Shown piece after piece: positions 1 to 64,000 of a stretch of DNA of 64,000 nt. The DNA lies in assembly GCF_007751035.1 (NCBI RefSeq), contig NZ_CP036433.1, positions 8,165,001 to 8,229,000 of the forward strand, read 5' to 3'. Under the pieces are notes generated by a model. That model saw nothing but the letters and a program-made list of their open reading frames with translations, searched no databases and was not told where the DNA came from. This DNA comes from Lignipirellula cremea. GTDB lineage: Bacteria; Planctomycetota; Planctomycetia; Pirellulales; Pirellulaceae. The position numbers were made by a program, and so were the translations under genes. Positions within the stretch are counted from its first letter, which is position 1, and the number at the start of each line of letters is the position of its first letter.

Positions 1-2
1 TC

Positions 3-893
3 GCCGCCCGATATCCCGACAAGGTGACCGAGCTGGCGGACGGCGGTTGCTGGGGAAATCTGGCGGGACAGGCGACCGACGACTCCGAGCTGGCATTGCT
101 GCTGGCCCGCACGCTGGTCGAAGTGGAACAGTTCGACGAGGACGCCATCGCCGCCGCCTACGCTTTCTGGTTCCGCTCCGGGCCTTTTGATATCGGCAAC
201 ACCACCCGCCAGGCGCTGGCCGCCGCCAACAAGGCGAACAACCAGGGCGACTCGCCCGCCGCCGCATCGCGGGCCGCCGCCAGCCAGTCCAGCCAGGCGA
301 ACGGAGCGCTGATGCGGATCTCGCCTTTGGCCCTGTTCGGCCATGCCGCCCCGCCGCACGAACTGGTCGCCTGGGCCCAGGCCGATGCGCTGCTCACCCA
401 TCCGCACCTGGTATGCCAGCACGCCAGCGCCGTGTTTGTCCTGGCGATCCAGCGAGCGCTCGTCACGGGCGATTCGCCACGGGAACTGTACGACTACACG
501 CTCGCCTGGGCCGAGTCGTCGGACATCCACGCCGACGTGCTGGCTTCGCTGGAACAGGCCAGCTCCGGGCGGCCTGCCGAATACCAGCAGCAGATGGGCT
601 GGGTGCGGATCGCCCTGCAGAATGCTTTCTACCAGTTGCTGCACGCCGAAACGGCCGCAGAGGGGATCATCGACACGGTAATGCAAGGCGGCGACACCGA
701 CACCAACGGAGCCATCGCAGGAGCCCTGCTGGGCGCCGCGCACGGGGCAAGCACGCTGCCGTCGCAATGGGTCGACCGACTGCTGACCTGTCGACCGCTG
801 CCCAAGATCACGCCGACCAAACATCCGCGGCCCCGCGCCTTCTGGCCGGTCGACGCCCTGTTCCTCGCCGAGCGATTACTCACGGCACGGTAA
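3..893 (+). CDS. ADP-ribosylglycohydrolase family protein (5' end outside window)
   Basis: The reading frame is open from the first bases of the window, so the N-terminus is missing. An in-frame GTG at 24 is not a credible start because family sequence (ARYPDK) continues upstream of it. The family (DraG/ARH-like, crystallin J1 fold) removes ADP-ribose from proteins or small molecules using two Mg ions. Visible are the early metal motif TDDSEL (about residue 26 of the visible part) and the late motif GGDTDTNGAIAGALLGAAHG, which carries the second set of metal-binding aspartates. Only about 50-80 N-terminal residues appear to be lost. The substrate cannot be told from sequence. The gene converges on ettA, with a structured repeat copy between them. 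Confidence 0.88.
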   Translation, partial: AARYPDKVTELADGGCWGNLAGQATDDSELALLLARTLVEVEQFDEDAIAAAYAFWFRSGPFDIGNTTRQALAAANKANNQGDSPAAASRAAASQSSQANGALMRISPLALFGHAAPPHELVAWAQADALLTHPHLVCQHASAVFVLAIQRALVTGDSPRELYDYTLAWAESSDIHADVLASLEQASSGRPAEYQQQMGWVRIALQNAFYQLLHAETAAEGIIDTVMQGGDTDTNGAIAGALLGAAHGASTLPSQWVDRLLTCRPLPKITPTKHPRPRAFWPVDALFLAERLLTAR

Positions 894-917
894 CGGCACG
901 GGGGCTCGCCGAGAAAA

Positions 918-1027
918 GAATAACTGCCGGATATTGATTCGTCGTTTTAAGGAAGGACAGACGCCGGACAGTCGCCTTTCACTCCGTGAAAGGACGCATA
1001 CTTTTGCGGAGCAAAAAACGACTGTCC
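918..1027 (+). repeat. Dispersed double-hairpin repeat, copy 1
   Basis: This is the best-preserved copy of a ~105-bp repeat also found at 45822, 58438 and 59898 (reversed), with a fragment at 5071. It contains hairpin 1 CTTTCAC-TCC-GTGAAAG (976-992) and hairpin 2 TTTTGC-GGA-GCAAAA (1002-1016). Here the two are enclosed by a perfect 9-bp outer stem, GGACAGTCG (966-974) with CGACTGTCC (1019-1027), giving a possible three-way junction. It lies between the convergent 3' ends of the ADP-ribosylglycohydrolase gene and ettA. It could act as a bidirectional terminator or be a REP/MITE-like element; neither is proven. Confidence 0.85.
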
Positions 1028-1060
1028 GTCGCGTTCACTTTTGTCGCTGCAGCCTGGCTG

Positions 1061-2734
<1,674 letters not shown>

Positions 2735-2880
2735 TGCCGTGGTAATGTGCACCTATGAGAAGGGAAGGGGTCAAGCAGCCCGTTCGGCCGCCGCCCTGGA
2801 AAGCAGGCGAAATGTTGTAGGAAAGAGCCTCGAGCGGGCCGCCGTGCAGGGGGAAAGCAGACGCCGCAGGACGACCCTCT

Positions 2881-3621
2881 TTATTCAGGAAAGACCATTT
2901 TCATCAGGTTGCGACCGCCCAGCATGCGGGTGCAGACGAACGTTTCTCCGGCCAGGAATCCGGCGGCCGCGCCGGCCGTCATGGCGGCGCCGCGGATCCG
3001 GTCAAACACGTACGCTTTCTGGGGAGGAAACTGCGTCGCATAGCACCGCACCGATTCCAGCTTTCTCTCCAGCGTGTCGGTAATATCCATCGTAAAGTGG
3101 CTGGCGTAACCGTTCAGCATGGGCGGCTCAAACGCCAGGCGGAAATACAGTTGCGATGGCACCGTATGCGGCGCCAGGCCGTCGAACTCGTCCTCCCACT
3201 TGGTCAGTCGCGAGTAAAATACGCCGGCGTCGGTGATCTGCATCGCCTGCCAGTGGTCAGGCGACGCCATCGGCGTTTTGTCGCCAAAGCCGATCACCAC
3301 CGAAGGGCGGTACTTGCGAAACTCTTTCGCCAGCGCCACGCGGGCCTCAAACGTATCAAACAGCCGCCGGTTCGGCAGGTCGAGCGTAATCCGCTTGTGC
3401 ACTCCCAGTACTTCGGCCGCACGGGCCGCCTCGGCCAGCCGCACTTCGGGCCCAGGCGATAACGGCGTCGGTTCGCCATCGGTCAGATCGATAATGCCGA
3501 CGCGATATCCTTGCCGCACCAGACCGGCCAGCGTACCGCCGCAAGCGATCTCCACATCGTCGGGATGCGCGCCCACGGCGATCACATCAAGCTGCGGCCA
3601 GGCGGTTTCTTTCTGCGTCAT
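2881..3621 (-). CDS. PIG-L / BshB1-like zinc deacetylase
   Basis: Members of this LmbE/PIG-L family remove an N-acetyl group from GlcNAc-linked small molecules. The closest-looking group is BshB1, which deacetylates GlcNAc-malate in bacillithiol synthesis. The zinc motif AHPDDVE is at residues 18-24, and the distal SPDHWQAM region supplies the conserved His. ATG 3621 ([10 protein letters not shown]) is chosen because AAGGG lies about 7 nt upstream; an in-frame start at 3666 adds 15 residues without family character. Length is 246 aa, normal for BshB1. No bshA or bshC is in the window, so assignment to bacillithiol rests on similarity alone. It follows the small gene at 3869-4081 on the same strand after 247 nt and precedes ettA. 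Confidence 0.82.
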
Positions 3622-3868
3622 GACGACCCTTGCTAGACGACCCCGATTGGGCGATCCGTTCCCCAACGCAGCAGCGTCCGGCGGGAACGATTTCCACCCG
3701 GTTCGCGCCAGGATCTATTGTCTTTTCCGTCAAGAACATCAAGGCCGACGCGCCAATTACCCCATCGTACCAATAACAGAGAAAATGCGAAACGGGCGGC
3801 AAACAGGCCCTTCCTGCGGCCTGGGAATCCTGGCCCTTCCTCTTAGAAAAGCAGCAGACGGATGATGC

Positions 3869-4081
3869 CTATTGGTCGCACACGTAGCGGTACTGTGGTT
3901 CGTCCGCATGCGGATCAAGCTGGTACAAATGCGGCAGCGACCGCGGGGTCGTCGCGCCGGGGTCCCCTTCAAAATCCCATTCGGCCACTTCGGGCAGCCG
4001 CAGCACAGGCGCCAGGGAAGTGGGACAGATTTCGATTTCCAGATCCTTGCCGTCGTACGGCCCGCCATGAAACTTGACCAT
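3869..4081 (-). CDS. Small conserved hypothetical protein with GGPYDGK motif
   Basis: This 70-aa acidic cytoplasmic protein begins MVKFHGGPYDGK and ends with an aromatic YRYVCDQ tail. The opening resembles short hypothetical proteins that carry a GGPxDG motif near the N-terminus; no function is known to me. GGAGAG lies about 8 nt before the ATG. It starts 35 nt after the stop of the radical SAM gene on the same strand, so the two are probably co-transcribed. There is no signal peptide or membrane segment. Proline and acidic residues (LDPHADEPQ) dominate the C-terminal half. Confidence 0.65.
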   Translation of the reverse strand: MVKFHGGPYDGKDLEIEICPTSLAPVLRLPEVAEWDFEGDPGATTPRSLPHLYQLDPHADEPQYRYVCDQ

Positions 4082-4116
4082 GAGAATTGCTCTCCAGCAG
4101 GGGAGGAGGACGCTGC

Positions 4117-4977
4117 CTAAGCGCCGTAAAAGGGAGCGGCAACCAGCCCGGTGCGGCGCTGGACCCGTTCCACAATCGCGTCGACTTCCGCATCGCTCAG
4201 CGAAGCGACGTAACTTTCCGCCGGCCGCCGGGCGATCGTATACACCTGCACCAGCGACAACCGGCCGCCCTGGGCGACCACCTCATTCAATCGGTCGCAG
4301 TACGCCTCCAGCTCGGCCGTCGACGGCGGTTCCTGGTTCACACGCATGAACAGCGACTGGATCACCAGCGGCCGGACTTGCGCCGCCTGGGTGATGTTCT
4401 CCAGGATCTGCGCAAACGCAATCGGCGTGCGATCAACCAGCTTGAAGTACTCGGCCGTGCCCGCATCGAGCTTGGCCCAGATTTCGCCCTGGTTCGCGTC
4501 GAGCAGTTGCAGGCCCCGCTGCACATGCGGACGATGGAACATGCTGGCGTTGGTGATCAACACCATTTTCACTTCGCCCAGACCTGCTTCCCGTTTCAGC
4601 TGGGCGCAGGCGGCGATGATTTCGTCGAAGTTCCGGTAGGTCGTCGGTTCGCCGTCGCCGGAGAACGCCATATCATTAAGGCGTCGCCAGGCGGCCGGCG
4701 TGTTGCGGAACTTTTCGGTCTGATAGATCTCGCCCGAGGCCGTCAGCTGCAGCATGTCGCGCAGTTCCGCCAGCAGGGCGGGCGTTTCGACAAAGCGGGA
4801 TTCGCCCTGCACGGAGCGATCGACCTGGCAGTAGATGCAGTCGAAGTTACAGACCTTGTCGGGATTCAAATTCACCCCCAGCGACAAGCCGCCGGACCGC
4901 CGGCTCAGCACCGGGTAAACGAACCGGTTCGCCTCAAAACGGCGCTGGTGTTCGGTATGGAGTTGATGAATCGTCAT
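4117..4977 (-). CDS. Radical SAM protein of unassigned function
   Basis: The [4Fe-4S] motif CNFDCIYC (C43, C47, C50; CX3CX2C) follows a glycine/leucine-rich first strand (GLSLGVNLNPDKV), as in radical SAM enzymes that cleave S-adenosylmethionine to a 5'-deoxyadenosyl radical. A downstream MAFSGDGEPTTY segment matches the GEPTxx element of the SAM site. The start at 4977 (MTIHQLHTEH) gives 286 aa; an upstream start at 5091 would add 38 residues of non-family sequence. It resembles short stand-alone radical SAM proteins without a SPASM cluster, since no C-terminal cysteine group is present. The substrate is unknown. It probably forms a transcript with the 70-aa gene 35 nt downstream. Confidence 0.82.
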   Translation of the reverse strand: MTIHQLHTEHQRRFEANRFVYPVLSRRSGGLSLGVNLNPDKVCNFDCIYCQVDRSVQGESRFVETPALLAELRDMLQLTASGEIYQTEKFRNTPAAWRRLNDMAFSGDGEPTTYRNFDEIIAACAQLKREAGLGEVKMVLITNASMFHRPHVQRGLQLLDANQGEIWAKLDAGTAEYFKLVDRTPIAFAQILENITQAAQVRPLVIQSLFMRVNQEPPSTAELEAYCDRLNEVVAQGGRLSLVQVYTIARRPAESYVASLSDAEVDAIVERVQRRTGLVAAPFYGA

Positions 4978-5463
4978 AACCCAATTGTACGGGCCTGCGC
5001 ACGAAAGTCGAACCATGCCCCCCGGAGGAATTGCAGAATCGCCCAGCCCTGTCGCGGCAGACGAAAACAGCGCCGGACAGTCAATCTTCACTCCGCCCGG
5101 GAATCAACGAGTGGTATCAAATCGCCATTTCTTCGCTTGGCCGGGACTTACTCGCATCGGCGGCTGTTCCTGAATCGTCTCCGCTTCCTGACGAATCAAC
5201 GAAAACTGCCGGCAGTTACCGATTTGCGCAAGACCGCGCAGCACTGACTCCCGTGGGAGCTACAGCAGGTTGCAAACTGCCCCACGGTGAAGGGAGTGTG
5301 AATTGCCAGCAGAATTGGAGAGGAGGCAGGATCGCCAATAGAAAAGGCAGGAAGCCGGCCTGGCCGAATCAGGCACTATCTTCCTCCAGCAGGTAGCTGA
5401 ACTCGCCAGAGCCTGGCCGCAGATCCCTCTCAAGTCTGGCGACTTCGGCGACTTGCGGACGGC
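4978..5463. other. Intergenic region without a convincing gene
   Basis: These 486 nt separate the start of the radical SAM gene from the end of the UbiB-like gene; both are on the minus strand. A plus-strand open frame at 5031-5396 has no ribosome site and no recognisable composition, and I do not accept it. The region holds a truncated copy of the dispersed double-hairpin repeat (5071-5097) and a short CTCCC/GGGAG inverted repeat near 5250. No clear promoter was found. Confidence 0.5.
5071..5097 (+). repeat. Truncated fragment of the dispersed double-hairpin repeat
   Basis: The bases CGCCGGACAGTC followed by CTTCACTCCG match the left half of the repeat seen at 918, 45822, 58438 and 59898. 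Similarity stops before the closing half of hairpin 1. Like the full copies, it lies beyond the 3' end of a gene, here about 370 nt past the stop of the UbiB-like gene. Confidence 0.55.
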
Positions 5464-7152
5464 TTACTTCTGATCCAGATTGCCCGACTTGCGAATGGCC
5501 CATAACAGACGCAGTCCGATCAGCAGGCTCAGCATGACGCCGCTGAGTCCCAGCAGGGAGATCCGATGCATGCCGCCCAGGTAGGTCGCTTGCGGGAACA
5601 GCAACGGCGGCACCTGGTTGCTGAGCATTTCGGCCGAACCCACAAACAGCGCGCTGGTCATCAGGCCCAGCACCATGCGGTTGGCGGTCGGCCCCAGGCG
5701 ACGGTGGTCCAGATGCACGTCGAACTTGCCCGCCTGCACCTGGTCCAGAATATCCATCACCCGCTCGGGCAGCATTTCGGCCAGGTTTTCCAGCTGCATG
5801 TACATCCGTCGCATTTTCCGGATCTGCCGCAGCGGCGACATCCGCCGGAGCAGCAAGGTGCGCTGCAGCGGCTGCATGAGCTCCATCAGGCTGAACCGCG
5901 GGTTCAGCAGCCGGGCCGTGCCTTCCAGGGTGACCATCGCCTTGAGCAGCATCACCACTTCCGACGGCAAGGCGATCTGATGCCGGCGGACGATCTCCAT
6001 CATGTCGTTCATGGCGCCGGAGAAATCAAACTTCTCCAGCGACTGGGTTGAGTACTGGTCGACGTATTCGGTGACATCGGTCATCAGCAGGCCGCTGTCA
6101 AGATTGGCCGGCATCGAGCCCACCCGTTTAATGATGGCGGTCAGCAACGGCGGATCGCGGCTGACAATCGCCAGCAGCATCTCTTCGATATCCTCGCGCA
6201 GCTTCTCATTGATCCGGCCGACCATGCCAAAATCCAGCAGGCCGATCACGTTCGACGGCAGCACCAGCATATTGCCCGGGTGCGGATCGGCATGAAAAAA
6301 ACCATGCTTGAAGATCATCTTCAGGTACAACTCGGCCCCGCGACGGGCGATCTCTTCCAGGTTCAGCCCCCGGGCGGCCAGGCTGACCGGCTCTGTCAGT
6401 TTCAAGCCGACGATCCGCTCCATCGTCAGCACGCGGCTGGTGCAATAATCGGTAAACGGCTGCGGGATTTTTACCGTTGGATCTTCCGCGAACATGGCGG
6501 AAAACTGCAGCAGGTTCCGTTCCTCCCGGCCGAAGTCCAGCTCTCGGCGGAGCGAACGGGCCATCTCGGCCACCAGCGTCGTCGGGTGGTACAGGGCAAA
6601 CTCGGGAATCTTCTCGGCCAGTTGGGCCGCTCCCGCCAGCAGGTCGAGGTCTTCCCGGATGATCCGTTCGATCCCCACATGCTGCACTTTGACCGCCACC
6701 TGGCCGCCCTGCTTCAGCCGGGCCAGATGCACCTGGCCGATCGAAGCCGAGGCGATCGGCTCCGGCGAGAACTCGCGGAACAGCTCTTCGATTGGCTGTC
6801 CCAGCTCGGACTCCACGATCTTGCGGATCTCGTCGAAACCGTCCGCCCGCACGCCGGACTGCAGTTTTCCCAGCTCGTTCGCCAGGGACGTGCCGACCAG
6901 ATCGGCCCGCGTACTGAGAATCTGCCCCAGCTTGATGAACGTCGGTCCCAGCTCCTGGAGCGCCAGGCGGATACGGGACTCGGGCGAGTGCCGGGCCAGG
7001 ATCTCGCCGTCGGGATCGCGGAGCCGGTCTTTGACAAAGTCGATGTTGACCCGGCTCAGCCAGTCCGCCAGTCCATACTTGCTGAGCACCGAGAGGATTT
7101 CCCCCCAGCGTCGCAGGTTCTGATAGATTTGAGGGATGGCGGAGATTTTCAT
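5464..7152 (-). CDS. ABC1/UbiB (AarF) family atypical kinase-like protein
   Basis: UbiB/ABC1 proteins are atypical kinase-fold ATPases needed for isoprenoid quinone synthesis and lipid homeostasis at the membrane. The family-specific KxGQ motif is visible (FIKLGQILSTRADL, about residues 71-84), as are the alanine-rich nucleotide loop ASASIGQVHLA, the VAVKVQ lysine, the catalytic-loop element HADPHPGN and the metal-binding DFG in LLDFGMVG. The last ~60 residues hold two hydrophobic stretches that would anchor it in the inner membrane. Length 562 aa is typical. No quinone biosynthesis gene adjoins it. Regulation is not apparent. Confidence 0.9.
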   Translation of the reverse strand: MKISAIPQIYQNLRRWGEILSVLSKYGLADWLSRVNIDFVKDRLRDPDGEILARHSPESRIRLALQELGPTFIKLGQILSTRADLVGTSLANELGKLQSGVRADGFDEIRKIVESELGQPIEELFREFSPEPIASASIGQVHLARLKQGGQVAVKVQHVGIERIIREDLDLLAGAAQLAEKIPEFALYHPTTLVAEMARSLRRELDFGREERNLLQFSAMFAEDPTVKIPQPFTDYCTSRVLTMERIVGLKLTEPVSLAARGLNLEEIARRGAELYLKMIFKHGFFHADPHPGNMLVLPSNVIGLLDFGMVGRINEKLREDIEEMLLAIVSRDPPLLTAIIKRVGSMPANLDSGLLMTDVTEYVDQYSTQSLEKFDFSGAMNDMMEIVRRHQIALPSEVVMLLKAMVTLEGTARLLNPRFSLMELMQPLQRTLLLRRMSPLRQIRKMRRMYMQLENLAEMLPERVMDILDQVQAGKFDVHLDHRRLGPTANRMVLGLMTSALFVGSAEMLSNQVPPLLFPQATYLGGMHRISLLGLSGVMLSLLIGLRLLWAIRKSGNLDQK

Positions 7153-7468
7153 AATCGACCGAATTTACGGGTCGGGACGACGGCTGCCCGCGCTGGCGAG
7201 TGCGCAGGATCCAGCGCCCTTGCTAGTGTAACTCACCCACAGGGGCCGTTCGTCGCGGGAGAGCCCGTTTTGTGCGGTTTCTCGCCGCCTGCCGTATTCC
7301 CTTGACGCACCACTTGTACAGGGAGAATGACGTCGCTCTTCCTGCCGCCATGCCAACAGAAACCGCGTTTGAATTCCGTGCCTGTTCCTTGCTCCGGCCC
7401 TGCGTTCCGGTTAGCGTGACAGGTTAGCATCCGCCACCTGCCGGGAGACGTTTCTCGTCGCACTTAAT
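7153..7468. other. Divergent intergenic region with a possible MITE relic
   Basis: This 316-nt gap lies between the starts of the minus-strand UbiB-like gene and the plus-strand WD40/cytochrome gene, so it must contain promoters for both. It carries TTGACGCACCACTTG (7302-7316), nearly the terminus of the two elements at 43.1-43.4 kb, and a weak opposing CTAGTG at 7223. The pair could mark a degraded ~94-bp element. No coding frame here is credible. Confidence 0.4.
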
Positions 7469-10291
7469 ATGTCGAACATGTCGAAACCTGCCCTGTATTC
7501 CGCCTGTTCCCTCGCCCTGCTCTGCTTCCTGCCGGCCCTGCCCGCAAGCGCCGCCGAACCGGCCGACGGCTGGCAACGGGAAGCGGCGCCGTTGCTGCGC
7601 AAGTACTGCGCCGGTTGCCATAACGCCGACGACGCCGCAGGGAAGCTGGCCCTGGATAGTTACGCCGGACTGCTCCGCGGCGGAGCCCATGGCGCCGTGG
7701 TCACGCCAGGGCAGGGGGACGCCAGCCGGATGATCCGACTGATGCGGGCGACCGACGACACCCGCATGCCGCCCGAAGGCGAAGCGGCCCCGAGTGTCGC
7801 TGAGATTGCGCAGCTGTCGGCCTGGATCACGGCCGGAGCGAAAGGTCCGCAAGGCGATTCGCCCGACACCACCTTCCTGGTGACGCCCGACATCAAGCCC
7901 CTGAAAACGCCCGTCGCTTCCTGGACCGATGTGGCCGTCGCCGCCACCGGCGTCGTCGCCTGGGCGACCGGCAACGAAGTGCATCTGCTCTCTCCCCAGG
8001 ACGCGGCCGCCATCGAGAAAGCAAACGCCCCTTCCTCCAAGACGGCGCGGGTGCTGGGCGGCCATCGCGGTCCGGTCAACGCCATCACCTTCTCGGCCGA
8101 TGGCGCCTGGCTGGCGGTCGCCGCCGGGGAGCCCGCTTTGTCGGGAGAAGTGCGGCTGTGGAACGTCGCCACCGGCCAGCTGGAACGCGTCCTGCAGGGG
8201 CATCGCGACAGCATCTACGCCGTGGCGATCAGCCCCGACCAGAAGCTCCTGGCCACCGGCAGTTATGATCACGAGATTCGCTTGTGGAACCTGCAGACGG
8301 GCGCCGAACTGCGCACGCTGACCGGTCATAACGGCCCCGTGTTTGACCTGGCGTTCCTGGCGCCGGGCGACCTGCTGGCTTCGGCCTCCGGCGATCGCAC
8401 CGTCAAACTGTGGGACGTCGCCAGCGGCAAGCGGCTGGATACGCTGGGCCAGTCGCCGCAAGAATTGTACGCCCTGGCCGTCACGCCCGAAGGCGATCGT
8501 CTGGCGGCAGGCGGGGTCGACGGCGTAGTGCGCATCTGGTCGATCGAACGACCGCTGCGGGAAGGGAAGAGCCCGCTACGCTACTCGCGGTTCGCCCATG
8601 AGGGACCGATCCTGCAGCTGACTTACACGCCCGACGGCGCCGTGCTGCTCTCCTCTGGCGAAGATCGCCGCGTGAAAATCTGGGAGGCCGACCGCGCCAT
8701 TTTGCGTACGGCGCTGGAGAACCAGTCCGGCTGGCCGACCGCCCTGGCGGTAACGGCCGACAGCCAGACGGCCCTGATCGGCCGCCTCGACGGGACCCGG
8801 CAACGTTACGACCTGCGTCAAGCGCCGCCGGCCAGCGAGGTCGTGCTGGAGCAGATCGACCAGGTTCCGCCGGCCGTCGACTATGGTCCGCAGCCGACCA
8901 TCGCCGAACTGCCGCGGCAACCGGAAAGCGAACCCAATGACACGCCGTCGCAACCATCCCCGCTGGCGACTCCCGGAGTCGCAACCGGCGTCCTGGATCA
9001 CGCCGGCACGTCCGATGTCGACTACTATCGCTTCTCCGCCAAAGCGGGCGACCAGTGGATTCTGGAAACCCAGGCCGAGCGCAGCAAGTCGCCGGCCGAC
9101 ACGAAACTGGAAGTACTGACCCTTACCGGCGAACCGATCGAACGCCTGCGACTGCGGGCCGTACGGGAGTCGGAGCTGGAATTCCGCGGCATGACGTCGA
9201 CCGCGGCCGGCGCCCGACTGCTGAACTATGAAGAGCTGCTGCTGAACCGTTACGTCTATCTCAACGGCGAGATCATCCAGCATTTCCAGCAACGACGCGG
9301 CCCTGATTCCGATGGGCAGTTCTATGCGGTCAACGGCAAACGCCAGGCGTTTTTCGACACCAGCTCCCGTTCGCACTCGCTGGGCGACCGCTGCTATTTT
9401 GTCGAACCGTATCCAGCCGGAGCCCAGTTTCCCGATAACGGCCTGCCGCTGATCCCGATCTATTTTGAGAACGACGACGAGTCGCAACAGCGGCTGGGGC
9501 ACGACTCCCGGTTGACGTTCACCGCTCCCGCCGACGGCGACTACCTGGTCCGCGTGACCGACGCCCGGGGCTTCAGCGGGCCCGACTTCCAGTACGAGTT
9601 GATCGTCCGCCGGCCGCAGCCGGACTTTGAGGTCAAGCTGACAATGGACGCCAAGATCAACGCCGGCTCCGGCAAGACCTTCACCCTGACGGTTGAACGC
9701 CGGGACAACTTCGCCGGGCCGATCCGCGTCACGATCGACAACCTGCCGCCCGGGCTGTCGGCTTCGGCCCCGCTGTTGATCGAAGCGGGCCACGAGAAAG
9801 CCGGCGGCGTGCTGACCGCCGCCGCCGACATGACGGCGCCCACCGAGGACCAATGGAAGGCGATCACCATCACCGCGACCGCCGACATCGCTGGACGCCA
9901 GGTGTCAAAACCTGTCAACAACTTCGGCGTCCCCAAACTGGAGCCGGCGCCAAAAGTCGTGCTGCATCTGGAACCGCTGCCGGTCGAAGGGGACGAGCCG
10001 CCCGGCCCGCTCGAAGTCGTCGTCGCTCCTGGCGGATCCACCCGTTGCCGGTTATGGATCGAGCGGAAGAACTTCGACGATCGCGTGCGTTTCGACCCCG
10101 AGAACCTGCCGCATGGGGTGATCGTCGACGACATCGGCTTAAGCGGCGTGCTCCTGCCCGAAGGGGAGACGGAGCGGATCATCTTTCTCAGCGCCGAACC
10201 CGGCACGCCGTCCTCCCGACGCGCATTCCACATGACGGCCAAAGTCGAAGGCAATCTGGCGACGCCGCCTTTGCTGATCCGCGTCGAGTAA
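7469..10291 (+). CDS. Secreted c-type cytochrome / WD40 repeat / PPC-domain protein
   Basis: The 940-aa protein begins with a signal peptide ending near ALPASA (about residue 27), followed by a planctomycete cytochrome-c-like domain with one haem motif CAGCH (C47, C50, H51). Several WD40 blades follow, with GH...V and LWNV/LWDV/IWS endings between about residues 195 and 415. Next comes a PPC-like beta domain (EPNDTPSQ ... DVDYYRFSAKAGD) and further beta-rich C-terminal modules. The architecture is common in planctomycetes, usually in the periplasm or at the cell surface, but the reaction is unknown. The WD40 part may form a propeller for protein contact while the haem domain transfers electrons. 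It faces away from the UbiB-like gene. A second ATG at 7478 is equally possible as start. Confidence 0.87.
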   Translation: MSNMSKPALYSACSLALLCFLPALPASAAEPADGWQREAAPLLRKYCAGCHNADDAAGKLALDSYAGLLRGGAHGAVVTPGQGDASRMIRLMRATDDTRMPPEGEAAPSVAEIAQLSAWITAGAKGPQGDSPDTTFLVTPDIKPLKTPVASWTDVAVAATGVVAWATGNEVHLLSPQDAAAIEKANAPSSKTARVLGGHRGPVNAITFSADGAWLAVAAGEPALSGEVRLWNVATGQLERVLQGHRDSIYAVAISPDQKLLATGSYDHEIRLWNLQTGAELRTLTGHNGPVFDLAFLAPGDLLASASGDRTVKLWDVASGKRLDTLGQSPQELYALAVTPEGDRLAAGGVDGVVRIWSIERPLREGKSPLRYSRFAHEGPILQLTYTPDGAVLLSSGEDRRVKIWEADRAILRTALENQSGWPTALAVTADSQTALIGRLDGTRQRYDLRQAPPASEVVLEQIDQVPPAVDYGPQPTIAELPRQPESEPNDTPSQPSPLATPGVATGVLDHAGTSDVDYYRFSAKAGDQWILETQAERSKSPADTKLEVLTLTGEPIERLRLRAVRESELEFRGMTSTAAGARLLNYEELLLNRYVYLNGEIIQHFQQRRGPDSDGQFYAVNGKRQAFFDTSSRSHSLGDRCYFVEPYPAGAQFPDNGLPLIPIYFENDDESQQRLGHDSRLTFTAPADGDYLVRVTDARGFSGPDFQYELIVRRPQPDFEVKLTMDAKINAGSGKTFTLTVERRDNFAGPIRVTIDNLPPGLSASAPLLIEAGHEKAGGVLTAAADMTAPTEDQWKAITITATADIAGRQVSKPVNNFGVPKLEPAPKVVLHLEPLPVEGDEPPGPLEVVVAPGGSTRCRLWIERKNFDDRVRFDPENLPHGVIVDDIGLSGVLLPEGETERIIFLSAEPGTPSSRRAFHMTAKVEGNLATPPLLIRVE

Positions 10292-10298
10292 GGAACGA

Positions 10299-10676
10299 GG
10301 GGAAAATAACTTCGGTTTTGTATAACACCGAGGACGTTGCGGAAAGCGAGCCTGCTTGAAATCACGTCGTGACCTATGCCGAAAGAGCCAGTCTGGCCGA
10401 CTTCATCAAGGACGATCCGCTGCCGACCGGCCCTTTGCGCCTTCGCGCCTTTGCGTGAGTCCCCATTTACGCGAGGGAAACTCTTCAACCGGCTCGTTTT
10501 GTCTTCTCGCCGTTCAAGGACGGATTGGCGGTTCTGTCACGAAGAGGATCTCACGCAAAGGCGCGAAGGCGCAAAGAAGGATGATATGGTGTGAGAATAA
10601 ATTGGCCGCGACCCTGGGGGATGTCGCGTTTCAGACTCCGACCAGATGGGGGAAATAGCCGAAGTTATTTTTCCCC
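10299..10676. repeat. 378-bp intergenic element bounded by a 17-18 bp inverted repeat
   Basis: GGGGAAAATAACTTCGG (10299-10315) and CCGAAGTTATTTTTCCCC (10659-10676) are inverted copies differing by one inserted T. They enclose nearly the whole gap between the WD40/cytochrome gene and the aldehyde dehydrogenase gene. A second inverted repeat lies inside (10432-10577). Just outside the right end is a low-complexity run of ACAAAGAAC units (10688-10717). No coding frame is convincing here. It may be a non-autonomous mobile element or a structured RNA region. Confidence 0.6.
10432..10577. repeat. 27-bp inverted repeat (CTTTGCGCCTTCGCG... type)
   Basis: The left arm (10433-10459, CTTTGCGCCTTCGCGCC then TTTGCGTGAG) and right arm (10551-10577, TCACGCAAAGGCGCGAAGG then CGCAAAG) are near-perfect inverted copies about 90 nt apart. 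Sequences of the 'cgcctttgcgtgag' type recur between genes in many unrelated bacteria, as I recall. An RNA copy could form a ~27-bp stem. Confidence 0.7.
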
Positions 10677-10861
10677 AACTCCTAACCACAAAGAACAAAC
10701 AACAAAGAACAAAGAACTCCTCCCCGCCCACGCGACTGATAAGGGCGCCCGATAAATGGTAGAAAACGGGAAACCAGAATCCTGTCGCATAAGCCCGGCC
10801 GCAGACAGCCTGCCGCCGGGGCCGCGGAACTTTCCTTTTTGAACGGAACGATACGATCGCT

Positions 10862-12439
10862 ATGTCCCAGCCTGTATTGATCGACGGCGCGTGGCGCCCT
10901 GCCGACGCAGTTTCTACTTTCCAAGCGACCAACCCGCGCACGAAAGAAACCCTGCCCGACGAATACCCGATCAGCTCGTGGAAAGATTGCGAAACGGCAT
11001 TGGCCGCCGCCGAGCGCGCCGCCGCTGTGATGCGGACCGTGGAGCCGGAAGCGATCGCCCTGTTCCTGGAAACGTACGCCGACCTGATCGAAGAGAACAA
11101 AGACGCCCTGGTGCAGATGGCGCATGCCGAAACGGGCCTGCCCGTTTCTCCCCGTCTGGCCGACGGCGAACTGCCCCGCACCACCGGCCAGCTGCGGCAA
11201 GCGGCCGCCGCCGCCCGGGAAGGCTCCTGGCGCCAGACCACGATCGATAGCAAAGCGAACATCCGCTCCTATCTCGATGGAATCGGGCCGGTTTGCGTGT
11301 TCGGCCCCAACAACTTTCCGTTTGCCTTCGGCAGTATCTCCGGCGGCGACTTTGCGGCGGCGATCGCGGCCGGCAATCCGGTCATCGCCAAGGCCAACTC
11401 CTCGCATCCGGGCGTGACGCGTTTGTTCGCGGAGATCGCCCAGACCGCGGCCGAGAAAACGGGCATGCCGGCCGGCATCGTCCAGCTGCTTTATCGCCTG
11501 GGCCATGCCGACGGCGAACGTCTGGTCGCCGATCCGCGCGTGGGGGCGACCGGTTACACCGGCAGCCGCAGTGCGGGACTCGCCCTCAAAGCGGCCGCCG
11601 ACAAAGCGGGCAAGCCGATCTACCTGGAACTCTCCAGCGTCAACCCGGTCGTGATCCTGCCGGGCGCCTTGGCCGAACGCGGAGCCGCCATCGCCGATGA
11701 ATTTACCGGCAGCTGCCTGATGGGCGCCGGTCAGTTCTGCACCAACCCAGGCATGGTCGTGCTGATCGAAGGGGTCGGAAGCGAACAACTGGTGACGGCC
11801 CTGACCGAGAAATTCGACGCGGCCCCCGCTGGCACGCTGCTCTCCGCCGCGGTCGAACGCTCCCTCGGCGACAGCCTGGGGAAACTGCTCAAGGCGGGAG
11901 CCACCAGTTTGACCTCCCTCGCCACCGGCGCCGGCCAGGGTTTCAGCCACACCAACGCCTTGCTGCAGATCACGGGCGAGCAGTTTCTGGCCGACCCGGA
12001 AACGATGCAGACCGAGGCCTTTGGCAACGCTTCGCTCCTCGTCATGGCCAGCAGCGTGGAACAGGCCGCCGCCATCCTGGGCCACCTGGAAGGGAACCTG
12101 ACCGGCTGTATTTATAGCGCCACGACCGGCGAAGACGACAACGCCTACGCCCTGCTGGAGCCGCCCTTGCGGCAGCGGGTCGGGCGTCTGCTCAACGACA
12201 AAATGCCGACCGGCGTGGCCGTGTCCGACGCCATGAACCACGGCGGGCCTTACCCGGCCACCGGCCACCCGGGCTATACGGCCGTCGGCTTGCCGGCCGC
12301 CATGGTCCGCTTCGGCATGCTGCAGTGTTACGACAATGTGCGTCCCGCTCGCCTGCCGCGCTGGCTCCGCGACAAGAACCCCACCGGCTCCGCCTGGCGC
12401 CGGATCGACGGAACCTGGTCCCAGGGCGACGTATCGTAA
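10862..12439 (+). CDS. 2-oxoglutarate semialdehyde (2,5-dioxovalerate) dehydrogenase
   Basis: This ALDH-superfamily enzyme would oxidise 2-oxoglutarate semialdehyde to 2-oxoglutarate with NAD(P)+, the last step of non-phosphorylative pentose and hexarate routes. Visible are the oxyanion-hole asparagine in FGPNNFPFAFG (residues 148-157), the general base E256 in LELSSVNP and the nucleophile C293 in GAGQFCTNPG. The early AAxREGSW segment and the FGPNNFPFAF block are typical of the KGSADH branch rather than of betaine or succinate semialdehyde dehydrogenases. Length 525 aa is right for that branch. No other pathway gene adjoins it, but a KdaD-like dehydratase that would make its substrate is at 54556. 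It is cytoplasmic, with no signal peptide. Confidence 0.85.
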   Translation: MSQPVLIDGAWRPADAVSTFQATNPRTKETLPDEYPISSWKDCETALAAAERAAAVMRTVEPEAIALFLETYADLIEENKDALVQMAHAETGLPVSPRLADGELPRTTGQLRQAAAAAREGSWRQTTIDSKANIRSYLDGIGPVCVFGPNNFPFAFGSISGGDFAAAIAAGNPVIAKANSSHPGVTRLFAEIAQTAAEKTGMPAGIVQLLYRLGHADGERLVADPRVGATGYTGSRSAGLALKAAADKAGKPIYLELSSVNPVVILPGALAERGAAIADEFTGSCLMGAGQFCTNPGMVVLIEGVGSEQLVTALTEKFDAAPAGTLLSAAVERSLGDSLGKLLKAGATSLTSLATGAGQGFSHTNALLQITGEQFLADPETMQTEAFGNASLLVMASSVEQAAAILGHLEGNLTGCIYSATTGEDDNAYALLEPPLRQRVGRLLNDKMPTGVAVSDAMNHGGPYPATGHPGYTAVGLPAAMVRFGMLQCYDNVRPARLPRWLRDKNPTGSAWRRIDGTWSQGDVS

Positions 12440-12550
12440 CGGCTCGCCCGCCGGAAGAACCCGCGCGTCGGCAGCCCCGGCGCGCAGGGCCGGAAACGAT
12501 GGATAGCACAACCGATGACGGCTCAAACCTTTGATAGAAAGCACCGCGTG

Positions 12551-14299
12551 ATGACGTCGTTTCGCTTTGCGTTGACGGTGGCGATGATCTGGACGGCATG
12601 CTGCGGCGGCAACCTCGCCGTAGCGGCCGACGGGACAGACCTGGCCCCTTTGGTCAAGGAATTAAAGGACGTCGTTGTCGTGCTGCCGATCGGCGTCGAT
12701 AGCCAGCGGCAACCGATCGACGCCGTCTTGCCCCGGTCCGGTTTTAACGAATCCTCCGGGCCAACGCGGGTGCTGCTGGTCGGCCGGCCGGAAACGGCGT
12801 CGGCGATCGTCGCCTCCCTGCGCTGGTTTTACACGCACGCCGATGCGGCCCCGCTGCGCTCGCAATTCCTGCTCTCGGCGGTGCCGCAACTGCCGGAATC
12901 CGACAAGCCGGCCGCCTACCCGCCGGCCGGCGGGGCCTATACCGACGACGCGCCGCAAGCGATGTACGCCTGGCGCTGGATCGGCATGCAAGCGCCCGAT
13001 GCGGTGCTGGTCGTGGAGCCGGGTGAAAGCCTCGCCTGGTTCGTCCCCCCGATGCCGGCCGCACTGCGGGGCGACTGGGCCCAGGCTTTGAAACCGACGA
13101 CGACCGGCCGCGATAACGAACTGGCCGCCGCCCTCGTCCGTTCCCCGGCGAACGACATGGGCCTGATTCCGGCCGTGCGGGTCAACCTGCCCGATCAACA
13201 GACCGAATGGCTGGCGACCTTCTTATCCGCCGTGGACGATGCCGATCCGCCCGTCGTTTCGCCGGCCAGGCAAGAGCTGCGAAAGCGGCTGGCCCGCACC
13301 CCGCTGGAAACGGCGACGCTGCTCGCCAAACCGTACGGCCACGACCTGGGGTCGGTCGTTTACATCCCGTCGCTCGCCTTGCTGGGACGCGTCCGGCTGG
13401 GAGAACTGACCAATGATCCGTCGCACGCGGAGGACGTCCGCCAGATCCTGTCGCCCTATTTGAACGGCCAGAAAACGTCCCAGGTCGACAACGGCAGCGC
13501 GTTATCCGGGCATCTGATCTTTTCGGAAATGGCGACCCGCAGCCAGGGAGACGAACGCGCCGCCTTGCTGAAACAGACGCTCCGTGCGGCCGACATGGCG
13601 TTTGACGAACAGGGCCGGCCGAAAGCCTCGATGCCGTTCCATTCCGAAATGAGCGACGCCCTGTTCATGGGCGCGCCGATCCTGGCGGCCGCGGGCCAGC
13701 TGACGGGCGACCCGCGTTACTACGACGCCAGCCTGCGGCATCTGCGTTTCATGCGGAAGCTGGTCCTGCGCGACGACGGCCTGTACCGGCACTCGCCGCT
13801 GGATGAAGCGGCCTGGGGCAGAGGTAACGGCTTTCCGGCCCTGGGCCTCGCCCTGTGCCTCAGCTACTGGCCGGCCGACAGGGCGGACCGGCCCGAGCTG
13901 TTGGCCATGTTCCAGAAGCACATGGCCGCGCTCGCTCCGCTGCAGGATGAATACGGCTGTTTCCACCAGGTCGTCGATCGGCCCGACACGTATCGTGAGT
14001 TCACCAGCACCTGCATGATCACCTTTGCCGCTGCCCGCGGGGTGCGCGAAGGCTGGCTGGATCGCCAAACGTTCGCCCCCCTGATCGCCCGGGCCTGGCC
14101 AGCCATCAACGCGCGCATTGCGGATGACGGTCGCCTGGTCGATGTGTGCACCGGCACCGGCAAACAGAAAGACCTCCAGGCCTACTACCATCGCCCGGCC
14201 ATTCTGGGACGCGACTCCCGTGGGGGTGCGATGGCATTGCTGGCAACGACCGAGATGGCCGCGTACGACCAAAGTCCGCCGGCAAAGGAAGGTCGCTGA
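12551..14299 (+). CDS. Exported GH88/GH105-like (unsaturated glycuronyl hydrolase fold) protein
   Basis: A signal peptide ends near NLAVAADG when translation starts at ATG 12551; an upstream in-frame start at 12515 would bury it. The N-terminal ~230 residues resemble a peptidase- or esterase-like alpha/beta domain (VLLVGRPETASAI ... VVEPGES). The C-terminal ~350 residues resemble the (alpha/alpha)6 barrel of YteR/GH105: DALFMGAPILAAAGQLTGD, the WGRGNGFPALGLA helix, and STCMITFAAARGVREGWLD near the end. That family removes unsaturated uronic acids from pectin- or glycosaminoglycan-derived oligosaccharides. The exact substrate is unknown, and the two-part architecture is unusual for a plain GH105. 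It follows the semialdehyde dehydrogenase by 111 nt on the same strand, which would fit uronate catabolism. Confidence 0.72.
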   Translation: MTSFRFALTVAMIWTACCGGNLAVAADGTDLAPLVKELKDVVVVLPIGVDSQRQPIDAVLPRSGFNESSGPTRVLLVGRPETASAIVASLRWFYTHADAAPLRSQFLLSAVPQLPESDKPAAYPPAGGAYTDDAPQAMYAWRWIGMQAPDAVLVVEPGESLAWFVPPMPAALRGDWAQALKPTTTGRDNELAAALVRSPANDMGLIPAVRVNLPDQQTEWLATFLSAVDDADPPVVSPARQELRKRLARTPLETATLLAKPYGHDLGSVVYIPSLALLGRVRLGELTNDPSHAEDVRQILSPYLNGQKTSQVDNGSALSGHLIFSEMATRSQGDERAALLKQTLRAADMAFDEQGRPKASMPFHSEMSDALFMGAPILAAAGQLTGDPRYYDASLRHLRFMRKLVLRDDGLYRHSPLDEAAWGRGNGFPALGLALCLSYWPADRADRPELLAMFQKHMAALAPLQDEYGCFHQVVDRPDTYREFTSTCMITFAAARGVREGWLDRQTFAPLIARAWPAINARIADDGRLVDVCTGTGKQKDLQAYYHRPAILGRDSRGGAMALLATTEMAAYDQSPPAKEGR

Positions 14300-14577
14300 T
14301 GGGCGAATGTCCGCAACCGGGGTCTCCTATCTGCTAGCGGCGCCAGCTGTCGCCGTGCCGCGCTGCCTGATCGTCCCACCACCCCCTGGCGGGCCATACG
14401 AGGGGGCGCTTGCGGACGTCTTCGTCGGGATTAAATGAGAGAAAAACGTGCGTTCAAGGTTTCCAACATGGACGCATGGGCAAAAGACCGGCTATTATTA
14501 TGGGGAAGATATAGAAAGAGTTCGGGCACAGGTTCGCCTCATTTCCCAGGCGTTCCGGCGACAGCGAAGGACAAGGA

Positions 14578-15726
14578 ATGTTCAAGTTCAATACGACCTT
14601 TCACGAGGCCACCCACACCCTGTTGCCTGATGACTCGGCAACCCAGCCTGCCGAAAATTTGCTGCTGCCGCAGTACGATCAAATGCTGCTGGAGCAGAAG
14701 CTCGACTGGACCACCAAGCTGGAGTTCAAACGCCTGCTGGGAGCCGGCGGCCAGGGGGTCGTTTATCTGTCGGATCTGCGCGGGGCCGACGACTTTATGA
14801 TCCCGATCGCGCTGAAGATCTTCTCGCCCGAAGGGTACGCCGATCAGACGGAATACGACCTGGCCATGCATCGCATCGCCCGGGTGGCCGGGCATGTGGC
14901 CCAGATCCAGCACGATAATCTGCTGGACGTGCACAATTTCATCGAGCGGAACAGCATCCGCTGCATGGTGATGGAATGGATCGATGGCTACGACCTGCGA
15001 CGCCTGCTCACGCCGCGAATGCTGGAGCGGGTCCGCGGCCGGGTCAGTGTCAAACGCTGGGAGTACATTAACCGGGTCGTGGTGACGGTCGGTCCCGTGC
15101 AGCCCCGCATCAAAGCGGGCGTCGCCGTGGCGATTGTCCGCGACTGCCTGTCGGCGCTGGCCGCCTTGCATCGCCAGGGGGTTGTTCACGGCGATATCAA
15201 GCCGTCGAACATCATGCTCAAACGGACCGGCAACGCCAAGATTGTCGACATTGGTTCGGCCTTTGAGGTCAATGTGCCGCCGACACACCGCACCTGCACG
15301 CCCGCCTATGCGGCGCCGGAAGTGATCGACGGCGGCGACGCCACGCCCCGCAGCGACCTGGCCAGCCTGGGTTATGTGCTGGTCGAGCTATTGTCGGGCC
15401 AGCCGATCTTCATGGAGCAGCGCACCCGCGGCGAACTGCTGCACGCCAAGCGCACCCTGCCGAATCGCCTGGACGAATTCCTGCCCGACGAAGTCACCTG
15501 CAACGACCTGCTGATGAACTTCTGCCGGGGGCTGATCGCACCCGACCCGGCCCGCCGGTTCCCCAGCGCCGAGGCAGCCGACCTGCTCAAAGAGGGCGCC
15601 GCCGCCTTCCAGCGACAACTGGTGATGAGCAATCTGGCCAGCGAATACGACAATGAGATTCGCCTGTGGCTCGAAGAGCTGAACGAACTCGACACCCACC
15701 AGGACGCCGACACCTCGAGCCACTAA
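14578..15726 (+). CDS. Divergent Ser/Thr protein kinase (HGD/DIG variant)
   Basis: This is a kinase-fold protein of 382 aa without membrane segments. The glycine loop is LGAGGQGVV (residues 54-62), the ATP lysine K80 (IALK) and the catalytic loop HGDIKPSN (204-211). The metal motif is DIG (224-226) in place of DFG, and the activation segment ends TPAYAAPE. The HRD arginine is replaced by glycine, as in kinases that do not need activation-loop phosphorylation. An insertion of about 35 residues (RVRGRVSVKRWEYINRVVV) separates the hinge from the catalytic loop. The C-terminal 60 residues are acidic and helical. AAGGA lies upstream of ATG 14578. The target is unknown. Confidence 0.86.
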   Translation: MFKFNTTFHEATHTLLPDDSATQPAENLLLPQYDQMLLEQKLDWTTKLEFKRLLGAGGQGVVYLSDLRGADDFMIPIALKIFSPEGYADQTEYDLAMHRIARVAGHVAQIQHDNLLDVHNFIERNSIRCMVMEWIDGYDLRRLLTPRMLERVRGRVSVKRWEYINRVVVTVGPVQPRIKAGVAVAIVRDCLSALAALHRQGVVHGDIKPSNIMLKRTGNAKIVDIGSAFEVNVPPTHRTCTPAYAAPEVIDGGDATPRSDLASLGYVLVELLSGQPIFMEQRTRGELLHAKRTLPNRLDEFLPDEVTCNDLLMNFCRGLIAPDPARRFPSAEAADLLKEGAAAFQRQLVMSNLASEYDNEIRLWLEELNELDTHQDADTSSH

Positions 15727-15809
15727 CGACCGTTCGTCTTTGGTAGCGGACGTCGATGCAATTGCGGACGGAAATCCCAAGTCAGTCGTCTTTCGTCGAC
15801 CAACGGCGT

Positions 15810-16499
15810 TTACTGCCCGGCGTTCTGGGCGGCGATTTCGAGAATCAGCTTGCGCGGGGCGCCGATCTGACGAATGTGGATCTCGCCCAGGTACGGGGCA
15901 GCCGCCGGGGCGCAAAAACCGGGCTTCCTGGCGACAAACGTGCAGGTGTGATCGGCCCGGAACGTGGGCTCGCCGGGCTCGCCCGTTTCGCAATCCAGGC
16001 CGCTGGGCAGATCAATCGCCAGTCGCCGGCAAGGCTGCTGGTTGAGACGCCGCAGGACCGCATCCAGCGGCGGCCGCGGGTTCCCTTCCGCTCCCGTCCC
16101 CAGCAACGCATCGACAATCCAGTCGACGCCGAACAGGCTGCGGCTGAGCTGCTCGCCGTCGTACGCGCCGCGGAAGTGTTCGATCGGCAGGCCCGCCTGC
16201 TGCAGTAACCGGTAGTTGGTCGCCGCGTCCCCCTGCAGCTGGTCTTCGTCCGCCCAGACCAGCGTCCGCGTTTCGACGCCCAGCAGGTCCAGCCAGCGGG
16301 CCAGGGCAAAGCCATCGCCGCCGTTGTTCCCTTTGCCGCAACAAACGGCGACCGGCCCCTGCACGCCCAGGCCAAGCAGCAGGTCGGCGGCGCCCCGGGC
16401 CGCGTTTTCCATCAGCACCAGGCCGGGGATGCCGTATTCTTCGATCGCCCGGCGGTCGACTTCGCGGATCAGGCCGCGCGGCAGGACAGGCGGTTCCAT
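15810..16499 (-). CDS. nnrE: NAD(P)H-hydrate epimerase (YjeF N-terminal domain)
   Basis: This enzyme epimerises the R and S forms of damaged, hydrated NAD(P)H so that the partner dehydratase can repair them. The 229-aa protein is a single YjeF_N Rossmann-like domain. It shows AIEEYGIPGLVLMENAARG near the N-terminus, the CGKGNNGGDGF signature (about residues 54-64), DWIVDALLGTG, and the AIDLPSGLDCETG strand that supplies the catalytic Asp. The dehydratase domain (NnrD, YjeF_C) is not fused and not in this window. Its ATG overlaps the lutC stop codon by one base (TGATG), so translation is likely coupled. It converges with the kinase gene at 14578-15726. Confidence 0.9.
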   Translation of the reverse strand: MEPPVLPRGLIREVDRRAIEEYGIPGLVLMENAARGAADLLLGLGVQGPVAVCCGKGNNGGDGFALARWLDLLGVETRTLVWADEDQLQGDAATNYRLLQQAGLPIEHFRGAYDGEQLSRSLFGVDWIVDALLGTGAEGNPRPPLDAVLRRLNQQPCRRLAIDLPSGLDCETGEPGEPTFRADHTCTFVARKPGFCAPAAAPYLGEIHIRQIGAPRKLILEIAAQNAGQ

Positions 16500-17089
16500 C
16501 AGCTCTTCCGGAAATAAATCGTGTTGGAGCGCGGGCCGTGGGCGCCAATCACCAGGGACTGTTCAATGTCGGCCGTTTTGGACGGACCGCTGATAAACAC
16601 GCCAAAGTCCGGCCCGGAAAATTCAATGCGAGCGTAAGCCTGGTGCATTTGATGCACCACCTGCACGCCGTCGATCACCAGCGCCAAATGCTGCGGCAGG
16701 AAATAGACGACCCGGTGGCGGATGCCGCGATCCGTCACCCAGACAGCCCCGTTCTCCGCCACGGCGAACTGCGCCGGCAGGACGGCAAAGTCGACATCAC
16801 CCAGTTCGTGAGGATCTTCGACCGCCTGCAGATCCACGTTGCCGCGTATGCCCGGGATGAGCGAAACGATTTTTTTGGCGTCGGCATAAAACGGGTTCCC
16901 GTCAAGATCCGCCTGGAGCGACGCACCATCTTCGACCACCAGGGCGCGACCGCCGACGCTGGCCAGGACATCGGAAAAATGGGCCAGCGGGTCCGGGTAC
17001 TCGACCCAGGCCTGATCAAGCGACGGCGCGGCGGCCGCTTCCGGCAAATGGCGCCGCACGTTCTGTAAGATCTTGTCCCGGCTGTTCAT
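16499..17089 (-). CDS. lutC: LutC/YkgG-type lactate utilisation protein
   Basis: LutC is the third subunit of the LutABC iron-sulfur L-lactate oxidation complex; LUD-domain proteins share its fold. From ATG 17089 (MNSRDKILQNVRRHLPE) the protein is 196 aa, the usual LutC size, with GAGGA about 10 nt upstream. Conserved features are the helical N-terminus, a central GAVWVTD segment, HLALVIDGVQVV, and the terminal GPSKTADIEQSLVIGAHGPRS, which is diagnostic of LUD proteins. lutA and lutB are not adjacent here, since the upstream neighbour is a PPIase gene 380 nt away. It is translationally coupled to nnrE, an unusual partnership. Confidence 0.88.
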   Translation of the reverse strand: MNSRDKILQNVRRHLPEAAAAPSLDQAWVEYPDPLAHFSDVLASVGGRALVVEDGASLQADLDGNPFYADAKKIVSLIPGIRGNVDLQAVEDPHELGDVDFAVLPAQFAVAENGAVWVTDRGIRHRVVYFLPQHLALVIDGVQVVHQMHQAYARIEFSGPDFGVFISGPSKTADIEQSLVIGAHGPRSNTIYFRKS

Positions 17090-17469
17090 TCGGCCACAAT
17101 CCTCAGTCCAAATCCTCAGTCCAAACGGGCATGCCCTGATCCCCGGCCTGGAGCCGTTCGCCGTTGATGACTGCGCGGAACGGGGCAGGGCCGACATCCC
17201 TGTTTGATAACATGCGCGGCAGAGCATGTCTATCCGCAACCCAAGCGGGGCAGGGCAGGGGAGCTGGCCGGAAAGCGGGCGAACCGGCAGAGATCGGGCC
17301 GCTGGCCTGCAGGGGTGCGTCCCCGTTGATTTCGGGGTGGTGGACCTGCATGCAGGTTTGTTTGGCGTCGCGGAGGAAGAGGGACTTCTGGCGAAGTCCA
17401 CTACGGTCGGCTTTTTGATTCTTTGTTGTGAAGCAGCATGAGCATGACGGATCCTGATCTCCGTCGTGG
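17090..17469. other. Intergenic region upstream of lutC
   Basis: This 380-nt gap lies between the PPIase stop and the lutC start, both on the minus strand. Visible features are a direct repeat of AATCCTCAGTCCAA around 17098-17124, immediately before the lutC ribosome site, and a perfect 14-bp palindrome ACCTGCATGCAGGT at 17344-17357. Frames reading through it have no gene-like character. Confidence 0.4.
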
Positions 17470-19206
17470 CTACTTTTTGTCGTCGAAGACCGTCCAGACG
17501 TACGTTTTGGCCCGCAGTTCGGCGAGAAAATCCTGCTGCTGCTTCTGCACGCGGGCGTTCTTGATGGCGTCTTTGATTTTGGGCTGGGCGTCGACGAAAG
17601 AGACCTGGCCATCGTCGATCCGCTCGATCACGCGAATAATGTGATAGCCGTTTCGGTCTTCAATGATCTGACTGAGCTTGCCGATCGGCAGCGTGAAAAT
17701 GGCTTCGTCGAGCGCTTCCGAGGCCAGGCTGCCACGGGTGGTCCAGTCGTGATACCCGCCTTTGGAGGCGTTTGATCCCTGCGAAGAGCGTTTCGCCACC
17801 ACGGCGAACTGGGCGCCGCCGACGACTTCGTTCCCCATCTGGGCAATCGCCTGGCGAGCCGCCTGGGGCGAAGGGTGATCCGTAAAGCGAACCATCAAAC
17901 GTTCCCAGCGGGCCTTGGCGGGCACATCGTAGTCGGCCGCATGTTCGCGGTAGTAGGTTAGCATTTCTGCGTGGGTGACTTCCGCTTCGGTATCGACCTG
18001 GCGTCGCAGATGCTGCTGGGCAAGGACCTGTTCCTGGAACACCCGGATGGTTTTGTCAATCGAGGCGCCATAGCCGCGCAGTTTGTTGTCCAGTTCGGCG
18101 GCGTTCGCCACTTTGGCCCGTTCGATCAGTTCCGGCAGGCGCTGCGCCATGAACGCTTCGCGTACGGCCTTTTCCAGTTGCGGCAGGTTCTCATCGGGCA
18201 CGGTCGAGAGAAAGTCGTTATACACGAGCTTGGTTTCGATGGATCGCTCCAGCAATTGCTGCATCAACTTCTGGCGTTCAGCTTCCAGCTGTTCCTCGGG
18301 GACTTTCCCTTCGTACGGCTCCAGCATTTGATTGATCGTGCCCAGCAGATCGCCGGCCAGGATGGTCTGGTTGCCGATCCGGGCCACAATACGGGCCGGA
18401 CTGTAAAGCGATTCGGCCGACTCCTGCGCCGCGCGACTGGCGGGGTTGGCAGGGGCGGACGGACTCACGCCAGGCGGCGCCGGTCCCGGGGCGGTGGGCA
18501 GCGGAGCGGTCGATGCGGTCGAGTACGTCGGTTGCGACGGCGGCTGTTGCTGCGGCGGCGGATAACTGGTCGGCGACTGGGCGCTGGGCTGCGCCGGGAA
18601 ACGGTTCGCCGGCTGCGGCGGATAACTGGCCGGCGGATAACTGGCCGGCGGTTGCGATTCCGCCGGTTGGCGATACCGCTGCTCGATCGGAGCACGCGAG
18701 GCGGTCGCCGGCCGATACGGGGCCGGCGCGCCAACGGGAGACGGCATGCCGCCCGCATAGTCGGTTGGGGGAAGCGCGCTGCCCGGGCTGCCTGTCGTGG
18801 GATAAGCCGGCGGACGGTACGCCCCCACAGGCGCCGACGGCGGCGAGTACGACGAAGGCGAGTACGCCCCAGCAGCCGGGTTGGTCTGGCCAGGCGGATT
18901 CAAGGGAACGGAGGGCGACGCCGGCGAGGCAACGCCGCCAGGGTTAAACGAGCCGCCGGGCGGATTAAACGAGCCGCCGGGAGGACTATAGGCGCCTCCG
19001 CCAGTTGCCGGATTCTGGGCCACCCGATACGAACCATCGCTAGCGCTCGACGAATCCTGAGGGAATCGCGACGGCGAATTATAGTACTGCGCATCAGCAG
19101 ACGGAGCGCCCGAGTACGGAGCGCTGGAATACTGCGCAGCGGCCGATCCACCCAAAAGGCAGGCGAGACAGGCGATGAACATTCCACATAGCGAGGAGCG
19201 TATCAC
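17470..19206 (-). CDS. Periplasmic PpiC/SurA-like peptidyl-prolyl isomerase with proline-rich N-terminal region
   Basis: The 578-aa protein starts at a GTG with an export signal (MIRSSLCGMFIACLACLLGG, cleavage near SAAAQ). Residues ~25-260 are low-complexity Pro/Ser/Tyr/Gly/Ala, with repeats such as PPGGSFN and PPASYPP. A SurA-like helical segment follows (ARIVARIGNQTILAGDLLG ... YEGKVPEEQLEAERQKL, ~270-400). A parvulin domain (~430-535) contains KARWERLMVRF, SKGGYHDWTTRG, LPIGKLSQII and NGYHIIRVIERIDD. Parvulins catalyse cis-trans proline isomerisation and act as chaperones for exported proteins. The long proline-rich tract is unusual for SurA and could span the periplasm or bind cell-surface polymers. 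It follows mfd on the same strand, after 231 nt. Confidence 0.85.
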   Translation of the reverse strand: MIRSSLCGMFIACLACLLGGSAAAQYSSAPYSGAPSADAQYYNSPSRFPQDSSSASDGSYRVAQNPATGGGAYSPPGGSFNPPGGSFNPGGVASPASPSVPLNPPGQTNPAAGAYSPSSYSPPSAPVGAYRPPAYPTTGSPGSALPPTDYAGGMPSPVGAPAPYRPATASRAPIEQRYRQPAESQPPASYPPASYPPQPANRFPAQPSAQSPTSYPPPQQQPPSQPTYSTASTAPLPTAPGPAPPGVSPSAPANPASRAAQESAESLYSPARIVARIGNQTILAGDLLGTINQMLEPYEGKVPEEQLEAERQKLMQQLLERSIETKLVYNDFLSTVPDENLPQLEKAVREAFMAQRLPELIERAKVANAAELDNKLRGYGASIDKTIRVFQEQVLAQQHLRRQVDTEAEVTHAEMLTYYREHAADYDVPAKARWERLMVRFTDHPSPQAARQAIAQMGNEVVGGAQFAVVAKRSSQGSNASKGGYHDWTTRGSLASEALDEAIFTLPIGKLSQIIEDRNGYHIIRVIERIDDGQVSFVDAQPKIKDAIKNARVQKQQQDFLAELRAKTYVWTVFDDKK

Positions 19207-19437
19207 GTACAGCTTTCACATGGTCGACGACGGACAGAAGCGTGGGCTCAATGTCTGGCAATCCGCTCCAGCAGACAGATTCACGCTTCCTGCTTTCGCG
19301 CCAGGGGGCATCTTTCCGGAATAACCGTCATAAACGGCATAAAGGGACTTCCTCTCTTGGGAAATCGGCATTCTTTCCCCTCCCCGTGCAGAAAAAACGG
19401 AGGAGACCCCGCAGGGCGGCGGAGTATAAAGGCAGCG

Positions 19438-22400
19438 CTAGAAAATTTGCAACACGGATTTGGCCGCTTTCAGCACGGTGTACGTATCGCGAGAAAATCC
19501 CGGTTTGAGCTTCAGATACGCCAGCGACTGGTCGACAATCCGCAGCTTGCCTCCCAGTTTCCGCGACAACTGCTCTACGCGCGGACGGCTGGCGTAGGCG
19601 AACACCAGGAAATCGTCTTCGACATATACCTTGTTAATCTGCCAGACGGCCGCATGCAGTCGCATCTCTGACAGCTCCAGCATCCGCTCGACCGGTTCCG
19701 GCAGCGGACCAAAGCGGTCGGAAAGTTCTTCGCGGAATTCGCCAATCGCGTCGAAGTCGTTGATCCGCGTCAGTCGCCGGTAGATATCGATCCGCGCCCG
19801 CTGGTCGTTGACGTAGTCGCCCGGCAGGAACGCTTCGCCCGGCAGATCAAAGTCGACATCGATCGAAGGGGCCGCCGGCGCTTTCTTGAGCGCCCTGACG
19901 GCGTTCTCCAGCAACTGGCAGTACAACTCATAGCCGACGGCGGCGATGTGGCCGCTTTGCTGCGAGCCCAGCAGGTTGCCGGCCCCGCGAATTTCCAGAT
20001 CGCGCATGGCGATGGCAAAGCCGGCGCCCATTTCGCTGAACTCTTCAATCGCCCTCAGTCGGCGGGCCGCGTTCGGCGACAGGTGCTTGTGCTGATCGAC
20101 CAGCATGTACGCATAGGCATGGTGCTTGTAACGGCCGACGCGGCCCCGCAGCTGGTGCAGATCGGCCAGCCCGTAGCGGTCGGATTCATCGACAAAGATC
20201 GTGTTGGCGTTGGGAATGTCGAGGCCGCTTTCCACGATGGTCGTCGCCAGCAGCATGTCGAACTTGCCTTCGACAAAGTCGACCATCACCTCTTCCAGCT
20301 CGGTCTCGTGCATTTGCCCGTGCCCGATCCGCATTGAGGCTTCCGGCACAATTCGCTGCAGCTTCTGGGCCAGCTGTTCGATATCATTGACCCGGTTATG
20401 CACAAAATAAATCTGGCCGCCACGGTTCAGCTCCCGCAGTACGGCGTGCCGGATCAGCTCTTCATCAAACCGGGTGACGCGGGTTTCCACCGGCGTACGA
20501 TCCAGCGGCGGCGTTTCCAGATTGGAGATATCCCGCACGCCGACCAGCGACATGTGCAGCGTTCGCGGGATCGGCGTGGCGCTCATGGTCAGCACATCGA
20601 CGCTGTTGCGGAGAGCTTTCAGCCGCTCTTTCACCTCCACGCCAAAACGTTGCTCTTCGTCGATGATCACCAGGCCCAGGTTGCAGAATTTGACATCGCG
20701 CGAGGCCAGGCGATGCGTGCCGACGACGATATCGATCTTGCCGCTTTTCAGACCGGCCATCACGGAACGCTGTTCGGCCGTGCTGGCGAAACGGCTGAGC
20801 CGGCCGATATCCAGCGGGAACTCGCTCATCCGCTGCTGGAAGGTGTGGTAGTGCTGCTCGACCAGGATCGTGGTCGGCGCCATCACGGCGACCTGGTAGC
20901 CGCTTTCGACCGCCTTGAATGCGGCCCGCATGGAGACTTCGGTTTTGCCGTAGCCCACATCGCCGCAAAGCAGCCGATCCATCGGCCGCGGCGTGTGCAT
21001 GTCCCCTTTGATGGCGCGGATGGCGGACAACTGGTCCGGCGTCGGCTCGTAAGGAAAGGAGGCGTCAAACTCCAGCTGCCAGGGAGAGTCCGGCTTGAAG
21101 GCGATCCCCGGCTGCGACGCCCGGGCGGCCTGCAGCTCGAGCATGTCGGCGGCCAGATCGACGACGGCGTCTTCCGCTGCTTTCTTCTGCTTCAGCCAGC
21201 TTTTACCGCCGATGGTGGCCAGGATGGGCTTGGATTTGGCCCCGCCGATGTACTTCTGGACGAGGTCGATCTTGGAGGCCGGCACATAGATTTTGGCGCC
21301 GCCGCGGAACTCGATCCGCAAGTGCTCTTCCACGCCGGCGTCTTTGGTGAGCAGCTCCAGCCCGCGGAAACGGCCCACGCCATGCGCCAGGTGAACGACC
21401 AGATCGCCTTCGCGCAAATCCAGGAAGGAGTCGATCGCCTTTCCCAGGCGCCGTTTGGGCGTACGCCGCAGCTCGCCCCGATGGAACAGCTCGCTGGCGG
21501 ACAGCACCAGCACGTGCTCATCGCGCAGGCGGAAGCCCTGGTGCAAGTGGCCCACGGCGTAATGCAGGCGACCGGCTCCGGCCTGGCGGGTGGAGGCCAG
21601 CATCTCCTTCAGGCGTTCGATCTCTCCGTCGGTCTGGCTGATCAGATAGATGTCGTCGCTTTCGCCATAAGCTTCCAGCTGGGCGCGGATCTCTTCGAAC
21701 TCGCCATGGAAACGCTCGACCGAATCGGCGCCCAGGCGGCACGGCTTGCCAAACGCACTGAGGGCCAGCGAGGAAGCAAACGCGGTGGGCCGGCCGGCTA
21801 CTGACTGCAGCACCGAGGCCACGCTGTGGAACAGTTTGGGGTCGCCCACCCGTCCCAGGTAAAGGCGCCCCAGTTCGTCGATCCGTTCCCCTTCGATCAG
21901 CAGCACCCAGACATCGTCGGGCAAAAAAGCGGCCAGATGCTCGCGGTCTTTGGATCGCGGGGTCATCACGGTGACTTCAACCTGCTCCAGGTTCTCACAG
22001 CTGCGCTGGGTGGAAATCTCAAACCGACGGATTGATTCCACCTCGTCGTCGAACAGTTCAATCCGCACCGGCCGCTGCCAGTCGGGGGCGAACAGGTCCA
22101 GGATCCCGCCGCGGAGGGAGAACTCGCCCGGCAACTCCACGGCGGTCGTCGCGTGGAAACCGCGGGCGGTGAGCCATTTGAGCAGAGCGTCGACATCGAT
22201 CTGCTCGCCAACGCGGAGCAGGCGGGTGTTCTGTTCGACCGTTTTCTGACTGACGGTCGGCTGCAGCAGAGCCTGGATGCCGGCCGCCACGATGGCCGGA
22301 CGCTCGCCGGCGGCCAGCCGCTTGAGCAGCCGCAAACGGTCGCCGTAAATTTCATCGTAGACGAGCCGTTCGCCCGGTTCGCTTTCCCAGGCGGGAAAGC

Positions 22401-22674
22401 GTTCGATCGGGCGATCCAGGAACAGGGGGGCCTCATCGCAAAAGTTGTCGGCCGCCTCCTCGTCGGGCAACACGACCAGCAGCGTAGAAGACGCCCGCTG
22501 CTGCAGGGCGGCGGCCAGCAAGGCGCGCGAAGCTCCCCAGACTCCTTCAAAGGAAATCGCTTCGCCTGCGGCGAGGGAAACGACGGCCTCGGCTAAGTCG
22601 GCGTGCTCAAGCAGTCGCAAAGGCAAGCCCCGCAACTGCTCCTGCGTCGATTGGGAGGTTTGCAGAATCGACAT
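19438..22674 (-). CDS. mfd: Transcription-repair coupling factor Mfd
   Basis: Mfd displaces RNA polymerase stalled at DNA lesions and recruits UvrA. ATG 22674 (MSILQTSQ) gives 1078 aa; a TTG at 22686 is an alternative. In order are UvrB-like domain 1 (FPAWESEPGERLVYDE), the RNA-polymerase-interaction domain with GDLVVHLAHGVGRFRG (CarD/Mfd RID), the translocase motor with Walker A CGDVGYGKTE and IIDEEQRFG (DEEQ box), the SATPIPRTLHMS motif, the VESGLDIPNANT helicase VI region, the QLRGRVGR TRG region and a C-terminal TRCF domain. All motor motifs look intact. The short distance to the divergent kinase gene implies its own promoter within 22675-23003. Confidence 0.95.
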   Translation of the reverse strand: MSILQTSQSTQEQLRGLPLRLLEHADLAEAVVSLAAGEAISFEGVWGASRALLAAALQQRASSTLLVVLPDEEAADNFCDEAPLFLDRPIERFPAWESEPGERLVYDEIYGDRLRLLKRLAAGERPAIVAAGIQALLQPTVSQKTVEQNTRLLRVGEQIDVDALLKWLTARGFHATTAVELPGEFSLRGGILDLFAPDWQRPVRIELFDDEVESIRRFEISTQRSCENLEQVEVTVMTPRSKDREHLAAFLPDDVWVLLIEGERIDELGRLYLGRVGDPKLFHSVASVLQSVAGRPTAFASSLALSAFGKPCRLGADSVERFHGEFEEIRAQLEAYGESDDIYLISQTDGEIERLKEMLASTRQAGAGRLHYAVGHLHQGFRLRDEHVLVLSASELFHRGELRRTPKRRLGKAIDSFLDLREGDLVVHLAHGVGRFRGLELLTKDAGVEEHLRIEFRGGAKIYVPASKIDLVQKYIGGAKSKPILATIGGKSWLKQKKAAEDAVVDLAADMLELQAARASQPGIAFKPDSPWQLEFDASFPYEPTPDQLSAIRAIKGDMHTPRPMDRLLCGDVGYGKTEVSMRAAFKAVESGYQVAVMAPTTILVEQHYHTFQQRMSEFPLDIGRLSRFASTAEQRSVMAGLKSGKIDIVVGTHRLASRDVKFCNLGLVIIDEEQRFGVEVKERLKALRNSVDVLTMSATPIPRTLHMSLVGVRDISNLETPPLDRTPVETRVTRFDEELIRHAVLRELNRGGQIYFVHNRVNDIEQLAQKLQRIVPEASMRIGHGQMHETELEEVMVDFVEGKFDMLLATTIVESGLDIPNANTIFVDESDRYGLADLHQLRGRVGRYKHHAYAYMLVDQHKHLSPNAARRLRAIEEFSEMGAGFAIAMRDLEIRGAGNLLGSQQSGHIAAVGYELYCQLLENAVRALKKAPAAPSIDVDFDLPGEAFLPGDYVNDQRARIDIYRRLTRINDFDAIGEFREELSDRFGPLPEPVERMLELSEMRLHAAVWQINKVYVEDDFLVFAYASRPRVEQLSRKLGGKLRIVDQSLAYLKLKPGFSRDTYTVLKAAKSVLQIF

Positions 22675-23003
22675 AGATTTTTCCAATTGTAGGCAGTCGG
22701 CCTGATTGGGAAAGATGAAGTTTTCTGTTTCTCGTTGTTCGGACCGAAAAAGAAATCATTTCTATGGATCAAAAACCCATTTCGCCCCATTCCAACTTGC
22801 CCAATGCCGTGTTTCCGCTGCGGCGGGGGCCGCGAAACGGCTCGCGTCGCGAAGCCGGCTGAGGCATGTTTTTTCCCGGAGAGCGAAGTTTGGATTGCAA
22901 AAGCTTAACGCACCCCTCATAATCACCAGAGTCGCTGTGTGCGATTTGCATGGAGCCGAGCGGAATAATCCACCAATATTCCTGATGGACAAGGGGGTTT
23001 CCG
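22675..23003. other. Divergent promoter region between mfd and a kinase gene
   Basis: These 329 nt separate two genes read in opposite directions. On the minus strand TGCCTACAAT sits just before the mfd start and would be an extended -10 element giving a very short leader. On the plus strand AAGGGGG (22991-22997) is the ribosome site of the kinase gene. No small gene or RNA is recognised. Confidence 0.35.
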
Positions 23004-24929
23004 GTGTCTGGCGTAACGGAGGGCTGGGTCGGCAAAACACTCGGTCGCGGCCGATATCGGGTAGAGAATAAACTGGGCGAAGGAGGCATGGGCCTCGTTT
23101 TTCTGGCGCACGATGAACACCTTGAGCATCGAGTCGTCATCAAAGCACCGCGGGCCGTATTACTGGAAGACGCCGCCGCGACGGAACGTTTCGCACGGGA
23201 AATCCGTTCCATGGTCCGGCTGGAGCATCCCCACATTGTGCGCGTGCTGGACGTAGGCGAACATGCGGGCCTGCCGTTCGCCGTCATGCAGTACCTGGCG
23301 GGCGGCAGTCTTGAAGATCGTCGCGAAGATTTCTCTTCGCCGCAGTCGGTATTGCGCTGGATTCCGCAGATCGCTTCCGCGCTGGACTTTGTGCATGTCC
23401 GCGGATTTGTTCACCGCGATGTCAAACCGGCCAATATTCTGTTCGACGCCTATGGGAATGTTTTTCTCAGCGACTTCGGCATCGCCAAGGGTTTGTGTGA
23501 ACTGCGGACCGACGAGACCCAGGCCGGCTCGCTGACCGGCGCCGGAATGATCATCGGCACGCCCCATTACATGGCGCCCGAACTGGTCCGCTGCGAATCC
23601 ATCAACGGCCGGGTCGACCAGTATGCTCTGGCGGCGACCGTTTATGAACTGCTCTCTGGACAGAAGCTTTTTGAAGGGACGGCTCCCAGCGCGCTGCTGG
23701 TGAAGCAGGTCATCGATGCGCCGACACCTTTGCACGAAACAGCCTCGCACGTCTCCGTGGCATTTTCCCAGGTGATTTCCCGAGCTCTCGAAAAATCGCC
23801 CGAGCGGCGTTTCCCCAGCTGTCACGACCTGGAGCTTGCCTTGCGGACAGCCCTGGGCAAGCCGGCCCCTTTTTTGCCCTCGACCGCGGTGTCGCAGCCC
23901 ACGGGCGACGGTTTGCAAGACGTCGATCCCGATGACGAGATCGATTTGGATTTTGAGCTGGGGCCATTACCGGAAACGAAAAAGAGCCAAGAGCCGACGC
24001 CCGAGAATCCTTCCACGCAGATTCCGCGACTGGTGAAGCCGGCCCCTTTGCCGCCGGCGCCGACGCGTGTTTTTTCGCAGGAAGCGGCTCCGTCGCCGCC
24101 GACTCCGCCGAATCGGTTGCGACGCACCAATGCGATTGGAATGGGATTCGCCCGGGTGGAGCCTGGGGAGTTCTGGAAAGCGCTCGATCCGTCTGACGCC
24201 GCTGACGAAGGACGGCAGGTTTGCCTGGCGGACCCGTTCTGGATCGGCATCCACCAGGTGACGGTTGGACAGTTCCAGAAATTTGTCGATGAAACGGGCT
24301 ACGCGACCGAAGCCCAGACCGATGGCCAGGGCGGGTTTGGACGCCGCACCCGTAACGGCCCGATCGAAGGTCCTTCGCCGCAGTTCCACTGGAAGTCGGT
24401 GGGCTGGTTCCAGTCGGGCGCGCATCCGGTGGTGAATGTTACGGCGACCGACGTGGCCGAATTCTGCGTCTGGCTGCGGCGGGTCGACAGTCGGCGTTAC
24501 CGTTTGCCGACCGAGGACGAATGGGAGTACGCCTGTCGTGCAGGCGGCAGCGGCCCCTTTTTTGGCGGGGAATCGTTGAGTCTGGAACGGGCCAACTTTA
24601 ACGGAGCCGCCCACTCGAAGGAAGCCAGCGTAGCGGCAGCGCCGGCGGGCGTCCTGCAGAAATCGGCGGCAGTCGGTTCCTATCCGCCCAATGACTGGGG
24701 CCTGTACGACATGCACGGGAATATCTGGGAATGGACTGTCGGCGTTCCTTCGGGATCCGGCACGACGAATTCCCGCGCGAAGTCTCCAGCGGGCGAACCG
24801 TTGTTTGCCTTGCGGGGCGGAGCCTGGGATACGGCAGCTGACCACTGCCGCAGCGAGGTCCGCAAGATTCGGCCGGCCTCATTCCGGCACTGCAGCACGG
24901 GCTTTCGCCTGGTGTCGCCGTGCCGTTAA
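23004..24929 (+). CDS. Ser/Thr protein kinase fused to a SUMF1/FGE-type domain
   Basis: The 641-aa protein joins a Hanks-type kinase to a C-terminal formylglycine-generating-enzyme-like domain. Kinase: glycine loop LGEGGMGLV (24-32), K47, HRDVKPAN (137-144), DFG (157-159) and GTPHYMAPE. A low-complexity Pro/acidic linker covers about residues 295-375. SUMF1 domain (~380-641): PFWIGIHQVTVGQFQKFV, RLPTEDEWEYACRAG, GLYDMHGNIWEW, ALRGGAWD and STGFRLV. Only one cysteine (HCRSEVR) is seen where true FGE carries its copper-binding pair, so it may bind ligands rather than oxidise sulfatases. There is no transmembrane segment. The GTG start at 23004 has AAGGGGG 6 nt upstream. Confidence 0.9.
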   Translation: MSGVTEGWVGKTLGRGRYRVENKLGEGGMGLVFLAHDEHLEHRVVIKAPRAVLLEDAAATERFAREIRSMVRLEHPHIVRVLDVGEHAGLPFAVMQYLAGGSLEDRREDFSSPQSVLRWIPQIASALDFVHVRGFVHRDVKPANILFDAYGNVFLSDFGIAKGLCELRTDETQAGSLTGAGMIIGTPHYMAPELVRCESINGRVDQYALAATVYELLSGQKLFEGTAPSALLVKQVIDAPTPLHETASHVSVAFSQVISRALEKSPERRFPSCHDLELALRTALGKPAPFLPSTAVSQPTGDGLQDVDPDDEIDLDFELGPLPETKKSQEPTPENPSTQIPRLVKPAPLPPAPTRVFSQEAAPSPPTPPNRLRRTNAIGMGFARVEPGEFWKALDPSDAADEGRQVCLADPFWIGIHQVTVGQFQKFVDETGYATEAQTDGQGGFGRRTRNGPIEGPSPQFHWKSVGWFQSGAHPVVNVTATDVAEFCVWLRRVDSRRYRLPTEDEWEYACRAGGSGPFFGGESLSLERANFNGAAHSKEASVAAAPAGVLQKSAAVGSYPPNDWGLYDMHGNIWEWTVGVPSGSGTTNSRAKSPAGEPLFALRGGAWDTAADHCRSEVRKIRPASFRHCSTGFRLVSPCR

Positions 24930-25013
24930 AAAGTACGGCCCATTCCCGGGGACAAGGGACGGGCCGCATCGCTTCATTCCGCAAGGTTGGGTCGACGCAT
25001 TCGGTCGATGCAT

Positions 25014-27098
25014 TCAGTCGACCAGACGGATGGTCGGCTGGTTGATGATGGCCTCCAGGATCTCGGTCAGGCGTTGTTCGTACTCGGCCGGATTCCCGCT
25101 GCCGCGAGCGCTTTCTCCTTTGTCGTTGGCGGCCCCGCCCATGCGGGCCAGCCGGTCCATGAACGTGTAGTCGGCGCCCAGACCGATCCCAACGGGAAAT
25201 ACCCGCCAGTGGTCGGCTTGCATCAGGGCGGACTGCATCAGGGGAGCGTCGTACCAGTAGTAGCCGCCGCCGTAGAAGTCGGCGCTGCCGTTTTTCTCGG
25301 AATAGCCATCGATCAGGTCTTTGTCGGACTCGTACAGGTTGGGAGCGCCGTCGGTCAACAGCACCACCACCTTGTCAACTTTGGCGCGTCCTTTTCCGCC
25401 TTCGCTGGGCTGGCGAATGTGGGCCCGGGCGTAAATCAAACCGGATTCTGTTGCGGTCGTGGCGGCCTTGTCGCTGACCGCCTGGAGGGTCACGCAGGCC
25501 TTCATGGCCGCGTCGTAGTCGGGCGTGATCTCCTGCACCAGGCCAGAGCCCGTGTCGAACGAAATGACCGATACCCAGTCGCGTAGTTCGTGATTCGTGA
25601 TCACTTTGTTCCGCTCCTTCACGACCTGGATGGCGGCAATCAGGGCCCGCCGGGCGGCATGCATCGGTTGCGTGCGCGGAGGGAACTGGAACACGCCGCC
25701 TGCCGTCGCTTCTTCGTGCAGCGGGCAGAACGGGTTCTGCATCGACAAGGGAGAGAAACCGGCCGGTTCGCTATCGCGACCATGATCGGCCATGAACTGT
25801 GCGTAGGTTAAATAGCCAATGTAGTTCCGCAGGTTCCGGGGCAGACTGGTGCTGGAATCGGGAAAGTTGGTCTTGTTGGGATTATTGAATCCGGTGATGC
25901 GGTCGCCGCTTTGACTGGGAGGCAGCCAGCCGCGTTCAATCGGCGGCGAACCGGGGTCCCCCAGACTCTGGGAGGCCAGCAGCAGCGCCTGGGCGGCATC
26001 GCCGGCAAAGGCCAACGGTTCCAGCGACACGGCCGGGTGCGACTCCGGGACGCCTGCCAAAGGCGATTGACTCCAGGCCGCGACCAGCGATTCGTCGCCG
26101 GGCAGGATCCAGCCAATCGGCGGCTTCGGGGGCGGCGGATCGGTCGGCTTGGGCGGCGTTGGCTTCGGACCCACCGGCTTCGGGCCCACCGGCTGGGGGG
26201 GCGCCGGCGGCCTGGGCGCCACGATCTTGACCGGCAGAATGAGGTAGTCGAGATACTTCTCCCAGTACTTGTAGTTGCCGGTGCTGGCCTGCGGCAGGGC
26301 GGCCGGCATCATGGGAGCGATCTCGTAGTTGATCAGCCAACTGTACGCCTTCTGCTTGCGAACGGCTTCGGTGTCGGTGGGAGCGATCCGATACGCGGGC
26401 GGAATCGAAACCGATGCCAGCGGGCCTTCGTCTTTGGTCATTTCTGCGTAAGCGTACTTGTCAGGCTTGACGCCCAGGCTGGCTCCCAGATGCTGCAGGT
26501 TGCCTGGAAACTTTCCAAAGCCAAGGTCGGTATACAGATCCTGCATCAGGTCGCTGCCGACGCTGGAATCGAAATTTTTGTTGATCGACGTGGTCGCCCA
26601 GGCGGGTTCTGTATCATCGTTCATGGAGCCCGACAGATCGACGACCAGGGCAATATCGCGCGGCGTGGCGGTCGCCACGGCCGAAGCCTGCGTACTGAAA
26701 ACTTTGTGCCCGAACACGCGGCCAAAGAACAGGGCCGCTTTCTCCCGGCGGACCGTTACACGGATGGCGTTGCCGGGATCGATCGTCGCTTCGAACTTGC
26801 GGGCGTCGCTGTCCCAGACGCCGAATTCCACATCGCCGGCGTCGAGCTTGACCTTGTCTGACGCCGCCACATGATAGGCCGCAAACTCCTGGGCTTCGGC
26901 CACCACGGCCTCGGTCCCCTGGCTCATCACGGCCGCGCCGGCAATTGCCGCCGAATCCGCAGCATTCTGTAGTTGTGATCGGGTCAGCAGCATGTAGCCC
27001 ACATCGACCGCAAACGCGACCATGCCCACTACAAAGACCATCATCAGGGCGGCCCAGACCACCACCTGCGCCTTCCGATTTCGCGCGGAACTCAACAC
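25014..27098 (-). CDS. TadG-like pilus-assembly protein with von Willebrand factor A domain
   Basis: The start is set at GTG 27098 because GAGGAG lies 6 nt upstream; this gives 694 aa. The N-terminus has the TadE/TadG pattern: a basic RNRKAQ, one transmembrane helix (VVVWAALMMVFVVGMVAFAVDVGY), then SQLQNAADSAAIAGA. A vWA domain follows with MIDAS motif DLSGSMN (IALVVDLSGSMNDD) and, after a long insertion, a second half with VVLLTDGAPN. The insertion includes a proline-rich hinge (PPAPPQPVGPKPVGPKPTPP) and is much longer than in ordinary TadG. The protein is anchored by its N-terminal helix with the rest outside the cytoplasm. No other tad gene is nearby. It is convergent with the kinase-SUMF1 gene. 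Confidence 0.85.
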   Translation of the reverse strand: MLSSARNRKAQVVVWAALMMVFVVGMVAFAVDVGYMLLTRSQLQNAADSAAIAGAAVMSQGTEAVVAEAQEFAAYHVAASDKVKLDAGDVEFGVWDSDARKFEATIDPGNAIRVTVRREKAALFFGRVFGHKVFSTQASAVATATPRDIALVVDLSGSMNDDTEPAWATTSINKNFDSSVGSDLMQDLYTDLGFGKFPGNLQHLGASLGVKPDKYAYAEMTKDEGPLASVSIPPAYRIAPTDTEAVRKQKAYSWLINYEIAPMMPAALPQASTGNYKYWEKYLDYLILPVKIVAPRPPAPPQPVGPKPVGPKPTPPKPTDPPPPKPPIGWILPGDESLVAAWSQSPLAGVPESHPAVSLEPLAFAGDAAQALLLASQSLGDPGSPPIERGWLPPSQSGDRITGFNNPNKTNFPDSSTSLPRNLRNYIGYLTYAQFMADHGRDSEPAGFSPLSMQNPFCPLHEEATAGGVFQFPPRTQPMHAARRALIAAIQVVKERNKVITNHELRDWVSVISFDTGSGLVQEITPDYDAAMKACVTLQAVSDKAATTATESGLIYARAHIRQPSEGGKGRAKVDKVVVLLTDGAPNLYESDKDLIDGYSEKNGSADFYGGGYYWYDAPLMQSALMQADHWRVFPVGIGLGADYTFMDRLARMGGAANDKGESARGSGNPAEYEQRLTEILEAIINQPTIRLVD

Positions 27099-27312
27099 GG
27101 CTTTACTCCTCAGTCGCGTACGGCAGAGACCGAACCCCGGAACTCTTGTACGAAACGTTGGATACGAATCGACCGTTGTCAACGAGAACCGTCGCAGGCG
27201 CCACAAGTGGGGAAGGGAGCGAGGGTGACCGTTCGGGTGGTGAGGATGGAGCGGGCGACGACTGAGGGAAATGTGGAGGGGGCAGGGGGGAACGGGAGGA
27301 GGGAGAGGAGGA

Positions 27313-29796
27313 TTAAGATGAAGACGAAGATGAAGTGGAGGAGGGGCGGGGCGTTTGGGCTTCGGTTTTGGGCCAGGTGAAGAGGAAGGTGGTGCCGGCG
27401 CCGAGGTCGGACTCGACGCGAATCTGGCCGCCGGCGTTCTCCACGATCTTGCGGATCAAAGCCAGTCCCATGCCGCTGCCTTCGACTTCGTCCCGGGGAC
27501 GCAGGGTTTCGAACATCTGAAAGATCTTTTCGTGAAACCGCGGGGCAATGCCGGGACCGTCGTCTTGAAAGTGGAACTCGTGCGCGGAGCCAAGATCGGT
27601 GCAGCGAATGGTGATGCGGCCGTCCTTTCGGTTGTGATGTTTGATCGCGTTACTGATCAGGTTGCGGAAGACCTGCTCCAGGGGCGCCTGTTCCGTTAAC
27701 AACACGGGCATGGTTTCGGGCAAATCAAACACAAAACCCGGCGGCGGCGACTGCAGATCGATCACGTCGTCAAGCAGTTTGCGCACGGGAACGCGGGTCG
27801 CAGATCCATTCACCCGGCCTACGCGGGAATAGGTCAGCAGATCGTCAAGCAGGCGCTCCATCCGGCCGATCCGCTGCAGCAGCGTCTGCAGATGCTTGCG
27901 AGAGCGTTCCGGCAAGGCTTCGCTGGCGTCTTCTTCGATCCAATTGGCCAGGGCGTGGATGCCCCGTAAGGGCGCTTTCAAATCGTGCGAGGCGGCGTAT
28001 GCGAAGTTGTCGAGTTCCTGGACCGTTCTCTGCAGTTCGGCGACGCGATCCGCCACCCGCTGCTCCAGTTCCCGGTTCAGCTGTTCTAGCGCCTCACGGG
28101 TGGCTTTGGCCTCGGAAATATCGCGCACGACATAGGTTCGCAGGCGCCGGCCAGAGGCGACGAAACTACTCGAGGCGATCTCCAGCGGAAACGGTTTGCC
28201 ATGTCGCTTCCCTTTGACTTCCAGGCGCCGCACGCCATCGTGGCCGGCTGCCGTCGCGCCGGAAGCGGGATCGCTGGAGAAGGATTCGTGTCGGAGGGAG
28301 ATAAACTCCGACAGCTGGCGATGCACCAGATTGCTTGTTTCAAAGATCGCTTCGGCCGCCAGGTTGGCGGAAAGAATGCGATTGTCGTCGTCGACAGTGA
28401 CGATCCCCTCGGCCGCCGTAGCGACAATCGCCCTGATACGTGCTTCGCGCGAAGCGACACGTTCCGCCATCGTCAGAAACGCGGAAGCCAGCTGGCCAAT
28501 TTCATCACGCGCATTCACGGGGGGCGAATTACTGTAGGCGCCGTTATCCGCAAACTGCAGGGCCGCCCGGGTAATCTTGGAAAGGGGTCGCGTAATCATC
28601 CGTGTGAGCAGCAGCGACAACAGGCACCCGATGGCAAACAGGACAGCGCCGGTCGCCCAGAGCGTGCGTTCAAAAGGATACGCGGCCAGCTGCAGCGAAT
28701 GTTTGTCGGCCAGCTGCAGGAAGCCAATTAACCGCGGCCTGTCATCGTTGGTCAACGCCAGGCTATTCGATCCCAAAGGCGTCCACCGCAGCGCGGCGAA
28801 CTTGTTATCCAGCATGGTCGTTTTGACTTCGCGCTCGGACGAAGGCGCCGTGTCCGCATCCAGTTCCTGCCGAAATGCGTCGCGGTTCTTGCCGATCCAG
28901 GCGATCAAGTCCGGGCGCAGCGGAATATCCTGCAGGCAGTACTTTCCGTGCGTGCAGATTTCTGTGTACCGCATTTCTTCTGTCTCTTCGGGTCCGACAC
29001 TGGCGTTCAGTTCCTCAAACGCCAGCACCGGCTCGCCCTGGCGGGCAATCACCACGTCGTCCTGGTTCAGGACAATCACTCCCGAGTGCTTGCAATCTTC
29101 CAGGAAGGGCGTCACATCGACATTGATTACTACAATCCCGGTAAACTCATAATTCACCGTGCTCAACGGCGCGCAAGCCCGCGCAACCGCAATCCGCGGT
29201 TCGGAAATATGGCGATCCGCTCCCTCGCGGTTCACGGCCAGGCGGGTAAACACCACCTGGTCCACAATGTCGCGGTGACTGAGCGATTGATAACGCGCCA
29301 ACAGGTCGCGAAAGTAGGGCGCATTCTGCTTGTTCGACAGGGGGGACTCAAGGTTCAACGGCGCGCCCGCGTGCGGCCGATCGACCCGCACAATTTCCCA
29401 GCCTTCGCGAGAAATCAGCCGTGCCTGGACATAATTTGGCTTCCCACTCAGTAGTTGTCGAAAACGCACCTCAATTTTCTGGCGGTCCGGATGGGCCAGT
29501 GCGGCTTCCTTGTTCCCCTGACTGTCTGCCGTCAGCCGGGCAACTTCGGGCCAGGAGACGGGCTGGATCACATCGGTCTTTAGCTGATTCAGCAGATTCG
29601 CAAACAGTTGCGTTTGCTGGTCCAGAACCTGCGCGACCCGATTGGAAGCAACCTGCTCATGGCCCTCGCGGTTCGCGCGGATCGCGAAGATCCCCAGCAC
29701 TAGAATGGTCAGCGCCAGCAGGGAAAGCATGACTGCCAGAACTTTAGACGCCAGGCCCCACGTCACCCGAGAACGATTGTTGATTAACGTCTTCAA
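27313..29796 (-). CDS. Membrane sensor histidine kinase (sensor-HAMP-PAS-HisKA-HATPase)
   Basis: The 827-aa protein has TM1 at ~17-40, a ~330-residue extracytoplasmic sensor probably of the double-Cache type (VVINVDVTPFL, GVIVLNQDDVVIAR), TM2 at ~378-400 and a HAMP region (RMITRPLSKITRAALQF). Next are a PAS domain (IVATAAEGIVTVDDDNRILSAN), a coiled coil, and the HisKA helix with phospho-accepting His in YAASHDLKAPLRG. The HATPase domain has NLISNAIKHH (N box), DDGPGIA (G1) and GSGMGLALIRKI (G2). The C-terminus is a Ser-rich tail. It starts with TTG. No response regulator adjoins it. The FHA-GAF-SpoIIE phosphatase gene lies 131 nt upstream on the same strand, so the two may share a signal path. 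Confidence 0.92.
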   Translation of the reverse strand: MKTLINNRSRVTWGLASKVLAVMLSLLALTILVLGIFAIRANREGHEQVASNRVAQVLDQQTQLFANLLNQLKTDVIQPVSWPEVARLTADSQGNKEAALAHPDRQKIEVRFRQLLSGKPNYVQARLISREGWEIVRVDRPHAGAPLNLESPLSNKQNAPYFRDLLARYQSLSHRDIVDQVVFTRLAVNREGADRHISEPRIAVARACAPLSTVNYEFTGIVVINVDVTPFLEDCKHSGVIVLNQDDVVIARQGEPVLAFEELNASVGPEETEEMRYTEICTHGKYCLQDIPLRPDLIAWIGKNRDAFRQELDADTAPSSEREVKTTMLDNKFAALRWTPLGSNSLALTNDDRPRLIGFLQLADKHSLQLAAYPFERTLWATGAVLFAIGCLLSLLLTRMITRPLSKITRAALQFADNGAYSNSPPVNARDEIGQLASAFLTMAERVASREARIRAIVATAAEGIVTVDDDNRILSANLAAEAIFETSNLVHRQLSEFISLRHESFSSDPASGATAAGHDGVRRLEVKGKRHGKPFPLEIASSSFVASGRRLRTYVVRDISEAKATREALEQLNRELEQRVADRVAELQRTVQELDNFAYAASHDLKAPLRGIHALANWIEEDASEALPERSRKHLQTLLQRIGRMERLLDDLLTYSRVGRVNGSATRVPVRKLLDDVIDLQSPPPGFVFDLPETMPVLLTEQAPLEQVFRNLISNAIKHHNRKDGRITIRCTDLGSAHEFHFQDDGPGIAPRFHEKIFQMFETLRPRDEVEGSGMGLALIRKIVENAGGQIRVESDLGAGTTFLFTWPKTEAQTPRPSSTSSSSSS

Positions 29797-29843
29797 GTAT
29801 CAACGCCCTGCCCAGTGGAGAGTGGTTCATTCAGGGGAAACAT

Positions 29844-29863
29844 CCGGGGGCGGCCGCCCCCGG
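29844..29863. repeat. Perfect 20-bp GC palindrome
   Basis: CCGGGGGCGGCCGCCCCCGG lies between the phosphatase stop codon and the histidine kinase start. In RNA it would form an 8-bp GC hairpin with a tetraloop, but no T-run follows on either strand. It could attenuate transcription between the two genes or stabilise an mRNA end. Confidence 0.6.
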
Positions 29864-29927
29864 CAGGTCGCTTCCGCCTGGCAGGCGCGCAGCTGCTTTC
29901 GTCCCGCACGGGTCGACCGCCTGACGC

Positions 29928-31691
29928 TCAGCCCGTTGAGTTGCGGCCGAAGGTCATAATGGTGATGTCGTCGTTTTGTGCTCGCCCGGCGGCGTGGCGG
30001 CGGACATCGGCCAGCAAGGCCTTGCCCAGTTCGGCCGCGTCGTGCGAACCGTTTTTGACAAATTCGATTACCCGGTCTGTGCCGTACAGCTCGCCCGCCG
30101 GGTTCATCGCTTCGTCGACGCCGTCGGTCACAATCACGACCATGTCGCCTGGCTGCAGCACCTTGCGATCCACTTCGTAGGGGTATTCGTCCATGACGCC
30201 GATCGGCGGGCCGACCAGTTCTTCGTCGAAACTTTCAATCTCTCCATTATGCCGCCGGATCAGGGGGGACATATGGCCGGCGTTGGCCAGCTCCACTTCA
30301 CCTGTTTCCGGATCGATCATGGCCAGCACATAGGTCACAAAACGGCCTTCGACCCGACTATCGCACATGTGATCGTTGATGGCGCAGACCGCCTGTTCGG
30401 GATCGATCACGTGGCGAATGGTGCTTTGCACGCAACTGGAGATGCGCGCCATGATGAGTGCGCCGGGGACCCCTTTGCCGGCCACGTCGCCAAACGAAAG
30501 GCAAACCTTTTTGTTGGGCAGTTCAAACCAGTCGTAGTAGTCGCCGCCGACCGCCTGGGCCGTATCGTAGGAAGCGTAAAACTGCCAGCCTGGCGTCTGC
30601 GGCATCGCCTCCGGGAGCAAATCGCGCTGGACGGTCTGCGCGATTTCCATCTCGCCGTCCTGCTTCTGCTTGGCGATGAAGGTTTCCATCAACCGGGCCG
30701 TTTCATAACTGAGGGCCGCCTGGCCGGCGACCGCCATCAGCAGGTCGAGATCCCCTTTAGCGAACTGGCCCAGCGGGTTCTGCGAATCAATACTGATCAC
30801 GCCGCAGGGTTCGCCGGAAAGATCCAGCAAGGGAGCACACATCATCGAGCGGATGTTCAGTTCCGAGATGGAAGCACTGGCGCTGAACTCGCTCATGGCG
30901 TCCGCCGACAGCACGCCGACTTTCTCGGTGAGCACCTTGTTGACGATCGTCCGGCTGAGCCGGACCGAGGCGTCTTCGCCGGCGCGACGATGCTTGATGG
31001 CCCGTGGAACCATCGCTCCGCTGCTGTCCCGCAGCAAGATGCAGCCGCGATCGGCGTAGCGAAAAATCGAGAACAGCGTATCGAGAATCGCCGGCAGCAT
31101 CTGCTCCAGGCTGAGCGAACCGGCCAGATTCTGGCTGATTTCCAGCACCGCTTTCAGCTTCGCTTCCGGCTGGGTCTCCAGCGCGCCGAAGCGTCCCCGG
31201 CTGGGGGCCGCCTCCGTGATTTCTTCGTCGCCCGTGTTGGTAAAGTCGACCTGCCGTTCCAGCTGCATTTGCTCAAACGAAACGGTCGGAAGGGCCGGGG
31301 AAGGCGTCTGCCGGGGGGCGGCCTTGGGGGGCGTCGCCGAAGGGGCGGCAGCCGGTTTTTCCACCTGCGCTGTAACCGTTTCATTCACGACGGGCAGTTC
31401 GCTGGCTTCGCATTCAAACCGCACTTCGAACTGGCCGAAGCGAATGGCGTCGTTATGCGACAGCAATGTGCGTTCTTCGATCTTTTGATCGTTGATAAAC
31501 GTTCCGTTCCGACTGCCGATATCTTCCAGGTAGTGCTTGTCGCCATCGCGAATCACTAACGCATGCTTGCCCGAAACGGTTCCCTGGGCGATCGGAATAT
31601 CGCTGTTCGGATGACGCCCCACCACCGAAACGCCGTCGCGCAAGGGGAAAGAGAGCGTTTGTTCGTTCTCTTGAACAATCAATTTCGCCAT
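29928..31691 (-). CDS. FHA-GAF-SpoIIE (PP2C-type) serine phosphatase
   Basis: The domain order is an N-terminal FHA domain (~1-95: VVGRHPNSDIPI, SGKHALV, DIGSRNGTFIND), a Pro/Ala linker, a GAF domain (~170-330, with MMCAPLLD and GVISIDSQNPLG) and a C-terminal SpoIIE/RsbU phosphatase (~355-587). Metal-binding aspartates lie in GGDYYDWF, SFGDVAGKGVPGAL and VTDGVDEAMN. FHA domains bind phosphothreonine, so the protein probably docks on a Ser/Thr kinase product, senses a ligand through GAF, and dephosphorylates an anti-anti-sigma-type target. No STAS or anti-sigma gene is in the window. It starts with ATG 31691, about 41 nt below a shared promoter-like motif. Cytoplasmic; 587 aa. Confidence 0.92.
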   Translation of the reverse strand: MAKLIVQENEQTLSFPLRDGVSVVGRHPNSDIPIAQGTVSGKHALVIRDGDKHYLEDIGSRNGTFINDQKIEERTLLSHNDAIRFGQFEVRFECEASELPVVNETVTAQVEKPAAAPSATPPKAAPRQTPSPALPTVSFEQMQLERQVDFTNTGDEEITEAAPSRGRFGALETQPEAKLKAVLEISQNLAGSLSLEQMLPAILDTLFSIFRYADRGCILLRDSSGAMVPRAIKHRRAGEDASVRLSRTIVNKVLTEKVGVLSADAMSEFSASASISELNIRSMMCAPLLDLSGEPCGVISIDSQNPLGQFAKGDLDLLMAVAGQAALSYETARLMETFIAKQKQDGEMEIAQTVQRDLLPEAMPQTPGWQFYASYDTAQAVGGDYYDWFELPNKKVCLSFGDVAGKGVPGALIMARISSCVQSTIRHVIDPEQAVCAINDHMCDSRVEGRFVTYVLAMIDPETGEVELANAGHMSPLIRRHNGEIESFDEELVGPPIGVMDEYPYEVDRKVLQPGDMVVIVTDGVDEAMNPAGELYGTDRVIEFVKNGSHDAAELGKALLADVRRHAAGRAQNDDITIMTFGRNSTG

Positions 31692-31731
31692 CGCTCAGTC
31701 TCGCTAAAGTAGCACCCGCCAAAGTGAAATT

Positions 31732-31744
31732 GTTATAGCACTTT
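31732..31744 (-). promoter_or_regulatory. Putative extended -10 promoter AAAGTGCTATAAC
   Basis: On the minus strand the 13-mer AAAGTGCTATAAC occurs 41 nt before the start of the SpoIIE phosphatase gene and again, identical, at 56220-56232 about 50 nt before the isochorismatase gene. TGC-TATAAC fits an extended -10 element. The repetition at the same place before two unrelated genes is the main support. Confidence 0.55.
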
Positions 31745-31899
31745 TGAGACTCCCTTTCATCTCGCCCCGCGCAATTCGGTGCGCAAACTTCCGGGGCGGG
31801 CCGCCGGGCCCGGCGTGCGGCCAGCAGCCTTGCTTGCTGCAGGCGCGAAGAAAGCGCGTTCCGCGGTCTGAGCCGGGAACGTTTTCGCGACCTCCACGA

Positions 31900-32460
31900 C
31901 TAATCGCGTACACCGAACATTCGGGCCAGGTCGCGCAGCTCGACCATCTGCGCCAGACCTGCATCGGCGAATTCCTTGCCGTTGACGAAGCGACCGGGCC
32001 GCGCCCAGGCCACTAGTTTCTCGTACGACAGCCCCAGCAGATCCGACAACATGCGGTCCATATCTTCTTCCAGCTCGCCCAGGTAACGGGCCCACTCCGC
32101 CGCCTCCATGTGGGAGATGTTCTGTTCGCTTTCTGATTTAAGCGGGTGAAACAGCAACAGGCTATGCGGCGTAACATACCGCTTGCGGCAAGCCGCGAAG
32201 GGCCAGAGCGCAGCCGACGAACATTCGCCCGTGACGATCCCGGTCGCATCGAGATTACGAATCAACAGCAGACTGGTCAGGGCCAGGGCAGAATGGGGAT
32301 TGCCGCCCGGCGAGTTGAAGTACAACAGGCACTCCGAGCCGACCGGCACATCCAGCAACCGCTCCGTGATGTCGGATTCCGTATCGGTCAGGTCGCCCGT
32401 AATGGCGATTTCATGCAGCTCGACCTCGGGCTCTTCATCTTTTCGCTTCTTTTTGGCCAT
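31900..32460 (-). CDS. ClpP-like protein with an incomplete catalytic triad
   Basis: A 186-aa protein from ATG 32460 (MAKKKRKDEEPEV). It aligns by eye to ClpP: YFNSPGGNPHSAL matches [18 protein letters not shown] places Ser82 at the nucleophile position, and LLLFHPL places His105 at the catalytic His. The aspartate of ClpP (RDxFM) aligns with Gly156 in ARPGRFVNGKEFADAGL, so the triad appears incomplete. The N-terminus is basic and lacks ClpP processing and axial-loop features. It could be a regulatory ClpR-like subunit or an independent hydrolase. Two ordinary clpP genes lie at 39.8-41.2 kb. Confidence 0.75.
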   Translation of the reverse strand: MAKKKRKDEEPEVELHEIAITGDLTDTESDITERLLDVPVGSECLLYFNSPGGNPHSALALTSLLLIRNLDATGIVTGECSSAALWPFAACRKRYVTPHSLLLFHPLKSESEQNISHMEAAEWARYLGELEEDMDRMLSDLLGLSYEKLVAWARPGRFVNGKEFADAGLAQMVELRDLARMFGVRD

Positions 32461-32586
32461 GCCTGGCGGTTCCTCTGCAGTAACAGGTGAGCGCCGCACG
32501 CGGCGGCGAAATCTTCCCAAGGGAAACATTCAAAAGAGAATCATCATAGGCTGGCCGCAAGCCGCTGGGGACATGGGCGGCCGATT

Positions 32587-35500
32587 CTATCGAGACGAAT
32601 CGTCGTCAACCTTGCCCGCGGCGCCGTCAACCTTGCCCGCGGCGCCAAAGACTTGCTGGGCCTGTTTGTTCTTCAGGAATGCCACCAGGTCGATGAACTC
32701 CTGAAAACTCAGCTGGGCGATTACCCCTTCGGGCATCAGGCTGATTTTGTCCGCGATCAGCTCGTCGACCTGATCCGCCGGCAGACGGATGTCGCGGCCG
32801 TTGGCGTCGCGCAGCACCACCTCTTGTTCGGTCTCCGAAATTTTCAGGCCCGCATAAATCTTGCCGTCGTTGGTGATCGCCTTCCAGGCGCCGAAACCTT
32901 CCTTGATTTCCTTCGACGGGTCGACCAGCGATTCAATCAGCTTGGCGGCGGTGTGGGTCTCCCAGACTTTCGTCAGATCAGGACCGACCTGGCCGCCCAC
33001 CCCTTCCAGGCGATGGCACTTCGTACAGACGCCGCGTTTCTCATCGGCGAACACGGCCCGCCCCCGCTCGGGGTCGCCTGTCGTTTGCACCAGTTGTTCC
33101 ACCCGTGCGACTTCGGCCGGCTCCAGCGAAACCAGCAGGCCGCCGCGAATCACTTTTTTCAGCATTTCGGCCGCCGCGGGATGTTCGCCCGCATGACGCC
33201 GCAACGCATCGGCCGTGGTCGACAGCAAACCGCGGGACGTTTTCCCGGCCAGAAAGGCCTCCCCCGCCAGCAGTGCGTCTTCCTTGTTGGCAGCCAGCAC
33301 GTTGATCGCCGCCGCGGCCAGGGCGACGTCGTCCGCCTGCATCAGTTCGACCGCGATCGGTTTCGCTTTGGCGTAGTCCAGCTGCGCGAGCAGCGTGAGC
33401 ACATCGGCCCGCACCTCGCCTGACCGGGCGTCGCCCGCGGCCGTCGCCAGTTCGTCAATCGCCAGCTCCACTCCCGGCGGGCTGTTCCCGGCAAACGGGA
33501 ACGGTCGCGAGCGCAGTTTGGCGAGCGCCGCCACCAGGGCCCGCCGTTCCGCGACGCTGCGATCTGTTTCCAGCAGCATCGCCGCCAGCGGTCGGGCCGC
33601 CGTGACCAGCCCGGCGTCGCCAATCGCCTGCACGACGCGCAAACGAGCCTGCTCGTCGGGCGTTTTCAGCAGCCGCAGCGCGACATCGGCCGTCTGCCCG
33701 GCCCGTTCCTCGCCGACCAGTCCGATCGTTTCGAGCCCCGCGATCTGCACGGCCAGCGGAGCCGTCGGATGACGATCCAGCCACTCGGCCACCGCGCCCG
33801 CATGAATCGGCGGTTCGACCAGATAATGACGATACGCGCTCAGCAAGGCGATTTGATCCGGCTCGGCAAACGCATCGATCCGGTCGCCGTCGAGCAGTTG
33901 ATCCAGCTTCGTCGCGGCCGTCCGGGTGCGCAGCCCGGTAAACGCCCAGACGCCGTCGGCGCGGCGATCCTGCCGCTCCAGCAACCCGGCCAGCGCCTCG
34001 ACGCCCTCCGGTTCGATCCGCTCGACCGCACGCAGATAGCCGTTGCGCAGCGAGGCTTCCTCATCGCCTGTCGCTGTCAAATCTTCCGCCAGCTGCTTCG
34101 CCGCCTGCTGGCGCAGCGGATCGCCCGGCGGCGTCTGACCGGCCAGGTTCCCCGCCGCCAATGCGGCCGCCCGGGCGACTGCCGGCTGGGTCCTGTCGGC
34201 TGCCCTTTGCAGCAGGGCCGGCAGCAGTCTGTTTGCCGCTTCCGGTTCGGCATGGCGGCTGAGTCCGTCGGCGGCCAGACGCCGCAGTTCCGGGGAGTCG
34301 TCGCTTTCCAGCAGCTTCAGCAGCGCCGTTTCTACGGCGCCATCATAGAACCGGCAGGCCCCGCCCAGCGCGGCCGCCCGGGCCGGCAGCGGCCGGGAAC
34401 GCTCCTGCATGAGTGACAGGAACCCGTCACTACTGGTCTGGCGACGGGCCAGTTCATCGAGCACGCGCACGCGGAATTCAAAGTCGGTCGCCTCCAGCCC
34501 TTGCCACAACGCCGCGTCGGTCATCGTGGCGATCTTTGACCAGGCGTCGAGCGGGCCCGGCGGAATCGCAGGCGTTCCCGGAATGCCGTCCCAGGAAAGC
34601 CGATAGATGCGGCCGTGTTCGCCGTCGCCCCACAGCTTGCCGGCGCCGCCGGAATCGGTCCGCCAGTCGACAATATAAATGGCGCCATCGGGCCCCTGGA
34701 TCGCCTGGCAGGGACGAAACAGGCCGTCATCGCTGGTCATGAGTGTGAACTGCCCCACCACGGCGAACGTGGCTCCCCGCCGCTCGATCTGGTACGCCCG
34801 GACCAGCTTGCGATACACATCGGGGTAGATCAGCACGCCGCGGAAAAAATCGGGAAAGGCGTCGCCCTGGTAAATCAGCAGGCCGGCCGGCGAGCCGCGT
34901 CCGGTTTTCAGCATCGACGGCGACTTGCCCGGCAGTTCGCCGAACACGGCGCCCCGTTCAAAATCGGTCCGACAGCAGACGGCGCCCTGCTTGAGTCGCC
35001 ATCCAAAATCGTCCCCTTCCTGCACATGCATCAGCCGCACCCCCTGGAACTTGGAGCCGTCCTCCTGATCGTTGTCGACATGAAAGATGTTGAAGAGATC
35101 GTCCTGCACCACGTTGCGATACGGGTTGCGAAAGCCCCGCGCAAACTCGCTCACATGCGATCCGTCGGGTCGACAGCGAAAGATGGCGCCCGTGCGCAGG
35201 ACCGTGGCCCGGGAGCCGTCGCTGCCTTCGGCCCGGTTATCGTCGTCGCCAGAGGTAATCATCATCCAGCCGTCGTGGGTGACCGTCACGCCGGACGCCT
35301 GGTGATGATGAAAGCCGCACAGCCCGCGGACGATCTCTTCCTGCACATCGTACTTGCCGCCGGGCTGGGACTGCTTGCGGCGGATCACATGACCGACCGA
35401 AGGCAGATAAGCCCAGCCATCGCGGACGAGCACGCTGGAGGGAATTTCCAGGTCGTCCATCACCACCTGGGCCGTATCGTACCGGCCGTCGCCGCTGGTA

Positions 35501-35889
35501 TCGCGGAGCAGTTTCAGCTCGTCGGGCGTAGCTTTCGTCATTCGATTGACGGTGGCCGTAGAGCCGTCGGCGAACGTCACTTCGTAGGTGCTGTGCTTCG
35601 AGCTGTCGGCCGCGTTCCATTCCAGGACATACGGCTGGCCGTCGGCGGCGAATGTCATCCCGACCGGATCCACCACCACCGGCGCTTCGGCCACGATCTC
35701 GACTTTGATCCCGGCCGGCGTCTGCAGTCCTGCCAGACGCGGATCGCGCGATCCCTGGTCGATCATCGTCACCCAGGCAGGCGTCGGCCGCGCGGGAAAT
35801 TCATTCTGCTGAAAGTCGTCTTCCTCGGCCCGCAGCACTCGGCAGGGCAGGGCGACGGCCAATACCGCCAAAACAATACAGAAACGCAT
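32587..35889 (-). CDS. Secreted sorbosone-dehydrogenase-like / HEAT / cytochrome-c protein
   Basis: This 1100-aa exported protein (signal peptide MRFCIVLAVLAVALPCRVLRA) has the three-part plan common in planctomycetes. First comes an N-terminal beta-propeller like PQQ-type glucose/sorbosone dehydrogenases (GVTVTHDGWMMITSGDDDN, ARGFRNPYRN, GPDGAIYIVDW). HEAT-like alpha repeats follow from about residue 440 to 930. The C-terminal cytochrome domain has one haem motif CTKCH followed by GPDLTKV. It is probably a periplasmic sugar or aldehyde oxidoreductase that passes electrons through the haem. The extreme C-terminus carries a tandem 7-residue duplication, GAAGKVD twice, encoded by a 21-bp direct repeat at 32606-32647, apparently a recent slippage event. 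Confidence 0.88.
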   Translation of the reverse strand: MRFCIVLAVLAVALPCRVLRAEEDDFQQNEFPARPTPAWVTMIDQGSRDPRLAGLQTPAGIKVEIVAEAPVVVDPVGMTFAADGQPYVLEWNAADSSKHSTYEVTFADGSTATVNRMTKATPDELKLLRDTSGDGRYDTAQVVMDDLEIPSSVLVRDGWAYLPSVGHVIRRKQSQPGGKYDVQEEIVRGLCGFHHHQASGVTVTHDGWMMITSGDDDNRAEGSDGSRATVLRTGAIFRCRPDGSHVSEFARGFRNPYRNVVQDDLFNIFHVDNDQEDGSKFQGVRLMHVQEGDDFGWRLKQGAVCCRTDFERGAVFGELPGKSPSMLKTGRGSPAGLLIYQGDAFPDFFRGVLIYPDVYRKLVRAYQIERRGATFAVVGQFTLMTSDDGLFRPCQAIQGPDGAIYIVDWRTDSGGAGKLWGDGEHGRIYRLSWDGIPGTPAIPPGPLDAWSKIATMTDAALWQGLEATDFEFRVRVLDELARRQTSSDGFLSLMQERSRPLPARAAALGGACRFYDGAVETALLKLLESDDSPELRRLAADGLSRHAEPEAANRLLPALLQRAADRTQPAVARAAALAAGNLAGQTPPGDPLRQQAAKQLAEDLTATGDEEASLRNGYLRAVERIEPEGVEALAGLLERQDRRADGVWAFTGLRTRTAATKLDQLLDGDRIDAFAEPDQIALLSAYRHYLVEPPIHAGAVAEWLDRHPTAPLAVQIAGLETIGLVGEERAGQTADVALRLLKTPDEQARLRVVQAIGDAGLVTAARPLAAMLLETDRSVAERRALVAALAKLRSRPFPFAGNSPPGVELAIDELATAAGDARSGEVRADVLTLLAQLDYAKAKPIAVELMQADDVALAAAAINVLAANKEDALLAGEAFLAGKTSRGLLSTTADALRRHAGEHPAAAEMLKKVIRGGLLVSLEPAEVARVEQLVQTTGDPERGRAVFADEKRGVCTKCHRLEGVGGQVGPDLTKVWETHTAAKLIESLVDPSKEIKEGFGAWKAITNDGKIYAGLKISETEQEVVLRDANGRDIRLPADQVDELIADKISLMPEGVIAQLSFQEFIDLVAFLKNKQAQQVFGAAGKVDGAAGKVDDDSSR

Positions 35890-36281
35890 GGGGGCAACTC
35901 AATCGTCAAAGGCAATGTCCGACAAATCACACGCTCGTCGTCGCAAGCGGCTGCAGCGTCCGGGAAAACATAAACAGGGCCCGCGGACCGCCAAGGCGAT
36001 CCGCTCCCGGTCCAGTATCCGCGAAGCCTGGGGGGAAGTCCATCTACAGAAGACCGCACCCAGGAAATCAGGAATCGTGAATCAAAAAACCCCGGCGAGG
36101 AAACTTTTGATAGGATACCGACCGACCTGGAACGGAGACTGCCAGGGTAATCGCCGGGGAACAACCGGCCTGCCGCACGGCGCCCAGGAAGGGGAAGGCT
36201 CCCCGCCTTGAAGGAAACGGAACGCGCCGCACTATTTGCTTCTGCCCCGGCAGACTTTCTCTCACGCTTGCTGGTCAACGA
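35890..36281. other. Divergent intergenic region
   Basis: These 392 nt lie between the start of the minus-strand HEAT/cytochrome gene and the plus-strand CPBP protease gene. Frames crossing it are short or lack a start, and none looks coding. It should hold both promoters, but I see no clear -35/-10 pair and no strong ribosome site before the CPBP start. Confidence 0.4.
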
Positions 36282-37355
36282 ATGCAGACGGACCTGGTCA
36301 CTATTGGCGCTGCCTGTCTTGTCACGCTCTCCCTGCTGTACTGGGGCCGGGGAGCAAGTCGCCTGATGCGGGGCCAGCCGCTCCTGCCTTTTGAGCCGTC
36401 GGCTGCCGCCCCCTGGGGACTCATGGACCTGCTGTTCGCCATGCTGGCGATGCTCATCCTGCAGTCGCTGGCCCAGGCCGGCGTGCTGTGGAGCCTGGGG
36501 ATTCCCCTCGAAACGAAGCCCAGCAATTACACCACCCAGACGTTGACATGGATGATCGGCGCAGGGGGAATCGCGAATCTGGCGGCGGTGGGGCTGGCCG
36601 CTTGTTGGATGTGGCTGCGGAGCGGGGCCCGTCTTTACGAGTTTGGGCTGTCGTCGAAAAAGCTGAGTTATGACCTGGCCATCGGCGCCGCCGGCTTTGC
36701 GATGCTGGCCGTTCCTGTTTACGGGATGCAAGCTATTCTGTCGCAATGGTTTACGCCGCACCACCCGCTCATTGATCGCCTGGAAGCAAACCCGACGGCG
36801 GAGCTGTTCTGGGCTAGCGGCCTGGCGGCCGTGATCGCCGCCCCGATTGCCGAGGAGTTCTTTTTTCGCCTGATCCTGCAGGGCTGGTTAGAGCGGGCGG
36901 CGACCGGCGTTTCCATCCAGGAGCTGATATTCGGGGGAAGAGTCGCCGACGTCACGTCGCCCGGCAAGGTCGCGCCCTCCAATGCGGAAGACACGCTCCA
37001 GCAACCCGCAGAGAAAACGCTGATTCCGCAGGAAGAGAACCCCTACGCTTCGCCGCAGCCCGCCGAGGACGGAGCGAGCAACCAGGATGAGGACCAGTTG
37101 GGCGTGCTACGGCCCATGTCGGCGGAGGAGGCGGCCGCCTGGCGTCCCCGGGGGGCTTACTGGCCCATTCTGACCAGTGCGTTTTTGTTCGCGGGGATGC
37201 ACTGGGGGCACGGCCCGGCCCCGATTCCTCTTTTCTTTCTGGCAATCGGACTGGGATACTTGTACCAGCAAACGCACCGCATTGTGCCCTGCATTCTGGT
37301 GCATTTCCTGCTGAATGCCACGACTTTCTGCGTTCTGTTAAGTCAAACTCAATAA
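36282..37355 (+). CDS. CPBP family intramembrane metalloprotease with hydrophilic insertion
   Basis: CPBP (Abi/Rce1-type) proteins are membrane-embedded glutamate-dependent proteases or scaffolds. About seven hydrophobic helices are visible. Motif 1 is EEFFFR (AAPIAEEFFFRLILQ), motif 2 is FAGMHWGHG and motif 3 is HFLLNA. Between motifs 1 and 2 the chain carries about 90 hydrophilic, acidic residues (SIQELIFGGRV ... EEAAAW) with an NPYASPQ tract, a loop much longer than usual. NPYxxP tracts recur at the N-terminus of another membrane protein here (52873-53283). The insertion probably faces the cytoplasm and may bind a partner. Substrate unknown. Length 357 aa. Confidence 0.85.
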   Translation: MQTDLVTIGAACLVTLSLLYWGRGASRLMRGQPLLPFEPSAAAPWGLMDLLFAMLAMLILQSLAQAGVLWSLGIPLETKPSNYTTQTLTWMIGAGGIANLAAVGLAACWMWLRSGARLYEFGLSSKKLSYDLAIGAAGFAMLAVPVYGMQAILSQWFTPHHPLIDRLEANPTAELFWASGLAAVIAAPIAEEFFFRLILQGWLERAATGVSIQELIFGGRVADVTSPGKVAPSNAEDTLQQPAEKTLIPQEENPYASPQPAEDGASNQDEDQLGVLRPMSAEEAAAWRPRGAYWPILTSAFLFAGMHWGHGPAPIPLFFLAIGLGYLYQQTHRIVPCILVHFLLNATTFCVLLSQTQ

Positions 37356-37417
37356 ACAAATCACGGACAAAAGCCGTGCAGCGGGTGATGGGAGAAATAA
37401 ATTTCTGCAGACCACTC

Positions 37418-37445
37418 TTGCACAAGGAACGCTGATTCCTATAAT
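37418..37445 (+). promoter_or_regulatory. Sigma-70-type promoter of the tRNA-Gly gene
   Basis: TTGCAC (-35, 37418-37423) and a perfect TATAAT (-10, 37440-37445) are separated by 16 nt. Transcription would start near 37452, about 23 nt before the tRNA. This is the clearest consensus promoter in the window. Confidence 0.75.
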
Positions 37446-37474
37446 CCTACTTTCTCAAGCCAAGCGGCACATTT

Positions 37475-37547
37475 GCGGGTGTAGCTCAGTTGGCAGAGCA
37501 CAACGTTGCCAACGTTGTTGTCGTGGGTTCGAATCCCATCACCCGCT
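37475..37547 (+). tRNA. tRNA-Gly (anticodon GCC)
   Basis: The 73-nt sequence folds as a cloverleaf: acceptor GCGGGTG/CACCCGC, D arm GCTC-AGTTGGCA-GAGC, anticodon stem CAACG/CGTTG with loop TTGCCAA (anticodon GCC), and T arm GTGGG-TTCGAAT-CCCAT. The discriminator base is T, as expected for glycine. CCA is not encoded (TCTT follows). It sits between the CPBP gene and tig with its own promoter. Confidence 0.96.
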
Positions 37548-38027
37548 CTTTTTGCATTAAGTTGCAATACGATTGATCTCCTTGGAACGTACCTCAAAAC
37601 GGACTTGACCATAAAGCGGAATCAGGAAGCGGGACAGCAAACAGGACCGAAAGTAAGAATTCCCAAACGCCTTGCAGGCGTTTTGCCATTTTTTATCGGT
37701 TTTTTTGGCTGAGATTGCTGGCGACCGTTGGTTCTTCGCTTGTTGTGCAAGGGGTCGCGCAGGAGCCTCTCTCAAGCTCAAGGCGAGCTGGGAAAACGGA
37801 TTGTAATTTTCCCTGAGGGCGATCCGGCATTCGCCCTTCTCGCCGGCGCGAAGCACTGCGGTTCTTTGAACCGATTCTTTCTGGGCCCGCTACCCTGTAA
37901 CGTTTGATCTGGTATTGGCTCCTCGCCTGATTGGTCCTGTATTTGCAGGAATTCTGTAAGCGGCCGGAGCCGCTCTTGATATTTGTAAGGCCTTTGCCAT
38001 TCATCCTTCTGGAAGGAATACGGCGCC
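37548..38027. other. Region between tRNA-Gly and tig
   Basis: These 480 nt hold a terminator-like hairpin (37665-37695) and the tig leader. AAGGA (38012-38016) lies about 11 nt before the tig ATG. TTGAAC near 37866 with a weak TACCCT 19 nt later could be a promoter, but this is poor support. No small gene or known riboswitch is recognised. Confidence 0.4.
37665..37695 (+). terminator. Putative terminator after tRNA-Gly
   Basis: The hairpin AAACGCC-TTGCA-GGCGTTT (37665-37683) is followed within five bases by a run of six T (ATTTTTTAT) and soon by another seven T. It lies 118 nt past the tRNA and would end that transcript before tig. Confidence 0.6.
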
Positions 38028-39554
38028 ATGACTCCTCCTGATGATGCCTCTGAAGATCGACCTGAAGACGCCGTCGCCATTGAAAGCGCCCCCCAGGACG
38101 CTGACGGCGAAGAGAAAACAAAAGAACCGCTGACTCTGACGCTCAAAGTGGAAGAGCCCAGCGTGTGCGAACGCCGCGTGGTGGTCACCATCCCGCGCGC
38201 TGATATCGATCGCTACCTGGACCGTGCCTTCGATGAAGTCATGCCCAAGGCGCAGGTTCGCGGTTTCCGCATCGGCAAGGCGCCGGTCGGCCTGGTTCGT
38301 AAACAGTTCAAAGAAGATGTCAGCGAACGGGTCAAAAGCGAACTGCTGATGGACAGCATGACCCAGATCAGCGACGACCTGAAGTTTTCGGCGATCAGCG
38401 AACCAGACTTCGACTTTGAAGCGATCGACATCCCCGATTCGGGCGATATGACCTTCGAATTCACTATCGAAGTTCGCCCCGAATTTGAACTGCCCGAATA
38501 CAAGGGCATCCAGCTCAGCAAGCCGACCCGCGATTTCACCGAAGCTGACGTCGATCAGCATCTGAAATCGGTGCTGTCCCGCTTCGCCACCCTGGCCAGC
38601 AAAGACGGCCCGGTCGCCGAAGGCGACTTTGTCACCTGCAACGTCAAGTTCCGGCACGAAGGCAAGCTCGTTTCCGAGATCGAAGACGAATCGATCTGCG
38701 TGCGGCCTAAACTGAGCTTCCCCGACGGCGAAATCGACAACTTCGGCGAAGTGATGCAGGGCGCCGTAAAGGGCGACAAACGCACCGCCGAAGTCGAAGT
38801 CGGCGCCGACGCCGCCAATGAGTCGCTCCGCGGCAAAAAGGTCGAAGCCGAGATCGAAGTGCTTGAGGTGGAAACCTCGACCCTGCCCGAACTCGACAGC
38901 GAATTCCTGGACAAAATCGGCGGCTTTGAAGATGAGAAGGCCCTCCGCGAAGTGCTTCGCGGCGAAATGGAACGCCAGCTCACCTACCACCAGAACCGCG
39001 AACTGCGCGACCAGATCAGCAAACTGCTGACCGAATCGGCCGACTGGACCCTGCCGCCCGAACTGCTCAAACGGCAGGCCGCCCGCGAAATGGAACGGGC
39101 CCTGATCGAACTGCAGTCCAGCGGTTTCGATGAAGGCGATGTGCAGCGGCACATGAACGAGATCCAGCGGAACATCATGGACTCGACCCGTCGGGCCTTG
39201 AAAGAGCACTTCATTCTGGAACGGATCGCCGAAGAAGAAACCATTGATGCGACCGAAGCGGATTTCAATCTGCAGATCGAACTGCTGGCCCGCCAGCAAA
39301 ACGAATCTCCCCGCAGCGTGCGAGCCAAACTTGAGAAACGCGGCGGCTTTGATACCCTGCGGAACCATATCGTCGAAGGCAAAGTGCTGGCGATGATCCA
39401 GGAGCAGGCGAAATTTACGGAAACGGCCTACGAACCGCGACCGACCAATACGGAATCGATTCCGCACGCCATTGCCGGCCGCGCCAGTAACGAGGCCATT
39501 CCGGCAGCCAAATACGACGATAGCAGCCGTGAAGGGGCCAACGAGCTGAAGTAA
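38028..39554 (+). CDS. tig: Trigger factor (ribosome-associated chaperone / PPIase)
   Basis: Trigger factor binds nascent chains at the ribosome exit tunnel. The 508-aa protein has an acidic N-terminal extension of about 30 residues. The ribosome-binding domain carries the signature-like segment QVRGFRIGKAPVGLVRKQF (the GFRxGK loop). A short FKBP-like domain is in the middle (GDFVTCNVKF ... VMQGAVKGDKRTAEVEV), followed by the long helical C-terminal chaperone domain (LLTESADWTLPPELLKRQAAREMERAL). It is longer than E. coli Tig (432 aa) because of the N-terminal extension and a disordered C-tail. It heads the block tig-clpP1-clpP2, a gene order known from many bacteria. A GCTCCC/GGGAGC hairpin at 39583-39600 follows the stop. 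Confidence 0.93.
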   Translation: MTPPDDASEDRPEDAVAIESAPQDADGEEKTKEPLTLTLKVEEPSVCERRVVVTIPRADIDRYLDRAFDEVMPKAQVRGFRIGKAPVGLVRKQFKEDVSERVKSELLMDSMTQISDDLKFSAISEPDFDFEAIDIPDSGDMTFEFTIEVRPEFELPEYKGIQLSKPTRDFTEADVDQHLKSVLSRFATLASKDGPVAEGDFVTCNVKFRHEGKLVSEIEDESICVRPKLSFPDGEIDNFGEVMQGAVKGDKRTAEVEVGADAANESLRGKKVEAEIEVLEVETSTLPELDSEFLDKIGGFEDEKALREVLRGEMERQLTYHQNRELRDQISKLLTESADWTLPPELLKRQAAREMERALIELQSSGFDEGDVQRHMNEIQRNIMDSTRRALKEHFILERIAEEETIDATEADFNLQIELLARQQNESPRSVRAKLEKRGGFDTLRNHIVEGKVLAMIQEQAKFTETAYEPRPTNTESIPHAIAGRASNEAIPAAKYDDSSREGANELK

Positions 39555-39838
39555 GCTCGCGCCCGGCAGTCACCACCACCGGGCTCCCCCCTGCGGGAGC
39601 TCGGAGATTTCTCTCCAGCGGCAGTTGCCTCACCCATGGACCCGGCAACAATTCACTGGCGGTCATTCGCCAGATACCCAACGCCGGGTAAATGTCCGGT
39701 AAATACCAACTGGTAAACACCGGTCTGGCGCCAACACCCCCGGGATCTCTGACTCCCGGGCGTCGCCTGCCCGGCACAGTCACGAAGGGGGCGCCTTCGC
39801 CCAGGCTCGCCATTTTGCATATGAAGGATTCCATAGCT

Positions 39839-40462
39839 ATGACGCATTTTAACTCCGCGCCTCTGTCGAATTCCTATTCGCAACAGTCGGTTCAGCGGCA
39901 ACGGCAACTCACCCTGGGCGACTTGCTGCTGGAAAACCGGATTGTGTTCCTGCAGGGGGAAATCCACACCGGCAACGCCAACGAACTGGTGATGAAACTG
40001 CTCTATCTGCAGAGCGAAAATCGTCGCAAGGACATCCACTTTTACATCAATTCGCCCGGCGGCGATGTGGTCGCCACGCTGGCGATTTACGACACCATGC
40101 AGATCCTCACCTGCCCGGTCGCCACTTACTGCGTCGGCCAGGCAGCCAGCGGAGCCGCCGTACTGCTGGCAGGCGGCGCCGAAGGGAAACGCTTCGCCTT
40201 GCCCCATGCTCGCATCATGATGCATCAGCCCTTCGGCGGTGTGAGCGGCCAGATCAGCGATATTGAAATCCAGGCGAACGAAATTCTTCGCAACCGGGAA
40301 ATGCTGAATGAGATCCTTTCCGGCCACACCAAACAGTCGATCGAGCGGATCGAAAAAGATACGGCCCGCGACTTCTTCCTGGGAGCCGAGGAAGCCAAAA
40401 CTTACGGACTGGTCGATGAAATCCTGACTCGCCCGCCGATGGAAGTCGAAGAGGACGATTAA
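39839..40462 (+). CDS. clpP: ATP-dependent Clp protease proteolytic subunit 1
   Basis: ClpP forms a tetradecameric barrel that degrades proteins unfolded by ClpX or ClpA/C. The triad is Ser104 (GQAASGAAV), His129 (MMHQPFGG) and Asp178 (ARDFF). The oligomer-handle sequence [16 protein letters not shown] is intact. ATG 39839 has AAGGA about 10 nt upstream; an earlier ATG at 39821 would overlap that site. Length is 207 aa. The 284-nt gap after tig contains GGTAAA-type direct repeats (39686-39716) and a CCCGGG pair (39739-39760) that may fold in the leader. Residues after the active Ser (GAA rather than MGA) differ from clpP2. Confidence 0.94.
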
Positions 40463-40587
40463 CCAGGAGCGATTCCCGGCCGGATCGCCAGAACCCGTCC
40501 GGCTCCTGTTTCCCTCGCCGACCGCGACCCGCATCAGCCCATCCCGGATAGCCATAACAGGCCGTATCAACGGCTCAAGGAGCGAAC

Positions 40588-41181
40588 ATGCCTTTGATTC
40601 CCTATGTTGTCGAAAAAGACGGACGCGAAGAACGTTCCTATGACATTTACAGCCGCCTGCTGAAAGATCGCATCATCTTTCTGGGGTCCGGCGTCAACGA
40701 CGAAGTCGCCAACGTGATCGTCGCCCAGATGCTGTTCCTGCAGTCCGATGATCCCAAAGCCGACATCCATTTGTATGTCAATTCGCCCGGCGGCAGCGTG
40801 ACGGCCGGCATGGCGATCTACGACACCATGCAGTTCATCACCTGCGATGTGGCCACCTACTGCATCGGCCAGGCCGCCTCCATGGGAGCCGTGCTGCTGA
40901 CCGCCGGCGCCGAAGGGAAGCGTTTTGCGCTGCCCAACGCCCGCATCATGATCCATCAGCCGCTGGCCGGCATGCAGGGCGTCGCTTCCGACATTCTGAT
41001 TCACGCCAACGAGTTCAAAAAAGTGAAACGCCGCTTGAATGAGATTCTCATCAAGCACACGGGCCACACCCTCGACAAGATCGAACAGGACACGGACCGC
41101 GACTGCTTCATGGACGCCGTCGAAGCCCAGGAATATCGCCTGATCGACAAAGTCATCGAGCACATGAACCCCAAAGGGTAA
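40588..41181 (+). CDS. clpP: ATP-dependent Clp protease proteolytic subunit 2
   Basis: A second full ClpP of 197 aa with triad Ser98 ([11 protein letters not shown]), His123 ([11 protein letters not shown]) and Asp172 (DRDCFM). It has the usual ClpP N-terminus ([25 protein letters not shown]) used in axial-loop docking of the unfoldase. It follows clpP1 by 125 nt, with AAGGAG before the ATG. The pair differs enough to suggest a mixed ClpP1P2 barrel, as in actinobacteria and some other phyla; this is inference. No clpX follows directly; the next gene is a ROK kinase. Confidence 0.95.
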
Positions 41182-41292
41182 GGTCGTCGCAGACCGGTAA
41201 CGCTTCGCCCTGTTCGCAGCTGCTTGTTAGCGATCAGGGCGTCCTGCTGGTTCCGGGGCCGCTGCCACTATGCATCCTCGCAGGAAACGCAC

Positions 41293-42324
41293 ATGTTTCT
41301 GGGCATCGAGATCGGCGGCACCAAGTTACAACTCGGCGTGGGGCAGGGCGATGGCTCGCCCCCGCAGGCGGTTATCCGCCGCCAGGTCGGCCCTCAGTTT
41401 GGCGCCGCTGGCATTCTTCACCAGATCGATTCGGCCGCTGCCGAACTGCTGGCCCAGCACCCTTGCCAGGCCATCGGCATTGGCTTTGGCGGGCCCGTCG
41501 ATCGCCCCCAGGGCCGCGTCTTCAAAAGCCATCAAATCGCCGGCTGGGACCAGTTCGAACTGGCCGCCTGGGGTCGCCAGGTATTCCAGCTGCCGACCGT
41601 CATCGCCAACGATTGCGACGCGGCCGCCCTCGCAGAAGCCCGTTTTGGGGCCGGTCGCTCCCACCGGTCCGTGTTCTACGTAACCGTGGGGACGGGCGTC
41701 GGCGGCGGGTTTGTCGTCGATGGGCAACTCTTTGGGCAGGATCGTCCCGCCATCGCCGAGATCGGCCATCTTCGTCCGGGACTGCAGGCGGATCGCACCG
41801 ATCAAACGGTCGAATCCATCGCCAGCGGCTGGGGGATCGTGGCCGAAACGCACGCCCGCCTGGCCGGCGAGGTTTCGCCCGCCTTTGAGATGCTGCACCG
41901 CACTTCCGGGCCCGACGATCCCACTGCCCTGCGGCGCCGGTTTGCCGAAGCGATCGATGCCAACCAGGAATACACCGACGACCTGCTGCTGCGGTGCCAG
42001 AACGACCCGGAGAAGTTGACCGCCAAGACGATCGCGGCCGCAGCCGCTGACGGCAATGAGATTGCCCGGGAAGTGATCGACCATGCCTGCCGGGCGCTGG
42101 GCTGGGGCATCGCCCAAGTGACGACCCTGCTGTCGCCAGATATGGTGGTGATTGGCGGCGGCGTTTCGCTGATCGGGGAAACGCTGTTCTTCTCAACCGT
42201 CCGCCACTATGCCCAGCTGTACGGTTTTCCGCCCCTGGCCGGCACGTGTGCGATTGAACCGGCATCGCTGGGCGAGCTGACCGTGGTGCATGGCGCCCTC
42301 GCCCTGGCGGCGGAATCCGTATAA
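41293..42324 (+). CDS. ROK family sugar kinase-like protein lacking the zinc motif
   Basis: ROK proteins are glucose/fructose/N-acetylmannosamine kinases or sugar-responsive repressors. ATG 41293 (MFLGIEIGGTKLQLGV) has AGGAAA about 6 nt upstream and gives 343 aa. Visible are the phosphate-1 loop (EIGGTK), the catalytic-base region IANDCDAAALAEA, the phosphate-2 loop VTVGTGVGGGFVVDG and the adenosine loop MVVIGGGVSLIG. Where ROK kinases carry the zinc signature CxCGxxGCxE, this protein reads EIGHLRPGLQADRTDQTVESIASGWG without cysteines, though the family His (EIGH) is kept. There is no N-terminal DNA-binding domain, so a kinase role is likelier than a repressor. The substrate is unknown. Confidence 0.85.
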   Translation: MFLGIEIGGTKLQLGVGQGDGSPPQAVIRRQVGPQFGAAGILHQIDSAAAELLAQHPCQAIGIGFGGPVDRPQGRVFKSHQIAGWDQFELAAWGRQVFQLPTVIANDCDAAALAEARFGAGRSHRSVFYVTVGTGVGGGFVVDGQLFGQDRPAIAEIGHLRPGLQADRTDQTVESIASGWGIVAETHARLAGEVSPAFEMLHRTSGPDDPTALRRRFAEAIDANQEYTDDLLLRCQNDPEKLTAKTIAAAAADGNEIAREVIDHACRALGWGIAQVTTLLSPDMVVIGGGVSLIGETLFFSTVRHYAQLYGFPPLAGTCAIEPASLGELTVVHGALALAAESV

Positions 42325-42339
42325 CGGTTTCTTCGCCGC

Positions 42340-42390
42340 GTTAGGGGTCGCCAACGGTTAGGGGTTGGCAACGGCTAGGGGTCGATAACG
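42340..42390 (+). repeat. Three tandem 17-bp units
   Basis: Three adjacent units, GTTAGGGGTCGCCAACG, GTTAGGGGTTGGCAACG and GCTAGGGGTCGATAACG, fill most of the gap between the convergent ROK and small exported-protein genes. The constant part is G(T/C)TAGGGGT and AACG. Confidence 0.8.
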
Positions 42391-42417
42391 TTCGCTGATT
42401 GCCTGGAGCCAGAGCGA

Positions 42418-42981
42418 TTACTCGATCGCGACGCTGCGGCCTTTGAACTGTCCCAGCAGATTAAATCCGCCCTGCTGGGCCTGCCCGACCGCGGCCGCCT
42501 GGTTATTCCAGTTGAAGGTGTAGGCCGCGATATGGCCTGAATTTGCTTCGGCCACATAGATGACGCAGTTGGCGGGACGAACGCCGCCTCCGCCGCGGTT
42601 GAACTGGGCTCCGCCGGTCACCATTACAAATCGCGGCTCCTTGGCGACGCCGGCGCCCAGGCCAAGATCGTTAAGTACATTGTGTTTGAAATGTCCGCCC
42701 GGCAGACCCGTGCGCGCGTAAAAGACAATCCCGTTCAGTTCGCCAGTTAGACCATCGAGCGTGAACAGCCCTTCAATGTCCCCGTCAACCGGGCCGGTAG
42801 CGATGCAAAACTGAGTCTGGGCCGCCGCGCCCGAGGCCCGCAGGATCTGTTCCGGAATCACAAAACCTTGCGGCTGCTCCACGTTGCTGGCCAGCCAGCG
42901 ACTTCCTCCCAGGGTCGCCACCGCTCCCAGTAAAACGCCGCAACACGCCATGATCCAGGGGTTTTTCATTTGAAGCTTCAT
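42418..42981 (-). CDS. Small exported or membrane-anchored protein of unknown function
   Basis: The 187-aa protein has one N-terminal hydrophobic helix (WIMACCGVLLGAVATLGG), probably an anchor or uncleaved signal. It is followed by a compact domain containing FTLDGLTGELNGIVFYAR, RFVMVTGGAQF, CVIYVAEANSGHIAAYTFNWN and a glycine/glutamine-rich C-terminus ending RSVAIE. This pattern resembles short hypothetical proteins of planctomycetes; no function is known to me. The mature part would lie outside the cytoplasm. Its promoter should lie in 42982-43104, before the first MITE-like element. Confidence 0.7.
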   Translation of the reverse strand: MKLQMKNPWIMACCGVLLGAVATLGGSRWLASNVEQPQGFVIPEQILRASGAAAQTQFCIATGPVDGDIEGLFTLDGLTGELNGIVFYARTGLPGGHFKHNVLNDLGLGAGVAKEPRFVMVTGGAQFNRGGGGVRPANCVIYVAEANSGHIAAYTFNWNNQAAAVGQAQQGGFNLLGQFKGRSVAIE

Positions 42982-43104
42982 TACACCGCGTCCGGAAAGA
43001 AAGGCTGATAAGAGATGTCGCCGGACGCACCCACGCCCGTGCCCAACCCACTTATTGTAAATCGGACGTCATTTTCCGGCAAGCGCGACACCAGCGGCTC
43101 TCCC

Positions 43105-43233
43105 AAGTGCTGCGTCAATCTTCAATCTTCGAGTGAGCGATTTGGGCCGTGCTGCTGTGCTGCCAAGAAAACCGTGGGCTAGCGCCCGGCGGCTGATTGA
43201 GAGAAACCTGATTTTAGGGTTTGACGCACCACC
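43105..43233. mobile_element. MITE-like element A (129 bp)
   Basis: The left end AAGTGCTGCGTCAA (43105-43118) and the reversed right end TTGACGCACCACC (43221-43233) are inverted copies of one terminus with a C/G difference. The interior contains the palindromic segment CCGTGGGCTAGCGCCCGG (around 43173-43190). Element B, 56 bp away, aligns with it along its length after reversal (termini and the CAAT(C/T)AGCCG ... CCACGGTT core). It has no coding capacity, so any transposition would need a transposase from elsewhere. Confidence 0.6.
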
Positions 43234-43289
43234 AGGCCCCGCAGGCAGCGATGATTTCTTCGGTTGGTCCGCTCCGCTGGCCGGGTATA

Positions 43290-43422
43290 CTAGTGGTGCG
43301 TCAAGTTTCAATTTTAGGTTTGGCCATTTTCGCGCGAGCCGCTGTTCCTTTTAGTTAACCGTGGCTATCGCCAAAACGGCTAATTGGAAGAACCCGAACT
43401 CTTTGCCTTGACGCAGCACTAG
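43290..43422. mobile_element. MITE-like element B (133 bp)
   Basis: The ends are CTAGTGGTGCGTCAA (43290-43304) and the reversed TTGACGCAGCACTAG (43408-43422), a 15-bp terminal inverted repeat with one mismatch. CTAG at both outer edges may be part of the terminus or a target duplication. It ends 66 bp before the NPCBM gene start, so it could affect that gene's expression. Confidence 0.65.
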
Positions 43423-43488
43423 AGCAGACACCATTCCCTGTCTTTCCTGCCATCTGCCGCAGGCGGCCGCCGAAGGGGGCGCCCCTTG

Positions 43489-45759
43489 ATGATCATGCGA
43501 ACACACCTGTGCAGCCTGCTTCTGCTTCTGACTGCTTTCGCCCCCGCCTGGACTGCAGAACCAGCAGCGAGCTGGCAGCCGGTCCTGATTGAACTGCGCG
43601 ACGGCGCGCAACAGCGCGGCAGCCAGTTGAAAGGTCTCTTCGACGGCGCCCTTGCGCCCCAGTTCGACGGCCAGCCGCTGGATCGAACGACCCTGCGCCG
43701 GATGCGGAATCTGTCCGCTTCCATGCGGCCCAGCGGCCCGGCGATTGAACTGGCCAATGGCGACTTTCTGCCTTGCGAAGTGCTGCAGTACCTTGCGGCC
43801 GACGATCAGCCGGCCGCGCTGCGGGTGCTGCCAACATTCAGCCAGGGCCTGACCGATTCAGTGCTGCTGGTGCGGCTGGACTGGATCCGTCGCATTGTCG
43901 ACCAGCCCCGACCGCCCAGCGAAGGGTCTTCCCACCTGCTGCTCAAAGACGGCCGCAAGCTGGCGTATCGCTCCTTCCACTGGATGGCGACCGGCGTCCG
44001 CGTGCTGACCGAAGGCGCCGGCGGCGAGGTGATCGAAGTTCCCTTTTCGCAAATCGCCGAACTGGAACTGGGCGACCTGCGCATCGAAACAGTCCTGCAC
44101 GACAGTCGCCGCGCCCTGGCCGTCGGCGATCCGGCCGTCGCCCGCCTGACCACCACCGACGGCGCCCGGCTGACGTTCCCTTCGCAGCAGATGGAAAGAG
44201 TGGCGATCGAGCCGCCGGGACGCCGGGTGGAGATCTACTTCCGCTCCGCGATCCAGCCCTCCTGGTCGCTGAATCCTTTGTACCTGGATCCCGAGGTCGT
44301 GGCGGCCTGTTCGTTCCATGCCCCCACGGAGATCCCCCTGTCGGTCCTGCCCGCCAGCGATGTGCGGCAACGCCTGGGTCTGCGGGCCTGGGACTGGCAG
44401 CGTGATCGGAATGTGACAGGCGGCCTGCTGGCCAGCGGTCGGGCCTCAAGCGAACTGGGCCTGGGAATGCACTCGCATACCGAGGTCGATTTTCTCTTGC
44501 CGCCTGGCGCCCGCTCGCTGCAGTGCCGCGTCGGCATTGACCGCATCGCCGAGGCCGCCGGCTGCGCCGAGTGCGAAGTGCTCAGCGGCAGCGAACCGCG
44601 ATCCTTGTGGAAAAGCGGCTTTCTCCAGGGCGGTCAACAACCCGCCGAGACCGGTCCGCTGCCGGTCGAAGGGGAAACGCTCGTCACGCTGCGCACCGGT
44701 TTTGGCCACGACAATCGTCCCGAAGGCGCCGCTCCGCTGGATCTGGGCGATCACGTCGACTGGATCGATCCGATCGTCGTCGTGCAGCTGGAAATGACGC
44801 CTGCCGAACGACTGGCTCTGGCGGCGCCCGAACTGGCCGGCTGGTTACTGGCGCCCGAGGACGCGGACCGAGTGCAGGCCCGGCAGACCTGGGACGCCAA
44901 ATCCGAACGCTGGCTGACCAGGCTGCAGATCGATCATGGCGACGATTCCCTGCCGGTGCGTTTCACCCGTCGCCTGCAGGTCGGGCTGGCGAACGCGTTC
45001 TTCCGCGTGCAGGCCAGGCGACTGGATTCCCCCAACTGGCACATGATCCGTCTGGACGTCGACGGGCAGAGGCAAACCACGACGATGAACGGCGATCTGG
45101 AAACCGACGCCGTGGCGATGGTGCATCGAAAAATGACGGCCGTGATGGATGAACGCGTCTGGCTGTTAAGCGAATACGCCGGCAAGGAGGTCGAAGCGAC
45201 GCTGATCTTTGAGCCGAAGAAGCCCGGCCCGGCGACCGTGATCATCGCCGAGGCCGCGTTCGTGCCGCTGGTCGCCCACCTGCCGCCCAGCGAAAAACCG
45301 ATCACCCCGGACGTCCCTCTGACTTCGCTCAAACCGCAAGCGATGAAGATTAGCGAGGATCTGCCGCGCCACTTCCTGCATTACCTGGGGCTGGATCGGC
45401 CCATCGCTCTCAAAGCGGGCCAGATGACTGACGGCTCGCCTTTGAAGATTCGTGGCTTCGCGTTCGACACGGGCATCGGCCTGCCGAACGGACTTGAGCT
45501 AACGTACGAGTTGGACCCGAAGTGGCGTCGCTTTGTGGCGATCGGCGGCCTGGCTTATGGCTGGAACGAGATCGGCTATGAGATCCTGCTCGACGGAGAA
45601 CCGCACTGGCGGAGCACCGACCCGACGCATTTCGGCCGGAACACCCCCTGCACCCAGCTGATCGCTCCGATTCCGCCGGGACATAAGACGATGACCGTCC
45701 GCCTGTACGGCGGCAAAAGCAGCGGCGGCCTGGCCCACGCCGGTTTCATGCGGGAGTAA
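43489..45759 (+). CDS. Secreted protein with two NPCBM-like carbohydrate-binding domains
   Basis: The start at ATG 43489 has AGGGGG about 9 nt upstream and is followed by a signal peptide (LCSLLLLLTAFAPAWTA). Length is 756 aa. After a beta-rich N-terminal region (IELRDGAQQRGSQLKGLFDG) comes a first NPCBM-like domain (~280-400) with GLLASGRASSELGLGMHSHTEV and RVGIDRIA. A second NPCBM-type domain (~620-756) has LHYLGLDRPIA, FDTGIGLPNGLELTYELD, FVAIGGLAYG and MTVRLYGGKSSGGLAHAGF. NPCBM domains bind galactose-type glycans in exported glycosidases, but no catalytic domain is recognised here. It probably acts in the periplasm or outside the cell on polysaccharide. Confidence 0.82.
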   Translation: MIMRTHLCSLLLLLTAFAPAWTAEPAASWQPVLIELRDGAQQRGSQLKGLFDGALAPQFDGQPLDRTTLRRMRNLSASMRPSGPAIELANGDFLPCEVLQYLAADDQPAALRVLPTFSQGLTDSVLLVRLDWIRRIVDQPRPPSEGSSHLLLKDGRKLAYRSFHWMATGVRVLTEGAGGEVIEVPFSQIAELELGDLRIETVLHDSRRALAVGDPAVARLTTTDGARLTFPSQQMERVAIEPPGRRVEIYFRSAIQPSWSLNPLYLDPEVVAACSFHAPTEIPLSVLPASDVRQRLGLRAWDWQRDRNVTGGLLASGRASSELGLGMHSHTEVDFLLPPGARSLQCRVGIDRIAEAAGCAECEVLSGSEPRSLWKSGFLQGGQQPAETGPLPVEGETLVTLRTGFGHDNRPEGAAPLDLGDHVDWIDPIVVVQLEMTPAERLALAAPELAGWLLAPEDADRVQARQTWDAKSERWLTRLQIDHGDDSLPVRFTRRLQVGLANAFFRVQARRLDSPNWHMIRLDVDGQRQTTTMNGDLETDAVAMVHRKMTAVMDERVWLLSEYAGKEVEATLIFEPKKPGPATVIIAEAAFVPLVAHLPPSEKPITPDVPLTSLKPQAMKISEDLPRHFLHYLGLDRPIALKAGQMTDGSPLKIRGFAFDTGIGLPNGLELTYELDPKWRRFVAIGGLAYGWNEIGYEILLDGEPHWRSTDPTHFGRNTPCTQLIAPIPPGHKTMTVRLYGGKSSGGLAHAGFMRE

Positions 45760-45821
45760 GCCAGCAGAGCGTTTCCTGTCGGAAATCGCCGGTTAGCCGC
45801 GTCCGATCGAGTACGCGAACG

Positions 45822-45927
45822 GAATAACCGCCAGATACGGATTCGTCGTTTTGAGTAAGTGCAGACGTCGGACAGTCGACTTTCACTCCGTGAAAGATCG
45901 CGTTCTTTTGCGGAGCAAAAGACGACT
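45822..45927 (+). repeat. Dispersed double-hairpin repeat, copy 2
   Basis: Hairpins CTTTCAC-TCC-GTGAAAG (45880-45896) and TTTTGC-GGA-GCAAAA (45906-45920) are identical to copy 1. The outer stem is shorter (AGTCG with CGACT). The flank from GAATAAC (45822) through ATTCGTCGTTTT is shared with copy 1. It lies between the convergent 3' ends of the NPCBM and SBF-like transporter genes. Confidence 0.85.
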
Positions 45928-45989
45928 TTCTGCGCCGGATTTTTCCTAGACGACAGAACCGAAATCGCCAGGTAATCTCCTTCACGATC

Positions 45990-47033
45990 CTAAGGCGCCC
46001 GGTCCGCGGCAGGCGTTTCACGCTGAGACGCCTGCTGCAGTTGCTGGCCCCGTTTGCGCCACCAGTCGACGACAAAGGTATCGATCAGCAGCTGGCTCAC
46101 GTGATAGACGACCATCGGCAAAATGGTGATGCCCGTTTGCACGCCGACCATTAGCCCCACCATCAGCGTTTTCTGGCTGCCGGCGACGGCGACCGCAATC
46201 TGGGCGTCCCGCGGCATGCCCGCCAGCCGGGCCAGCAGATAGCCGACGAATAGCATCGTCACATGCACCACCTGCACGGCGACGACCATCATCAGCACCT
46301 GCTGCAGGCCAAAGTCGCTCGCGTCGGACTTCAGCCGCACTCCAATGTTAATGGCCCCGATCAGCACCATGGTCAACAGGCCGCACTGGGCCGCAACACT
46401 CAAAGGCGTTTTGTTCCGTGTGGCGGCCGCCGCCAGCGGACGATAAATCCGCAGCAACTGGGCCACGGTAATTGGCAACACGACCAGCAGCCCTAACTTC
46501 TGCATCAGTTCCAGGGCGTCGATATTAGCTGCTTCCCCGGTCAGGCTCTTGACCCAGAACGGCGTGACCAGAAAGCAGGCGGAGTTGGTCAACATGGTGA
46601 TCAGGATCGCCACGGAGTCGTTCCCTTCCGCCTTGCGCGTCCAGACCACGGCCGAAGCCAGCGTGCAGGGAGCGGACGCCGCCACGATCAGCCCGGCCGC
46701 CATCACGCTATCCAGCCCCCAGGAGATCACCCAGGCGAACAGCGGCAGCAGGACAAAGTTCACGGCGATGCCCAGCAACGGGGCCGAAGGCCGCCGCATG
46801 GCCAGCCACATGGCGCTGGCTTCGAGAGGCAACGCCATGCAGAACAGCACACAGAACACAACCAGATTACGAAACCAGCCGGCAGCCAGCAGCGGCTCCA
46901 GCCGGGCCGACTGCGTTACCCCCAGGGCCAGCACGCAGGCGAGGCCGATCAGGAACCAGCGCTGGATCAAAAAATCAACGCCGCGGGACCAGATCGCGGG
47001 GCGAAGGGCAGGTTCGTCAGACGGGGATTCCAC
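45990..47033 (-). CDS. SBF-like (YfeH-type) membrane transporter of the bile-acid/sodium symporter superfamily
   Basis: Members of the BASS-like family PF13593 move organic anions or related solutes with sodium; substrates are mostly unknown. About ten hydrophobic helices are visible. The conserved helix-4 region is VAASAPCTLASAVVWTRKAEGNDSVAILITMLTNS. A matching second-half element is VAVAGSQKTLMVGLMVG, as in the inverted-repeat fold. GTG 47033 is preferred because GGAG lies 5 nt upstream (347 aa); a TTG at 47057 is the alternative. It is divergent from the first exbD gene across a very short gap. Confidence 0.82.
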   Translation of the reverse strand: MESPSDEPALRPAIWSRGVDFLIQRWFLIGLACVLALGVTQSARLEPLLAAGWFRNLVVFCVLFCMALPLEASAMWLAMRRPSAPLLGIAVNFVLLPLFAWVISWGLDSVMAAGLIVAASAPCTLASAVVWTRKAEGNDSVAILITMLTNSACFLVTPFWVKSLTGEAANIDALELMQKLGLLVVLPITVAQLLRIYRPLAAAATRNKTPLSVAAQCGLLTMVLIGAINIGVRLKSDASDFGLQQVLMMVVAVQVVHVTMLFVGYLLARLAGMPRDAQIAVAVAGSQKTLMVGLMVGVQTGITILPMVVYHVSQLLIDTFVVDWWRKRGQQLQQASQRETPAADRAP

Positions 47034-47103
47034 GGCAGCTCCAGCAGGCAGACTCAAAGGCCGGCGCCAGACCGGCTTGTCGTGCCGAGTTTAGCCGCCT
47101 AAC

Positions 47104-47580
47104 ATGATTCGAACAATCGTCCCCTTTTCCCTGCACTCCCGGCTCGACCCTATGAGGGCGCCCAGTCAACTGCGTTCCGGCGAATTCGGCTTCAACATGA
47201 CGCCGATGATCGATGTCGTATTCTTGCTCATCATCTTCTTCCTGGTCTCCAGCCATCTGGCCAAAAGAGAAGCCCAGCTGCAGCTGCCCCTGCCGGAAGC
47301 GTCCGCGGGCGAGCAACCGGTCGACGACGACGCGGCCCGGCTGACGATCAACGTGCTGGAAGACGGCGGCGTCATGATCGCCGGTCGCGTGGTCACGCCA
47401 ACCGAACTGCCGGAGCGTCTAGGCGAACGGCTCCTCAAAAGCGGCCCCGATCTGGAGGTCCGCATCCGCAGCGACCGCCACACGCCCTACCGCGAGGTGC
47501 AAAAGGTGATGCTGGCCTGCGCCCAGAGCAAGCTGTGGAATGTCAAATTCGCCGTGATCAAAAAAGGTACAGGCCGCTAA
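47104..47580 (+). CDS. ExbD/TolR-type biopolymer transport protein (first of a pair)
   Basis: ExbD/TolR proteins are single-pass inner-membrane subunits that convert proton motive force, through ExbB/TolQ, into energy for TonB-type transport or envelope maintenance. The 158-aa protein has NMTPMIDVVFLLIIFFLVSS, in which the Asp of the transmembrane helix is the proton-relay residue. A periplasmic domain ending VQKVMLACAQSKLWNVKFAVIKK follows. An internal ATG at 47152 could be the true start. Its stop overlaps the next gene's ATG (TAATG). No exbB/tolQ gene is adjacent. Confidence 0.88.
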   Translation: MIRTIVPFSLHSRLDPMRAPSQLRSGEFGFNMTPMIDVVFLLIIFFLVSSHLAKREAQLQLPLPEASAGEQPVDDDAARLTINVLEDGGVMIAGRVVTPTELPERLGERLLKSGPDLEVRIRSDRHTPYREVQKVMLACAQSKLWNVKFAVIKKGTGR

Positions 47581-48026
47581 TGCGCAGGCGCAGCATCTTC
47601 CAACGGCGGCCTGAGCTGCACATTGAAATGACGCCGATGATCGACGTCGTTTTTCTGCTGCTGATCTTCTTCGTGTACGCGGCCTCCGACGCCATCACCG
47701 AGCTGGTGATGCCCAGCCAGATGTCGGCCGCCCAGGGCACGGCCGCCGCCGATCCGAATGAACCGCCTCCGCCGGAAGAGGACTTCCCCGAGATCGTCGT
47801 CCGCATCACGGCCCAGGGAACCGCAGTCGCCTGGCAGGTCAACGGGGAAACGGTCCCCACGCTGGCCGCCATGCGGGAGATATTGCTGCCGATCGCCCGC
47901 CAGAAACGGGACGCCCCGGTGATCGTGCATCCGGATCCCGAAGTGGAGTTCGGCGACGTCATCGACATTTACGATCTGGCCAAGATCGTCGGCTTTGAGA
48001 AAATCTCCTTCGCCGCGGCCGGCTAG
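47580..48026 (+). CDS. ExbD/TolR-type biopolymer transport protein (second of a pair)
   Basis: A 148-aa paralogue of the preceding gene, starting at an ATG that overlaps its stop by one base. The transmembrane segment EMTPMIDVVFLLLIFFVYAASD keeps the essential Asp. The periplasmic domain is distinct (PPPPEEDFPEIVVRI, VIVHPDPEVEFGDVIDIYDLAKIVGFEKISF). Co-translation of two different ExbD subunits suggests a hetero-oligomer, as in other bacteria with paired exbD genes. The ExbB/TolQ partner must be encoded outside the window. Confidence 0.88.
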   Translation: MRRRSIFQRRPELHIEMTPMIDVVFLLLIFFVYAASDAITELVMPSQMSAAQGTAAADPNEPPPPEEDFPEIVVRITAQGTAVAWQVNGETVPTLAAMREILLPIARQKRDAPVIVHPDPEVEFGDVIDIYDLAKIVGFEKISFAAAG

Positions 48027-48091
48027 GGCAGGGCGGAAGTCGGGGGATCGCAACGTCCGGCAGACGCGTTTCTCAACAGGGTTTTTCGCCA

Positions 48092-48613
48092 ATGACGAAC
48101 TGGAAATGCGCGACTTGCCAATCCGAGATGGAATCCGGTTTTGAAGTCTGCTGGAGCTGCGGGACGACCGTTGACGGCGCGCCCGATCCTGATTTTGTGC
48201 GTGAAGTGGATGTGGAGGATCGCCCCGAGGATTGGGTGCAACCGATCCATTGCGAGTCGTGCGGCTATCGGGGAAAGGCCCTGATGGCGCACCCCGGCTA
48301 CCAATGGTGGACAATCCCGGCAGCCATCCTGCTGGCCTGCACGGGCATCGGTTTTATCTTTTGGATCGTGGCGTTTGCTATCCTGGTAAACCGCACGTAT
48401 GTGACCTGCCCAGAGTGCGGCTCGCGAGATCGCCTGATCAATCTCGAAGGAACCTCCACGGAGTTCCCTCCCGAGTCAGAGCAGCTCTGGAAAGAAAAAC
48501 AGGAGCAAGACCTGGCGGCCTTCAAGAGAAACAAGCTCATCGCCATGGCGATCGCGACTACGGTTATCTGCTTCCTGGTGGGAATCGCTATCGCGAACTG
48601 GAATCGACCTTAA
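48092..48613 (+). CDS. Zinc-ribbon membrane protein of unknown function
   Basis: The 173-aa protein begins with a CATC...CWSC pair (residues ~6-23), typical of a zinc ribbon, then HCESC (~54) and CPEC (~108), which may form a second ribbon. Two hydrophobic helices are present: WWTIPAAILLACTGIGFIFWIVAFAIL and, near the C-terminus, LIAMAIATTVICFLVGIAIA. The N-terminal EVCWSCG style recurs in planctomycete hypothetical proteins that carry zinc ribbons. Function is unknown. It is the first of five small same-strand orphans and sits 65 nt after the exbD pair. Confidence 0.72.
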   Translation: MTNWKCATCQSEMESGFEVCWSCGTTVDGAPDPDFVREVDVEDRPEDWVQPIHCESCGYRGKALMAHPGYQWWTIPAAILLACTGIGFIFWIVAFAILVNRTYVTCPECGSRDRLINLEGTSTEFPPESEQLWKEKQEQDLAAFKRNKLIAMAIATTVICFLVGIAIANWNRP

Positions 48614-48644
48614 GCGGGTGCAGCAAACGCACCAAGGGGAGCCA

Positions 48645-48965
48645 ATGCTCGGCGCAATCATCATCAGTGCGGCCATCCTGGGCGCCATCGTCATGACGAT
48701 CGAGGACGGGGACTTTCCAGGCTGGATTCCCCTGACCCTCTGTTGTCTGGCGGCATCGCTCCCCGCGGTGCTGATCAATTACTACTTGCCTCCGGGCTGG
48801 TTTATCCTCGGTCTGGCAGTCGGAGCGGTCACGGGCGGATGCGCCCTTTCCGCCCTTCTGGGGATGAGCGTCAAACGCGCCTGCATGGCCGCCGCCATCT
48901 ACCTCGCCGCGAAGGTTTGTCTGGCCCTCCTGATCCTACTGTTCCACTTATTCATGACTCGTTGA
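48645..48965 (+). CDS. Small multi-pass membrane protein of unknown function
   Basis: ATG 48645 is preferred over an upstream GTG (48618) because AGGGGA lies about 6 nt before it. The 106-aa product has three or four hydrophobic helices (LGAIIISAAILGAIVM, LTLCCLAASLPAVLI, FILGLAVGAVTGGCALSALLG, YLAAKVCLALLILLFHLFM). It closely follows the zinc-ribbon gene (31 nt) and was probably co-transcribed with it. No family is recognised. Confidence 0.65.
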   Translation: MLGAIIISAAILGAIVMTIEDGDFPGWIPLTLCCLAASLPAVLINYYLPPGWFILGLAVGAVTGGCALSALLGMSVKRACMAAAIYLAAKVCLALLILLFHLFMTR

Positions 48966-49307
48966 GTTGGTCCGTCGGCGAACCTTCAGAACCAAGGGGG
49001 CAGGCAGGATGCGGCATGTCCGGCTGGTGGGAGAAACTTGACCGGGCGTATCGGATTCCTTAGACATCGTCTACTGGAATTCTAAGGGTAGACCACGGGC
49101 AGTGCGATTGGCGTTTCCTGCTGAACCCACTTGAATAACTCCTTCGCCAGGCGGGTTACGAGGGGTTTTTCCTGAACCCTGCTGGGTACGGTCGCTGAAA
49201 GACTGCGTCGGAAATAACCTGGGCGATTGAGTAAGATGCGGGCGAATTTCGACGCCGCAAAGAGTGACCGTTAGAATCCAAACGGACACCGCATGGGGAA
49301 ATGCTAA
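48966..49307. other. Intergenic region within the small-orphan cluster
   Basis: This 342-nt stretch lies between two plus-strand orphans. No good frame, RNA or repeat is recognised. GGGGA before the 49308 start is a usable ribosome site; promoter elements are not obvious. Confidence 0.4.
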
Positions 49308-49793
49308 ATGAAAGGCAAGCAGTGGACCATCGACCTGGACGGGAGCAGTGTCACCGTGAAGCTGCAGCACTCTGTTTATGGTCTGAAAACCAAATTGTGG
49401 TTGAATGAACAGTTGATCCTTGAACATGGTGATATGAACACCGTCACTTACTCGGCGGACTTCCCTGTTCACATCAATGAACACGAGCTCGTCGTACACA
49501 TTCGCTACGGAATGTTCGGCGCGAAGTATCACCTGAGCATCGACGGCAAGCCTGCACCTGGGGAGACGCTTCCCGGGACGACAGTCGGCCAGGATAAACG
49601 CACCGCGGGATTCCACGCCGCACTGATCACGCTCTTCCTGGTCGTACCCGTCATGCTGTACTTTGGCGATCACCCTTTTGTTTTTGGAATCCGGATGAAA
49701 TATATGGGCTACCTTTGTGCCGCACTGGCCATTTACGGGCTGTTGCAGCTCTACTTCACTCGCCCGGAAGGCGAAGAGACGACGCCGTTCTAA
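49308..49793 (+). CDS. Small protein with beta-rich N-terminus and two transmembrane helices
   Basis: The 161-aa product starts with a beta-strand-rich region (WTIDLDGSSVTVKLQHSVYG, LKTKLWLNEQLIL, ELVVHIRYGMFGAKYHLSIDG). Its repeated V-x-L/W-x-x-x-x-L pattern is reminiscent of FAIM1-type domains, a weak resemblance only. Two C-terminal helices follow (ALITLFLVVPVMLYF and GYLCAALAIYGLLQLYF). It would be membrane-anchored with its N-terminal domain on one face. Function unknown. Confidence 0.62.
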   Translation: MKGKQWTIDLDGSSVTVKLQHSVYGLKTKLWLNEQLILEHGDMNTVTYSADFPVHINEHELVVHIRYGMFGAKYHLSIDGKPAPGETLPGTTVGQDKRTAGFHAALITLFLVVPVMLYFGDHPFVFGIRMKYMGYLCAALAIYGLLQLYFTRPEGEETTPF

Positions 49794-49845
49794 GCCATCG
49801 ACAAACCAGGAAACCTCCCAGCCAACAAACGCTCAGGCAACTGCG

Positions 49846-50571
49846 ATGCACGATCAACAAACACCGCCGCCGTTCCCGCAAGTCTGGATTGGAACCGATC
49901 TGGGCGACTATCGCACCTGCACCGGCACCTACCAAGGATACGACCTTTCCACCGTGCCGCCGCTGCCGGAAGACCGTTTCGACGGCTCCTTCGCGTGGCT
50001 GCTGAGCCAGCCTTCGCCATTCACTTTTGACAAGCGTTTCGGCGAGTTCTGGACGAACTACGACTCACTGGAAAAACGGAAAACGGATGCTCCCCAGAGT
50101 AAGGCGGCGCTTCTTCAGGAGTCGTCAAGACTGGGCGTCGAGATCCCCGCGGCGTTCTTTCTGTTTTTGGATAACCTGGAGCTCGTCACGCGGATTCGAT
50201 CCTGCACAGACTGTTACTTCGAGTATGCGCAAACCCTGCTACCGCACCCGGAGCCTCCAGGCGGTCACTTTGTCCACTTCTATTCCGATTCGCAATATTG
50301 CTGCTTGTGGTATCTGTACATTGATCCGCAGCAGCGTTGCTATGTTGTCGCTAGCGATGATCTGACAGAACCGGTCGACGAGAACTCCGACCAAGAAACC
50401 TGGCGGAAGCATTATGGCGGGCCGGCCCTGCTCTGCGCCTGGTCGTTTGAGTCGTTTGTCTATCGCCTGTGGATCGAGAACGAAATCTGGTATCGGTTGA
50501 ACCTCAAAGACCAGCCGCCGCTGCTGGAAGAAATGCGCGACTACCTGGCGTTTTACGCGTCCGATGCGTAA
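49846..50571 (+). CDS. Cytoplasmic hypothetical protein, possibly SMI1/KNR4 (SUKH)-like
   Basis: ATG 49846 gives 241 aa. The sequence has the broad look of SUKH immunity proteins: a helix then GVEIPAAFFLFLDNLELV, followed by aromatic and beta-rich segments (HFVHFYSDSQYCCLWYLYID, CYVVASDDLTEPVDEN) and a C-terminal helix-rich tail (SFVYRLWIENEIWYRLN). This assignment is low-confidence and rests on pattern only. If true, it would suggest a toxin-immunity context, but no toxin is recognised next to it. Confidence 0.6.
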   Translation: MHDQQTPPPFPQVWIGTDLGDYRTCTGTYQGYDLSTVPPLPEDRFDGSFAWLLSQPSPFTFDKRFGEFWTNYDSLEKRKTDAPQSKAALLQESSRLGVEIPAAFFLFLDNLELVTRIRSCTDCYFEYAQTLLPHPEPPGGHFVHFYSDSQYCCLWYLYIDPQQRCYVVASDDLTEPVDENSDQETWRKHYGGPALLCAWSFESFVYRLWIENEIWYRLNLKDQPPLLEEMRDYLAFYASDA

Positions 50572-50640
50572 GCAGCTGAAAGTCGCCTCCTGTCTTATCT
50601 ATTCCGTTACGTTACTCTTCAACCATCGATCGGAACTATC

Positions 50641-51126
50641 ATGGCCGTCAATCCGCAACAGGAACTTGTCTGGCAGGGCCGTCTTCACCTGGGCGATGAA
50701 CCTGGCGTCTTCGGAGATGCGGCGTACAGTGGACTCACGGCGGAATTGCCGTTCACGGTCCAGCGTCTCGACCCCAACGTCACCGATCCGACGACGTTCA
50801 AATTGATTCTGGAAACCGAGGATCTGCAGACTTTTTCCGGATACCCGGGTCACGCCCTGACCGTGACAATCTACGAAGAAGATGCAAGCAATCCGTTCCA
50901 CTTTCTGGAGCGGAATCTGGCGAGCGAGCGATTCCTGGGCGCCGACAACAATCGGAAAGAAATCACGTTAAATGTCGGGGCAGTCACCGGTCCGTTCCGT
51001 TTGTCGGTGCGTCTGCGCTGTGATACGGAAGTCGGCCCAGGACTGTACGATGACTTTGTCTGGCGGCGACTGTCGCTCCTGGCAGAGAACTTCGAGTTCT
51101 TTGCTTCCCTGGGTTTTACCAGTTGA
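50641..51126 (+). CDS. Hypothetical beta-rich protein
   Basis: The 161-aa protein has no signal or membrane segment and is rich in beta-type alternation (TFKLILETEDL, HALTVTIYEED, KEITLNVGAV, FRLSVRLRCD). GGAA lies about 6 nt before ATG 50641. It is the last of the small-orphan run; downstream is the convergent fumC gene. No family is recognised. Confidence 0.6.
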   Translation: MAVNPQQELVWQGRLHLGDEPGVFGDAAYSGLTAELPFTVQRLDPNVTDPTTFKLILETEDLQTFSGYPGHALTVTIYEEDASNPFHFLERNLASERFLGADNNRKEITLNVGAVTGPFRLSVRLRCDTEVGPGLYDDFVWRRLSLLAENFEFFASLGFTS

Positions 51127-51267
51127 ACGACGCCCGTCCCTGGCATACAGGTGAGAACCGGCTGGCGCCATCTGCACAGCCAGCCGCCGCGGGACCGTCG
51201 CCACTCCTCTCCGCCGGGCAGGAACGCCCGGCGGTTGCCGTTCTGCACGCTCTTCCAATCCCGCCGC

Positions 51268-52692
<1,425 letters not shown>

Positions 52693-52872
52693 GTAACTGC
52701 ACGCTCAAGAAGGAGGAAGTTCACGCCGCTGATCGGCTGCTGCGCATGATACCCGACGCCTTCGATCGCTCCAAGTCGGCGCTCGGCCGGACCGCTGGCA
52801 CGAACAGGCCGACTCCGGCCCTTCCCAGAACGCAGAGGTAGGGCGAGCTTGCATGCGGTGTGGCTCACTCCT

Positions 52873-53283
52873 TCAAAGAACTATCGTCAAAAACACCACG
52901 TAACACAGGATCGCCCAGACCGCTGCAGCCAGATGGTATTTCGCGGCCGGATCCTGCCAGGAGGGATCTCGATTCGTCATGCAGTTCAAGGCGTAGAAAA
53001 ACTGGGCCATGGCGACCATCCATCCGACACACGCGTAGAGAAACCCCAGGCACACTCCGATCACCCACAGCACAACAGGCCAACTGCCCGGAGTGCCGAT
53101 CGTGGGCATCAGGGGCATCACCAGCAACGGCAATAAGAAATTAACGAACGCCAGCGTCAGTGCCAGTGGATTCCCAAACAGCCACAGAAACCGCAGCGCG
53201 CCGTGATGAATGCGAAACGTCCGTGCCGCACTAACGGGCGTTCTGGGCGGCTGGTACGGATTGAAATCGGTCGGAGACGGCAT
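52873..53283 (-). CDS. Small multi-pass membrane protein with NPYQPP N-terminal motif
   Basis: ATG 53283 gives 136 aa: MPSPTDFNPYQPPRTP, then about three hydrophobic helices (FLWLFGNPLALTLAFVNFLLPLLV, WPVVLWVIGVCLGFLYACVGWMVAMA, LAAAVWAILCYVVFLTIVL). The NPYxxP tract at the N-terminus is also seen inside the CPBP protease here and appears in many planctomycete membrane proteins, perhaps as a cytosolic recognition tag. No function is known. Confidence 0.65.
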   Translation of the reverse strand: MPSPTDFNPYQPPRTPVSAARTFRIHHGALRFLWLFGNPLALTLAFVNFLLPLLVMPLMPTIGTPGSWPVVLWVIGVCLGFLYACVGWMVAMAQFFYALNCMTNRDPSWQDPAAKYHLAAAVWAILCYVVFLTIVL

Positions 53284-53474
53284 CGCGACAGGGCGGGGCA
53301 AAGGTGATTTGCGGCAGCGGCGACTGCTTCTCCGCAAACGGGAATCGAAAACCGTTCCCCAATTGCAGCGGCCGTTATTCTATCCCCCGGCGACCTGACT
53401 TGCTTCCCTCCGCTGCAGGCGGCACAATAGCCCGCTGATGGGATGCATGTTCGAAGCCCTTAGAGGTTGACCCG

Positions 53475-54551
53475 ATGCTGATTTTTGACGGCCATCTTGA
53501 TTTGTCGATGAATGCCCTGGAATGGAATCGTGACCTGCGGCGCCCGCTGGAAGAGATCCGCTCCCGCGAATCCCACATGACCGATCGCGCCGGCCGAGGG
53601 CAGGGGGTCGTTAGTTTTCCTGAAATGCGCCGCGGCGGCATCGGCCTGTGCATCGCCACGCAGATCGGCCATTCCGTTTCCAAGGACAGCCCCAAGCCCG
53701 GCTGGAGCAGCCCGGAAATCGCCTGGTCCATGACCCAGGGACAGCTGGCTTATTATCGAGCGATGGAAGAAGTCGGCGAGATGGTTCAAATCTCCGACCG
53801 GGAAAGCCTGCAGGCGCACGTCAAACTGTGGCAGGACACGCCCGAGGAAGAGCAGGAGAAACTGGCCATCGGCTATGTGCTGAGCCTGGAAGGGGCCGAC
53901 TCGATACTGACGCTCGACTATCTGCATCGAGCCTATCGCTACGGTTTAAGAGCGGTGGGACCCGCGCACTACGGTCCGGGACGTTACGCTCCCGGCACCG
54001 GCGAAACGGGCGGACTGGAGCCGGACGGCCGCAAGCTGCTGGCCGAAATGCAATCGCTCGGCATGATTCTGGACGCCACGCACTTGACCGACAAAGGTCT
54101 GGCCGAGGCGCTCGATATTTTTGACGGTCCCGTCTGGGCCAGCCACAGCAACGCCCGAGCGCTGGTGCAACACCAGCGGCAGTGGGGCGACGAGCATATC
54201 AAAGAGCTGGCCGCCCGCGGCGCCGTGCTGGGGGCTGCGTTCGACGCCTGGATGCTGATTCCCAACTGGAAACGGTTCGTCACCAAACCGGAAGAAACCA
54301 ACTGCCGGCTGGCGACGGTCGTCGACCATATTGATTACATCTGCCAGTTGCTGGGCAGCACGGCGCACTCGGCGATCGGCTCTGATCTCGACGGCGGTTA
54401 CGGCCGCGAGCAGTGCCCGCGAGACCTGTACACCATTTCCGACCTGTCCCGAATTGCCGAACTGCTGGCTGAGCGTGGCTACAGCGAAGCCGACATCGCC
54501 GGTATCATGCACGGCAACTGGATCCGATTCCTCGAGAACGCATGGGCCTGA
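53475..54551 (+). CDS. Membrane dipeptidase (M19 family) / renal dipeptidase-like hydrolase
   Basis: M19 enzymes are di-zinc hydrolases of the amidohydrolase fold, acting on dipeptides or related amides. The 358-aa protein has the metal motif HLD (His7, Asp9: FDGHLDL), the bridging Glu in VLSLEGADS, His in LDATHLTDKG, His in WASHSNARAL and the catalytic Asp in AIGSDLDGGYG. There is no signal peptide, so it is cytoplasmic, unlike eukaryotic renal dipeptidase. It lies 4 nt upstream of the KdaD-like gene, clearly one transcript; a role in the same pathway is possible but unproven. Confidence 0.9.
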   Translation: MLIFDGHLDLSMNALEWNRDLRRPLEEIRSRESHMTDRAGRGQGVVSFPEMRRGGIGLCIATQIGHSVSKDSPKPGWSSPEIAWSMTQGQLAYYRAMEEVGEMVQISDRESLQAHVKLWQDTPEEEQEKLAIGYVLSLEGADSILTLDYLHRAYRYGLRAVGPAHYGPGRYAPGTGETGGLEPDGRKLLAEMQSLGMILDATHLTDKGLAEALDIFDGPVWASHSNARALVQHQRQWGDEHIKELAARGAVLGAAFDAWMLIPNWKRFVTKPEETNCRLATVVDHIDYICQLLGSTAHSAIGSDLDGGYGREQCPRDLYTISDLSRIAELLAERGYSEADIAGIMHGNWIRFLENAWA

Positions 54552-54555
54552 GACT

Positions 54556-55413
54556 ATGAAGCTCGCCAAGATCCGCCTCGCCACCGGCGAAATTAAAGTC
54601 GCCTGGTGGAAAGACGAGCAATTCCAATTGCTGGTAACTAACAGCCGCTTTCACGCCCTGTCCGACATTCTCGAGGCCGAGGACCCGCTGGAAACGGCCA
54701 TGTCGCTGGTCGATACCGACAGCGAACCGCTGCCGCTGGAGAACGTCGAGATCCTGGCGCCCATTGATCGCCAGGAAGTCTGGGCCGCCGGCGTCACGTA
54801 CACCCGCAGCAAAACGGCCCGCATGGAAGAATCGGAAGCGGCCGCTTCGTGCTACGACCGGGTCTACACATCGCCCCGGCCCGAGTTGTTCATGAAGGCC
54901 ACGCCGCACCGTGTTTCCGGTCCCGGCCAGCCGCTCCGCATCCGCACCGACTCGGAGTGGAACGTGCCGGAGCCGGAACTGGCGCTGGTGATCAATTCTC
55001 GTAAAGAGCTGGTCGGCTACACGATCGGCAACGATATGAGCTCGCGCGATATCGAAGGGGACAACCCGCTGTACCTGCCGCAGGCCAAGGTCTACGACCA
55101 GTGCTGCGGGCTGGGGCCCTGCGTCACGCTGACCGCCGGCATGCCCCGCAGGAATGAGATCGGCATTCACCTGACCATTCTCCGCCGCGGCCAGACGGTG
55201 TTTACCGGCTCGACCGATATCGGCCAGATGGCCCGCAGCTTTGAAGACCTGATCCAGTGGCTCGGCCGGGATAACTCCTTCCCCGCCGGCGCCTTTCTGC
55301 TGACGGGAACGGGCGTGGTTCCCGACAGCGACTTCACCCTGGAAGTCGACGACGAAGTCCAGATTGAGATCGACGGCGTCGGCATGCTCAGCAACCCGGT
55401 CATCCAGGGCTAA
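54556..55413 (+). CDS. FAH-family dehydratase resembling 2-keto-3-deoxy-D-arabinonate dehydratase (KdaD)
   Basis: The 285-aa protein is a fumarylacetoacetate-hydrolase-fold enzyme. Its segments RPELFMKATPHRVSGPG, RTDSEWNVPEPELALVI, GYTIGNDMSSRDIEGDNPLY and YLPQAKVYDQCCGLGP match, from memory, the Sulfolobus KdaD family much better than ordinary FAH or 5-oxopent-3-ene decarboxylases. KdaD converts 2-keto-3-deoxy-pentonate to 2-oxoglutarate semialdehyde, the substrate of the dehydrogenase at 10862. Metal-binding Glu residues lie in PEPE. ATG 54556 starts 4 nt after the M19 gene. The exact sugar acid (arabinonate, xylonate or a hexarate derivative) cannot be told. Confidence 0.8.
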   Translation: MKLAKIRLATGEIKVAWWKDEQFQLLVTNSRFHALSDILEAEDPLETAMSLVDTDSEPLPLENVEILAPIDRQEVWAAGVTYTRSKTARMEESEAAASCYDRVYTSPRPELFMKATPHRVSGPGQPLRIRTDSEWNVPEPELALVINSRKELVGYTIGNDMSSRDIEGDNPLYLPQAKVYDQCCGLGPCVTLTAGMPRRNEIGIHLTILRRGQTVFTGSTDIGQMARSFEDLIQWLGRDNSFPAGAFLLTGTGVVPDSDFTLEVDDEVQIEIDGVGMLSNPVIQG

Positions 55414-55455
55414 TTTCTTTCGTTCCGGGCGAAGTCCGACAAACCGTCTGGCGGC

Positions 55456-56169
55456 TTACTTCGCCAGGCCGTTCAGGTGCGCGACGACCTCGGCCAGCGG
55501 CATGACGTCGCCCAGGTCGATGTCGATATCGAGAAGGTTCGCTTCGTGCAGCAGCTCGCAGCGTTCGCCCACCGCTTCCTGCGGGACAATCACCCGATAG
55601 CTGTCGGTCGCATCGCGGCAGGTCGCGTAGACGCAGTGGCTGGTGCTGATGCCGACCACGATCAGCGTATCGACGCACAGGCCTGAGAGCATCTCGGACA
55701 GGTTCGTTCCCTTGAACGAAGAGGCGTACCGCTTCCGGATCAGCGGCTCCGTCGGGCGTCGTTCCAGCCGCGGGTCCAGGTCAAACATCGCCGCGCCGTC
55801 TTCCGGCAATTGAAAGTTCAGCTTCTTATCGTGCGGGCTGGGCGGGGCCGCCGGATCGAACGGGTAACTGGTGAAAATCACCGGGATCTCGGCCGCCCGG
55901 GCTGCGGCCAGCGAAGCGACCACGCCGTCCATGACCGCGTTCAGGTTGCTGCCGATCTGCTGCGAGTCGTCCAGCCAGAACCGGGCCATATCGATCACCA
56001 GCAACGCGGGCCGATCGCCGAATCCCACGCGGCCGCCCCAGCCGCGGGCCAGGTAGCGCTTTCGCAAATGGTCGACATGAGCACGCAGCGGCTCTCGTAG
56101 TTCTTCGGGCAGGCTCAGGTCAGACGACCCAAATCGCAAGGGAGCAGTCGCATCGTGCGGGGCGTTCAT
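55456..56169 (-). CDS. Isochorismatase-family cysteine hydrolase
   Basis: Members hydrolyse amides or vinyl ethers (N-carbamoylsarcosine amidase, nicotinamidase, isochorismatase). Start ATG 56169 (MNAPHDATA) gives 237 aa, with a putative promoter about 50 nt upstream. The triad is visible: Asp in LLVIDMARFWLD, Lys in LIRKRYASSFKGT and Cys in VGISTSHCVYATCRDA. The GISTSHCVYAT version resembles N-carbamoylsarcosine amidase-like proteins. It converges on the KdaD-like gene. Substrate unknown. Confidence 0.86.
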   Translation of the reverse strand: MNAPHDATAPLRFGSSDLSLPEELREPLRAHVDHLRKRYLARGWGGRVGFGDRPALLVIDMARFWLDDSQQIGSNLNAVMDGVVASLAAARAAEIPVIFTSYPFDPAAPPSPHDKKLNFQLPEDGAAMFDLDPRLERRPTEPLIRKRYASSFKGTNLSEMLSGLCVDTLIVVGISTSHCVYATCRDATDSYRVIVPQEAVGERCELLHEANLLDIDIDLGDVMPLAEVVAHLNGLAK

Positions 56170-56219
56170 AAGCGTCACCAGGCTTTCACGGTTCAGGAGA
56201 AATGTGGACAAACGCCTTC

Positions 56220-56232
56220 GTTATAGCACTTT
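56220..56232 (-). promoter_or_regulatory. Putative extended -10 promoter AAAGTGCTATAAC (second copy)
   Basis: This is the same 13-mer as at 31732-31744, here about 50 nt before the isochorismatase start. TGCTATAAC is the likely extended -10; no good -35 is evident in either case. Confidence 0.55.
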
Positions 56233-56376
56233 CGGCAGCACGCGTCGCCTTCTGGCGCAGGGTGTCGCCCGTCGGGGAAACCCGACTTCTTGCCACGCAA
56301 GACTTGACGGCAAGCGCCGGAAAAACCAACCTGAAGAGACTCTGTTTTTTGTGCACCTTCTGGAAGCAAGTGATTG

Positions 56377-58422
56377 ATGTCGATTCTAATGCGCTCCTGC
56401 CTGGGGCTGACCGCCTGGGCCCTGCTGACAGCCAGCTTCGTCCAGGCGGCGGAACCCGATCTGCCCCCGCCGGCCATTCCCGGTTTGCGTTACTACTATC
56501 CGCCCACCCAGGTCACGCCGCGTACGCTGGATTGCGATGTGTGCGTCTACGGCGGCACCAGCGGCGGAGCGGCCGCCGCTATCCAGGCGGCCCGCATGGG
56601 AAAGAAGGCCGTACTGCTGGAATTTGGCAAGCATGTGGGCGGACTCACCTCGGGCGGCCTAAGCCATACCGACGGCGGCGGTCCCAGTGTTTGCGGCGGC
56701 ATTGCCCGTGAGTTCTACGCCCAGGCCGGCCAGGCAAACTTCCCGCCGTCAACCGCCGAGGCCCTCTATGAAGAGATGCTCAAGGCGGCGGGCGTCGAAG
56801 TGCATCGCCTGTGCCATCTCGACAAGGTCGAAAAAGACGGCGCCCGGATCGTTTCGATCACTATGGAAGACGGCCTGCAGGTGCGGGCCGCCCAGTACAT
56901 CGACGCCACCTACGAAGGCGACCTGTTCGCCCGGGCCGGCGTATCCTTTACCTACGGCCGCGAAGCCAACTCCCAGTACGGCGAAACGTACGACGGCATC
57001 CGCGAGCCCGGCAAGGGCGGCCATAACTGGCCCGTCCCGGTCGATCCCTATCGCACGCCCGGCGACCCCAGCAGCGGCCTGCTGCCCCGCGTCAACGACA
57101 ACCCGGGCGTCCCGGGCGAAGGCGACAAACGCATCCAGGCTTTCTGCTTTCGCATGCGGCTGACCCGCACTAACCCGCTGCCGTTCCCCAAACCGAACGT
57201 CTACAAGCCCGACGAGTACGAACTGCTCGCCCGCCTGTTCGCCTCAGGCGCCAATCCGAAGATCCAGTTCAGCATTGATACGAACAACCATCATCTGTTC
57301 TCGGGCGCCTACTTCATCGACTTTGTCGGCGGCAACTACGGCTGGCCCGACGGCGATTACGCCACGCGCGAGCAGATCTTTCAGGACCACGCCAACTACC
57401 AGATCGGCGTGATGTGGTTCCTGGCCAACGACGAACGCCTGCCGAAAGAAACTCGCGAAAAGTTCCAGGCCTGGGGGCTGCCGCGGGACCAGTACCAGGA
57501 GACCAGCGGCTGGACGCATCAGCTGTACATTCGCGAAGGCCGGCGGATGGTGTCGGACTATGTCATGACGCAGCACAACTGCCAGGGGAAAGAAGTTCCG
57601 ACCGATTCGATCGGCCTGGCCAGCTACAACATGGACTCGCACCACTGCCAGATGACCGTCGTCAACGGCGCCGTGCGGAACGAAGGGAACGTGGAAATCG
57701 GCGTCCGGCCTTACCCGGTTTCCTACCGGGCCATCACGCCCAAACGGGCCGAGTGCCAGAACCTGCTGGCGCCGGTCTGCTTGTCCAGCACGCACATCGC
57801 CTTTGGGTCGATCCGCATGGAGCCGGTGTTCATGATCCTCAGCCAGTCAGCCGCCACCGCGGCCTGCCTGGCGATTGACGACCAGGTCGCCGTGCAGGAT
57901 GTCGAGTACGCCAAACTGCGGACCCGCCTGCTTGCCGATGACCAGATCCTGGACTTCGACGGACCACTGCCCGGTCGCGGCGGCAAAACGTGGGCCGCCG
58001 ATAAACTGCCTGGCGTGGTCGTCGACAATCCCCAGGCGAAAACCCAGGGCGAATGGCTCGCCAGCGATGTCACCAGCCCCCGCGTCGGCGACAACTATCT
58101 GCACGACGACAACAAGCATAAAGGGGAACTCTCCGCCAGCTACACGGCCAAACTGCCGGCCGCCGGACGTTACGAAGTGCGCATCTCCTGGCCCGTCAAC
58201 CCAAACCGGGCGACCAACGTACCCGTCCGCGTGCAGCACGCCGGCGGTAGCAAAGAGATCGTCGTCAACCAGCAGCAGAAACCGGCCATCGAAGGCGTTT
58301 TTCATTCGCTAGGCGTGTTTGCCTTTGAGGAAACCGGCGTGGTCGAGATCAGCAACGCCGAAACCAATGGCTACGTGATCGTCGACGCCGTACAGTTCCT
58401 GCCCGTCAAAGCCGACGAGTAG
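56377..58422 (+). CDS. Secreted FAD-dependent oxidoreductase with golvesin-like C-terminal domain
   Basis: The 681-aa protein begins at ATG 56377 with an export signal (MSILMRSCLGLTAWALLTASFVQA). The FAD-binding fold of the PF12831 type opens with CDVCVYGGTSGGAAAAIQAARMGKKAVLLEFG and has GGLTSGGL, GGGPSVCGG, FARAGVSFTYGREA and a final AFGSIRMEPVFMILSQSAATAACLA. The last ~110 residues (GEWLASD ... VIVDAVQFLP) resemble golvesin/xanthan-lyase-type beta-sandwiches, probably a carbohydrate-binding module. This family is strongly expanded in planctomycetes, possibly in polysaccharide breakdown. The substrate is unknown. Confidence 0.88.
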   Translation: MSILMRSCLGLTAWALLTASFVQAAEPDLPPPAIPGLRYYYPPTQVTPRTLDCDVCVYGGTSGGAAAAIQAARMGKKAVLLEFGKHVGGLTSGGLSHTDGGGPSVCGGIAREFYAQAGQANFPPSTAEALYEEMLKAAGVEVHRLCHLDKVEKDGARIVSITMEDGLQVRAAQYIDATYEGDLFARAGVSFTYGREANSQYGETYDGIREPGKGGHNWPVPVDPYRTPGDPSSGLLPRVNDNPGVPGEGDKRIQAFCFRMRLTRTNPLPFPKPNVYKPDEYELLARLFASGANPKIQFSIDTNNHHLFSGAYFIDFVGGNYGWPDGDYATREQIFQDHANYQIGVMWFLANDERLPKETREKFQAWGLPRDQYQETSGWTHQLYIREGRRMVSDYVMTQHNCQGKEVPTDSIGLASYNMDSHHCQMTVVNGAVRNEGNVEIGVRPYPVSYRAITPKRAECQNLLAPVCLSSTHIAFGSIRMEPVFMILSQSAATAACLAIDDQVAVQDVEYAKLRTRLLADDQILDFDGPLPGRGGKTWAADKLPGVVVDNPQAKTQGEWLASDVTSPRVGDNYLHDDNKHKGELSASYTAKLPAAGRYEVRISWPVNPNRATNVPVRVQHAGGSKEIVVNQQQKPAIEGVFHSLGVFAFEETGVVEISNAETNGYVIVDAVQFLPVKADE

Positions 58423-58437
58423 ACGGACGGAGCAACT

Positions 58438-58505
58438 GCAGACGCCGGACAGTCGAATTTCACTCCGTGAAAGATCGCGTTCTTTTGCGGAGCAAAAGAC
58501 GACTG
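58438..58505 (+). repeat. Dispersed double-hairpin repeat, copy 3 (5' part missing)
   Basis: Hairpins TTTCAC-TCC-GTGAAA (58458-58472) and TTTTGC-GGA-GCAAAA (58483-58497) are present, with an outer CAGTCG/CGACTG stem. The left flank before 58438 is absent. It starts 16 nt after the FAD oxidoreductase stop and ends 26 nt before the stop of the convergent TerA-like gene. Confidence 0.8.
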
Positions 58506-58530
58506 ACCGGCGACTTTCGCTACGCCGCCT

Positions 58531-59676
58531 TTACTCCTTCTCGCCCATCCCCCAGTTCAACCCCCAGCCATAGAACTGGTCGGCGGTGGGGTGGTCGTCG
58601 TGGAAGGTGACAAGGCGTGTCACTCGGACCTGGCCCTGCTCATTCTCCAGCAGGGCGGCGGCGCAAAAGCCGTGCGCCGCCGTTTGTTCGCCCAGCGGAA
58701 TCTCCATCAGCGGCGAGCCGGGCGGCTGGATCGAAAGCACCGCGTCGGACTCGGACCACCGCGGCGCTCCTTCGTATAAAAAGGCGAACAGGAGCACCCG
58801 GCGAATCTGGCTCCACTGGGCCGCGTTGATTTTGAGCAGTTCGCCATGCACGCGGCTGCCGGAACGATCGTCGCCCAGGTGGTAAATCCAGGGCGATTCG
58901 TGGAACGATCCATTCTTGAAGAAGCCGTCGTTCAACGGCTGCACGGCGGCCCGATCCCCGTCGGCCAGTTCAAAGAAACAGCCCAGATCGATATCGACCG
59001 GCCGCGTCCGCGACAGGAACGGCAGAAAGCTCGGCGTTGTGACCCGCGGCGACCAGCGGAGATGCACGCAGATTTCTCCTTCCGCCGCCGTCGACATGGC
59101 GGCCGTGGCTTGCGGCTGATCGAGCACCGTTTTCGAAGTCAACGACAGGCGACGGGCCGCAGGAGCGAGCGTCTGCAGTTCCGGGAACGACAACACCTCG
59201 GGACGTGTCGACCACTCCCAGCCGGCCTCGCCGGCCGCTCCCTGGACCAGCACCGCCACGGCTCCCGGTTCGGTCGTATCGAGCGGCTGGCGGAGGAACA
59301 CGCGCCCCTCGCCCGACGCCTCCAGCCGGGCGTCGACATCGGCAAACACCGTCCCGCCGGCCAGCGACGCCTCGGTAAAATTCACGGCGCAGATCAGCAG
59401 TTCCGACAACCCGGCCACCTGCTCCAGCATGAGCGTTTCCGCATGCTCGCCCGGCTGGCCGCCCGCATCGCGAGAGAGCCGCATCCAGGGCGCCTCCCCA
59501 ACAGCTCCCTGCGATCCGCCGTCGTAGCGCTCCGAATAAACTCCGCCGCTGGCCCCGTCCTCCAGGCGATAAAAAGCCATCAGGTCCAGGTCCGCCTCGC
59601 CCCGCCAGCGCAACGTAAAGCTCCACGGACCCAACGGCCAGTTTGGGGAAGGCCAGGTTTCGGAAAGATCAGCCAT
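58531..59676 (-). CDS. TerA-like protein with two TerD-type domains
   Basis: TerD-domain proteins bind calcium and belong to the tellurium/phage-resistance Ter stress module. ATG 59676 (MADLSETW) gives 381 aa. An N-terminal TerD-like half (ADLDLMAFYRLEDG) and a C-terminal half (PVDIDLGCFFELADGDRAAVQPL, LLKINAAQWSQIRRVLLFAFLYEGAPRW, FYGWGLNW) are visible; the latter resembles TerA more than TerD. No terB, terC or terZ gene is next to it, so it is a stand-alone copy. It is probably cytoplasmic and involved in stress or envelope signalling; tellurite resistance itself should not be assumed. Confidence 0.75.
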   Translation of the reverse strand: MADLSETWPSPNWPLGPWSFTLRWRGEADLDLMAFYRLEDGASGGVYSERYDGGSQGAVGEAPWMRLSRDAGGQPGEHAETLMLEQVAGLSELLICAVNFTEASLAGGTVFADVDARLEASGEGRVFLRQPLDTTEPGAVAVLVQGAAGEAGWEWSTRPEVLSFPELQTLAPAARRLSLTSKTVLDQPQATAAMSTAAEGEICVHLRWSPRVTTPSFLPFLSRTRPVDIDLGCFFELADGDRAAVQPLNDGFFKNGSFHESPWIYHLGDDRSGSRVHGELLKINAAQWSQIRRVLLFAFLYEGAPRWSESDAVLSIQPPGSPLMEIPLGEQTAAHGFCAAALLENEQGQVRVTRLVTFHDDHPTADQFYGWGLNWGMGEKE

Positions 59677-59897
59677 GACAGGATCCGAGAAAGTTAGCGT
59701 CCCCCAGCAGGGCAGGGGGATGTGAAAACAGCACAGCACGTAGCCGAAGTCGCCAGACTTTGGAGGGACTCTTCCAGGCACAGGGAAACGCGACCAAACT
59801 TTGGCGAGTTCGGCTACGAGGAACCGAATGAGGCTAGGCCTTCTGTTATTCTTGTTGCGAGGATCGTGAAATTTCAAACTGACGGAAGTCGTCGGTT

Positions 59898-60003
59898 AGT
59901 CGTCTTTTGCTCCGCAAAAGAACGCGATCTTTCACGGAGTGAAAGTCGACTGTCCGGCGTCTGTCCTTTGTCGAAAGAACGAATCAATATCTGGCCGTTA
60001 TTC
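59898..60003 (-). repeat. Dispersed double-hairpin repeat, copy 4 (inverted)
   Basis: This copy is in the opposite orientation: hairpins TTTTGC-TCC-GCAAAA (59905-59919) and CTTTCAC-GGAG-TGAAAG (59929-59945), with the flank extending to GTTATTC (59997-60003). It occupies much of the 414-nt gap between the stop of the GcvH-like gene and the start of the TerA-like gene, again close to a gene 3' end. Nothing else is recognised in that gap. Confidence 0.85.
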
Positions 60004-60090
60004 ATTTCACGTCCCGAGCAAATAACGACTTTCCGCATCGGCTCGTCCTCAAAAATCGAACCGCGAAGCAGGGCGGCAGACCGACCTCGC

Positions 60091-60561
60091 TTACTGGTTC
60101 ATCTGCCCTTTGATGGTCCGCTGGGTGACTTCCCAGACCTGCTCCAGGTGCTTGAGATACTCCTCGGGCGAGAGCAGCGGGGCGCCCTGGTCGTTCAGTT
60201 CGACCTGGGCGATTTCAAACAGCCAGCCGGCGTTGTACTTGTCGACGTTGATCGCCGAGGGGTCGCTCAGCAGCTCTTCGTTGAAGGTCGTCAGCTGGCC
60301 GGAGACCGGGGCGTAGAGATCGCTTTCGGCCTTCTTGCTTTCGATCGAGCCAATCTCCATCCGCTCGCGCAGGGCGACGGGGGCGTCGATCGACCAGTCC
60401 AGAAAGTAGACGTCCTGCAGCAGGCGAACGGCGTACGCGCTAAAGCCGAAGCGATACGTGTCGCCTTGCGGCTGCGCCCACATGTGGTTTTTGGCGTACT
60501 TGCGATCCGTGGGGAACGTCGCCTCGAATTCGCCCATCATGAAAACGAGGCTGTCGCTCAT
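60091..60561 (-). CDS. GcvH-like lipoyl-carrier protein outside a glycine-cleavage operon
   Basis: GcvH carries an aminomethyl group on lipoyl-lysine in glycine cleavage. The 156-aa protein keeps the fold from KYAKNHMWAQPQGDTYRFGFSAYA and the lipoylation motif IESKKAESDLYAPVSG, placing the modified lysine at Lys77. The C-terminal half (NEELLSDPSAINVDKYNAGWLFEI) is also GcvH-like, with an extra helical tail (LLSPEEYLKHLEQVWEVTQ) that makes it longer than typical GcvH (~125-130 aa). No gcvT, gcvP, lplA or lipA is nearby. Its ATG overlaps the stop of the HemN-like gene by 4 nt (ATGA), so the two are translationally coupled. Confidence 0.88.
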   Translation of the reverse strand: MSDSLVFMMGEFEATFPTDRKYAKNHMWAQPQGDTYRFGFSAYAVRLLQDVYFLDWSIDAPVALRERMEIGSIESKKAESDLYAPVSGQLTTFNEELLSDPSAINVDKYNAGWLFEIAQVELNDQGAPLLSPEEYLKHLEQVWEVTQRTIKGQMNQ

Positions 60562-61865
60562 GTATACCGGACCCCCTGATGCTGTTCTTCAAAAAAGGCC
60601 GGCAGCAGAGCGTCGGCGCGGAGCAGTCCGGCGCGGGTCAGTTCGACCCGGTCGCCCTCCACGGCCAGCATCCCTTCATCGGCGTACGTTTTCCACACAG
60701 GGGCCCATTCTTCGAGCACGTCCACGCCGAACTTGTTACGGAAATAGGCAACGTCGAGATAGCCTTTTTTCAGCTGCAGGATCAGTTCGCGGATCAGGGC
60801 CTGGTGCGGCGTGGGCCGCAGCGCGCGTCCCAGCGGCAACTCGCCCTGTTCCAGCAGCGTGTCGATGTACTGCTTCCATTCCGGCAAGTTCTGATAATGC
60901 ACGCCGGAGATATGGCCGAAGCTGGCGATGCCGGTGGCCAGCAGGTCGGACCCTTCCCACAGGTTGTCGCGATAGCTGAAATTGATCTGACTGGAGTCCT
61001 TGACCGCCGTGTACGCGCTGGAAACGCTGTAGCCGGCCGCCAGCAGCTGGTCAAAGGCGTAATCGACCCAGGCCCTTTTGGTCGGCCAGTCGGCGACCGG
61101 CGTTTCGACCTGGTTGCCGAGGATATCCTTGGAGTAGACCGTATTGAACGGCAATTCCATTTGATAAATAGTGACGCTGTCCGGCGACAGTTCCAGCGTG
61201 CGGCGGATGTTTTCTTTCCAGTTGTCCCAGGTCTCGCCGACCATTCCCGAGATCAGATCGATGTTCACATTGTAGAAATCGGCCGCTTTGATCCAGTCCC
61301 AGGCTTTGTAAACTTCGCCCGACAAATGAGCCCGGCCGTTTTCTTCCAGGATGGCGTCGCTGAAATTTTCGATCCCCAGGCTCAAGCGAGTAATGCCCAG
61401 GTCTTTCAGCGTGTGGACTTTCGTTTCCGACAGCGTGCCCGGTTCGCACTCAAAGGTGACTTCCTCGGCCTGGTCCCACTGGATGTTCGCCCGCAAGCGG
61501 TCCACCAGGGAGGTCAGCTGTTTGGGGCTGAGGAACGAAGGGGTCCCGCCGCCAAAATAGACGAAGCGGAAAGGACGCCCGCCCATTACAGGCAGCTTGC
61601 TGACCAGTTCAATCTCGCGCGAGAGGGCCGAAACGTACGTTTCGATGTCGGCGGCCGTGTTCTCGGTGAACACCTTGAAGTAACAGAACTTGCACCGTTT
61701 GCGACAGAACGGGATATGCAGATAAAGTCCCAAAGGCGTTTCCGCCGGGGGGGACTCCAGTGCTTGCCGCAGTTCGGGCAGGTAGTCGGACTTCCATTGC
61801 GAAAACGGCGGATAATTCGAAATGAAGTAACTGCCGACTTCCGTTTTTGTTGCGTCAGTAGCCAT
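60558..61865 (-). CDS. HemN/HemW-like radical SAM protein coupled to a GcvH-like carrier
   Basis: ATG 61865 gives 435 aa. The cluster motif CRKRCKFC (C54, C58, C61) sits in the family context LYLHIPFCRKRCKFCYF, followed by RFVYFGGGTPSFLSPKQL and ISLDLISGM-like VNIDLISGMVGETWDNW. The C-terminal domain is of the HemN type (LLATGIASFGHISGVHYQNLPEWKQYID). The HNxxYW haem-ligand motif of HemW is replaced by NFSYRDNLW. Coproporphyrinogen dehydrogenases and haem-inserting HemW share this fold, but the true substrate here is unclear. The 4-nt overlap with the lipoyl-carrier gene suggests that it acts with, or on something carried by, that protein. Confidence 0.87.
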   Translation of the reverse strand: MATDATKTEVGSYFISNYPPFSQWKSDYLPELRQALESPPAETPLGLYLHIPFCRKRCKFCYFKVFTENTAADIETYVSALSREIELVSKLPVMGGRPFRFVYFGGGTPSFLSPKQLTSLVDRLRANIQWDQAEEVTFECEPGTLSETKVHTLKDLGITRLSLGIENFSDAILEENGRAHLSGEVYKAWDWIKAADFYNVNIDLISGMVGETWDNWKENIRRTLELSPDSVTIYQMELPFNTVYSKDILGNQVETPVADWPTKRAWVDYAFDQLLAAGYSVSSAYTAVKDSSQINFSYRDNLWEGSDLLATGIASFGHISGVHYQNLPEWKQYIDTLLEQGELPLGRALRPTPHQALIRELILQLKKGYLDVAYFRNKFGVDVLEEWAPVWKTYADEGMLAVEGDRVELTRAGLLRADALLPAFFEEQHQGVRYT

Positions 61866-61992
61866 GGGCGGACAAAGCAATAATTAAGGAGGGAAGGGCG
61901 GACTGGCAACTGGCTCAATCCACCCTCCACGGTACTCGAAAAAAACGCGCCGCGAAACCGCTCGCTGGGGGGCGGAGCCGCTTTGCACCCGA

Positions 61993-62976
61993 TTATTCGA
62001 CCGGGATCGGCTCGGTGGAGATTTCCGCCTCCACGCCGCGAAGGTTCTTGTCCCAGAATTTGCGGATCCGCTGATACAGCTCCTGGCTCCGCGGAACCGC
62101 ATGCCCGCCGCCCTCGATGGTGATCAGCATGGAGACGTTGCCCGCCTTCTTCAACGCTTCATGGAGCATCACCCCCTGCTCGTAATTGACGCGCATATCC
62201 TTGTCGCCGTGGATCGTCAAAATGGGCGGGGCCCCTTTGGCGATGTAGGTCATGGGGGACGCCGCCTTGGCGACGGCCAGGTTCTCCTGGATGCCGCCGC
62301 CAATCAGGCCGGCGACGGCCGGGTCGTCGCGGAGGGCCGCATCGCCCTGCATGAGCGGCCGCGTCAGATCGCTGGGACCGTAAAAGTTCACTACGCACGT
62401 CACATCGGTGGACTGCTCGTCGAAGTCGCCCAGATCGCCTTCCAGCTCTTTATTGCCGCCCGTCAGTCCCAGCATGGTGACCAGATGGCCGCCGGCCGAA
62501 CCGCCGATCACGCCGATCCGGTCGGCGTCCAGATTCAGTTCTTTCGCATGGCCGCGAATCCAGCGAATGGCCGCTTTGCAGTCATGGATCTGCGCCGGCC
62601 ATTTGGCTTCCTGCGACAGGCGATAACTGATCGAGGCGGTCGCGTATTCGCCGGTCGCCGCCAGGATGGCCGCCTGGGGGGCATAGCCGTTCCGATTGCC
62701 GCCCGACCATCCGCCGCCGTGAATGAACACGACCACCGGCAAGGGCTTGTCGGCCGAACGGGTTTTGGGCAGGAACAGGTCGAGCATCTGCTTCGGATTT
62801 TCGGTTCCCGCATAGGGCTGGTCGTAGCGGACGTCTAACGTTTCGCCGAAGCGTTTGGCGATCTCCGCGCGAAAATCGGGAGCCTTCTCCTGCGACCAGG
62901 CCGGACTCAGCCCGACGAGCATTCCCAGAAGTCCGAACAGCCAGACAGAACGACAAACGGCAAAGGGGCGAATCAT
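61993..62976 (-). CDS. Secreted alpha/beta-hydrolase esterase (BD-FAE / ferulic-acid-esterase type)
   Basis: ATG 62976 (MIRPFAVCRSVWLFGLLG) opens a signal peptide ending near PAWSQ; length 327 aa. Conserved elements are the oxyanion HGGGW (VVVFIHGGGWSGG), the nucleophile in IGGSAGGHL, the acid in THIHGDKD-like TIHGDKDMRV and the base in EGGGHAVP. The catalytic triad is thus complete. Bacterial BD-FAE-like enzymes remove acyl groups from plant or algal polysaccharides. It lies upstream of the radical SAM gene on the same strand but 127 nt away. Confidence 0.88.
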   Translation of the reverse strand: MIRPFAVCRSVWLFGLLGMLVGLSPAWSQEKAPDFRAEIAKRFGETLDVRYDQPYAGTENPKQMLDLFLPKTRSADKPLPVVVFIHGGGWSGGNRNGYAPQAAILAATGEYATASISYRLSQEAKWPAQIHDCKAAIRWIRGHAKELNLDADRIGVIGGSAGGHLVTMLGLTGGNKELEGDLGDFDEQSTDVTCVVNFYGPSDLTRPLMQGDAALRDDPAVAGLIGGGIQENLAVAKAASPMTYIAKGAPPILTIHGDKDMRVNYEQGVMLHEALKKAGNVSMLITIEGGGHAVPRSQELYQRIRKFWDKNLRGVEAEISTEPIPVE

Positions 62977-63434
62977 ATAGGCATTCCTGCAGCAGGGACG
63001 AAAACCGGCAAAAACCTTTTGGCCGCACGCTCCGGGCCAGTCGGCCAGCGCCGGTAACTTCAAGGCGACACAACCACTTATGGTAAAGCACGCCCGCCCA
63101 GGCGCCAATCAGCAAGTCGACCGGCGGCATCCGAGTACACTGGCCCGGCAATGCGGTTCGCCGCACGCATCAGCCCGGTCGTCCCCGGCGGGCGCTGCCG
63201 GAGGGACCTGGCAGCAGGGCAATCTACCTGGCAGCAAGCAGGTCAAAAACTGATCGTGCTGGCGGGGGTCGATTTCAAATTCACCACTACAAACGGAATA
63301 GTTTCCCAGATTCCCGGAAAACCGACGGGAAACCGCGGGCTGGGTGGCATATTCGGCGAATTTTCTGCGCGGCAGGTGGACGATACTTATTCCAGGGTCC
63401 GCCATCTGAATCTGTTTTTGGAGTATCTCAGGCC
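62977..63434. other. Divergent intergenic region
   Basis: These 458 nt separate the esterase start from the thioredoxin-like gene start and must contain both promoters. An 11-bp direct repeat ACCTGGCAGCA occurs at 63206 and 63226. No gene is recognised, and frames here are short. Confidence 0.4.
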
Positions 63435-63881
63435 ATGGTCATTCTTCGCCCCCTGATGTTGGCGCTGGCGCTGGCGATCCTTGTGACTTCTTCCGCCCAG
63501 GCCGCCGACCCCGCTGGAGACCCGCTGCCGGCGGCCAACTGGCATAGCGATGTCGACGCCGCTTTCCGTTTGTCCAAAGCGACAGGGCGTCCACTGGTGC
63601 TGTTTTTCACCGCCGACAAATGCTCCTATTGCATGCTGATGAAGCGGCAAACACTCACCAATCCGCAGGTGCAAACGGCGCTGGAGCGATCCTTCGTGCC
63701 CGTCTATGTGCATGTCGGCAAGAACGAACTGCTGACCGAAAAGCTGGGGATTCGCTCCTTTCCCACCACGCTGATCGTCAGCCCCCAGGCGAAGATCCAG
63801 GACGTCATCAACGGGTATCTGGCGCCTAAAGATTTTCAGCATCGCCTGGCCACCAGCCTGCAGCCGTCGACCACGCGATAA
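63435..63881 (+). CDS. Periplasmic thioredoxin-like protein (CSYC)
   Basis: The 148-aa protein has a signal peptide (MVILRPLMLALALAILVTSSAQA). The thioredoxin-fold active site is CSYC in LVLFFTADKCSYCMLMK, and the cis-Pro region is GIRSFPTTLIVSPQ. It resembles thioredoxin_7/DUF255-like reductases that keep exported cysteines reduced or help cytochrome-c maturation; the partner is unknown. Several secreted c-type cytochromes in the window would need such a system. ATG 63435. Confidence 0.85.
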   Translation: MVILRPLMLALALAILVTSSAQAADPAGDPLPAANWHSDVDAAFRLSKATGRPLVLFFTADKCSYCMLMKRQTLTNPQVQTALERSFVPVYVHVGKNELLTEKLGIRSFPTTLIVSPQAKIQDVINGYLAPKDFQHRLATSLQPSTTR

Positions 63882-63950
63882 ACATCCCTGCCAGCCGAAC
63901 GAAGCCAGCGTCGCCTGGCCAGCGCCGTCAACCCTTTTGATTCGCCGCTT

Positions 63951-63972
63951 TGCGATCCCGACCGGGATCGCA
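63951..63972. terminator. Inverted repeat after the thioredoxin-like gene
   Basis: TGCGATCCCG and CGGGATCGCA are inverted copies with a 2-nt loop (or GACC when the last pair opens), 70 nt past the stop. No T-run follows, so a terminator role is only possible. It could equally be a binding site. Confidence 0.3.
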
Positions 63973-64000
63973 GCCCGGAGTAAAAACGGTTCGCTCCGCG

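Follow-up and report, generated by a model that had tools for sequence, protein, structure and literature searches.

Elements A and B, which lie side by side in the analysed DNA of Lignipirellula cremea, very probably represent two related families of non-autonomous transposons that owed their movement to an IS630-family (Tc1/mariner-type DDE) transposase acting in trans, judging from their ends and flanks. Family A is also interrupted by a separate IS4-family transposon, which by its position uses the palindrome of A as a landing site. The window, that is, the whole stretch of 64,000 nucleotides that was analysed, spans positions 8,165,001–8,229,000 of a genome consisting of one contig of 9,565,229 bp.

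Two MITE families in the window and the genome

The features of the window that concern the two elements are as follows.

43104–43107, no strand: flanking 4-mer CAAG, left of A, probably a decayed CTAG target copy
43108–43231, + strand: MITE A, 124 bp, TGCTGCGTCAA...TTGACGCACCA, of a family with 82 confirmed motif places in the genome
43178–43185, no strand: GCTAGCGC in the palindrome of A (A positions 71–78), the IS4-family insertion point at 14 other A sites
43232–43235, no strand: flanking 4-mer CCAG, right of A and followed by G, which fits a CTAGG to CCAGG conversion
43290–43293, no strand: CTAG target of B, left copy
43294–43418, + strand: MITE B, 125 bp, TGGTGCGTCAA...TTGACGCAGCA, of a family with 56 motif places in the genome; DNA fold z −2.9
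43419–43422, no strand: CTAG target of B, right copy

The window pair consists of two insertions with 62 bp between them, and the genes on either side are read divergently. The pair lies between a minus-strand ORF (187 aa, start 42981, without a Pfam match) and an NPCBM gene (start 43486; PF08305, 2.7e-19). As the earlier note had described, the pair occupies the gap before the NPCBM gene, the GCTGCGTCAA/GGTGCGTCAA ends are present in A and B, CTAG stands at both edges of B, and neither element encodes a protein, no ORF of at least 60 aa lying wholly inside A or wholly inside B. The GCTAGCGC site of the window A copy is empty, with no IS4-family element there. The proposal that A and B share internal sequence in opposite orientation did not hold: alignment in the same orientation scored 86 and the reverse complement 46. 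For the interiors alone, the same-orientation score (54) was higher than those of all 1000 shuffles, whereas the reverse-complement score (24) was reached by 55 of 1000; only the G/C base marking each end is swapped between A and B. A match at 7302, previously taken for a relic of the same kind, was rejected, since the best score of the surrounding 180 bp against A or B was 28 compared with shuffle maxima of 34–40, and 0.4 10-mers of this kind are expected by chance in the window.

Genome-wide searches confirmed that the two elements are homologous and MITE-like and that their terminus is no single-copy accident. The end GTGSTGCGTCAA occurred 219 times in the genome, compared with 9 occurrences of the reversed control pattern. 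Family-specific internal motifs were found at 86 places for A (at most 3 mismatches) and 56 for B, with none for the reversed controls; alignment upheld 82 of the 86 A places (80/81 at up to 2 mismatches and 2/5 at 3) and all 56 B places, although motif places do not quite equal elements, one rearranged site having two A motifs and another none. In 108 fetched regions, 129 full-length elements with inverted ends were delimited (75 A and 54 B), and 13 of the A elements contained an inserted IS, intact in 12 and truncated in one. Twenty partial matches were left out of the 129, including two A halves around a tandem IS pair and six fragments of a scrambled B locus. Mean pairwise identity was 94.3% for family A (48 copies of equal length) and 97.0% for family B (52 copies). 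The elements have TG...CA ends and are mostly flanked by CTAG; with lengths of 124 and 125 bp, inverted ends, many copies and no coding capacity, they have the properties of MITEs. One B locus (L263, genome positions 9414536–9414849) carries 30-bp B fragments repeated at a spacing of about 38 bp and appears to be a scrambled or slipped copy.

In 59 relatives, all from outside the genus, matches to the exact end were at chance level (15, compared with 14 for the reversed control), and none of 11 other genomes, TBK1r included, yielded a MITE whose intact ends were exactly of this type. Among the papers listed by literature searches on planctomycete MITEs and on MITEs with IS630 or CTAG, none described these elements.

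Relative to genes, 77 of 100 A/B sites lay outside compared with about 22% of random positions, and 23 of 100 inside gene calls compared with 78% of random positions, as scored by a rough home-made gene caller that places even the window site "inside" a gene. By neighbouring genes, the outside sites comprised 22 convergent, 47 tandem, and 8 divergent positions. This placement, with the excess of convergent over divergent sites, is what would be seen if the elements were kept for a service to the host, such as transcription termination or RNA stabilisation between genes, and B folds beyond its shuffles (z −2.9 as DNA; −3.0 and −2.6 as RNA). Selection against gene disruption, however, gives the same placement, the fold of A is not clearly beyond shuffles (z −1.3 as DNA; −1.0 and −1.7 as RNA), no Rfam family matched window positions 42000–44500 at E 0.1, and the chance-level occurrence of the end in relatives also counts against a host role. 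We saw no evidence deciding for host function and regard this explanation as improbable.

IS630-type ends and probable target-site duplications

Two of the first 100 of the 219 ends were orphans, at 1610929 and 372338. The orphan at 1610929 belongs to neither A nor B and adjoins what is left of an IS630-family transposase gene, its 3' part. This relic is truncated to 206 aa (DDE_3, 1.8e-15; IS630 model, 3.5e-23, with 82.5 bits against a cut-off of 100), has the end CTAGTGGTGCGTCAA, and is the sole match in the genome at E 1e-5. An intact IS630 transposase with these ends was not found in the L. cremea genome. A scan of named genomes with the IS630 transposase, from which the best 80 of 211 relatives were taken, revealed that the closest were eight TBK1r loci, 82% identical. 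All eight TBK1r loci among these 80 are copies about 1230 bp long, and they share the CTAGTGGTGCGTCA ends (CTAGTGGTGCGTCAG and CTAGTGGTGCGTCAA); in the one copy read, two overlapping ORFs (155 and 231 aa) fill the element. A transposase gene with the same termini, for which the earlier note had proposed to search, exists in an autonomous IS630 element in TBK1r, and a truncated relic with the same end is present in L. cremea.

Among the same best 80 of 211 relatives, CTAG flanked both sides of all 25 IS630 copies examined in four hosts (8 loci in TBK1r, 9 in Pan216, 6 in Leptolyngbya PCC 7375, and 2 in Phaeodactylibacter). In 12 comparisons beyond the shared end, the left end of A resembled IRR (a score reached by 0 of 2000 shuffles) and the right end of B resembled IRL (p 0.0005), while the right end of A and the left end of B gave no clear IS630 match (best p 0.023 and 0.0215).

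The flanks of the elements also bear on the mode of insertion. The 129 elements comprised 79 single elements and 50 in 25 pairs. CTAG was present on both sides of 36 of the 79 singles, and a further seven had identical non-CTAG 4-mers on both sides (CTAC in four, GTAG in two, and TTAG in one), compared with a permutation mean of 0.63; none of 5000 permutations reached seven. Insertion at TA/CTAG is as expected for MITEs of an IS630-family element. Because the two sides are directly identical, the 4-mers suggest target copies and not element tails, and they behave as 4-bp duplications, a reading that rests on a minority of the singles since 29 of the 79 had CTAG at one side only with a different other edge and six had neither CTAG nor identical edges. 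The remaining single showed an inverted 4-mer match.

Many of the one-sided changes gave CTGG or CCAG, at edges where the adjacent base completes CCWGG. A total of 208 outer flanks were counted, of which 42 with other 4-mers were left out of the conversion test. In a CCWGG context, 22 flanks were converted (CTGG/CCAG) and 14 unconverted, compared with 2 converted and 128 unconverted outside this context (Fisher p 6e-16). Vsr-type very-short-patch repair turns CTAGG into CCAGG, and since two Vsr-family members were matched in the genome, this repair is the likely cause of the CTAGG to CCAGG edge conversions. The right edge of A in the window (43232–43236), CCAG followed by G, fits such a conversion; its left edge, CAAG, probably derives from CTAG.

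In each of the 25 pairs, exactly 4 bp separate the two elements. The right end of A is joined to the right end of B in 15 of them, three of which are accounted for by a tandem array of 357-bp units, and the junction reads CGAG (from A to B) in 14 of these 15 compared with 1 of the 10 in other arrangements. The pair at 4771922 has an identical non-CTAG 4-mer on both sides (CTAA, read from A to B). The shared junction and these identical outer 4-mers fit a single original fusion, with the joined elements moving together from then on, and we infer that some A-B pairs probably did so. The tandem array (L065/L224, genome positions 5247482–5248677) contains three 357-bp units, in each of which an A-B pair is accompanied by 104 bp, and a further A.

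An alternative explanation is that the two elements are doublets of the REPIN kind that owe their spread to a RAYT (Y1) transposase and not to a DDE enzyme. Both elements contain a GNNA-tipped hairpin, B can be read by eye as an inverted pair, the genome encodes four Y1_Tnp domains, and similar cores are present in repeats of two other genomes (G102 and G129). However, none of the four Y1_Tnp loci (3.2–3.3 kb each) contained the A/B end, so these genes lack flanking repeats of this type; the identical 4-mers are direct in seven cases and inverted in one; and the ends match IS630. A RAYT origin is accordingly very unlikely.

Under the IS630 reading, we infer both the identity of the enzyme and the chemistry of transposition: an IS630-family transposase would act by binding the TGSTGCGTCAA ends, excising the element, and integrating it at CTAG, which would leave CTAG at both edges. 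The parent IS630 transposon is probably now nearly lost from this genome, and since no intact gene for the enzyme was found here, A and B are probably now immobile.

An IS4-family passenger in A

Ends of the A type about 1671 bp apart enclose a 479-aa IS4-family transposase present in 14 intact copies in the genome. The protein matched DDE_Tnp_1 (2.8e-13) and NF033592 (155.6 bits, cut-off 115), and the YREK motif of the IS4 family was read by eye as YSQRWRVETDLSQIK. What seems at first an IS with the same ends, and the obvious first answer to the origin of A, proved to be A interrupted at one place by an unrelated IS4-family element, 1531 bp long, whose ends are its own, CCAATGGCACT...AGTGCCATTGG. 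An IS701 origin, considered in view of the 4-bp duplication, was rejected, as the IS701 scores of the passenger fell far under the cut-offs (20.4 against 170 and 19.1 against 250).

All 14 intact passenger copies and one truncated copy adjoin A halves at the same base, in the palindrome. Twelve intact copies stood alone, one of these (L223) between two inverted A right halves; two more followed each other in tandem within a single A, and the truncated copy lay between two left A halves. None of the 15 copies was outside A, and none adjoined B better than A. Of the 14 intact copies, 13 were flanked by a duplication of the 8-bp GCTAGCGC, and the L223 copy (L106) showed 6 bp. The 8-bp length lies within the direct-repeat range of about 7–13 bp given for YREK-bearing IS4 groups in Table 1 of PMC2266710. 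At the tandem site (L202, genome positions 3870950–3874151), a single GCGCTAGC stands between the two IS4-family copies. The exact 12-bp passenger target was absent outside the elements from 628 kb of fetched sequence, chosen for holding A or B, in which 895 GGCN4GCC sites were counted.

The enclosed transposase and its 14 intact copies would also suit the view that A is a deletion derivative of a 1.67-kb element with the same ends, whose IS4-family transposase moves A and B, but this is refuted by the passenger's own duplication lying inside A, the transposon proper is the 1531-bp element, and relatives of the transposase found in other genomes lie in unrelated repeats and have similar ends, which leaves this view hardly credible. 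A and B are best read as IS630-derived, with the IS4-family element as a passenger.

No match was confirmed when named genomes were first scanned with the IS4-family transposase; passenger relatives were found in 12 other genomes (12 of 148). Seven of these 12 were used, with returned loci only; G121 and G150, which gave partial matches, were left out, and no clean duplication was seen around the relatives in G079, G099, and G118. In the seven genomes, the relatives were 39–46% identical, and insertions were resolved at 20 of 21 loci, L138 of G027 alone showing no duplication. The duplications were 8–12 bp, in part since the letters of the target run on into the IS ends. By eye, most had at their centre a GC-rich palindrome with GNNA in its middle, with L152 and L145 of G006 as exceptions. 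All four centre-adjacent pairs matched in 20 of the 25 distinct contexts listed, compared with 0.5% of random positions, and in 13 of 18 when the seven L. cremea variants of one target were removed, contexts within one genome not being independent. At L133 of G006, a passenger relative lies within an array of repeats whose period is close to 319 bp.

The relative in G102 sits in a CTAG-flanked element of 174–175 bp with TG...CA ends, the same nesting in a second genus. Four copies of this element were seen (L139 and L149), two of them empty and two carrying the relative at the same hairpin, and CTAG-flanked MITEs hold the IS4-family lineage in two genera. As differing palindromes hold this lineage in eight genomes, its transposase may recognise shape rather than one sequence. 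A three-layered arrangement is possible, although we consider it doubtful: a MITE spread by IS630, a mostly gene-safe palindrome pad provided by it, and a specialised IS4 lineage that may recognise an extruded GNNA-tipped hairpin by its shape. The passenger, with 15 copies at 14 sites, offers a natural set for asking how an IS4-family transposase picks its target. It also carries a warning for annotation, in that a transposase gene between MITE ends need not be the parent of the MITE.

Comparison with known systems

The passenger resembles ISRm22 of Sinorhizobium meliloti, an IS4-family element found in REP palindromes (10/10 in the table and nine copies in the text of PMC1525189), in being found only in a palindromic repeat, and differs from it as there described in that the palindrome here lies inside a MITE. 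As for A and B, MITEPsy1 of Pseudomonas syringae is likewise a short MITE (100 bp) and duplicates 4 bp, CTAG or YTAA; according to the entry in PMC3189936, it is linked to ISPsy2, marked "IS5?", and its ends differ from those of A and B. ISY100, a Tc1/mariner-type IS630 element, also inserts at TA but, as portrayed in the sections of PMC2170065 drawn on here, duplicates TA (2 bp), whereas the A/B flanks fit 4 bp, and A and B are without a transposase gene. The same contrast holds for published IS630 members in general, which duplicate 2 bp (TA), while the A/B flanks behave as 4 bp. A paper in the reference list of the ISY100 study reportedly describes preferential transposition to TA in CTAG.

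The closest known kind is RUP of Streptococcus pneumoniae, a 107-bp element with 108 intergenic copies and a TA-containing target, linked to IS630-Spn1 (PMC2229807). A and B resemble RUP, within what that source sets out, in size, intergenic copies, IS630-family-like ends, a TA-containing target, and presumed movement in trans. They add a well-delimited RUP-like IS630 MITE system, which, compared with the same account of RUP, is set apart by several features: there are two diverged families, some of whose members probably moved together in pairs; the parent is known in this genome only from a relic; the flanking 4-mers behave like 4-bp duplications; and family A is the target of another IS.
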